Shown: one piece after another, positions 1 through 33,289 of the stretch
Numbering within the stretch: the stretch's first letter is position 1
Layout: every line of letters begins with the position of its first letter
DNA from: an uncultured Bacilli bacterium
Lineage (GTDB): Bacteria; Bacillota_I; Bacilli_A; RF39; UBA660
Reading direction: 5' to 3'
Length of the DNA: 33,289 nucleotides
NCBI GenBank assembly: GCA_944358435.1
Contig: CALVRD010000010.1
Span: 1-33,289 of the forward strand
Notes under the pieces: model-generated
Seen by the model: only the letters and a program-made list of their open reading frames with translations
Database searches by the model: none
Told to the model about the DNA's origin: nothing
Program-made: the position numbers and the translations under genes

Positions 1-74
1 GAAGTGGCTCAACTTGGTAGAGCACTTGGTTTGGGACCAAGGGGTTGCAGGTTCAAATCCTGTCTTCCCGACCA
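1..74 (+). tRNA. tRNA-Pro (anticodon TGG), 5' end cut by window edge
   Basis: The sequence folds as a tRNA with D-arm, an anticodon arm whose loop is TTTGGGA (anticodon TGG), T-arm GGTTCAAATCC and an encoded CCA at 72-74. The 3' acceptor strand CTTCCCG requires a 5' strand CGGGAAG, but the window starts at GAAG, so the first three bases (expected CGG) lie outside. The tRNA decodes proline CCN codons. A strong terminator follows ten bases later. Confidence 0.95.
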
Positions 75-83
75 TTTGAAATT

Positions 84-108
84 AAAGCGTTGAAAATCAA
101 CGCTTTTT
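84..108 (+). terminator. Rho-independent terminator after tRNA-Pro
   Basis: A perfect 10-bp stem, AAAGCGTTGA with TCAACGCTTT, surrounds an AAA loop and runs into five T. It ends the tRNA transcript. Confidence 0.85.
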
Positions 109-138
109 GTTATGCTTTATGATATGGATAAAATATAA

Positions 139-165
139 AAATTCACTAAATTACTTAGTGAATTT
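139..165 (-). terminator. Hairpin terminator for the interrupted secreted-protein gene
   Basis: AAATTCACTAA pairs with TTAGTGAATTT around a 5-base loop. On the minus strand the stem is followed by a T-rich stretch, so it can terminate transcription coming from the gene at 186-734. Confidence 0.6.
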
Positions 166-185
166 CTATTAATTAATATTAGAGA

Positions 186-734
186 TTAATTGAAAACTCT
201 GATAGTACCTTGAACAGCATTAAGTGCTAAAGGATCTCTTATAGCTAAAAATGCAAAGGCATAATGTTGATTTGGATTTAAATCTTTAACTTGTATGCAT
301 ATTGCTGTTGGAGAAGGTGGTGATGTGTAGTACTTTACGAACTTTCCTGTACTCATATTATATACACCTATTCTCATTTTAGTACCAGTTTGTTCAACAG
401 GTTGAATACTATAATCTAAATACAAAATTCCACTACTATTTGGTAAGAAGTAATAATTTGTATATAGCCAGTGTTGACGAACTTCGATTAGGTTTCCATA
501 CTAACCTCCAAACTTTAAATCCCACAAATAAATTGGCTCTTCAATAGAACGTAAAGATCCATTCAAAACATCACTTGGATTTTCATAAAATTCACTTGGT
601 GCAGAACTAGGTAGTTCTGTAATTGTAATGCTTTCATCGTTTTCATTATTATCTAAGCTCTTTGCACTAACTGTAATATTACCTAAGAACAATACTGATA
701 TCATCAATAATAAAACTATGATGCTTTTTTTCAC
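186..734 (-). pseudogene. Small secreted protein interrupted by one in-frame TAG
   Basis: The frame opens with GTG at 732-734 behind a perfect AAAGGAGGTG site (741-750). It encodes a clear signal peptide (MKKSIIVLLL... ending near VSAKS). After 77 codons a TAG at 501-503 interrupts it. The same frame then stays open for 106 further codons to a TAA at 186-188, with sensible sequence (LYTNYYFLPN, ILYLDYSI). The pattern W-D-L...G-x-Y...LYTNYYF resembles small secreted beta-rich proteins of Clostridia and Bacilli, so the full product would be about 180 residues. I infer a recent nonsense mutation or a base-call error rather than two genes. The downstream piece has only a TTG (423-425) without a good ribosome site. 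Its 5' end overlaps the 3' end of the regulator upstream by 56 bases, so the two are probably co-transcribed. Confidence 0.7.
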
Positions 735-1437
735 TTATAACACCTCCTTTCATCTTTAATCTATTATAAATATAGATTAAAAGCACTTCTAAAAATAATT
801 TTAATAGAATATTATTAATATCAAAAAATCCAATTAATGTAATCCATTTAAGCACTTCTATTAGTAAATTAGATATTAATAATATTTGGAATAAATTACG
901 ATTATTTTTTGTATTAGAAAATGAATAATAACTAATTAAGATTGTTAATAATATATTTTCTACTATATTTCTTAGCATATAATTAATACTATTTTTGTTA
1001 AGAATTTTTTGCATATTGAAATATGGCATAAATGATATATTATTAACATATTGATATAAATATTTATTATCACTGATGTGAATATAATATATAAAATAAC
1101 TAATAAACGCTATTAGTAGTACTAGAAGTATTATTGAATTACGAATTAGCATTTTATTATTTTGTTTTTTCTTAATATTTGTTAAGGTATTTAATAATAT
1201 ATTTGCATCTTTTTTTTCATTTGTATTAATATATTCACCACTCATTAATTCTAAAGTAGTTACTTCTAGTTCTTTTGATAAAAATTTTAGAAGTGAAATA
1301 TCTGGTAATTTAATCCCATTTTCCCATTCGGAAATTTTTCCACTATTAATGTTTAATCGTCTGGCTAAGTCTTTCTTTGTTAAATTTTTCTTAATTCTTA
1401 AATTATGAATAAACTCGCCGACTTTTTTTGCATCCAT
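679..1437 (-). CDS. XRE-family regulator with C-terminal membrane segments
   Basis: The N-terminal 65 residues are a helix-turn-helix of the HTH_3/XRE type: an FIHNLRIKK..LTKKDLARRLNI..GKISEWENG pattern followed by PDISLLKFLS. A Lys/Asn-rich linker and several hydrophobic segments follow, the first being NSIILLVLLIAFISYF and the others in the C-terminal half. It is therefore a membrane-attached DNA-binding protein of unknown signal. I chose the ATG at 1435-1437 because GGAGATGAT lies ten bases before it; a longer frame reaches an ATG at 1494. The downstream gene (186-734) overlaps its 3' end, which suggests that the regulator controls the secreted protein, or itself. A 15-base palindrome and a Spo0A-box-like heptamer lie in its leader. 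The exact ligand and target are unknown. Confidence 0.75.
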   Translation of the reverse strand: MDAKKVGEFIHNLRIKKNLTKKDLARRLNINSGKISEWENGIKLPDISLLKFLSKELEVTTLELMSGEYINTNEKKDANILLNTLTNIKKKQNNKMLIRNSIILLVLLIAFISYFIYYIHISDNKYLYQYVNNISFMPYFNMQKILNKNSINYMLRNIVENILLTILISYYSFSNTKNNRNLFQILLISNLLIEVLKWITLIGFFDINNILLKLFLEVLLIYIYNRLKMKGGVISEKKHHSFIIDDISIVLR

Positions 1438-1480
1438 TTGAAATATCATCTCCATATCAACATAATTATAAATAGAATTT

Positions 1481-1487
1481 TGTCGAA
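1481..1487 (-). promoter_or_regulatory. Spo0A-box-like heptamer upstream of the XRE gene
   Basis: TGTCGAA matches the B. subtilis 0A-box consensus exactly and lies 44 bases before the XRE start codon. On the minus strand it reads TTCGACA, with a TATAAT-like hexamer a little downstream. A few exact heptamers are expected by chance in a window this size. Confidence 0.35.
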
Positions 1488-1494
1488 AAATCAA

Positions 1495-1509
1495 TCTACG
1501 GAACGTAGA
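1495..1509. promoter_or_regulatory. Palindromic operator candidate in the divergent XRE/dacA interval
   Basis: TCTACG-GAA-CGTAGA is a perfect 6-bp inverted repeat with a 3-base centre. It sits about 60 bases upstream of the XRE start in the divergent intergenic region, a usual location and size for autoregulatory XRE operators. Binding is inferred only. Confidence 0.45.
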
Positions 1510-1701
1510 AATATTAGTATAGCTTTATTTTAAAAGGAAAATTTTACCAATTTTTTTAAAAAGATTTAATAATATGATAAAATTTGCTAAAAAAACGGAT
1601 CTATTATGTAATTTTATATTCAATTTAATTTAAAGAAAGTAACATTTATTTATATGGACATATTAAATGTGTTGTTTCATAAAATTAATTAGGTGATGTT
1701 G

Positions 1702-2766
1702 GTGAAGTTAACTAAAATTTTAGTAGGTATAATGATTTGGATGTTGTTATGTCCAACAGTAAAAGCACTAGATAATTCAAAATCTAGTGTTGTAATGGAT
1801 ATGGATAGTGGAAGAGTTTTATATCAGAATAATATTAATGAAAGAAGACTTATTGCTTCGACTACAAAAATATTAACGGCAATTATTGTAATTGAACGTG
1901 GTAATTTAGATAGAGAAATAGAAGTGGGAAATGAAATATTAAAAATGTATGGAACCAATATCTATATTGAGGTTGGTGAAAAAATTAAAGTAATTGATTT
2001 ATTATATGGATTATTATTAAGAAGTGGTAATGATGCTGCGGTTGCTTTAGCAGTAGCAACTTCTGGCAGTGAAGAAAAATTTGTGGAAGAGATGAATAAT
2101 AAAGCAAAAGCAATTGGTATGAAAAATAGTACTTTTTCAAATCCACATGGATTAGATGAAGAAACAAAAAATTATTCAACTGCTTATGATATGGCCTTGT
2201 TAATGAAGTATGCTTATCAAAATAAGACTTATCGAGAAATATCGTCTACTAAAAAATATATAGCTAGTACGGAAGGTAAGACGTATCTTTGGTATAATCG
2301 TAACAAATTACTAAGTAATTATGAATATTGTACTGGAGGTAAAAATGGATATACTCCTAGTGCTGGAAAAACACTTGTTACAACTGCTTCAAAAAATAAT
2401 CTTAATTTAGTTACTGTATCATTAAATGATGGTGATATCTATGGTACTCATAAAAATCTATATGAGAAATTTTTTGAAAAATATAAGAATTATAAAATAA
2501 TTGATAAAAAAAATTTTTATATTGATCCAACATTTGTTAATGAAAGGTTATATTTAAAAAATGATTTTTATTATCCATTAGCTGAAGATGAAATAGATAA
2601 AATAAAGACAGTAGTAAACATTAATAATAGTAAATCTACAAGACGAGGAAAAATTACTATATATTTAGATAATAAAATAATAGGTACTGTTCCTATATAT
2701 TGTAAAAAAGAACAAAAAAAAGAAGAGAACTTCTTTTCGAAAATAAAATCATTATTTACTAGATAG
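1702..2766 (+). CDS. D-alanyl-D-alanine carboxypeptidase (PBP5/DacA family)
   Basis: This serine-type peptidase S11 enzyme trims the terminal D-Ala from peptidoglycan stem peptides outside the cytoplasmic membrane. With the GTG start at 1702, residues 1-22 form a typical signal peptide. The active-site motifs are present in order: SxxK as STTK (S53-K56), SxN as SGN (108-110) and the KTG box as KNG (214-216, in GGKNGYTP). Asn for Thr in the last box is a tolerated variant but worth noting. At 354 residues it is close to the family's usual length, and a small beta-rich C-terminal region is present. The start follows AGGTGAT (1691-1697) with a 4-base spacer; in-frame GTG 1693, ATG 1696 and TTG 1699 overlap that site and are less likely. 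Its last 15 bases overlap the convergent phosphoesterase gene. It could be a DacA or a sporulation DacF-type enzyme; the sequence does not decide. Confidence 0.9.
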   Translation: MKLTKILVGIMIWMLLCPTVKALDNSKSSVVMDMDSGRVLYQNNINERRLIASTTKILTAIIVIERGNLDREIEVGNEILKMYGTNIYIEVGEKIKVIDLLYGLLLRSGNDAAVALAVATSGSEEKFVEEMNNKAKAIGMKNSTFSNPHGLDEETKNYSTAYDMALLMKYAYQNKTYREISSTKKYIASTEGKTYLWYNRNKLLSNYEYCTGGKNGYTPSAGKTLVTTASKNNLNLVTVSLNDGDIYGTHKNLYEKFFEKYKNYKIIDKKNFYIDPTFVNERLYLKNDFYYPLAEDEIDKIKTVVNINNSKSTRRGKITIYLDNKIIGTVPIYCKKEQKKEENFFSKIKSLFTR

Positions 2767-3669
2767 TCTAAAGAAATTATAACTAGGTAAACATAAAAAT
2801 CTTATTCCAATACCATTTGTTCCAATTCCACTAGAAATATATAATTTAGAGTTTTCTAGATCATAGTAAGTTTCATTATATTTAAGGGCACCTTTAATTT
2901 TATATGGGGTACCTCCCCATGGATAGTTGATACTATTATTATGAGAATGACCGGCTAAAAACAAGTCGGTTTTATATTTATCAATAATTTCATCGACTAA
3001 ATCAGGTTCATGCATTAAAGCAATTGTATAAATATTAGAATCGTATGTTTCCATAGAAAAATAACTATAAGCTTTATTAATATCACTTTCATTTTTTAGC
3101 ATACTAGAAATACCAACAAGTAAAATGGGTTTAGTTGAGTCATTGTAAATTAAGTCATAATCATTATTTAAAATTGTAAAGTCACTTTGATTAAAGATTG
3201 TCATAAAATTTTCTTCATCTTCTTCGCCGGAAATGGCATATTTACCAATATTAGCATTAATATTAGATAATTCTTTAATTAAAAGTTCTTGTTCTTCTGA
3301 TTTTAACTTATAACTTTTATCAATTAAATCACCTGTAAAAACAATTAAATCAGGTTTTCTTAAATTAATGGATTTTACTAATTCTTTTACTTCATCAATA
3401 AAAATAGTTGTACCATAATGGAGATCAGAAAATTGAATTATTTTTATTCCATCAAAACTATTGGGGATTTTATTATTAATTATTCTTTCTTCTTTTACAA
3501 TAATTTTGTTTGTAGAAATATATTTATTAAATAGATAAAATAATCCAATAATAGTAGAAATTATAATAATAATTTTAAATATAATTATAAATATTTTCTT
3601 TTGTTTATATCGACGTACTTGATTATGAACAGTTTTTTGTTTTTTTTGATTAAGTTCTTCGCGTGTCAT
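2752..3669 (-). CDS. Membrane-anchored calcineurin-like metallophosphoesterase
   Basis: A basic N-terminus and one membrane segment (about residues 26-46) precede a calcineurin-type metallophosphoesterase domain of the YaeI/YkuE kind. The visible metal-binding motifs are DLH (in QFSDLHYG), GDLID and GHSHNN near the C-terminus, plus a His in MHEPD. The usual GNHD/E motif reads SGEED, so one metal or phosphate ligand differs from the norm. Relatives of this architecture face outward and act on phosphoesters or lipid-A-like substrates; the substrate here is unknown. The start ATG is set by GGTGAT three bases upstream. The gene converges on the carboxypeptidase gene and overlaps its 3' end by 15 bases. 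Confidence 0.85.
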   Translation of the reverse strand: MTREELNQKKQKTVHNQVRRYKQKKIFIIIFKIIIIISTIIGLFYLFNKYISTNKIIVKEERIINNKIPNSFDGIKIIQFSDLHYGTTIFIDEVKELVKSINLRKPDLIVFTGDLIDKSYKLKSEEQELLIKELSNINANIGKYAISGEEDEENFMTIFNQSDFTILNNDYDLIYNDSTKPILLVGISSMLKNESDINKAYSYFSMETYDSNIYTIALMHEPDLVDEIIDKYKTDLFLAGHSHNNSINYPWGGTPYKIKGALKYNETYYDLENSKLYISSGIGTNGIGIRFLCLPSYNFFRLSSK

Positions 3670-3853
3670 ATTATCACCAATTATATTGTATCATGTATAA
3701 TTCTAAACATAAAGATTTTGAAGATTAAAATTTTTCAATTAACGTTGTCATGTGATATTAAAATATTCTTGAATAATCAGTAAAATATATATAAAATAGT
3801 AATTGGTAGTAATAAGTTTATATATATAGATATGGGATAGATAGGAGAAGAAA

Positions 3854-4549
3854 ATGAAAAATAAAATACTAATCATTTTAATAGCAATTTTAACTTTAAC
3901 ATTATATGGTTGTGGTAAAGAGGAAACTTTTAAGGAAGATTTATTAAATATAGATTATGATGTTACGGGTAATGAGGTAACTCTTAGTCAATATGAAACA
4001 AAAAATCCTGTAGTGGCTTTACATATTGAAAATTATGGATCAGTTGTAATGGAACTTTATCCAGAGATTGCTCCAAATACTGTAAATAATTTTATTTATC
4101 TTGTAAAAACTGGTTTTTATGATGATAATACATTTCATCGATTAGTTCCAGGATTTGTTTTACAAGGAGGGGATCCAACAGGTACTGGAACTGGAGGACC
4201 TGGTTATCAAATAAAAGGAGAATTTTCAAAAAATGGTGTTGAAAATAATCTAAAACATACTAAAGGTGTTGTTTCTATGGCAAGATCAGGGTACTCAAAT
4301 GATACTGCTGGTAGTCAATTCTTTATTATGTTAGATGATGCTAGTTATTTAGATGGAGATTATGCCGCTTTTGGAAAGGTAATTGATGGTTGGAATAATA
4401 TTGAGCAAATTGTAGAAAATGAAATAGTTAGTGATCAAGAAAGTGGTAAATTAAGAACAAATTTAAAACTAAAAAAGGCAATAGTAGACTTAAAGGGTAA
4501 GATATATGAAGAACCAGAAAAAAACTCAACTAGTTATGGTAAAAATTAA
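3854..4549 (+). CDS. Cyclophilin-type peptidyl-prolyl isomerase, lipoprotein
   Basis: The N-terminus is a lipoprotein signal peptide with lipobox LYGC (Cys about residue 20), so the mature protein should be lipid-anchored on the outer face of the membrane. The rest is a cyclophilin domain. It has FHRLVPGFVLQGGDP (the catalytic Arg-containing strand), GPGY..GEF, a VSMAR strand, GSQFFIML and the FGKVIDG motif. Such enzymes catalyse cis-trans isomerisation of Xaa-Pro bonds and help fold exported proteins. AGGAGAAG lies just before the ATG. It is a single-gene unit; a promoter-driven T-box leader begins about 50 bases later. Confidence 0.92.
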   Translation: MKNKILIILIAILTLTLYGCGKEETFKEDLLNIDYDVTGNEVTLSQYETKNPVVALHIENYGSVVMELYPEIAPNTVNNFIYLVKTGFYDDNTFHRLVPGFVLQGGDPTGTGTGGPGYQIKGEFSKNGVENNLKHTKGVVSMARSGYSNDTAGSQFFIMLDDASYLDGDYAAFGKVIDGWNNIEQIVENEIVSDQESGKLRTNLKLKKAIVDLKGKIYEEPEKNSTSYGKN

Positions 4550-4563
4550 AAGTATAAAAACTA

Positions 4564-4592
4564 TTGAATTATAACAAAATTTACGTTATAAT
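4564..4592 (+). promoter_or_regulatory. Sigma-A-type promoter of the T-box operon
   Basis: TTGAAT (4564-4569) and TATAAT (4587-4592) are 17 bases apart, which puts the transcript start near 4599, just before the T-box leader. A perfect 9-bp inverted repeat (AATTATAAC at 4567-4575, GTTATAATT at 4585-4593) overlaps both boxes. It may be an operator or coincidence. Confidence 0.75.
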
Positions 4593-4597
4593 TACAA

Positions 4598-4818
4598 AAC
4601 AGATGCGATGAATCTGAGGAGTAAATATTTATTCTTATTTAGAGAGTTAATGGATGGTGAAAATTAACTAAGATTAATATTGAAGGTAGCAGAGGAGCTT
4701 AATTTCTGAAATTTAAGTAAGTTATTCCGGGTAATTCCGTTAAAAAAATAAGCTATCTATGATAGAAAATAAGGTGGTACCACGAACAGTTCGTCCTTTG
4801 GGATGAGCTGTTTTTATT
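4598..4818 (+). promoter_or_regulatory. T-box leader, probable Val specifier, with terminator
   Basis: The canonical T-box AAGGTGGTACCACG is at 4771-4784 and an overlapping terminator follows: AACAGTTCGTCC (4785-4796) pairs with GGATGAGCTGTT (4801-4812) before a T-run. Upstream, GATGAA (K-turn-like), AGAGAG and GGATGGTGAA are the conserved landmarks of stem I. A GTA triplet at 4686-4688, on the 3' side of stem I, is the likely specifier. It is a Val codon and agrees with the valS gene in the same transcript. Uncharged tRNA-Val would stabilise the antiterminator and let transcription reach the HD gene and valS. The specifier is inferred from position, not from a full fold. Confidence 0.9.
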
Positions 4819-4846
4819 TATAAAACTTATGAAAAGAGGTAATTAT

Positions 4847-5596
4847 ATGAATAAAGTAGAGTTGGAATTTAAACAATATACTAATAATTATTTAAGTTAT
4901 GGCGAAATGATAGCTTTAAAAATTTCTCATACGAAGCGTGTTGCTGAAATATGTTTGGAAATTGCTAGAGGATTAAATCTTTCTTCAGAGGATATTGAAT
5001 TAGCCTATATATGTGGTTATTTACATGATATTGGTCGGTTTGAACAGTGGAAGAGATATCAAAAATTTAACGATTCACAAAGCATTGATCATGGTGACTT
5101 AGGTTATAGCATTTTACGTGAGAATGATTTTATAAATAAGTTTATTGAAAACACTTTAGATAAGGAAGTTATTCTTAGTAGTGTTAAATATCATAATAAA
5201 TATAAAATACCTGATGATTTAACTGACAGAGAAAAGCTTTTTACTAATATAGTTAGAGATGCTGATAAGATTGATATTTTATATGAATATACTATTGGGA
5301 AGATTAAAATAAATCTAGATGATTCAAAAATGACTGATAAAGTATTTGAAAATTTTAAAAATCATACAATAATTAGTTTAAAAGATAGGAAAACTAAGGC
5401 AGATGCTTTAGCAATATCTTTAGCTTTTCCTTTTGATATTAATTTTTCTGATAGTTTAAAAATATTAAGAGATAAAAATTATTTAAATATAGAAATAGAT
5501 ATGTATTTAAAAGAAGCTATAAGTGAAGAGTTGAAGGAACAATTAGAATTAATACGAGGCGAAATAAATAATTATTTTAAGGAAAGGATTGATTAA
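4847..5596 (+). CDS. HD-domain phosphohydrolase
   Basis: The protein has an HD metal-dependent phosphohydrolase fold: HTKRV early (H28), the HD pair in YLHDIGRF (H60-D61), a further His in DHGDLGY, KYHNKYKI, and the final Asp in RDADKIDILYE. Relatives hydrolyse nucleotides or other phosphomonoesters and phosphodiesters; the substrate cannot be read from sequence. I chose the ATG at 4847 because AGAGGT lies six bases before it; an in-frame ATG at 4829 precedes that site and is unlikely. It is the first gene of the Val T-box operon and ends one base before the preferred valS start, so the two are translationally close. An HD enzyme between a T-box and its synthetase is unusual and suggests valS was inserted or rearranged here. 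Confidence 0.85.
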   Translation: MNKVELEFKQYTNNYLSYGEMIALKISHTKRVAEICLEIARGLNLSSEDIELAYICGYLHDIGRFEQWKRYQKFNDSQSIDHGDLGYSILRENDFINKFIENTLDKEVILSSVKYHNKYKIPDDLTDREKLFTNIVRDADKIDILYEYTIGKIKINLDDSKMTDKVFENFKNHTIISLKDRKTKADALAISLAFPFDINFSDSLKILRDKNYLNIEIDMYLKEAISEELKEQLELIRGEINNYFKERID

Positions 5597-5597
5597 A

Positions 5598-8015
5598 ATG
5601 TTAGATAAGAAATATAACGCACAAGAAAAAGAAACAAAATGGTTGAATTATTGGAATGAGAATAAGGTATATGAATTTAAACCTGATCAAAGAGAGGTGT
5701 TTTCAATTGATACACCACCTCCAACTGTAAATGGTAAAATTCATATAGGACATATTTTTTCTTACTCTCAAACAGAAATGATTGCAAGGTATAAGAGATT
5801 AAGAGGATATAATATTTTCTATCCATTTGGATTTGATGATAACGGGTTACCTAGTGAAAGATTAGTAGAAAAAGAACAAGGAAAAAAAGCCCATGAAATA
5901 GGTAGGGAAGAATTTTCTAAATTATGTTACCAAACTACTGATAAATATGAGGAAGAATTTCAAGAATTATTTAGCAAAATGGGAGTGAGTACAGATTGGA
6001 ATATTCATTACAAAACTGTTAGTCCTTCTACAATAAAAATTAGTCAGACATCATTTTTAGATTTAATTGATAAAGGACATTGTTATCATAAAGAAAGTCC
6101 TGCATTATGGTGTAATGAATGCTTAACTTCTATAGCACAAGCAGAACTTGAAACAAAGACGATAAAAACTACATTTAATTATATAAATTATTCTACAACT
6201 GATGGAGAAACATTTACTATTGCAACTACAAGACCAGAACTTATTCCTGCAATAGTTTGTGTATTTGTTAATCCAAATGATGAAAAGCATAAGCATTTAA
6301 TTGGAAAAACAGCACACATTCCAGTAATTGATGTTGAAGTTCCTATTATGGCTGATGAAAAAGTGGCAATAGATAAAGGTACTGGAATTGTTATGTGTTG
6401 TACTTTTGGTGATCAAACAGACATAGAATGGTGGAAAAAATATAATTTACCATTAAAATATATTTTTACTGAAGATGGAAAAATCATTGATTCCGTACCA
6501 AACTATGGTGGTATGAAAATTAAAGAAGCTCGTAAAAAAATAATTGAAGATTTACAAGCTGGTGGTTATGTTGTAAAAATTGAAGAATTGGAACATGAAG
6601 TACAAACACATGAAAGATGTGGTAAAGAAGTAGAATATTCTGTTATGAAACAATGGTTTATAGATATTATGAACCATAAGGAAGACTTCTTGAAAATTGG
6701 TAATGAAATTAAGTGGCATCCTGAACATATGCACAATAGATATGATGAATGGGTTAATAATGTTGCGTGGGATTGGTGTATTTCAAGACAAAGATACTTT
6801 GGCGTTCCATTCCCTGTTTGGTACTGTAAAGATTGTGGTGAACCAATTTTTGCAAGAAAAGAAGACTTACCTGTTAATCCATTAGTAGATTCTCCAAGAG
6901 AAGATAAATGCTCTAAATGTGGTTGTAAGCAATTTGTTCCAGAAACAGATGTAATGGATACTTGGGCAACATCTTCTGTAACTCCTTTAATTAATATGAG
7001 ATATGGTCAAGATGAAAATTATGAAGATATTTTAAAACCAATGAGTTTAAGAACAAATGCTTCAGAAATTATTAGAACTTGGGATTTCTATACAATCGTA
7101 AAATCATTCTATCACTTCGGGCAAAGACCTTGGGATAATGTAATGATTTCAGGATTTGTTATGGCTAATAAGGGAGAAAAAATTAGTAAGAGCAAAGGAA
7201 ATAGTAAAGTTGAACCAATTGATTTAATTGCACAATATTCTGCTGATGTAATTCGCTATTGGGCAGGTTCTGGAAGACTTGGCACTGATATAGTATTTAG
7301 TGAAGAAACTTTATTAAGAGGTAAAAAATTAATTAATAAAATTTGGAATGTTTCTAAATTTATTGAAATGCACTTAGCTGATTATGAAGATAAAGAATTT
7401 AATGATTATGAATACATTGATAAATGGATTTTAGGAAGTTTTCAAGAAATGGAAAAAGGATTTATTAAATATCTAGATGAATATGAAGTTGGTTTAGCAT
7501 TAAATCACCTAGAAAAATTCTTCTGGAATTTCTGTGATAACTATATTGAAATTGTAAAACATAGATTATATAGACCTGAAGAATTTGGAGATATTCCTAG
7601 ATATTCTGGACAAAAAACAGTTTATACAATTCTTTATAAATTATTACAAGACTTTAGTATCTTCTTCCCATTCATTACAGAAGAAATATATCAAGAATTA
7701 TATAAAGATCAAAAATCAGTTCATATTACTGAAATTAAACCATTAGAATTTAACTTTGAATCTGAAATAAAAAATGGTGACTTAATTATGAATATTATAA
7801 GTCAAGCAAGAGGAGAAAAAACAATTAATAATGTTTCATTAAAAACTCCAATTAAAAATTTAGATTTAAGATTAAATAAAGAATTAGAAGATGCAATAAA
7901 TGCTTCAATTAAAGATTTTAAAGCAACTTTATTTATTGAAAACTTAAATATTAAATTAATTGATAATGATTATGAAGTAAATAATATAGAATTAGATTTA
8001 GAAAATATTGATTAA
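5598..8015 (+). CDS. valS: Valine-tRNA ligase, short (archaeal-like) type
   Basis: This class I synthetase attaches valine to tRNA-Val. HIGH is intact at about residues 49-52 (GKIHIGHIF) and KMSKS appears as KISKS at about 527. A CP1 editing domain lies between them (TTRPELIPA...). Two zinc-ribbon Cys pairs are visible (LWCNECLTS; WYCKDCGEP with CSKCGCKQF). The length is about 805 residues, against roughly 880-950 for the common bacterial enzyme. The C-terminal coiled-coil arm is absent, as in the archaeal-like ValS found in Rickettsia and some Bacillota. The start is the ATG at 5598 behind AAGGAAAGG; a TTG at 5589 overlaps the HD gene and is less likely. It is regulated by the T-box leader. 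A C-terminal fragment of a bacterial-type ValS remains downstream at 8700-9395, so this copy probably replaced the native one. Confidence 0.95.
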   Translation: MLDKKYNAQEKETKWLNYWNENKVYEFKPDQREVFSIDTPPPTVNGKIHIGHIFSYSQTEMIARYKRLRGYNIFYPFGFDDNGLPSERLVEKEQGKKAHEIGREEFSKLCYQTTDKYEEEFQELFSKMGVSTDWNIHYKTVSPSTIKISQTSFLDLIDKGHCYHKESPALWCNECLTSIAQAELETKTIKTTFNYINYSTTDGETFTIATTRPELIPAIVCVFVNPNDEKHKHLIGKTAHIPVIDVEVPIMADEKVAIDKGTGIVMCCTFGDQTDIEWWKKYNLPLKYIFTEDGKIIDSVPNYGGMKIKEARKKIIEDLQAGGYVVKIEELEHEVQTHERCGKEVEYSVMKQWFIDIMNHKEDFLKIGNEIKWHPEHMHNRYDEWVNNVAWDWCISRQRYFGVPFPVWYCKDCGEPIFARKEDLPVNPLVDSPREDKCSKCGCKQFVPETDVMDTWATSSVTPLINMRYGQDENYEDILKPMSLRTNASEIIRTWDFYTIVKSFYHFGQRPWDNVMISGFVMANKGEKISKSKGNSKVEPIDLIAQYSADVIRYWAGSGRLGTDIVFSEETLLRGKKLINKIWNVSKFIEMHLADYEDKEFNDYEYIDKWILGSFQEMEKGFIKYLDEYEVGLALNHLEKFFWNFCDNYIEIVKHRLYRPEEFGDIPRYSGQKTVYTILYKLLQDFSIFFPFITEEIYQELYKDQKSVHITEIKPLEFNFESEIKNGDLIMNIISQARGEKTINNVSLKTPIKNLDLRLNKELEDAINASIKDFKATLFIENLNIKLIDNDYEVNNIELDLENID

Positions 8016-8021
8016 AAATAG

Positions 8022-8051
8022 GCATAGATTAATTTCTATGCTTTTTATTTT
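8022..8051 (+). terminator. Rho-independent terminator of the valS operon
   Basis: GCATAGA pairs with TCTATGC around a 6-base loop and is followed by TTTTTATTTT. Confidence 0.8.
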
Positions 8052-8054
8052 ATG

Positions 8055-8083
8055 GTGACATTTATAGTGACAAGTGTTATAAT
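8055..8083 (+). promoter_or_regulatory. Promoter in front of the AlbA_2 fragment
   Basis: GTGACA (8055-8060) and TATAAT (8078-8083) are 17 bases apart. The predicted start near 8090 gives a short leader with AGAGGA before the ATG at 8121, so the damaged gene downstream may still be expressed. Confidence 0.6.
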
Positions 8084-8120
8084 TTGCAAAACATTATGAT
8101 ATGAATTAGAGGACAAAAGA

Positions 8121-8654
8121 ATGAAGATTACAGATAGTCTTGAAAGAGAAGTTATTGCATTTTTAAATACAGATGGGGGTAATATATTTATTGGTGTTGA
8201 TGATAAAGGAAATATAGATTTATTGCAAAAAACAATAAATGATAGATTAAAGGATAATATTATGCCTTCAACATTAGGATTATTTGATGTTGTAAATGAA
8301 AATGATGAAAAAAAGTATATACAAATTGTTATAGCAAAAGGAAGTGAAAGACCATATTATTTAAGAGGTAAGGGGATGACACCAGATAGTTGTTTTATTG
8401 GAATTGGGTCTTCAGTTGAAAGTATGAATGGTGAAACAATTCTTAGTTTATTTTTTAAAAGAGCAAGAAATTCGTTGAAAAACATCAAATCACCTAAACA
8501 AGATTTAGAATTTAATACATTGAAAATTTGTTACCAAGAAAGTGGCAATGAGATAAATAAAAAATTTTTAAAAAAATTAGATTTATATGATGATAATAAT
8601 GAATTTAATTATATAGCATATTTACTTTCAGATAACAATAATATTTCTGTTTAA
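8121..8654 (+). pseudogene. AlbA_2 (Schlafen-type) domain protein, truncated
   Basis: The first 110 residues match the AlbA_2 / putative ATP-dependent helicase-like DNA-binding domain of Bacillota: SLEREVIAFLNTDGG then IFIGVDDKG, with the C-terminal part of the domain following. Intact members begin with an E-x-x-x-E-F-K segment and run to 400-500 residues with a C-terminal winged helix. Here the N-terminal strand is missing or degenerate, with the in-frame codons before the ATG reading YELEDKR after a TGA. The gene stops at codon 178. The same frame continues past this TAA with FAKYEGNDFYNLIKS, which fits the next part of the family, and then joins directly to ValS sequence at about 8700. 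AGAGGA and a promoter precede it, so a short product could be made. I regard it as a gene remnant. Confidence 0.7.
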
Positions 8655-8699
8655 TTCGCAAAATATGAAGGAAATGATTTTTATAATTTAATTAAAAGT

Positions 8700-9395
8700 A
8701 TGAATAAATATGAGTTTCATAATGCTGGTAATGAGTTGTATGCCTTTGTTTGGAATGATTTTTGTGATTGGTATATAGAACTTACAAAAACTAATATGAC
8801 AGATAATACTAAGGCAATACTTTTAACAACATTAACAGATATTTTAAATTTATTACACCTATTTATGCTTTTTGTTATAGAAGAAATTTATAGTATGTTA
8901 TCAATTAAAGATAGTTCTTCAATTATGATTGATGCATATCCTGAATATGACAAATTGCTTGTTTTTAAAGAAGAGACAGAAGAATTAGAACATGTATTAG
9001 AAGATATAGTTGTGATACGTAATTTAAAAGCTTCTAATAAAATAACAAAAGATGCTTTGGTTAATTTTGAATGTAGTAGAGAAGAATTAATTAATATTTA
9101 TGCTTCACAACTAAAAATAACTGATGCAAATTTATGCAGTGATGATTTTGATAATATGGTTAATTGTAATTATAAATCACCTTATATTAATATTACTTAT
9201 TTCTTTGAACGTGAAGAAGTAGACACTAAAGCAATAGAAGAAGAAATTTTTAAATTAGAGCAATCAGTTTTAAGACGTGAAAATCTTTTAGCTAATGAAA
9301 ATTATGTTAATAAAGCTCCAGCTAATATAGTTGAACTTGATCGTAAAAAATTAGCTGAAGAAAAAAAAATTAATAAACTTAAAAGAGCAGATTAA
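8700..9395 (+). pseudogene. C-terminal remnant of a bacterial-type ValS
   Basis: The 231 codons match the end of long bacterial valine-tRNA ligases. They begin in the anticodon-binding helix bundle (KYEFHNAGNELYAF, WNDFCDWYIEL) and pass through the EEIY segment and DIVVIRNLKAS. They end with the tRNA-binding coiled-coil arm (RRENLLANENYVNKAP, then DRKKLAEEKKI). Everything before this, including HIGH, editing and KMSKS regions, is absent. The intact-family segment HPFMPFVTEEIY reads HLFMLFVIEEIY here, which suggests relaxed selection. The frame is continuous with the AlbA_2 fragment through one TAA at 8652-8654. A strong terminator follows. The catalytic role is supplied by the short valS upstream. 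A function for the isolated arm cannot be excluded but has no support. Confidence 0.85.
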
Positions 9396-9413
9396 AATGT
9401 AAAAAATTATATT

Positions 9414-9448
9414 AACTTCGTTTCTTATATAGAAATGAAGTTTTTTTT
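9414..9448 (+). terminator. Rho-independent terminator after the ValS remnant
   Basis: AACTTCGTTTCT pairs with AGAAATGAAGTT (12 bp, one G-T pair) around TATAT, followed by eight T. It was probably the terminator of the original valS. Confidence 0.9.
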
Positions 9449-9471
9449 GAAAAAATTTTGTTATTATATTA

Positions 9472-9478
9472 ATCGACA
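9472..9478 (+). promoter_or_regulatory. Spo0A-box-like site before the SPOR gene
   Basis: ATCGACA differs by one base from TTCGACA, the reverse complement of the 0A-box. It lies 43 bases before the SPOR-protein start and shares the context TCGACAAA with the site before the histidine kinase. Confidence 0.3.
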
Positions 9479-9520
9479 AAATATTACATAGAAAAATGTT
9501 AGATTAATGATGGTGATAAC

Positions 9521-9979
9521 ATGAAAAAGACATTTTTATTAAGTATAATATTTGTTATTTTAGGGGCAATTCTTGGCATCTTTTTGAAAAGTAATTATCA
9601 AGACAAGGTAATAAGTGCTTTTAGTGAAGGAAAAATATATTATTTTTTACAAGAAGGGGTTTATTCCAGTCAAGAGATTATGATGGAAAATACGAAAGAT
9701 TTAGACGTAAAACTTATTAATGAAGAGAACAATAAATATTATGTTTATCTTGGAATAACTAGGGATGAAGAAAATGCTAAAAAGATTAAGGAACTGTATA
9801 AGAATAAAGGATATCAGCTTTATATTAAAGAAATAAACTTATCTAATGAAGAATTTTTTAATAATGTAACACAGTTTGATTTACTAATAAAAAATACTGA
9901 AAAAGAAACCGAGATTTTAACAATAGAAGAAGTTGTTTTAGCAAATTATGAAGAGATAATAAAAAATAATAGGAGTTAG
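9521..9979 (+). CDS. SPOR-domain membrane protein, SpoIIB-like
   Basis: A single N-terminal membrane segment (about residues 5-22) is followed by a SPOR-like region: YFLQEGVYSSQE, a KLINEENNKYYVYLGI strand, then NAKKIKELYKNKGYQLYIKEI. SPOR domains bind glycan strands lacking stem peptides at the septum. In B. subtilis, spoIIB, whose product carries a SPOR domain and acts in engulfment, lies in front of maf, radC and the mre genes. Here the same kind of protein lies 30 bases before radC. The name is by position and fold, since the protein is short (152 residues) and only weakly similar. The start is an ATG behind GGTGAT. A Spo0A-box-like site precedes it. Confidence 0.7.
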   Translation: MKKTFLLSIIFVILGAILGIFLKSNYQDKVISAFSEGKIYYFLQEGVYSSQEIMMENTKDLDVKLINEENNKYYVYLGITRDEENAKKIKELYKNKGYQLYIKEINLSNEEFFNNVTQFDLLIKNTEKETEILTIEEVVLANYEEIIKNNRS

Positions 9980-10009
9980 GTAAGGACTTGCTAATAATAT
10001 AGTAGAGAG

Positions 10010-10705
10010 GTGATATTTATCTACTATAAAATAAAAGATATACCGGAAGAAGAACGTCCTAGAGAACGGTTAAAAATGGTAGGAGCAAGTAATTTAACTG
10101 ATAGAGAGTTATTAGCAATTATTTTAAAAACAGGTACTAAAAATTATAATGTTAATGATATAGCCTTAGAAATATTAAAGAAGTATAGTCTTCAAGATTT
10201 AGTAGAGATAACTATTCCAGAGCTTATGAAAATAAAAGGAGTTGGTGAGGTAAAAGCATTAGAATTAGTAAGTGCAATTGAACTTGGAAAAAGAATTTAT
10301 ATAAAACAAAAATCTAATTTAAAAAAATTAACTAATCCTAAAGATATTTGGGAATATACTAAATATTTATTTTTTAATCAAAAACAAGAACTATTCTACT
10401 GTTTATATTTTAATAATCAGCAAGAATTAATAGAAAGGAAATTATTATTTATGGGAACTATTAATAAAAGTATTGCACATCCAAGAGAAGTATTTAAAGA
10501 AGCGTACCGATTAAGTGCTTCAAGTATTATTTGTCTTCATAATCATCCAAGTGGTAATTTAACACCAAGTGATGAGGATATTAGATTTACAGAGTCACTT
10601 GTAAATATTGGATCACTACAAGGAATTCCAGTACTAGATCATATTATTGTAAATGAAGATTCATATTATAGTTTTTATGATCATCATAATATTTTAAATA
10701 TCTAA
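10010..10705 (+). CDS. radC: RadC-family JAB/MPN-domain protein
   Basis: The N-terminal region has the UPF0758 pattern (ERPRERL, LTDRELLAIILKTG) and a helix-hairpin-helix (IKGVGEVKALEL). The C-terminal half is a JAB1/MPN-like metal-binding fold: HPREVFKEA, then HNHPSGNLTPSDED, which supplies the H-x-H-x7-S-x2-D metal ligands. RadC was once assigned to DNA repair, but its role is unsettled. The boundary given uses a GTG at 10010, yet this GTG is part of the excellent Shine-Dalgarno AGAGAGGTGAT (10004-10014). By the spacing seen in other genes here, translation more likely begins at the in-frame ATC at 10019. The gene lies between the SPOR gene and mreC, as in the B. subtilis spoIIB-radC-mre region. 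Confidence 0.92.
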   Translation: MIFIYYKIKDIPEEERPRERLKMVGASNLTDRELLAIILKTGTKNYNVNDIALEILKKYSLQDLVEITIPELMKIKGVGEVKALELVSAIELGKRIYIKQKSNLKKLTNPKDIWEYTKYLFFNQKQELFYCLYFNNQQELIERKLLFMGTINKSIAHPREVFKEAYRLSASSIICLHNHPSGNLTPSDEDIRFTESLVNIGSLQGIPVLDHIIVNEDSYYSFYDHHNILNI

Positions 10706-10755
10706 TTGTAAGAGATAAAAATATATAATATAATTTTTAAGAATGGTGTGATTAT

Positions 10756-11556
10756 ATGTATAAAAGAAAATCTAAAATAACTACTAAAAATAAATTTATT
10801 ATATTTTTAGTAAGTTTAACTATTATAATTTGTTTAATTGTATCTTTAAATTTAGAACGTAATACTTCTATAGTTGAAACTTTTTTTAAAGATATTTCTC
10901 TATATATAAATAAGATAGTCTTATATCCATTTACTTCATTTAATAAAGAAAGTAATGTTGATCAAGATGAAAGTTATTTAATACAAAAAAATATTAATGA
11001 GTCTTTAGAAAAAGAAATATTAGAATTAAAAGAAGTTTTACAATTAAATAGAACAATGACAGAATATTCTATAGAAAATGCGACTATTTTATTGAGAAAT
11101 AAAAGTTATTGGTTTAATACTTTGATGATTGATAAAGGTAAAAAGAATGGTATAAAGAAAGATATGGCTGTAATTACTAGTAATGGTTTAATTGGTAAAA
11201 TATCAAAAGTATATAGTAATTCTAGTGAGATAAAATTAATTACAAGTGATGATCTTAATTATAAAGTAAGCGTTTCTATAAAAGTAAATGGTACCGATAA
11301 CTATGCAATATTAAATGGTTATGATCAAGAAAGTAATCTGTTAAAAATAACTGGTGTTTCTAAAACAACTGATGTTAAGGAAAAAGATGTAGTAGTAACT
11401 AGCGGATTAGGTGAACTATTTCCAGCAGGAATCTATGTTGGTACAGTAGAAAAAATTAAAAATGATAAATATAATTTAAGTAAAACTCTTTATATAAAAA
11501 CAAAACAAGACTTTAATAATATTCATTATGTAAGTATTTTAAAGGAGAAAAAGTAA
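10756..11556 (+). CDS. mreC: Rod shape-determining protein MreC
   Basis: MreC is a membrane-anchored, periplasm-facing scaffold of the elongation machinery that links the cytoskeleton to RodA and class B penicillin-binding proteins. The protein has a basic N-terminus, one membrane segment (about residues 15-33), a coiled-coil stretch around residues 75-97 (INESLEKEILELKEVL) and the paired beta-barrel core. Characteristic motifs include MIDKGKKNGIKKDMAVIT, NGLIGKIS and TSGLGELFPAGIYVG. At 266 residues it has a normal length. It follows radC by 50 bases and overlaps the translation context of mreD, whose ATG comes one base after its stop. An mreB gene is not adjacent, unlike in B. subtilis. Confidence 0.93.
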   Translation: MYKRKSKITTKNKFIIFLVSLTIIICLIVSLNLERNTSIVETFFKDISLYINKIVLYPFTSFNKESNVDQDESYLIQKNINESLEKEILELKEVLQLNRTMTEYSIENATILLRNKSYWFNTLMIDKGKKNGIKKDMAVITSNGLIGKISKVYSNSSEIKLITSDDLNYKVSVSIKVNGTDNYAILNGYDQESNLLKITGVSKTTDVKEKDVVVTSGLGELFPAGIYVGTVEKIKNDKYNLSKTLYIKTKQDFNNIHYVSILKEKK

Positions 11557-11557
11557 T

Positions 11558-12064
11558 ATGATACCAATAATTATTATTATAATTTCTTTAATATTGGATG
11601 GATTATTAACAAACTTTTTTCCCTTTACAATAGGAAATCTTTCAATATTTACTCCCTTATTAACAATTGTAAGTTTATTTTCTATTTATCCATTTTATTT
11701 AAAAAATAGTAACAAATATTATATGATCGCTATAATTATGGGAATAGTTTATGACTTATTTTATACTAATTTATTATTTTTAAATGGAATATTATTTTTA
11801 ATACTTTCAATTATGATAAAGTATTTATATAAAAACTTTGAAGTAAATCACTTAAATATTATTTTATATGTAATTATTTTAATAACTATTTATGAAGGAC
11901 TTCAAGCAGGTTTAATTATTATATTTAACTTAGTACCTATGAGTTTTTCTAAATTATTTTATAAGATAAGTCATAGTTTATTATTAAATATTATATATGC
12001 TGAAATACTTTATTTTACAATAAATCATATTTCTAAAAAGTATCGAAAAATAAATATCAACTAA
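11558..12064 (+). CDS. mreD: Rod shape-determining protein MreD
   Basis: This 168-residue protein is almost entirely hydrophobic, with five or six predicted membrane segments. The family feature GIVYDLFYTNLLFLNG (membrane segment containing an Asp) is visible. MreD is an integral membrane partner of MreC in cell-wall elongation. Its start codon lies one base after the mreC stop, with the ribosome site AAAGGAGAAA inside the mreC 3' end, so the two are translationally coupled. RodA at 22513-23640 is a likely partner in the same machinery. Confidence 0.88.
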   Translation: MIPIIIIIISLILDGLLTNFFPFTIGNLSIFTPLLTIVSLFSIYPFYLKNSNKYYMIAIIMGIVYDLFYTNLLFLNGILFLILSIMIKYLYKNFEVNHLNIILYVIILITIYEGLQAGLIIIFNLVPMSFSKLFYKISHSLLLNIIYAEILYFTINHISKKYRKININ

Positions 12065-12108
12065 CATATTTATTTTTTTCTTTTCATATTCTTTATAGAG
12101 GAGAATAT

Positions 12109-12681
12109 ATGGAAAAGAAAATATTAAAGAAAAGACTAGTATTAAAGAAAAAAGTTCGTATTGTATTAACTAAAACAATGTTAGTAATAATTATAGCTCT
12201 AGTTGGATTAATTATGATTAAGAAAAATCCGGATATTAAAAATATTATTGTTGAAAATGTATATGAAAAAAGTTTTAAATTTACAAAGACTAAAGAATTA
12301 TATAAAAAATATTTTGGAAGTCTATTTCCTTTAGAAAAAGTAGAATCTAAAGAAAGTCCTGTTTTTAATGAAAAGCTAGTTTATAGTGATCAAAAGAAAT
12401 ATAAAGACGGAGTAGCTTTAACTGTTACTGAAAATTATTTAGTTCCAGCTTTAGAAAGTGGGGTAGTCATCTTTATTGGAGAAAAGGATGATTATGGGAA
12501 GACTTTAGTAGTAGAACAAACTAATGGAATAGCAGTATGTTATGCAAATATTGAGCTTATTGATATAAAGTTATATGATTATATTGAAAAAGGTGAACTA
12601 CTAGGTGAGGCAAAAGATAAAAAATTATATTTAGTATTTTCTAAAGAAGGGAAATATTTAGATTATAAAAACTATATTTAA
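12109..12681 (+). CDS. spoIVFA: SpoIVFA-like M23/LytM-fold membrane protein
   Basis: A basic N-terminus and one membrane segment (about residues 20-41) precede a C-terminal LytM (M23-like) fold, recognisable from VPALESGVVIFIGEKDDYGKTL, a VVEQTNG strand and the YIEKGELLGEA turn. The zinc ligands of true M23 endopeptidases (HxxxD and HxH) are absent. This fits SpoIVFA, the non-enzymatic anchor that holds the SpoIVFB protease in check during sporulation. In B. subtilis spoIVFA directly precedes spoIVFB; here a site-2 protease follows and overlaps by 20 bases. I name it from this order plus the fold. GAGGAG lies before the ATG. Confidence 0.82.
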   Translation: MEKKILKKRLVLKKKVRIVLTKTMLVIIIALVGLIMIKKNPDIKNIIVENVYEKSFKFTKTKELYKKYFGSLFPLEKVESKESPVFNEKLVYSDQKKYKDGVALTVTENYLVPALESGVVIFIGEKDDYGKTLVVEQTNGIAVCYANIELIDIKLYDYIEKGELLGEAKDKKLYLVFSKEGKYLDYKNYI

Positions 12682-13423
12682 GTATTTAGAAATAAATTTC
12701 CTTGTTTATCTAGCAGCAATTATATCAATATTTACTGCCTCTTATAATATTTTTATAATTATAAGTACACTAATTATTATTCATGAATTAGGTCATTTTG
12801 TTTGGGCTAAATTATTAGGAATAGAAGTGGATAAAATAATTATTTATCCAATTGGAGGAGTAGCAAAGTTTAAATTACCATTAAATATTTCAGTAATAAA
12901 AGAGTTTATTATTTTAATATCTGGTCCATTAAGTCAGTTTATAGCTTATTATTTATTATTAAAAGTATGCCCTAGATATCAAGATATAATTGAACTATAT
13001 CATTTTAGTATATTAATTTTTAATTTATTACCAATTTATCCATTAGATGGAGGAAAATTAGTAAATCTATTATTGTCTATTTATTTACCATTTAAAAGTA
13101 GTTTAAAGATAACAATATTTATAAGTTATATTATGATTATTTTATTAGTAATTGTTAATTATAATAATATTCATTTAAATCTAATTATAATGGTAATATT
13201 TTTATTTTATAAAGTTAATAAAGAGTATCGACAGATAGACTATTTATATAATAGATTTTTATTAGAAAGATATCTAGGAAAATATAATTTTAAAAAAAGT
13301 AGAATTATTAATAATTCAGAAAAGTTTTATAGAAATAAACGTCATTTAATTAAAGAAGATAATAAATATTACTTAGAAGATGAATATTTAGAAAAAAAGT
13401 ATAAAAAAGTGTTGACTTTATAA
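12662..13423 (+). CDS. spoIVFB: SpoIVFB-like site-2 metalloprotease, non-canonical start
   Basis: This is an M50-family intramembrane zinc protease; SpoIVFB in B. subtilis cleaves pro-sigma-K in the mother cell. The HExxH motif is IHELGHFVWAKLLG (codons at 12779-12820), and the second conserved motif, with the metal-binding Asp, is NLLPIYPLDGGK. Several membrane segments are predicted. The open frame begins after TAG at 12659-12661 and contains no ATG, GTG or TTG before HELGH; the first such codon is GTG at 12827, which would delete the active site. The true start is therefore probably ATT 12662 or ATA 12665, with GAAGGG about ten bases before. The frame overlaps spoIVFA by 20 bases, so translational coupling is likely. 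A frameshift at the junction is the alternative. The tRNA-Ala promoter overlaps its 3' end. Confidence 0.85.
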   Translation: MIKTIFKYLEINFLVYLAAIISIFTASYNIFIIISTLIIIHELGHFVWAKLLGIEVDKIIIYPIGGVAKFKLPLNISVIKEFIILISGPLSQFIAYYLLLKVCPRYQDIIELYHFSILIFNLLPIYPLDGGKLVNLLLSIYLPFKSSLKITIFISYIMIILLVIVNYNNIHLNLIIMVIFLFYKVNKEYRQIDYLYNRFLLERYLGKYNFKKSRIINNSEKFYRNKRHLIKEDNKYYLEDEYLEKKYKKVLTL

Positions 13424-13441
13424 AAATTGCTATGCTATAAT
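13412..13441 (+). promoter_or_regulatory. Promoter of tRNA-Ala
   Basis: TTGACT (13412-13417) and TATAAT (13436-13441) are 18 bases apart, about 30 bases before the tRNA. The -35 box lies inside the last codons of spoIVFB. Confidence 0.8.
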
Positions 13442-13474
13442 TCAGTTACTGGCTGTGATAAGACAGTTAGTTAT

Positions 13475-13550
13475 GGGGCATTAGCTCAGCTGGGAGAGCG
13501 CCACGTTTGCACCGTGGAGGTCAGCGGTTCGATCCCGCTATGCTCCACCA
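13475..13550 (+). tRNA. tRNA-Ala (anticodon TGC)
   Basis: A complete cloverleaf is present. The acceptor stem GGGGCAT pairs with ATGCTCC (one G-T pair), the D-arm AGCTCAGCTGGGAGAGC is standard, and the anticodon stem CCACG/CGTGG encloses loop TTTGCAC with anticodon TGC at 13508-13510. The T-arm is GCGGTTCGATCCCGC, and CCA is encoded at the 3' end. Confidence 0.98.
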
Positions 13551-13560
13551 TATTGAATTT

Positions 13561-13590
13561 AACGTTGAGAAATCAACGTTTTTATTTTTG
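13561..13590 (+). terminator. Rho-independent terminator of tRNA-Ala
   Basis: AACGTTGA pairs perfectly with TCAACGTT around GAAA, followed by TTTATTTTTG. Confidence 0.85.
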
Positions 13591-13622
13591 TTTAAGAAAA
13601 TATTATGTTTTATCTTTTTTCA

Positions 13623-13631
13623 TGATATAAT
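13623..13631 (+). promoter_or_regulatory. Extended -10 promoter of the prsW operon
   Basis: TGATATAAT is an extended -10 element (TGN plus TATAAT) 35 bases before the PrsW start. No good -35 box is visible at the right distance. Confidence 0.5.
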
Positions 13632-13665
13632 TAAAAATGTAAGAATATAAAGTGGAGTCGATAAT

Positions 13666-14901
13666 ATGAAAATTTTACTTATAGCGGTTGCAATTATACC
13701 TGTTATTTTGATATTAACTTTTATTCGTCAGAAAGATAAGAATAAAGAGCCAATTGGATTATTAATTAAATTGTTTTTTGCTGGAGCTGTATCATGTTTT
13801 TTAGTTGTTCAAATTAGTCAATTGATAGCACTTTTTTTGCCATTTATGCAAATTGATATTTCTGCTGGTGATAATACTTTTTTAGATGTATTTTTATATT
13901 CATTTGTTGGTGTAGCTTTAATTGAAGAGGTTTGTAAATTTGCTATGACTTATGCTTTTGGATATTATCATAAAGATTTTGATGAAGTATATGATATTAT
14001 AGTTTATGCAATTTTTGTAGCATTAGGCTTTGCTGGTTTTGAAAATATTTTATATGTTGTTGGAAGTGGGCAAATATCACTAGGTATTTCCAGGGGATTA
14101 ACGGCTGTACCTGGTCATGCTTGCGATGGATTATTTATGGGATACTATTTAAGTATAGCTAAGATATATGCTATAAGGAAAAATAAAACCGAGGAGAGAA
14201 TTAATATTCTTAAAAGTATTTTTATTCCAACTTTGTTGCATGGTATTTATGATTTTTGTTGTTTCTATGGAAATCAATATATCATAATAGTATTTATAAT
14301 TTTTATAATTACAATGGATATTATATCTCTAAGAAAAATTAATTATATGGCTAAGAATAATGTAAATATTTTTGAATTAAAAAAAGAACCAGAAGTTTTG
14401 ACTGAAACATTAGAGAAAAATGTAAGGGATAATATTTCTACAAATATGAATAGCAATAATGTAAATGATAATAATGCAAACATAAACAATATTAACAATA
14501 ATAATATAAACAACAATATTAACAGTATTAATAATATAAGCAATAATAGTAGTTCTGTTCAAAATTCTACAAAGAGTAGTTCTGACTATTTTACTTTTGT
14601 TCCGCATCAGCCTCGTCCGTCTACAGATTGGACTGGTGATAATTTTAAATTTGAAGGAGAAGGAGTTCCATATATTCCTAATTATGTTTCTGGACAAATT
14701 TTAAATGGAGTTTCAGAAATTAGTAAAGAACAAAGTTCTTGTTATAATAAAATTGTTCCAGAAGGTCCTGTAAATCAACCAATACCGGAAATATCTCCAG
14801 ATAGACTTAATGCATTTGTTAGACCATTTTGTGTATATTGTGGTTCAGAATTAACAGGGGAGTATTGTACTAGGTGTGGGAGAAAAGTAAATAATAAATA
14901 A
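13666..14901 (+). CDS. PrsW-family membrane protease with C-terminal zinc ribbon
   Basis: The N-terminal 230 residues form a PrsW-type integral membrane domain. The conserved acidic motif is ALIEEVCKF (E87-E88, K91), followed by FAGFENILY (E126), VPGHACDGLFMGY (H151) and LLHGIYDF, the four blocks that mark this family and the wider CPBP/Abi-like proteases. In B. subtilis PrsW makes the site-1 cut of the anti-sigma factor RsiW. After the membrane domain come a long Asn-rich linker (about residues 256-300), a segment with Pro-rich stretches, and a C-terminal zinc ribbon (FCVYCGSEL and YCTRCGRK, two CxxC pairs). The linker and ribbon are additions to the usual 200-220-residue protein and may serve recruitment. 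No anti-sigma gene is adjacent. GGAGTCGAT lies before the ATG, and the glycosyltransferase follows after 15 bases. Confidence 0.85.
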   Translation: MKILLIAVAIIPVILILTFIRQKDKNKEPIGLLIKLFFAGAVSCFLVVQISQLIALFLPFMQIDISAGDNTFLDVFLYSFVGVALIEEVCKFAMTYAFGYYHKDFDEVYDIIVYAIFVALGFAGFENILYVVGSGQISLGISRGLTAVPGHACDGLFMGYYLSIAKIYAIRKNKTEERINILKSIFIPTLLHGIYDFCCFYGNQYIIIVFIIFIITMDIISLRKINYMAKNNVNIFELKKEPEVLTETLEKNVRDNISTNMNSNNVNDNNANINNINNNNINNNINSINNISNNSSSVQNSTKSSSDYFTFVPHQPRPSTDWTGDNFKFEGEGVPYIPNYVSGQILNGVSEISKEQSSCYNKIVPEGPVNQPIPEISPDRLNAFVRPFCVYCGSELTGEYCTRCGRKVNNK

Positions 14902-14916
14902 TAGTAGGTGGTAAAA

Positions 14917-15918
14917 ATGAAAGTCTTGTTATATACGGAAGGTGAGAAATTATCTTCAAAAAGTGGATTAGGAAAAGCTATAAAACATCAGATGAAAGCG
15001 TTAGAATCTGAAGGAATAGAATATACTAGAAATTTAAAAGATGACTATGATATAGTACACATTAATTTTTATGGATTAAAATCTTTCTTTTTGGCAAAGA
15101 AAGCTAAGAAAAAAGGGAAAAAAGTAGTTTATCATGCTCATAGTACCGAAGAGGATTTTCGTAATAGCTTTATTTTTAGTAAACAAATTGCTCCTTTATT
15201 TAAGAAATGGTTAATAAAATGTTATAGTTTGGGAGATGTAATTGTTACACCGACTCCGTATTCTAAGAAGTTGTTAGAAGGGTACGGAATAAAAAGAAAA
15301 ATATATGCAATATCTAATGGAATTGAATTAGATTTATTTAAAAAAGATAGTGAAGCTAGAAAACGATTTAGAGAAAAATATAATTATGCAGAAGAAGATA
15401 AAGTAATTATTGGAATTGGATTATATATAACTAGAAAAGGTATTGTAGATTTTGTAGAATTAGCTAAAAGAATGCCTGAATATAAATTTATTTGGTTTGG
15501 ATATAGTCCATTATCAGTGGCAACAAGCGATGTTAGAAAAGCGGTTAATACTAAATTAGATAATTTAGTTTTTGCTGGGTATGTAGAACAAAAAGTAATA
15601 AAAGATGCAATGAATGGGTGTGATATTTATTTATTTCCGACGTTTGAAGAAACAGAAGGAATACCAATAATTGAAGCTTGTGCTTGCCAGACAAATGCAA
15701 TAATTAGAGACATTCCAATATTTGATGATTGGCTTGAAGATGGAAAAAATGTTTATAAAGCTAAAGATGTTGATGAATTTGAAGTTAAAATTAAAAAATT
15801 AATTAACGGTGAATTAAAAGAATTAGGAAATGAAGCTTATGAAGTTGCTAAGGAAAGAGATATCAGGAAAGTTGGAGAAAAATTAAAGAAAGTTTATGAG
15901 GAAGTTTTAAAGAAATAG
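14917..15918 (+). CDS. Family 4 glycosyltransferase (GT-B fold)
   Basis: The protein has the two-Rossmann GT-B layout of CAZy family GT4. The N-terminal half contains SKSGLGKAIKHQ, VVYHAHSTEEDFRNSF and TPTPYSKKLLEGYGI. The C-terminal half holds the nucleotide-sugar site, with an IGIGLYITRKG strand and the E-x7-E motif in EETEGIPIIEACA. Close relatives in streptococci and other Bacillota act on glycolipids or cell-surface glycans; the donor and acceptor cannot be deduced. The start is the ATG at 14917, after AGGTGGT. An in-frame GTG at 14908 lies within that site. It is the second gene of the prsW transcript. The type VII-like locus begins about 180 bases after it. Confidence 0.87.
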   Translation: MKVLLYTEGEKLSSKSGLGKAIKHQMKALESEGIEYTRNLKDDYDIVHINFYGLKSFFLAKKAKKKGKKVVYHAHSTEEDFRNSFIFSKQIAPLFKKWLIKCYSLGDVIVTPTPYSKKLLEGYGIKRKIYAISNGIELDLFKKDSEARKRFREKYNYAEEDKVIIGIGLYITRKGIVDFVELAKRMPEYKFIWFGYSPLSVATSDVRKAVNTKLDNLVFAGYVEQKVIKDAMNGCDIYLFPTFEETEGIPIIEACACQTNAIIRDIPIFDDWLEDGKNVYKAKDVDEFEVKIKKLINGELKELGNEAYEVAKERDIRKVGEKLKKVYEEVLKK

Positions 15919-16101
15919 AAATTTATAGATGATTTGTTAGTTTAGTATTTTATCTATTTTGCATAAAATGACAAATTTCGTAAAAAAGTGTCAAAATCAC
16001 TTGTATAAATAAGAAAAAAATAATAGAATTGAGTCATAAGGATAGAGTTCGGTTGAAAGACAAGACAATATTCTGAAAATAAATATTATAGGAGGAAAAA
16101 T

Positions 16102-16404
16102 ATGGCAAGAGTATTAATGGTACAAGCTGAATTACAAGCTGCTAAGCGTGAAACTGCAGAAGGAAAACAAGCTTTTACTACTGGAGATCAAACAATTGCA
16201 AATGTAATTAATGGTGTAACAAATGGAAAAATTGGTGGTTCAGTTTCAGCAGATCTTTTAAGTGTATATGAAACTATTAAGCCAATAATAAAAGAATGTC
16301 AAAAGTTCTTTGATGAATGTGATGAGTTAATGTTAAGAGCTAACAAAGAATATGATACAACAACTGAAGATGCAGCAGCTGCACTTAATGCTAACAGATT
16401 TTAG
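16102..16404 (+). CDS. Small WXG100-like secretion protein
   Basis: This is a 100-residue, cysteine-poor helical protein with no signal peptide and the size of WXG100/ESAT-6 family members. It has two Ala/Glu-rich helices around a Gly-rich turn (NGKIGGSVSADLL) and an acidic C-terminal helix. The Trp-x-Gly signature itself is missing, and the C-terminal YDTTTED only approximates the YxxxD/E export motif. It is called WXG100-like from its length, helical layout and place at the head of this gene set. It probably forms a helical partner or substrate of a type VII machine. ATAGGAGGAAAA precedes the ATG, giving it the best ribosome site of the locus. The next small gene starts 17 bases later. Confidence 0.6.
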   Translation: MARVLMVQAELQAAKRETAEGKQAFTTGDQTIANVINGVTNGKIGGSVSADLLSVYETIKPIIKECQKFFDECDELMLRANKEYDTTTEDAAAALNANRF

Positions 16405-16421
16405 GAAGGGAGAGATATTAA

Positions 16422-16697
16422 ATGGCATATGAAAATGTAATTGTAAATGCTGAAGAAGCAGATGATGCTGCAGCACAAATTGATACAGGAATTAAAAATT
16501 TAGAAGATGGAATTAATAAATTAAATTCAGCTTTAAATAGATTTCATGGTGCTTCAGAAACTGATTGGGAAGAGAGATTCCACCAAGAATGGACTCAATT
16601 TTATACTAGTAGATTCCCAACTGCAATTGCCGCATTAAAAGGACAAGCTGCTAACTTAAGAACAGCTGCTCAAGCTGCTAGAAATCTTAATCGTTAG
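16422..16697 (+). CDS. WXG100-family-like protein
   Basis: This 91-residue helical protein has no signal peptide. Its first helix is rich in Asp, Ala and Lys (EEADDAAAQIDTGIKNLEDG) and is followed by a turn (RFHGASETDWEERF) and a second helix (WTQFYTSRFPTAIAAL, ending AAQAARNLNR). The central W-E-E-R-F and H-Q-E-W give a Trp near the turn as in WXG100 proteins, though the strict WxG triplet is absent. With the gene before it, this fits a heterodimeric pair of small helical substrates for type VII secretion. It is co-transcribed with that gene. GGAAGGGAGAG before the ATG is a strong ribosome site. Two perfect hairpins follow its stop codon. Confidence 0.65.
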   Translation: MAYENVIVNAEEADDAAAQIDTGIKNLEDGINKLNSALNRFHGASETDWEERFHQEWTQFYTSRFPTAIAALKGQAANLRTAAQAARNLNR

Positions 16698-16700
16698 AAA

Positions 16701-16753
16701 TATACATTGCTTTTGCAATGTATAGTAAATAGAAAAAGTTTTTTCTATTTACT
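16701..16753 (+). other. Two adjacent perfect RNA hairpins
   Basis: TATACATTGC pairs with GCAATGTATA around TTTT (16701-16724). Immediately after, AGTAAATAGAAAAA pairs with TTTTTCTATTTACT (16724-16753) with almost no loop. Neither is followed by a T-run, so they look like mRNA-stabilising or processing structures that could make the two upstream genes more abundant than those downstream, rather than a simple terminator. Confidence 0.6.
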
Positions 16754-16790
16754 ATGCCTTGTAAATAGGATAAAAGTAGGGAGATTGAAA

Positions 16791-17129
16791 ATGGAAGAAA
16801 ATAAAAGATTTTTGCCAATAGGTACTGTAGTAATGTTAAATGGCGGAAAAAAAGAAGTAATGATTACAAGTTATTGTATTTTTCCAACTAATAATGAAAT
16901 AAAGGATGGTCAAAGAGTTCCAGCTGAAAAGAAAGTTTATGAGTATGGTGGTTGTACATATCCAGAAGGTATAATAGATAGTAATTTAACATGTGCTTTT
17001 AATCATGATCAAATAGCTGAAGTTTTATTTATGGGTTATAAAACAGAAAAACAAACTGAGTTTTCAAAAATGTTAAATGAAGGTTATGAAAAATATAAAG
17101 ATCAATATGAAAATGGGGCTACTGAGTAG
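16791..17129 (+). CDS. DUF4176-like protein, first copy
   Basis: This is a compact 112-residue protein of the DUF4176 type found beside LXG and WXG100 genes in Bacillota. The family pattern is visible: FLPIGTVVMLNGGKKEVMI, then VYEYGGCTYPEG, FNHDQIAEVLFMGY and a C-terminal helix. No signal peptide is present, so it is probably cytoplasmic. An accessory or chaperone role toward type VII substrates is inferred from the neighbours. The start is the ATG at 16791 after GGGAGATTG; an upstream in-frame extension to 16707 covers the hairpins and is not coding. A near-identical paralogue closes the locus at 22133-22474. Confidence 0.75.
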   Translation: MEENKRFLPIGTVVMLNGGKKEVMITSYCIFPTNNEIKDGQRVPAEKKVYEYGGCTYPEGIIDSNLTCAFNHDQIAEVLFMGYKTEKQTEFSKMLNEGYEKYKDQYENGATE

Positions 17130-17236
17130 TTCTTTTTCTTTACCAAAAAATAGTATGTAAAAATCATGTAAAGTAAAATAAGAAAATATATTTATTTTAA
17201 TAAAAAAAAAATAAAAAAAAAATAACTTGATAAAAT

Positions 17237-17267
<31 letters not shown>

Positions 17268-17360
17268 TAACTTGCTTTAGCAATAGAAAAAGTCTAAAAT
17301 AATTAATATAGGGTATGCTTACAGTAGAGTATGATACAGTAAAGAAAGGGTGATAATTAT

Positions 17361-17732
17361 ATGGGATTTTCGATAACAAGTCCAGATCAAATTATTAAAA
17401 TTGAAGTTGTACGTAGAGGATGCGAAAAAATACAAAATGGAGTTGATAAGTTTGCTAAAACTGTGCAAACATTAGAGTTAGCCAGTGAATTATTAGGACA
17501 TAATAGTTTGGTATTTGGTGATATTAATTCAACTCTTGATAAGCAATTGGATTTGTTGGGAGATGATGTTAGAGCTTGTTGGAATAAGTGTGATGGTTTA
17601 GCTGATGGAATTTTAGCTCAAGCTGAGGCACAATATAAAAGCGAATGGGCAGAATATAATGCTTATTTAGCATGGCGTGCTAGCCAACAACAAAAGCAAG
17701 ATAGGTTAATGGCTTCTAAAGGGCTAAATTAA
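17361..17732 (+). CDS. Small helical protein of the secretion locus, unknown
   Basis: I do not recognise a named family. The 123 residues are predicted to be helical, with no signal peptide or membrane segment. It has the pattern GCEKIQNGVDKFAKTV, LDLLGDDVRACWNKCDG, and a Gln/Ala-rich C-terminal helix with QYKSEWAEYNAYLAW. The size, helical layout and place directly before the giant gene (29 bases) resemble the small helper proteins that accompany LXG proteins. AAGGGTGAT precedes the ATG. A 27-base poly-A tract lies about 95 bases upstream and may influence its expression together with the giant gene. Confidence 0.6.
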   Translation: MGFSITSPDQIIKIEVVRRGCEKIQNGVDKFAKTVQTLELASELLGHNSLVFGDINSTLDKQLDLLGDDVRACWNKCDGLADGILAQAEAQYKSEWAEYNAYLAWRASQQQKQDRLMASKGLN

Positions 17733-17761
17733 TAATTAGTTACAAATAATGAGGTGAAAAA

Positions 17762-20700
17762 ATGAAAAACTCAATTTTATATATACCATCATATGTTGCA
17801 GATGGAACAGGTAATCTTTTAAGTGCTAAAAGTCAATTGACTAAAATTATGGAAGAGATAGATGAAGGTATTTCTATTGTAAAATCAACAACATATAAAG
17901 GATCAATAGATTATTCACCTTCTCAAATAAGTAATGTTAGTGAAATGATGCAATCAATGAAATCTACGGTTGATACAATAGTAGAGGAAATAAGAAAATA
18001 TGATAAAGGTGGAAAGTATTACGAATATATTCCTGAAGATGTTAGAAAGCATAATAATTGGTGGACAAGAACTGGTTCAACAGTTTTATTAGGTTTATCA
18101 AAACTAGGTGAAGGAATTTTGGATACTGGTGAAACATGGGTTGATGGATGTCGTTCAATATGGCTTAATTGGAATAAAGACAAAATGACAGATGCTGAGT
18201 TTGAGGAACAACAAAAGAAAATAGCAAATGACTGGGCTGGTAGTGTATTTGAAGGAGTAAATAATTCATGGGTTGGTCAATATTCATATTTTTCTAGTGA
18301 TGGTAAAATTGCAAATGTAGTTGAAGGATTTGGAAGTATGGTTCCATATATGGCTGCTGGTATGGCTACTTCAGTTGTAACTGGTGGTATTGGTACTTTA
18401 GGTGTAGTGGGCAAAGTAGTTGCAATAGGTGGAAATATTGCCAGTGACGCTATTCTAGGTGGAATTGGTGGCCAAGGTCGTGGAACCGAAGAAGGCTTAC
18501 AAAACGGTGAAGATTGGGCAACTGCTTATGCAAGAGGTAATAAAGAAGCAGGAAAAGAAGTTGTTAGTGCAGTAGTATTTGGTGGAGTCGGTGAAGTTGC
18601 AGGAGAAGCTATTCAACATGTTAGACGTACCGGTGTTTTAAATGCTGTAGACAATGCTGCTTCGAAGGCTGCTAGTCAAGCTCTAGGGCAAGAATTAGGA
18701 GAGAGAGCAATAAGAGAATCTGCCGAAGCTGGAGCAAGGGAAGCTGCTGAGCAAATGGGCCAAGAATTAGTAGAAAATACTTTAAAACAGGCAGGAGATG
18801 AAGCAGTAAAAAAAGCTTTCCAAGAAGGTGGAGTAGAAGCTATAGAAGAACTTGGAAAGAGAGCTGCAAGAGAAGCTGGTGAGGCTGGTGCAAAAGCCAT
18901 GGCTGAGCAGGCTGGAAAAGAAGCTACTGAGAAAATTTTACGGGATGCAGGAGAACAAGCCGTAAAGGATGCTTTACAGAAAGCTGGATCAAATGGACTT
19001 TCAACCTCCGTTCAGAATTTGGTTCGAGAGACTGCTGAAAAATCAGTACAGGAAGCTGCACAACAAGCTGGGCAAGAAGCTTTCCAAAAAGCTTTAACTA
19101 AAGCTGGGGATGAGGCAGTAGAATATGTTGCTAAGAATGGTGGAAGTGCTGCTTTTCAAACTTTAGGTGAAACGGCAATAAGAAACAGTGCTAGAGAGGC
19201 TGCTTCAGCAGTTGCAGAGCAATCTGGTAAGGAATTAACAGAAAGCATTATAAAACAAGCAGGAAATGAAGCAGTACAAAATGCTACTAAGGAATCTATT
19301 TCTGAAGCTGGTGAGAAGTCTTTAAAAGAAATGTTAGGCGATGTTGCTACATCATCTAAACGAGGATATAGGGATAAGAAATTTGCAAAGGTATTTGGTA
19401 AAGATGCCATGAGTGGTGCGAACCAAGCCGCAGAACAAGCTGCAAAAGAGGCATTAGAAAATGGGTCTGGTACTATAACAAAAGAAGCATTTGAAGGTGT
19501 TCAAAATGTAGCTAAAGAAGCAATTGAAGATTCTGCTCAAAAGTCAGGTTCAAAATTTGCTAAAAGGACACTTGAAGAAGCAAGAAATAAAATGAATGCA
19601 AATGCTGATGTTGATTCAGGAGTAAGCAATAGTAGTACTCTTGATGGAAATAATGGTGGTAACACTGGTAGAAGCAATAATGGTTCTCTTGATGGAAATA
19701 ATGGTGGTACTCCTAATGGTAACAATGGTGGAATCCCTGATGGTAACAATGGTAGAATCCCTGATGGTAATAATGGTGGAATCCCTGATGGTAACAATAG
19801 TAGAATACCTGATGGTAACAATAGTAGAATACCTGATGGTAACAATAGTAGAATACCTGATGGTAACAATAGTAGAATACCTGATGGTAACAATGGTAGA
19901 ATACCTGATGGTAACAATAGTAGAATACCTGATGGTAACAATGGTAGAATACCTGATGGTAATAATGGTAGAATCCCTGATGGTAATAATGGTGGAATTT
20001 CTGGAAGCGGAAACTCCGGTAGAGGAAGCTCCGGTGGCGGAAATTCTCCTAATCAAAGGGTAATTAAGGACAGATATGGTAGAGAGACAAAGATTACGGA
20101 ATATATTGATAGTAATGGTGATGAAATAACAGATGTAATAGGTCCTAGAGGAGAAAGAACAAGGTTGACTAAAACAACAACAATAGATCCTATAACCGGC
20201 GAGAAAACTATCAATACAAGATATGATGTTCTTGATATCAATGGAAATGCTAAGCTTGATACTAATGGAAATGCTATTGTAAAGAACAAGTCTGTTGTCG
20301 AGTCAATTGATAATAATGGTGTTATAACACAAAAAATTACTTCTGATCTTGATGATGCAATAGATGTTGAAAAAACTATCACAAAAAATGGTAATACAAC
20401 GGTAACTAAAACAAAAAATGTTAATACTGGTGATGTTAGAACTAATACTCAAACATTAACACAAAAAGTTGATGGCTCAACAAGATTAAAAACAGATATT
20501 GAAATGAATGGTCAAAAGACAAATATAACATTAGATACTGATGTTAATGGAAATACTAAATCAAGATTGCAAACAGCAGATGGTAAAATTAAGACAATTA
20601 ATACAACTACTGATAATGGTGGCAATGTTAGAAGGGAAATTATAGATAGAGAGAATCTTAAAAAGAATGGAACTACAAGGAGAATTGAACAATATGATTT

Positions 20701-22090
20701 GGCTAATCATAGTAAAGCTACTACTACGATAACTCCGAAAGGAAAGATAAGTACTTTAGTTGAACAGGCAGATCTTACTTCTGGTTTAAAGCATACTGTT
20801 GGTGAAAAAGCTAATCCAAATCTTCTAAAAAATGTTACTGCTCATAAATTAGATGATTTGGGGGATATAAATATTACTAGAAAAGGAAGAAATGAATTTT
20901 TAGGTAATAGTATTCCTGATAGGCTTGGTAGAGGAAAAGAATATCTTGATGCTGGAAGAAAAGAACTTGCTGATGTATATGCAGAGCGAATGGCAAAAAA
21001 ACAGGGTACAGAAGTAACTGATCAGATTATGAAAGAAGCAACTGACAAAGCCAATAGTATTTGGCATAAATCTGCTGCTAGAAAGTTAGGAAAAGAAATT
21101 CTACAAGGTGAAGGAATTGGACATGGTTTAACTAATGCTATTACTTCATCAGCCGATGACGTTGTAAAAGCTGGTTGGAAAGAAGTTGGCAGAAGAGCCG
21201 GTATAGCTACTGGTATTGGTATAGCATCTACACCTCTTATAATTGGTGGAATATCTCAATATGATCCATTACCTGGATTAGATACAACTGATACAGTTCC
21301 AACTGATACAGTTCCAACTGATACAGTTCCAACTGATACATATCCTCCATATGATGGCCCTAGTGGCGGAGGCGGCTCTAGTGGAGGAGGCAGCTCTAGT
21401 GGAGGAGGCGGCTCTAGTGGTGGTAAAGATGATGGTGATTCAGATGATACGACAATTACTGATACAACACCTCCAGATACTACTGATAGTCTTACTCCTG
21501 ATGAAACAACAGATAATTTACCTGATGATAAACCAACTCCAACCGATACATCACCTGGTGATGGAAATAATTGGAATGGTGATGGAAATAATTGGAATGG
21601 TGGTGGAAATAATTGGAATGGTGGAGAAAATGATTTGACACCTGATGATAATCTACTTCCAGATGATGAAATTGATCCTGATGATGGTTTGAATAACGAA
21701 GATGATTTACTTGAAGATGATGACCTTGAAGGTCTTGAAGATGATGAAAGTATTTATACAATACCAATGGTTCCAGATAAGTCTTCAACTAAAGTTACAA
21801 AGGATGGAATTAATCCAATTCCAATTCTTGCTGGTTTAGGTTTAGCTGCAGCTGCTGGAGTAGGTGCTAAAATATACTTAGACAATAAGAAAAATAATGA
21901 CAACGATGAAGACGGTGATTTAGACGAAGATGATGAATTTATGTCCGATAGTGATTATGATGAATTTGCTTCATCTGATAGCGATTTAATTGCAGACGAT
22001 TGGACTGGAGAAGATAGTGAAGAAGTAGAAGAGAGCTTAGACTATGAGAAACCAAGTTTCTATAGTGATACATTGGGAGAAGAGATTTAG
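17762..22090 (+). CDS. Giant modular type VII-associated surface protein (1442 aa)
   Basis: No signal peptide is present; the first 90 residues are a helical LXG/WXG-like region. Next come a Trp-rich stretch, a hydrophobic Gly-rich segment (186-235) and the motif GGQGRGTEEGLQNG, a layout seen in pre-toxin regions of polymorphic toxins. Residues 298-610 are Ala/Glu/Lys helical repeats (AREAAEQ, QAGDEAVKKA, REAGEAGAKA). Residues 658-745 are eleven copies of the octapeptide IPDGNNxx. About 768-1006 is a beta-rich RHS-like region with T-K-T and D-x-N-G repeats. A helical region, a hydrophobic stretch (1147-1165) and low-complexity linkers (TDTVP, GGGSS, GNNWNG, acidic) follow. The last part has one membrane segment (about 1350-1373) and a 70-residue acidic tail. 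No toxin catalytic motif and no LPXTG are seen, so it may be an anchored adhesin or an apparatus-linked protein. It follows a small gene by 29 bases. Function is unknown. Confidence 0.7.
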   Translation: MKNSILYIPSYVADGTGNLLSAKSQLTKIMEEIDEGISIVKSTTYKGSIDYSPSQISNVSEMMQSMKSTVDTIVEEIRKYDKGGKYYEYIPEDVRKHNNWWTRTGSTVLLGLSKLGEGILDTGETWVDGCRSIWLNWNKDKMTDAEFEEQQKKIANDWAGSVFEGVNNSWVGQYSYFSSDGKIANVVEGFGSMVPYMAAGMATSVVTGGIGTLGVVGKVVAIGGNIASDAILGGIGGQGRGTEEGLQNGEDWATAYARGNKEAGKEVVSAVVFGGVGEVAGEAIQHVRRTGVLNAVDNAASKAASQALGQELGERAIRESAEAGAREAAEQMGQELVENTLKQAGDEAVKKAFQEGGVEAIEELGKRAAREAGEAGAKAMAEQAGKEATEKILRDAGEQAVKDALQKAGSNGLSTSVQNLVRETAEKSVQEAAQQAGQEAFQKALTKAGDEAVEYVAKNGGSAAFQTLGETAIRNSAREAASAVAEQSGKELTESIIKQAGNEAVQNATKESISEAGEKSLKEMLGDVATSSKRGYRDKKFAKVFGKDAMSGANQAAEQAAKEALENGSGTITKEAFEGVQNVAKEAIEDSAQKSGSKFAKRTLEEARNKMNANADVDSGVSNSSTLDGNNGGNTGRSNNGSLDGNNGGTPNGNNGGIPDGNNGRIPDGNNGGIPDGNNSRIPDGNNSRIPDGNNSRIPDGNNSRIPDGNNGRIPDGNNSRIPDGNNGRIPDGNNGRIPDGNNGGISGSGNSGRGSSGGGNSPNQRVIKDRYGRETKITEYIDSNGDEITDVIGPRGERTRLTKTTTIDPITGEKTINTRYDVLDINGNAKLDTNGNAIVKNKSVVESIDNNGVITQKITSDLDDAIDVEKTITKNGNTTVTKTKNVNTGDVRTNTQTLTQKVDGSTRLKTDIEMNGQKTNITLDTDVNGNTKSRLQTADGKIKTINTTTDNGGNVRREIIDRENLKKNGTTRRIEQYDLANHSKATTTITPKGKISTLVEQADLTSGLKHTVGEKANPNLLKNVTAHKLDDLGDINITRKGRNEFLGNSIPDRLGRGKEYLDAGRKELADVYAERMAKKQGTEVTDQIMKEATDKANSIWHKSAARKLGKEILQGEGIGHGLTNAITSSADDVVKAGWKEVGRRAGIATGIGIASTPLIIGGISQYDPLPGLDTTDTVPTDTVPTDTVPTDTYPPYDGPSGGGGSSGGGSSSGGGGSSGGKDDGDSDDTTITDTTPPDTTDSLTPDETTDNLPDDKPTPTDTSPGDGNNWNGDGNNWNGGGNNWNGGENDLTPDDNLLPDDEIDPDDGLNNEDDLLEDDDLEGLEDDESIYTIPMVPDKSSTKVTKDGINPIPILAGLGLAAAAGVGAKIYLDNKKNNDNDEDGDLDEDDEFMSDSDYDEFASSDSDLIADDWTGEDSEEVEESLDYEKPSFYSDTLGEEI
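19733..19996 (+). repeat. 11 tandem copies of a 24-base coding repeat
   Basis: Each 24-base unit encodes IPDGNN followed by GR, SR or GG. Eleven units run without interruption, and more degenerate GNNGG units lie just before them. Units differ mainly at one or two bases, so the array probably changes length by slippage or recombination. It lies between the helical and beta-rich parts of the giant protein and should form an extended linker. Confidence 0.9.
21287..21340 (+). repeat. 15-base repeat encoding TDTVP
   Basis: ACTGATACAGTTCCA occurs three times in tandem (21287-21331) with a partial fourth copy, giving a Thr/Asp/Pro linker after the second hydrophobic segment of the giant protein. 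Confidence 0.85.
21560..21622 (+). repeat. 21-base repeat encoding GNNWNG
   Basis: Three tandem 21-base units, each with GGAAATAATTGGAATGGT, encode D/G-GNNWNG. They lie in the acidic linker before the C-terminal membrane segment of the giant protein. Confidence 0.85.
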
Positions 22091-22132
22091 GCTAAGCCTC
22101 AATCTGCTTTTACATAGAAAAGGAGTGAAAAG

Positions 22133-22474
22133 ATGAAAGAGAGATTTTTACCAATAGGTTCAGTTGTAATGCTTAATGGAGGAAAAAAAGAAGTAATGAT
22201 TACGAGTTACTGTATTTTTCCAACAAATAATGAAATAAAGGATGGACAAAGAGTACCAGCTGAAAAAAAAGTTTATGAATATGGAGGCTGTACTTATCCA
22301 GAAGGTATAATAGATAGTAATTTGACATGTGCATTTAATCATAATCAAATTGCTGAAGTATTATATATGGGTTATGAAACAGAAAAGCAAGCTGAATTTT
22401 CAAAAATGTTAAATGAAGGTTACGAAAAATATAAGGAGCAATTTGAAAACGGAGAAGGAGAAACACAACAATAG
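22133..22474 (+). CDS. DUF4176-like protein, second copy
   Basis: This 113-residue protein matches the copy at 16791-17129 at all but about seven positions over the shared 100 residues (for example FLPIGSVVML against FLPIGTVVML, FNHNQI against FNHDQI). The genes differ at many silent sites, so the protein is under selection and the duplication is not very recent. It lies 42 bases after the giant gene, behind AAAAGGAGTG, and closes the locus with a terminator that overlaps its stop codon. A role as chaperone or accessory factor for the giant protein is inferred from position. Confidence 0.75.
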   Translation: MKERFLPIGSVVMLNGGKKEVMITSYCIFPTNNEIKDGQRVPAEKKVYEYGGCTYPEGIIDSNLTCAFNHNQIAEVLYMGYETEKQAEFSKMLNEGYEKYKEQFENGEGETQQ

Positions 22475-22487
22475 TTTCTCTTTTTTT
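22458..22487 (+). terminator. Terminator of the secretion locus
   Basis: GAGAAAC pairs with GTTTCTC around a 9-base loop, followed by seven T. The stem covers the last codons and the stop of the second DUF4176 gene. Confidence 0.8.
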
Positions 22488-22491
22488 ACAT

Positions 22492-22514
22492 AAAAAAAAC
22501 AGCTTGTAGCTGTT
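22492..22514 (-). terminator. Terminator of the rodA-like gene
   Basis: On the minus strand AACAGCT pairs with AGCTGTT around ACA and is followed by a run of T. It begins at the gene's stop codon. Confidence 0.8.
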
Positions 22515-23640
22515 ATCTATATTTATATGTTCTATCTTTTTCCTTAGAAATATTTAATAGAATACCTACTAATAACATATATGAAAGTAAACTAGACCCA
22601 CCATAAGATATAAATGGAAGAGTAATACCGGTAATTGGTAATAGTCCAACAGTCATTCCTATATTTTGTATTTGTTGAAATAATAACATTCCAATAATAC
22701 CGGCTATTATATATTTATCAGTATCATTAATTTTTCTTTTAACCATTTTTATTACATTTATATCAAAGTAAATAATAATACCTAGTAATATTATTACTCC
22801 AACTAGTCCAAAGTTAGATGCAAAAACTGCAAATATAAAATCAGTAGATGACTCTGGAAAGTATATTGGTGTTTTATTAAAACCATGACCAAATAATCCC
22901 GCTGAACCAATAGCAGCTAAAGCATTTTCTAATTGCAATCCTGATCCCATTTTCCAAGCAAATAATCTATCCAATCTATAAAATATAGAAGTTCCAAATA
23001 TGTTTATAAACAAATTCTTATTAAAAAAGTATATTCCTAATATACTACCTAGACAAATGCATACAATACTAAAGGCTAATATAAACCATCCAATTCTAAT
23101 ACCTGATGAGAACATCATTACTAAATAAATTATTAAATAGATTATAACTGATCCGGTATCTGGTTGTAGAAAGGTAAATATCGAAGGAATTAATACAATT
23201 ATTAGAGTTTTTATAATAAAAATGAATTCTTCTTTAATATTAGGATTTTTATAATCATTTCTAAAATTATGAATCATTGTAGCTAGTACTAACATTATAA
23301 ATATTTTCATAAATTCACTTGGTTGAATACTACCAATACCTGGAACTATGTACCAACATTTACTATTATTAATAGGAGTTCCGAAGAAGAGCAATCCTAT
23401 TAATAATATGTTTCCAAGTATATATAAAAACCAAGTATGTTGATATATATATTCATTTTTATATTTAAGTATAATTAATACTAAAAAGCTACCTACAATA
23501 TACCAAATTAATTGTTTTGAAGCTAAATTACCTAGACTGCTAGAAGTATAAGTTAGGGCACTATATATAGTTAAAATACTTATTATAGCCATTAAAAATA
23601 CTGGAGTTAGTATTTTAAAATTAATTTTATTTTGATACAT
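22513..23640 (-). CDS. rodA: RodA/FtsW-family (SEDS) peptidoglycan glycosyltransferase
   Basis: SEDS proteins polymerise lipid II into glycan strands. The protein has about ten membrane segments and the family marks SIQPSEFMKI, FGHGFNKTP, PESSTDFIFA (with the catalytic Asp) and GITLPFISYGGSSLL. The QPSE motif and the overall pattern fit RodA better than FtsW or SpoVE, but a sporulation role cannot be excluded. The start is the ATG at 23638-23640 behind AAAGGATCAGATAAT; an ATG at 23658 overlaps that site. An extended -10 promoter lies just upstream. Partners in the window are MreC and MreD (10756-12064). Confidence 0.9.
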   Translation of the reverse strand: MYQNKINFKILTPVFLMAIISILTIYSALTYTSSSLGNLASKQLIWYIVGSFLVLIILKYKNEYIYQHTWFLYILGNILLIGLLFFGTPINNSKCWYIVPGIGSIQPSEFMKIFIMLVLATMIHNFRNDYKNPNIKEEFIFIIKTLIIVLIPSIFTFLQPDTGSVIIYLIIYLVMMFSSGIRIGWFILAFSIVCICLGSILGIYFFNKNLFINIFGTSIFYRLDRLFAWKMGSGLQLENALAAIGSAGLFGHGFNKTPIYFPESSTDFIFAVFASNFGLVGVIILLGIIIYFDINVIKMVKRKINDTDKYIIAGIIGMLLFQQIQNIGMTVGLLPITGITLPFISYGGSSLLSYMLLVGILLNISKEKDRTYKYR

Positions 23641-23662
23641 ATTATCTGATCCTTTCATTTTT

Positions 23663-23671
23663 ATTATACCA
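23663..23671 (-). promoter_or_regulatory. Extended -10 promoter of rodA
   Basis: On the minus strand TGGTATAAT is a perfect extended -10 element, 22 bases before the start codon. The -35 region is weak. Confidence 0.6.
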
Positions 23672-23724
23672 AAATCATTGAATTTTTATAGCTTATTTTC
23701 ATAAAATATAAAAAGGAGATATTT

Positions 23725-24039
23725 ATGAAAAAATTACCAAAAGTTTTTAAAAATGAAATTAATAAAACAATTAATAATAATAAAACGGTTTGTTATTTAA
23801 AAAATGAAAAAGTAGAAGAAGTTATAGAAGATTCTACAGTTGATGTTCAATCTATTTTAGATAGTATTTTTAGTGGTATAGGTTATTCTTATAATATTCC
23901 GGTAATTATTAAAACTTCTTCTAAAACTTATGATACTAGTCTTATTACTAAAAGTAGTTTAAATGTTATTACTCTTGATAATGAAGTAATACCTATATCT
24001 GATATTATAAGTATTGAGATTAAAAATAATTCCAAGTAA
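23725..24039 (+). CDS. Hypothetical protein (104 aa)
   Basis: I do not recognise this family. The first half is basic and Asn-rich (KLPKVFKNEINKTINNNK) and contains a KTVCYLKNEKVEE strand. The second half looks like a small beta-rich domain: VIIKTSSKTYDTSLI, NVITLDNEVIPISDI and a final IISIEIKN strand. No signal or membrane segment is present. AAAGGAGAT sits before the ATG. It is divergent from rodA and convergent with the coat-protein genes, and a terminator directly after the stop separates them. Confidence 0.6.
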   Translation: MKKLPKVFKNEINKTINNNKTVCYLKNEKVEEVIEDSTVDVQSILDSIFSGIGYSYNIPVIIKTSSKTYDTSLITKSSLNVITLDNEVIPISDIISIEIKNNSK

Positions 24040-24070
24040 AAAGATTGTTGTTACACAATCTTTTTTTTTA
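24040..24070 (+). terminator. Terminator between the hypothetical gene and cotZ-like genes
   Basis: AGATTGT pairs with ACAATCT around a 6-base loop, followed by nine T. The run of A before the stem makes it usable from the opposite strand as well. Confidence 0.8.
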
Positions 24071-24469
24071 GCATAATTCTATGAATGTATCAGGAAGACA
24101 TTTAATGGCACCTATACATTTTAAATCAATTGTAAAGAATTCATTTGTTCCAGCATATTTATTTTCTTCTTCATTAAAATATAATATTCTAAATGTAGCG
24201 CAATCTTCATCTAAACATTCAATTCTAAATACTGTTGATTGATTTGTTCTACTATTAATTGTGTATGGAAAACTCCAAGGATTTCCTGTACAACAATTAA
24301 ATAGCGTTATTGGTCTTGTATTGTAGCAGATATTATTACATACTGGTCCTAAATATGGTTTATCACAACCAGTATGACATTCATTATCAAAATCTTGTCT
24401 TTGTAATAATAATATTTTTCTTAGTAATTCGTTTAAGCAATTAAAGTCTTTTTCTTTATCTTCACACAT
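24068..24469 (-). CDS. CotY/CotZ-family spore coat protein, first copy
   Basis: This is a Cys-rich 133-residue protein of the CotY/CotZ kind, which forms the disulfide-linked crust or outer coat of spores. The marks are CHTGCDKPYLGP, then RPITLFNCCTG, VFRIECLDEDCATFRIL and TIDLKCIGAIKCLPD near the end. A CotZ-like order of C-x3-C and the C-x-G-A-I-K-C motif are conserved. It is in the same direction as the second copy at 24485-24853 and 15 bases from it, so the pair is one operon. GGAGGTT before the ATG is a good ribosome site. Expression in the mother cell is inferred from the family, and I could not identify a clean sigma-E or sigma-K promoter. Confidence 0.87.
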   Translation of the reverse strand: MCEDKEKDFNCLNELLRKILLLQRQDFDNECHTGCDKPYLGPVCNNICYNTRPITLFNCCTGNPWSFPYTINSRTNQSTVFRIECLDEDCATFRILYFNEEENKYAGTNEFFTIDLKCIGAIKCLPDTFIELC

Positions 24470-24484
24470 AATAAAACCTCCTTT

Positions 24485-24853
24485 CTATAGATTTGAAACA
24501 ATTGTATCTTCTATACATTTAATAGCACATATACAGTTTAATTTTACTGTTATAAAGTTATTTGTTGAGATATAACAATTGTCTTTTAGCTCTAATACTC
24601 TTAAAGTAACACAGTCATCAAATACTTTTTCAACTCTAAAAAATGAACTATTATAATTATCATTATTAGTACTAAGTAGAGTGCCATTCTTAGTATATAA
24701 AGTAATAACCCTAGTATTATAACAAATATGATTAATATCGGGACCTAAGTAAGGTTTACTACAACCATCTTCTAGAGGACAAATATTTTCAGAATTTTTT
24801 TGTAATATGCAAATAAGTTTTAGTAAGTTCTTAATACAACGATTTGTTTTCAT
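24485..24853 (-). CDS. CotY/CotZ-family spore coat protein, second copy
   Basis: A divergent paralogue of the next gene shares its key blocks: DGCSKPYLGPDI, RVITLYT, FFRVEKVFDDCVTLRVLEL and VKLNCICAIKCIEDT. The N-terminal Cys-rich part is shorter. The start chosen is the ATG at 24851-24853 after GAGGTGG; an in-frame GTG at 24862 lies inside that site. It is the first gene of the two-gene coat operon and is divergent from the EIIB-like gene. The two coat paralogues probably assemble together in the spore surface layer, as CotY and CotZ do in B. subtilis. Confidence 0.85.
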   Translation of the reverse strand: MKTNRCIKNLLKLICILQKNSENICPLEDGCSKPYLGPDINHICYNTRVITLYTKNGTLLSTNNDNYNSSFFRVEKVFDDCVTLRVLELKDNCYISTNNFITVKLNCICAIKCIEDTIVSNL

Positions 24854-25004
24854 AGTCTCCACCTCTTTATCTATTTCTAATATAAAGTATTCATAACTTC
24901 TTAATTGGTGTTTATAAATACCTATATAATAATATGATATTAGCTGGTTAATTAATCTCTTTCTTTTTCTTTTTATTTGTTATATAATTAGATTGGTGAT
25001 AAGA

Positions 25005-25310
25005 ATGGAATATATAATTATAGCAATAATTTTAGTAATCATTTTACTAGCAATATTAAAGGCTAATAAGAAGGATGCTAATCTAGATTTTAATAAGTTG
25101 GTTGAATTGTTAGGAGGAAAAGATAATATTATTTCAACAGAGACTAATTTATCACGTTTTAAAGTGACGTTAAAAGATATTAGTAAAGCTAATAAAGAAG
25201 GTATTCAAAAATTAGGTGCTAAAGGAATAGTTGAAATAGATAATCAATTAAAGATAATTCTTGGACATGAGTCTAGACAATTAAAAAAATATATTGATGA
25301 GATAAAGTAA
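25005..25310 (+). CDS. Membrane-anchored PTS EIIB-like domain lacking the Cys
   Basis: One N-terminal membrane segment (residues 2-20) is followed by a small domain like the glucose-type PTS EIIB domain: LVELLGGKDNII, then RFKVTLKDISKANKE, LGAKGIVEIDNQ and ILGHESRQLKKYI. The phosphorylated Cys of EIIB, expected in a C-x-T/x-R position, is replaced (ETNLSRFKV). It thus cannot carry the phosphoryl group and is likely a regulatory or structural relative. The start ATG at 25005 follows GGTGAT with four bases between. The upstream in-frame GTG at 24993 lies before that site. A terminator ends it as a single-gene unit. Confidence 0.75.
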   Translation: MEYIIIAIILVIILLAILKANKKDANLDFNKLVELLGGKDNIISTETNLSRFKVTLKDISKANKEGIQKLGAKGIVEIDNQLKIILGHESRQLKKYIDEIK

Positions 25311-25335
25311 AAATGACAAATTTAGTCATTTTTTT
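25309..25335 (+). terminator. Terminator of the EIIB-like gene
   Basis: AAATGAC pairs with GTCATTT around a 7-base loop and is followed by five or more T. Confidence 0.8.
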
Positions 25336-25340
25336 CTTTT

Positions 25341-25357
25341 TTCGACAAATATCGACA
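25341..25357 (+). promoter_or_regulatory. Two Spo0A-box-like sites, one helical turn apart
   Basis: TTCGACA (25341-25347) is the exact reverse complement of the 0A-box TGTCGAA, and ATCGACA (25351-25357) has one mismatch. The 10-base spacing puts both on one face of the helix. They lie 36 bases before the histidine-kinase start. Tandem 0A-boxes are typical of Spo0A-controlled promoters; this is inference from sequence and position. Confidence 0.55.
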
Positions 25358-25392
25358 TAATGATTAGATACTCTTATTAAGAGGTGTAGACT

Positions 25393-26658
25393 ATGATGAT
25401 AATTGAAAATTTAGTATTATTAAGTGTCTTTTTAACATATCCTTTAGCTATTTATTTAATTTATATAGCTTATATGAATAATATGGATTTAAAAGAAAAA
25501 AAGCTTATTTTAGATTTTACTTTACTTTCATCTTTATTTTTAATGGCTAAATTTATTAATAATAGATCATTATATTCAATATTATTTTATAACATACCTT
25601 TACTTATTTCTTATTTAAGAAAAAAGAATAATACTTCAATAATTCTTTCTTTAATAATAATTTATTTTACTTATAAATATACTAAAATACCATTATTTAT
25701 TTCTATACTAGAATATTCTATATATTATATTGGATATTTACTTATATTAAAAACAAAGAATAAAGAGACTAATATTATAAATTATTTTATTAGTTTAAAG
25801 TCATTTCTAATATCTTTTTTAATATTTTTTTTAATTAATCCTAAGGGAACATTATTAGTAAATATTAGTTATATTTTTATAACTATTAGTATATTTATTA
25901 TTTATACTTATATATGTGTTTTTTTATTTAAGAAGGGAGAAGAAATAGTAGATTTAAATAATTTAATTAAGGATAATAAAAAGCAACAATATTTATATGA
26001 ATCTTTATCTAAATTAACTCATGAATTAAAAAATCCTATAACTGTTTGTAGGGGGTATTTAGAAATTATTAATCATAAGGGATATTCTAAAGTTGAGGAG
26101 TATCTTCCTATTATTTCTAGTGAAATAGATAGATCTTTATCAGTAATTAATGATTTTTCCTCTCTTGGTAAATTAACTTCTTTAAATATAGAAGAGTTGG
26201 ATTTAGAAATGTTGTTATCAGAAGTTATAGGTACTTTAAATCCTTTATTTAAAAGGGAAGCCGCTTCTATTAAGATGAATATTACTAATGAAGTATATAT
26301 TTATGCTGATTATAATAGATTAAAACAAGTATTTGTTAATGTTTTAAAGAATTCTCTTGAAGCTAGAAAAGATACTATTCCTTTAGAGGTTTTAATAAAT
26401 GTACGGAAGTATAAAAATAATATTAAAATATATATTATAGATAATGGTATTGGTATGGATAAGGAGACTTTAGCTAATATGAATAAAATATTTTATACTA
26501 CGAAGGCTAATGGTAATGGATTAGGAGTTGTTTTATCTACAGAGATAATTGAGATGCATAATGGAACTATAAAATATTTATCTACTAAGGATGTTGGAAC
26601 TACTGTTTTAATAAATCTACCTATAAAGGATAAAATAAAAAAGTCTTACGACTTTTAA
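25393..26658 (+). CDS. Membrane sensor histidine kinase, sporulation-kinase type
   Basis: About six membrane segments (roughly residues 1-185) come first, then a HisKA domain with the phosphorylated His at residue 210 in LTHELKNPITV. A HATPase domain follows with its N-box (NVLKNSLEAR), G1 (DNGIGMD) and G2 (NGNGLGVVLS). The H-E-L-K-N-P motif and the architecture match the KinB-like kinases that feed the sporulation phosphorelay; no response regulator is adjacent, as for other phosphorelay kinases. The start ATG follows AGAGGTG. Two Spo0A-box-like sites lie in its leader, so feedback control by Spo0A is plausible. The cognate signal is unknown. The gene converges on 26655-26966 with a 4-base overlap. 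Confidence 0.85.
   Translation: MMIIENLVLLSVFLTYPLAIYLIYIAYMNNMDLKEKKLILDFTLLSSLFLMAKFINNRSLYSILFYNIPLLISYLRKKNNTSIILSLIIIYFTYKYTKIPLFISILEYSIYYIGYLLILKTKNKETNIINYFISLKSFLISFLIFFLINPKGTLLVNISYIFITISIFIIYTYICVFLFKKGEEIVDLNNLIKDNKKQQYLYESLSKLTHELKNPITVCRGYLEIINHKGYSKVEEYLPIISSEIDRSLSVINDFSSLGKLTSLNIEELDLEMLLSEVIGTLNPLFKREAASIKMNITNEVYIYADYNRLKQVFVNVLKNSLEARKDTIPLEVLINVRKYKNNIKIYIIDNGIGMDKETLANMNKIFYTTKANGNGLGVVLSTEIIEMHNGTIKYLSTKDVGTTVLINLPIKDKIKKSYDF
26638..26656. terminator. Hairpin between the convergent kinase and small coat-like genes
   Basis: AAAAGTC pairs with GACTTTT around TTAC, inside the last codons and stop of the kinase gene. It may act on both strands; the stem is short. Confidence 0.5.
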
Positions 26659-26966
26659 TAAAAATTATTATTATTATTAAAGTTAGAAAAATTACTTGGA
26701 TAATTTGTTGTTTGATTTTGATATGTAGATTGATTATATGGCATTTGATAAATTGGAACGGCTACTGGATATGGTTGCATACAGTTTCCACAGCAACATC
26801 CATTATTATTCATTTGATTATTATTTGCTATTCCATAACCTAGAGCTGTTCCTGCAAGACCTCCAAATAGAAATGGTGTTAAAAAAAATCTATCATCATT
26901 TGAATATGTTTGATTTCTATAAACTGGATTACTATTACTTGATATAACATAATTACGAGGATACAT
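26655..26966 (-). CDS. Small Gly-rich, Tyr/Asn-rich protein (possible coat protein)
   Basis: I do not recognise a named family. The protein has a hydrophobic Gly-zipper segment (FLFGGLAGTALGYGIA), a Cys cluster (CCCGNC) and a Pro/Tyr/Gln/Asn-rich tail. Bacillus spore or cell-surface proteins with a similar order (a small Gly-rich membrane-like segment followed by a PYP-rich tail) are known, and two coat genes lie 2 kb away. A coat role is a guess from composition and neighbourhood only. The start ATG at 26964-26966 follows GAAGGAGTG; an in-frame GTG at 26975 overlaps that site. Confidence 0.55.
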   Translation of the reverse strand: MYPRNYVISSNSNPVYRNQTYSNDDRFFLTPFLFGGLAGTALGYGIANNNQMNNNGCCCGNCMQPYPVAVPIYQMPYNQSTYQNQTTNYPSNFSNFNNNNNFY

Positions 26967-27050
26967 TAGCTTCACTCCTTCATAGTAATTTATGTGATTT
27001 AAAAGAAATGTGTGAGAAGTTTTTAATGGATAAAGTTTTATATTTAATTT

Positions 27051-27467
27051 GAAGGTGTGATAAATAAACGTAAAATATATATAGAAGTAGATAAAAATTT
27101 TGAATAATAAGTTGGAAGCAGTAGCAAATTTATTTGAAGAAAATGAAATATATATAGTATGGTTCGGTATGCAAGCTTCTCAATATAGTCGCTTTTAAGG
27201 AGATTAGAAAATAATCTTAAGAGATAATATGATTGATATAGAAGTAGTTCTTACTGATTCAGATGAGGTTGCGACTAGAGAATTGGCTAAGAAACATAAA
27301 TCATATGGATTAGAGCAGAATAGAAAAATCGCTAAGATGGTGGTAATGTTTTTAAAGTAGCAAGGAATAATTTAGAATAAAAGTTAGGTAGAGCTGTTGT
27401 TAGTGGTTAAAATTTATTAAATTATGAATATATTGATGAAAAACGTTTGGGAGAAAAAGATAAATAG
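27051..27467 (+). pseudogene. Decayed coding remnant, several frames
   Basis: The 620-base interval between 26966 and 27591 holds no intact gene but has protein-like pieces. The first is VINKRKIYIEVDKNFE before two stops. The second is KLEAVANLFEENEIY in another frame (about 27105-27198). The third begins MIDIEVVLTDSDEVATREL at 27229 and shifts frame near 27336. The last is DGGNVFKVARNNLE, stop, KLGRAVVSG, stop, NLLNYEYIDEKRLGEKDK, ending at a TAG at 27465-27467. The GG-N-x-x-K-x-A-R-x-x-LE...LGR-x-V-V segment resembles the middle of DinD or BRO-type proteins, but the match is weak. At least one frameshift and three in-frame stops make it a pseudogene. Confidence 0.5.
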
Positions 27468-27533
27468 TAGAGTAAAAAATACAATATAAATAGGATGAAT
27501 ATGTGACTTGAAAGACACTATAATTAGTTCAAT

Positions 27534-27562
27534 TTGACATTTTCCTTATTTTATGATATAAT
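27534..27562 (+). promoter_or_regulatory. Near-consensus sigma-A promoter
   Basis: TTGACA (27534-27539) and TATAAT (27557-27562) are both perfect and 17 bases apart, 28 bases before the ATG at 27591. It is the best promoter in the window, although the gene it drives is interrupted. Confidence 0.9.
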
Positions 27563-27590
27563 CCGTCTTAATCAAATGGGGGTAATTGTT

Positions 27591-27884
27591 ATGAATACAA
27601 ATGAATTAGAAGAATTTAAAATTAAACAAATCGAAAGAAACAAAAAAGATATTAAAATAGTAGGAGTTGCAGCTTTCCTTGAGCTAGCTGGTGCAGGATT
27701 CTTTGCCGCTAGTGCAATTATGACTCCAAACCCAGTATCTTTTAATCTTTTTGCGATGGCATGTGCTGGAACTGTAATACCGGCTATACTTTATTTAAAA
27801 CAGTTAAAAGAAATGAAAGAAGATAACAAAAAAATAGCATCTCTAAAAACAGAAGCTGATTTTGAAGAGTATAAAGTAAAATGA
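27591..27884 (+). CDS. Two-span membrane protein ending at an in-frame TGA
   Basis: The 97 codons encode a charged N-terminus (ELEEFKIKQIERNKK), two hydrophobic segments (VGVAAFLELAGAGFFAAS and FAMACAGTVIPAILYL) and a charged tail. The ATG follows GGGGGTAAT and the near-consensus promoter; a longer frame to 27534 lies inside the promoter. The stop at 27882-27884 is TGA, the only TGA that ends an open frame in this window. The same frame then continues for 90 more codons with a second pair of hydrophobic stretches (27885-28157). A full product of about 188 residues with a repeated layout is therefore possible. I do not recognise the family. Confidence 0.6.
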   Translation: MNTNELEEFKIKQIERNKKDIKIVGVAAFLELAGAGFFAASAIMTPNPVSFNLFAMACAGTVIPAILYLKQLKEMKEDNKKIASLKTEADFEEYKVK

Positions 27885-28157
27885 ATTGAGATTTGTAAAC
27901 GAAAAGTTGATAGTGCTCAGAAAATTGATGATAGAAATACAGCTATTGCGCTTAGTAATGCATTAGTTGCTTTAAGTTTTTCTTTATGTGACGCATTCCA
28001 ATTTGTTGCACCTTTTGAAGTTTTATCATTAATTGGTCTTAATGCATCAATTCAAGCATCAATCATCAAAGATCATTATCAGAATGAATTAAATAGATTA
28101 ACTTTTAAAGAAGAAAAAGCTTATACTAAGACTAAAGAACTTAATCGTGGATATTAA
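27885..28157 (+). pseudogene. In-frame continuation beyond TGA of the gene at 27591
   Basis: After the TGA the frame encodes IEICKRKVDSAQKIDD, a hydrophobic segment (NALVALSFSLCDAFQF), a second hydrophobic stretch (FEVLSLIGLNASIQ) and a charged tail ending at a TAA (28155-28157). It has no start codon or ribosome site of its own near the beginning. The coding-like composition over 90 codons suggests either a recent TGG-to-TGA change or read-through of TGA. Which one applies cannot be told here. Confidence 0.5.
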
Positions 28158-28215
28158 TTCTAAGATTAATAAGAGTTTCTATTAAAAAAGGTTATAAAGG
28201 GGAATAAATAAAGCT

Positions 28216-28479
28216 ATGAATATTAATATCAATGATAAAGTTACATTGAGTAATGATAGAAAATATGTAGTAATAAGTAAAATTGAACATGAAGGAGTTA
28301 TCTACTATTATTTAGTCGATGAAGATAGTAAAACAGATATAAAAATTTGTTTTGAAAATGTTGCTAATCAGTCATTAATTCAGATTAAAAATCCAGAAAT
28401 GATTGCTGAACTTTTTCCAATATTTTTAAAGAAATCACAAGAATATATTGCTGATTTAATTGTAAATAGTGAAATATAA
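28216..28479 (+). CDS. Hypothetical protein (87 aa)
   Basis: A small cytoplasmic protein of unknown family. The first half looks like a beta-rich domain (DKVTLSNDRKYVVISKIEH, then GVIYYYLVDEDSKT), and the second half is helical (PEMIAELFPIFLKKSQEYI). Its layout resembles small single-domain beta proteins often left as hypotheticals in Bacillota. AAAGGGGAA lies about 13 bases before the ATG, a long spacing. A terminator follows, and the kinase-fold array begins 71 bases later. Confidence 0.6.
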   Translation: MNININDKVTLSNDRKYVVISKIEHEGVIYYYLVDEDSKTDIKICFENVANQSLIQIKNPEMIAELFPIFLKKSQEYIADLIVNSEI

Positions 28480-28488
28480 TAATATGAG

Positions 28489-28528
28489 GCAAGGGTTATT
28501 ATATTAAAATTAACTCTTGCTTTTATTG
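28489..28528 (+). terminator. Terminator before the kinase-fold array
   Basis: GCAAGGGTTA pairs with TAACTCTTGC (one G-T pair) around a 12-base loop, followed by TTTTATT. Confidence 0.65.
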
Positions 28529-28550
28529 TATTTTTGAGGAGTTAGTACTT

Positions 28551-29293
28551 ATGAATAGAATGCCAAATATTGAGCTTACTAGATTTGAACTTGAAATGTT
28601 AGAAGCTAGAAGATCTTATAAGACAGGTGGAGAAGGATCAATTTATTTTAGTGATAGTGGCACTTTATGTAAAATATTTATTGATCCATATTCTAAGCGG
28701 TTTATTGGGATGTCTGAAAATAAATTTGAAAAGATAGTTAGACTTTATCAAGAACCGTTAGATTATAGTGTAAAACCTTTAAGTACTATTAGCAGTAATG
28801 GTAGATTACTTGGTTATGAAATGGAAAGAAAGCCAAATTATAAACCATTGTCTGTATTTATGTATAGAAAAGAATTGATTTTTTATTTGAAAGAAATTAA
28901 GTCAATTCTTGAATACTATGCTTCTAAAGATATAACTTATGGAGATATAAAATTAAATAATATTTTAATTAATCGGCGTAGTCATGAAGTTATGTTTTGT
29001 GATATGGATAATATTCGTTTAGGAAAATATCCAATTGATTTAGTGGGCATAACTTGGAAGATTTTATTGATGGTTATGGTAGAGCTGATGAGGTAGCAGA
29101 TATTTATATGCATAATTTATTAACTTTAAAATGTTTAAATTATAAAGGAGATAGTTATAGTAATATTTTATGTGGTATAAAAGATGGAACTTATCCTACA
29201 CGTTTTGAAAAGTCAGCTTTACCAACTATTAAGAGTATGATAGATCCAGCTAATTTTACAGGAGAATATATAATTCAGTATGTAAAAAAATAA
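28551..29293 (+). pseudogene. Kinase-fold paralogue 1, frameshifted
   Basis: The first of five tandem paralogues. The first frame encodes the conserved order of a protein-kinase-like fold: GGEGSIYFS (Gly-rich loop), LCKIF (Lys), LLGYEM, DITYGDIKLNNIL (catalytic Asp and Asn) and FCDMDNIRLG (metal-binding Asp). At about 29046, in GTGGGCAT, one base appears to have been lost relative to its paralogues. The original frame then runs to a TAG at 29094-29096, whereas the shifted frame carries the rest (HNLEDFIDGYG, then YMHNLLTLKCLN, GEYIIQYVKK) to 29293. It could be a true pseudogene, a base-call error or a site of frameshifting. GAGGAG lies before the ATG. Confidence 0.75.
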
Positions 29294-29317
29294 AACAGGG
29301 GAAAGAAGTGAATTAAT

Positions 29318-30067
29318 ATGAAAAGAATACCTAATATCACTTTTACTGATGAAGAGTATCAAGCTTTTTTTCAGAAAGTAAAATTCCGTGGTGGTGAAGC
29401 AATAATTTGTTCCAGTGATAAGCCTAATACCTTGTATAAGATTTTTTATGATGAAGTAGCAGCATCTTGTTTAATGTCTGATAATAAACTAAAAAAAATA
29501 GCAGAAATTTATCGTCGAAATATTCCTTACTGTGTAAAGCCAATTAGGACAATTAGTTATGAGGGAAGATTAATTGGCTATGAGGTTTCTTATGATTCTT
29601 TAGATAAATCATTAGAAAGTTTAGATGATTTAGATAGAAAAGACGTTATTAAAATTTTACGTGCTACTAGAGATATTTTAAAGAATTATGAGGTCCTTGA
29701 TATTACTTATGGTGATGTTACAAGTGATAATATTTTAGTAAATATAAAAACAGGAAAAGTAACTTTTTGTGATATAGATAATATTAGACTTGGAGTATAT
29801 CCAGCTGATGTGAAAGGTTTTAGTTTGACAAGATATTATGAGAAAACGGGAGTAATTGATGCTAAGGCAGATGCTTATATGCATAATTTATTGACTATAA
29901 AAAGTTTACAATATGGTAAAGATTCTTATGAGTCAGAAATTATGAAAGATTTAAAAAGAGGACTTTATCCTACGAGATTTAAGCAAGGGGCTAGAGAAAT
30001 TTTTGCTAGTATGGTAATGCCTGAAAGATTTAATGGTAAATATGCAATTGAGTATGTTAAGCGGTAA
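29318..30067 (+). CDS. Kinase-fold paralogue 2
   Basis: This 249-residue protein shows the minimal elements of a protein-kinase-like fold. They are GGEA (residues 25-28), Lys41 in LYKIF, the hinge-like LIGYEV, Asp133 and Asn138 in DITYGDVTSDN, and Asp152 in FCDIDNIRLG, where canonical kinases have DFG. The Asp-to-Asn distance of five and the Asp-to-Asp distance of about 19 match true kinases. The HRD motif reads TYGD. An array-specific C-terminal motif (AYMHNLLT..., AIEYVKR) follows. I cannot assign a substrate; protein kinase, small-molecule kinase or pseudokinase are all possible. It is 24 bases after paralogue 1, behind GAAAGAAGTGA. Confidence 0.7.
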   Translation: MKRIPNITFTDEEYQAFFQKVKFRGGEAIICSSDKPNTLYKIFYDEVAASCLMSDNKLKKIAEIYRRNIPYCVKPIRTISYEGRLIGYEVSYDSLDKSLESLDDLDRKDVIKILRATRDILKNYEVLDITYGDVTSDNILVNIKTGKVTFCDIDNIRLGVYPADVKGFSLTRYYEKTGVIDAKADAYMHNLLTIKSLQYGKDSYESEIMKDLKRGLYPTRFKQGAREIFASMVMPERFNGKYAIEYVKR

Positions 30068-30070
30068 TTG

Positions 30071-30099
30071 TTGAAAAAATCTTAAAAATATGATATAAT
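30071..30099 (+). promoter_or_regulatory. Promoter between paralogues 2 and 3
   Basis: TTGAAA (30071-30076) and TATAAT (30094-30099) are 17 bases apart and lie 25 bases before the start of paralogue 3. The array therefore has an internal start and is not one transcript only. Confidence 0.8.
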
Positions 30100-30124
30100 A
30101 TGCCTACTAATGGGGATGGTTAGT

Positions 30125-30880
30125 ATGAAGAGAATGCCTAATATCAATTTTAATTATCGTGATTGTTGTGACATAGTTTATAGTCAAAGATTTAGTGTGG
30201 GTGGGGAAGCATTTATTTGTTTTAGCGATAAATCAAATACTTTATATAAAATATTTATTAATCCTAAGACTGGTGAAATAATTGAAATGTCCGATAATAA
30301 ATTTAAAAAGATTAAATCTCTTTATGAAAAAAATTTGGAACATAGTGTTAGACCACTTGCAACAATTAGCGTGAATGGTAAATTAGTAGGTTATGAAATG
30401 ACTTATGATTTAATGGATATTCCTTTAGATCAAGCACGTTTAAATAGAGTTCAAATGATTGATGCTTTGGAAGATACAAAAAAAGTTTTATTATATTTTA
30501 CAAGTAAAGATATAACTTATGGGGATATTAAAAGTAATAATATTTTGATTAATAGAGCAACAGGTAATATTTCGTTTTGTGATATGGATAATATTAGAAT
30601 GGGAAACTATTCAATGGATTTAATAGGAAAGGATTTAAAAAAATATATACAAATGCATGGTGGATTAGATGAAACTGCTGTTGCTTATATGCATAATTTT
30701 TTATCTTTACAGCAGTTAGGATTTCCAAGTAAGTATACTTCTTATGAGGGAATAATTATAACACTTAATAATAAAGTATATCCAAATGGCTTTGATGATT
30801 ATGCTAAAGTAATATTAGATAGTATGACTAATCCAAAAGAATTTACTGGCGAATATGCAATTCAATATGTTAAAAAGTAA
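30125..30880 (+). CDS. Kinase-fold paralogue 3
   Basis: This 251-residue paralogue keeps the fold marks: GGEAFICFS, K42 in YKIF, the LVGYEM hinge, D134 and N139 in DITYGDIKSNN, and D153 in FCDMDNIRMG. Its C-terminal module contains AYMHNFLSLQQLG and ends with GEYAIQYVKK, the ending shared by the array. The start is the ATG at 30125 after GGGGATGG; in-frame ATGs at 30110 and 30116 precede that site. It has its own promoter at 30071-30099. Its target is unknown. Confidence 0.7.
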   Translation: MKRMPNINFNYRDCCDIVYSQRFSVGGEAFICFSDKSNTLYKIFINPKTGEIIEMSDNKFKKIKSLYEKNLEHSVRPLATISVNGKLVGYEMTYDLMDIPLDQARLNRVQMIDALEDTKKVLLYFTSKDITYGDIKSNNILINRATGNISFCDMDNIRMGNYSMDLIGKDLKKYIQMHGGLDETAVAYMHNFLSLQQLGFPSKYTSYEGIIITLNNKVYPNGFDDYAKVILDSMTNPKEFTGEYAIQYVKK

Positions 30881-30896
30881 CTACTGGAGGATAAGT

Positions 30897-31652
30897 ATGA
30901 ATAGAATACCAAATATTAAACTTGAGTGGGATGAGTATCAAAAAATAATAAGTTGTCAAAGATACTCTGCTGGTTTTGAATCTATAATTTGTAAGACAGG
31001 GGAGCAAAATAGTTTATATAAATTTTTTTGCGATTCTTTTAAAAAAAATTTTCCTTATATGTCTAATAACAAATTACAAAAAGTTTCTAAGTTATATGAA
31101 ATGCAACTTCCTTATTCAGTGCAGCCACTAGCAACTGTTACTGCGGGAAATTATTTAGTAGGTTATAAAATGACTTATGATCCAAATAATATTTCATTAA
31201 GTAGAGCTAATTTACCTAGAAGAGAAATTATAGATGTTTTAAAAAGGACTAAGACAATCTTAGAATACTTTGCGATTAGAGATATAACATATGGTGATAT
31301 TAGAGAAGATAATATTTTATTTAATACTGTTACTGGTGAAATTTTATTTTGTGATATGGATAATATTCGTTTAGGGGAGTATCCAATAGACTTAAAACTT
31401 CTTTGTCTTGCTGATTTTGTAAAAAAATATGGTAAAGTAGATGAGAAAACTGATGCTTATATACATAATTTACTTACTTTACAATTATTAAATTCACATT
31501 GGGTATTGCCACCAATAGAATGGGTAGATGAAAAGCTTAGAATTGATTTTTTTTCAAGTGATTTTGAAAGACCGGCTATATCAATATTAGAAAGTATGGT
31601 TGATCAAAAAAATTTTACTGGAGAATATATAGTTCAATATGTTAAAAAGTAA
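30897..31652 (+). CDS. Kinase-fold paralogue 4
   Basis: This 251-residue paralogue keeps K42 (LYKFF), D134 and N139 (DITYGDIREDN) and D153 (FCDMDNIRLG). The Gly-rich loop reads AGFESIIC instead of GGEA, so nucleotide binding may be weaker here. A 47-base block (31122-31168) is identical to paralogue 5, which points to recent duplication or gene conversion. The start is the ATG at 30897 after TGGAGGAT; an in-frame ATG at 30855 lies within paralogue 3. It is 16 bases after paralogue 3 and 19 bases before paralogue 5. Confidence 0.7.
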   Translation: MNRIPNIKLEWDEYQKIISCQRYSAGFESIICKTGEQNSLYKFFCDSFKKNFPYMSNNKLQKVSKLYEMQLPYSVQPLATVTAGNYLVGYKMTYDPNNISLSRANLPRREIIDVLKRTKTILEYFAIRDITYGDIREDNILFNTVTGEILFCDMDNIRLGEYPIDLKLLCLADFVKKYGKVDEKTDAYIHNLLTLQLLNSHWVLPPIEWVDEKLRIDFFSSDFERPAISILESMVDQKNFTGEYIVQYVKK

Positions 31653-31671
31653 TTAATGGGGGTTGGAAATT

Positions 31672-32427
31672 ATGAAAATAATACCAAATATTAGATTAGA
31701 TTGGAATCAATATTATCAAATTGCTCAAGAACAAAGAATTAATTATGGTGGAGAGTCTGTTATTTGTAAGACAGGAGAAAATAATAGTTTGTATAAGTTT
31801 TTTTACGATCCAATATCAAATCATTTAATGGATATGTCTGGTAACAAATTACAAAAAATAGCAGAATTATATAAAATGAATCTTTCTTTTGCAGTACAGC
31901 CACTAGCAACTGTTACTGCGGGAAATTATTTAGTAGGTTATAAGATGACTTATAATCCACGACACATCTCTTTAAAAAAAGCTAAATTATCTAGAGAAGA
32001 AGCTATTGAAGTATTAAAAAAAAGTAAGACTGCTTTGGAATACTTTGCATCAAGAGATATAACTTATGGTGATGTTAGAAAATCTAATGTTTTATTAGAT
32101 CCGTCTACCGGAGAAATAGAATTTTGTGATATGGATAATATTCGTTTAGGAGAATATCCAATTGATTTAAAAATTCCAAGTTTGAAGAAATTTGTAGAAA
32201 GTTATGGTACAATAGATGAGAAGGCTGATGCTTATGTACATAATTTAATGACTTTACAATTATTAAATTTCCCTTGGGAAGAATCAAGATATGGCTGGAT
32301 AATTGAAATGCTTAAACTTGGTGTTTATCCAGAAGAATTTGAAGAATCAGCTGATTGTATATTTGAAAGTATGACTAAGCCAGAACAATTTAATGGGGAA
32401 TATGCTATTCAATATATTAAAAGATAA
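31672..32427 (+). CDS. Kinase-fold paralogue 5
   Basis: This 251-residue protein keeps GGESVIC, K42 (LYKFF), D134 and N139 (DITYGDVRKSN) and D153 (FCDMDNIRLG), and ends GEYAIQYIKR. It is closest to paralogue 4. The start is the ATG at 31672 after GGGGGTTGG; an in-frame TTG at 31663 overlaps that site. It is ten bases from the RluB gene, with which it may be co-transcribed. Confidence 0.7.
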   Translation: MKIIPNIRLDWNQYYQIAQEQRINYGGESVICKTGENNSLYKFFYDPISNHLMDMSGNKLQKIAELYKMNLSFAVQPLATVTAGNYLVGYKMTYNPRHISLKKAKLSREEAIEVLKKSKTALEYFASRDITYGDVRKSNVLLDPSTGEIEFCDMDNIRLGEYPIDLKIPSLKKFVESYGTIDEKADAYVHNLMTLQLLNFPWEESRYGWIIEMLKLGVYPEEFEESADCIFESMTKPEQFNGEYAIQYIKR

Positions 32428-32437
32428 GAGGTGAAAT

Positions 32438-33157
32438 ATGGAACGTTTACAAAAAGTAATAGCAAAATCAGGAGTTGCTTCGAGAAGAAAAGCAGAAGAA
32501 CTTATTATTGAAGGGAAAGTAAAAGTTAATGGAAATATTGTTACAGAATTAGGTACTAAGGTATCTGATAAAGATAAAATTGAAGTAAATAATAAGATTA
32601 TAGAAAAAGAGGTAAAAGAATACTATCTTTTAAATAAACCAAGAGGTGTAGTTACAACAACAACTGATGATAAAAATAGAAAGACGGTTATTGATTTAAT
32701 TCCTACTAATGCAAGAATTTATCCAGTAGGAAGATTAGATTATGATACAACAGGAGCATTACTTTTGACAAATGATGGGGATTTTGCTAATATTTTGATG
32801 CATCCAAAACATGAAATTGAAAAAGTTTATGTTGCTAAAATAAAAGGTATTATTAAGGGTGAACAAATTAATAAGTTAAAAGATGGTGTAGAAATAGAAG
32901 AAGATGTTTTTGTTAAAGCAGTTAGAGTTAAATTAAAGAAGAGTGATATTAAAACCAATACTAGTATGATTCAAATAACTATTACAGAAGGAAAAAATCA
33001 TCAAGTTAAAAGAATGTTTGAAGCAGTAGGGTTTGAAGTAATAAAATTAAAAAGAGAAAAAATTGCTTTTTTTGATTTAAAAGATTTAGCTTCTGGTGAG
33101 TATCGGAAATTGACTCCAAAAGAAGTTAGTAAAGTATATAGTTTAGATGTTAAATAA
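32438..33157 (+). CDS. rluB: RluB-family ribosomal pseudouridine synthase
   Basis: An N-terminal S4 RNA-binding domain (ERLQKVIAKSGVASRRKAEELI) is followed by the RsuA/RluB-type catalytic domain. The catalytic Asp is in GRLDYDTTG (YPVGRLDYD), and other marks are LLNKPRGVVTT and ITEGKNHQVKRMF. RluB converts U2605 of 23S rRNA to pseudouridine, whereas RsuA acts on 16S rRNA; the S4 domain, length (239) and RluB-like motifs favour RluB. AAGAGGTGAAAT lies before the ATG. It follows paralogue 5 by ten bases and is ended by a terminator. Confidence 0.93.
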   Translation: MERLQKVIAKSGVASRRKAEELIIEGKVKVNGNIVTELGTKVSDKDKIEVNNKIIEKEVKEYYLLNKPRGVVTTTTDDKNRKTVIDLIPTNARIYPVGRLDYDTTGALLLTNDGDFANILMHPKHEIEKVYVAKIKGIIKGEQINKLKDGVEIEEDVFVKAVRVKLKKSDIKTNTSMIQITITEGKNHQVKRMFEAVGFEVIKLKREKIAFFDLKDLASGEYRKLTPKEVSKVYSLDVK

Positions 33158-33190
33158 AAAACCTCATTTAGTTAATATGAGGTTTTATAA
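33157..33190 (+). terminator. Rho-independent terminator of rluB
   Basis: AAAACCTCAT pairs with ATGAGGTTTT around a 10-base loop. Only a short T-rich stretch follows. Beyond it, 33191-33289 shows no gene. Confidence 0.75.
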
Positions 33191-33289
33191 TGCTAATATT
33201 TATTTTATAATAAATATTATGACTACATAGTAATGAATTCAAAATATATAAGAAATACTAATAATTTATTTCAAATAAACTATAAAATG

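What the first reader, a model, noticed from the sequence alone, without database searches (positions are those of the whole stretch)
28551..32427. Tandem array of five kinase-fold paralogues
Five genes in a row encode about 250-residue proteins that all start MxRxPNI or close to it, keep Lys, Asp-x4-Asn and Asp at kinase spacing (TYGD...N and CDMDN), and end with a shared Y(V/I)K(K/R). The HRD and DFG motifs are replaced by TYGD and D(M/I)D, so they form a distinctive family rather than ordinary Hanks kinases. Such expansion is common where proteins recognise diverse partners.
Basis: partly seen in the sequence, partly recalled or inferred. Interest (0 to 1): 0.75.

Follow-up and report, generated by a model that had tools for sequence, protein, structure and literature searches.

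The report
Tandem array of compact bacterial kinases
A gut-type Bacilli genome carries five side-by-side copies of a small, probably active protein kinase that belongs to the known Hanks superfamily, closest to an odd branch with an altered DFG motif, and that has been duplicated and diversified at one chromosomal spot in this lineage; its substrates are unknown.

Summary
The array is real: five paralogues (about 250 aa, 40-59% identical) in a row, followed by rluB. One correction: copy 1 is broken by a 1-nt frameshift near 29050, leaving four intact genes. AlphaFold gives a confident kinase fold (pLDDT 90.7) whose best PDB matches are protein kinases. Across 74 homologues beta3-Lys, catalytic Asp, Asn and metal-binding Asp are essentially invariant, so these are active-type kinases. 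They are not apart from Hanks kinases: a family profile reaches them by sequence. The closest relatives are TerY-P/YegI-type kinases, which share a Gly-rich-loop Glu, an alphaC Lys instead of Glu, GYxM, xGD and DxD; their VWA/PP2C partners and C-terminal domains are absent. The family is patchy in this taxonomic family (92/386 genomes); a single copy beside rluB occurs in four genera, the array (2-7 copies) in two. Sub-lineages are shared between species but evolve 2-5 times faster (dN) than flanking genes, with birth, loss and possible gene conversion. Most likely: soluble Ser/Thr protein kinases with diversified partners. Links to type VII secretion or phage defence were looked for and not established. 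A modestly interesting, unnamed variant of a known kind.

The parts
28551..29293 (+). Copy 1, frameshifted: ORF 28551-29096 (N-lobe, catalytic loop, DMD) plus ORF 29054-29293 (alphaF to C-terminus) in another frame
   Evidence: profile hits 1-172 and 167-251 in different frames
29318..30067 (+). Copy 2, intact kinase, 249 aa; orthologue of L007 copy 4 and L008 copy 6
30071..30099 (+). Promoter-like site TTGAAA-17-TATAAT with extended TG, before copy 3 (11 of 12 matches; consensus match only)
30125..30880 (+). Copy 3, intact kinase, 251 aa; structure predicted; orthologue of L008 copy 7
30897..31652 (+). Copy 4, intact kinase, 251 aa; most recent duplicate pair with copy 5
31672..32427 (+). Copy 5, intact kinase, 251 aa; 59% identical to copy 4, with one 47-nt identical stretch
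32438..33157 (+). rluB-like pseudouridine synthase (S4 + PseudoU_synth_2), 10 bp after copy 5; fixed right-hand neighbour of the locus in several genera
28489..28520 (+).
   Evidence: sequence

Best explanation
A lineage-specific tandem expansion of compact, soluble, catalytically competent Hanks-superfamily protein kinases of the DxD (TerY-P/YegI-like) branch. SHOWN by computation: kinase fold; conserved ATP/Mg/catalytic residues; array monophyly; single-copy homologue at the same rluB locus in other genera; paralogue sub-lineages shared between species; fast divergence under overall purifying selection. INFERRED: each binds MgATP through K42 and D153 (second Asp D155 replacing the DFG Gly), uses D134/N139 for transfer of the gamma phosphate to Ser/Thr of proteins, needs no activation-loop phosphorylation (no Arg before the catalytic Asp), and the copies differ in substrate or partner because the variable stretches lie in alphaN, the beta3-alphaC linker, hinge-alphaD, the segment before alphaF and alphaF-alphaG, while catalytic core and both termini are shared. 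The physiological pathway is not identified.
For: AF2 model with 21 array sequences: mean pLDDT 90.7, pTM 0.80. Foldseek PDB: best hits IRAK4, MK2, LCK, JAK2, E down to 8e-9, prob 1.00, TM about 0.5-0.57. K42 73/74, D134 74/74, N139 74/74, D153 74/74, D155 72/74. 34/47 members hit Pkinase. Family profile vs PDB sequences: 1492 distinct sequences at E<=0.1, best 4.1e-12 (CDKL3). hhalign of the family against TerY-P-like kinases 9.6e-21, YegI set 3.9e-17, HRD/DFG kinases 1.1e-16. Array clade 100/99 support. Orthologous copies 53-58% identical between species of the window genus where RluB is 79-82% (M29 is 87% between the two other species); dN/dS about 0.2-0.4. Entropy 0.8-1.1 bits in core and C-terminus against 2.3-2.6 in the loops named.
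Against: No activity, substrate or expression data. TM-scores to solved kinases are only about 0.55 with high rmsd, so the C-lobe differs. Loops vary in any protein family, so the entropy pattern is weak evidence for diversified recognition. No conserved phosphatase, receptor or substrate gene beside the family; neighbours outside the rluB locus change from genus to genus. A small-molecule acceptor cannot be excluded.
Confidence: 0.6

Rival explanations
1. Phage-defence or stress-triggered kinases: like the kinase of TerY-P modules or PD-T4-6, each copy responds to an invader or stress and phosphorylates host or phage proteins to halt growth; copies multiply and diverge in an arms race.
For: Nearest relatives by profile are TerY-P-type kinases, and TerY-P-like modules act in antiphage defence (PMC11090510, citing Gao et al. 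2020). Weak PADLOC hits to PD-T4-6 (best 5.7e-5). Fast divergence, copy-number change, a broken copy and a possible conversion tract.
Against: No VWA, PP2C, nuclease or other defence gene beside the array; fixed housekeeping locus between M29 peptidase and rluB; no relative in viral contigs, phages or plasmids at the sensitivity used; PADLOC matches cover only the catalytic loop, as for any kinase.
Confidence: 0.15
2. Small-molecule phosphotransferases (APH-like), for instance detoxifying several natural products, one per copy.
For: xGD catalytic motif and DxD resemble APH more than HRD/DFG (sequence; general knowledge of the families); tandem expansion would suit chemical diversity.
Against: One of 47 members hits APH, 34 hit Pkinase; PDB fold hits are protein kinases; profile links to protein kinases.
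Confidence: 0.1
3. Kinases that act with the type VII secretion system: the genome has EssC, and WXG100/DUF4176 modules lie about 6 kb from the array.
For: EssC on contig C5 (1005 bits); WXG100-like and DUF4176 genes at window 16422-17129 and 22133-22474; DUF4176 within about 8 kb of a family kinase in eight genomes at the rluB locus, and about 3 kb away at an independent locus in G399 and G338.
Against: By genome, co-occurrence is near chance: 34 genomes have both, about 26 expected from 92 and 110 of 386 (my count); the physical linkage is essentially one inherited locus; housekeeping genes lie between; kinases without DUF4176 are common; no LXG/WXG targeting domain on the kinases.
Confidence: 0.08
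4. Pseudokinases or decaying genes: a degenerating array, of which copy 1 is the first casualty.
For: Copy 1 is frameshifted; dN/dS of the recent pair copy 4/copy 5 is about 0.6.
Against: Catalytic residues are invariant in the other arrays and in distant homologues; other arrays intact; dN/dS 0.2-0.4 between orthologues.
Confidence: 0.04

Closest known systems
TerY-P / YegI-type bacterial Ser/Thr kinases (E. coli YegI, TerY-P triads)
   Same: Gly-rich-loop GGE, beta3 K(I/V)(Y/F), conserved alphaC Lys and no conserved alphaC Glu, G(Y/F)xM after beta5, xGD-x4-N, D-x-D in place of DFG; collinear profile match
   Different: DxDN here, DxDS there; no conserved (A/P)PE and no subdomain XI Arg; no C-terminal HhH/Zn-ribbon/OB domain; no VWA and PP2C genes alongside; one domain of about 250 aa; tandem arrays
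Classical Hanks-type kinases (PrkC/PknB; PF00069)
   Same: Fold, beta3 Lys, catalytic Asp and Asn, metal Asp, alphaF Asp; 34/47 members match PF00069
   Different: HRD to YGD, DFG to D(M/I/L)D, no alphaC Glu, no APE, no transmembrane or PASTA part; the genome also has a separate PrkC-like kinase beside a PP2C gene
PD-T4-6 defence kinases
   Same: Weak match over the catalytic loop
   Different: No full-length similarity, no defence context
Kinase domain of class III/IV lanthionine synthetases (LanKC, LanL)
   Same: Weak match over the catalytic loop; E. coli YegI gives the same kind of weak match
   Different: No lyase or cyclase domain, no precursor peptide seen

Membership tests
Hanks-type protein kinase superfamily (PF00069) | Bilobal protein-kinase fold | tested here: met
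   AF2 pLDDT 90.7; PDB hits to protein kinases, E to 8e-9
Hanks-type protein kinase superfamily (PF00069) | beta3 Lys, catalytic Asp, Asn, metal-binding Asp | tested here: met
   73-74 of 74
Hanks-type protein kinase superfamily (PF00069) | alphaC Glu | tested here: not met
   no conserved Glu in alphaC; N58, K59, K62 conserved instead
Hanks-type protein kinase superfamily (PF00069) | HRD and DFG motifs as such | tested here: not met
   YGD and D(M/I/L)D
Hanks-type protein kinase superfamily (PF00069) | APE motif and subdomain XI Arg | tested here: not met
   no such invariant columns in A2 or A3
Hanks-type protein kinase superfamily (PF00069) | Score of the window proteins above the Pfam gathering cut-off | tested here: not met
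   11.8-23.8 bits or no hit against 31.7
Hanks-type protein kinase superfamily (PF00069) | Ser/Thr phosphotransfer | not testable with these tools
   needs assay
TerY-P / YegI-type kinase | GGE loop, alphaC Lys, GYxM, xGD, DxD signature | tested here: met
TerY-P / YegI-type kinase | VWA and PP2C genes in the same operon | tested here: not met
   present beside all ten plasmid YegI-type kinases inspected (in one the VWA-position gene is annotated only as hypothetical), absent here; the only PP2C_2 hit in the genome is next to the PrkC-like gene
TerY-P / YegI-type kinase | C-terminal accessory domain (Zn ribbon, OB, HhH) | tested here: not met
   protein ends after the kinase domain, 249-251 aa
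APH-type phosphotransferase | Similarity to PF01636 | tested here: not met
   1 of 47 members at E<=0.01, none of the window copies
Kdo/WaaP kinase | Similarity to PF06293 | tested here: not met
   1 of 47 members at 0.0019
PD-T4-6 defence kinase | Full-length profile match | tested here: not met
   only about 45-60 residues around the catalytic loop

The most novel reading that the evidence does not exclude
An unnamed clade of minimal kinases in which the usual beta3-Lys/alphaC-Glu ion pair is rebuilt from a Gly-rich-loop Glu and an alphaC Lys, expanded into fast-evolving tandem arrays that serve as a conflict or self-recognition repertoire (against phages, or for type VII secretion substrates) in tiny-genome gut Bacilli.
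Probability: 0.12. Interest if true: 0.75.

Novelty: new variant of a known kind. Interest (0 to 1): 0.4.

Why it matters
Tandem expansion of soluble kinases is unexpected in a genome of 1.24 Mb. Four to five active-type kinases of equal length with diverged surfaces, beside a single-copy form in sister genera, would make a clean system for asking how bacterial kinase specificity diversifies. The signature shared with TerY-P kinases (no alphaC Glu, alphaC Lys, loop Glu, DxD) also defines a testable variant of the kinase active site. If ordinary, it still gives an annotation for genes that no curated family model searched here calls.

Tried and rejected
Viral contigs, phage records and plasmids: no relatives found. 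PHROGs and NCBIfam: nothing above noise for the kinases. Phage-defence reading: only catalytic-loop PADLOC matches, no context. Type VII secretion link: followed through EssC, WXG100 and DUF4176 counts; co-occurrence 34 genomes against about 26 expected, linkage mostly one inherited locus, so not established. Genes between the last two kinase copies of L008 (318 and 353 aa) were tested as possible extra kinases: no match. Programmed frameshift in copy 1: no slippery heptamer seen at the junction; real decay or assembly error cannot be told apart. M29 peptidase, the usual left neighbour, is missing from the window and from the genome as held. Literature: no paper found on this family.
Full report
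OBSERVATION. Six-frame ORFs give, on the + strand, 28551-29096 and 29054-29293 (one gene split between two frames), 29318-30067, 30125-30880, 30897-31652 and 31672-32427, then an rluB-like gene at 32438-33157. With copy 2 as query the others match at 40-47% identity, copies 3-5 over full length, copy 1 in two pieces. The four intact copies share 249-251 aa, the start M-x-x-(I/M)-PNI, GxE, YK(I/F)F, MSxNKxxK, GYxxxY, DITYGDxxxxN, FCD(M/I)DNIR and Y(V/I)K(K/R). Copy 1 loses frame near 29050-29056. Intergenic gaps are 10-57 bp, each with a G-rich Shine-Dalgarno-like stretch; a near-consensus extended promoter-like site lies before copy 3.

FOLD AND CATALYSIS. AlphaFold2 on copy 3 with 21 array members: pLDDT 90.7, pTM 0.80. 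Foldseek against the PDB returns only protein kinases among the rows listed, led by IRAK4, with TM about 0.55. In 74 homologues of at least 200 aa, K42 is kept in 73, D134 in 74, N139 in 74, D153 in 74, D155 in 72, N156 in 61. AlphaC has no conserved Glu but N58 (59), K59 (65), K62 (69); the Gly-rich loop has E28 (65). An alphaF-type Asp, D186 (60 of 74; Val in copy 3 itself), lies 33 residues after D153. This is an active-type kinase with an altered N-lobe ion network, not a pseudokinase; activity itself is inferred.

RELATIVES. Individual window proteins score below the Pkinase cut-off, but 34 of 47 members of a family alignment match PF00069, and the family profile matches PDB kinase sequences directly. 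Profile comparison: TerY-P-like kinases recovered from the phylum 9.6e-21, YegI and plasmid homologues 3.9e-17, HRD/DFG kinases 1.1e-16. The first and third sets were picked by the family's own profile and are small, so the ranking is indicative, not proof; what tells is the shared set of unusual residues: GGE, K, alphaC Lys, G(Y/F)xM, GD, DxD. TerY-P triads consist of a VWA protein, a PP2C phosphatase and such a kinase with a C-terminal extra domain, and TerY-P-like modules have been reported as antiphage systems (PMC11090510). Here the VWA and PP2C partners and the extra domain are absent. That YegI-type kinases are the TerY-P kinases rests on their VWA-PP2C-kinase gene order.

DISTRIBUTION AND HISTORY. 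92 of 386 genomes of the taxonomic family have a match at 1e-5 with the 21-row profile, against two genomes outside it in a class-wide sample of 395; those two match much longer proteins, which read as TerY-P-type kinases. With the broader profile the phylum search mostly recovers other Hanks kinases. No relatives were found in phage, plasmid or viral-contig collections. At the M29 peptidase-rluB locus the window genus has 5, 5 and 7 copies (one of the window's broken), a second genus 2, 3 and 3, and four further genera a single copy. In a maximum-likelihood tree all array members form one clade (100/99) that also holds two dispersed paralogues of the second genus; copy 2 and copy 3 have orthologues in other species, copies 4 and 5 are a local duplicate pair. 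Orthologous copies are 53-58% identical between species whose RluB is 79-82% identical; M29, absent from the window genome, is 87% identical between the other two species of the genus. dN is two to five times that of the flanking genes for the same species pairs. dN/dS between orthologues is roughly 0.2-0.4, and about 0.6 for copies 4/5, which share one 47-nt identical run, a possible conversion tract. Many dS values exceed 1 and are only rough.

MECHANISM. Best supported: soluble Ser/Thr protein kinases, constitutively competent (no Arg before the catalytic Asp), whose core and termini are kept while the alphaN, beta3-alphaC, alphaD, pre-alphaF and alphaG stretches vary. That the variable faces choose partners is inference, and weak, since loops vary in most families. 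No partner gene is conserved: outside the rluB locus the neighbours are ordinary genes that change from genus to genus. The own genome also carries a PrkC-like kinase beside a PP2C gene and another HRD/DFG kinase, so a general phosphatase is available.

LINKS TESTED. Type VII secretion genes lie near the array but genome-level co-occurrence is near chance (34 against about 26 expected; my count) and the linkage is mainly one inherited locus. Defence: no context. Small-molecule phosphotransfer: little sequence support.

VERDICT. A real tandem array of compact, active-type Hanks-superfamily kinases, a variant of the TerY-P/YegI-like branch, unnamed in the family libraries searched, with lineage-specific birth-and-death evolution and unknown substrates. 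Interest moderate.

Noticed in passing
window 16102-22474: Type VII secretion-like module: WXG100-like protein (16422-16697), two 91%-identical DUF4176 proteins (16707-17129 and 22133-22474) flanking a 1442-aa, locally high-GC protein (17762-22090); EssC is elsewhere in the genome (C5).
   Followed up: partly
window 28551-29293: Copy 1 of the array is frameshifted by one base near 29050-29056 with no slippery site seen; decay or assembly error.
   Followed up: partly
L008:8858-10876: Two helical, low-complexity proteins (318 and 353 aa) sit between copies 6 and 7 of the L008 array; a homologue of the first lies after rluB in L007, followed by another such gene. Possibly secretion-related; no Pfam match above cut-off.
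   Followed up: partly
window 26976-28550: The M29 aminopeptidase that precedes the array in sister species is missing here and from the genome as held; two small ORFs of unknown function take its place.
   Followed up: yes
window 27534-27562: Perfect 12/12 sigma-70-like promoter match with extended TG (TTGACA-17-TATAAT) upstream of a small membrane-protein-like ORF.
   Followed up: no
window 24068-24862: Two adjacent - strand paralogues (133 and 125 aa) conserved beside the locus in related genomes; function unknown.
   Followed up: no
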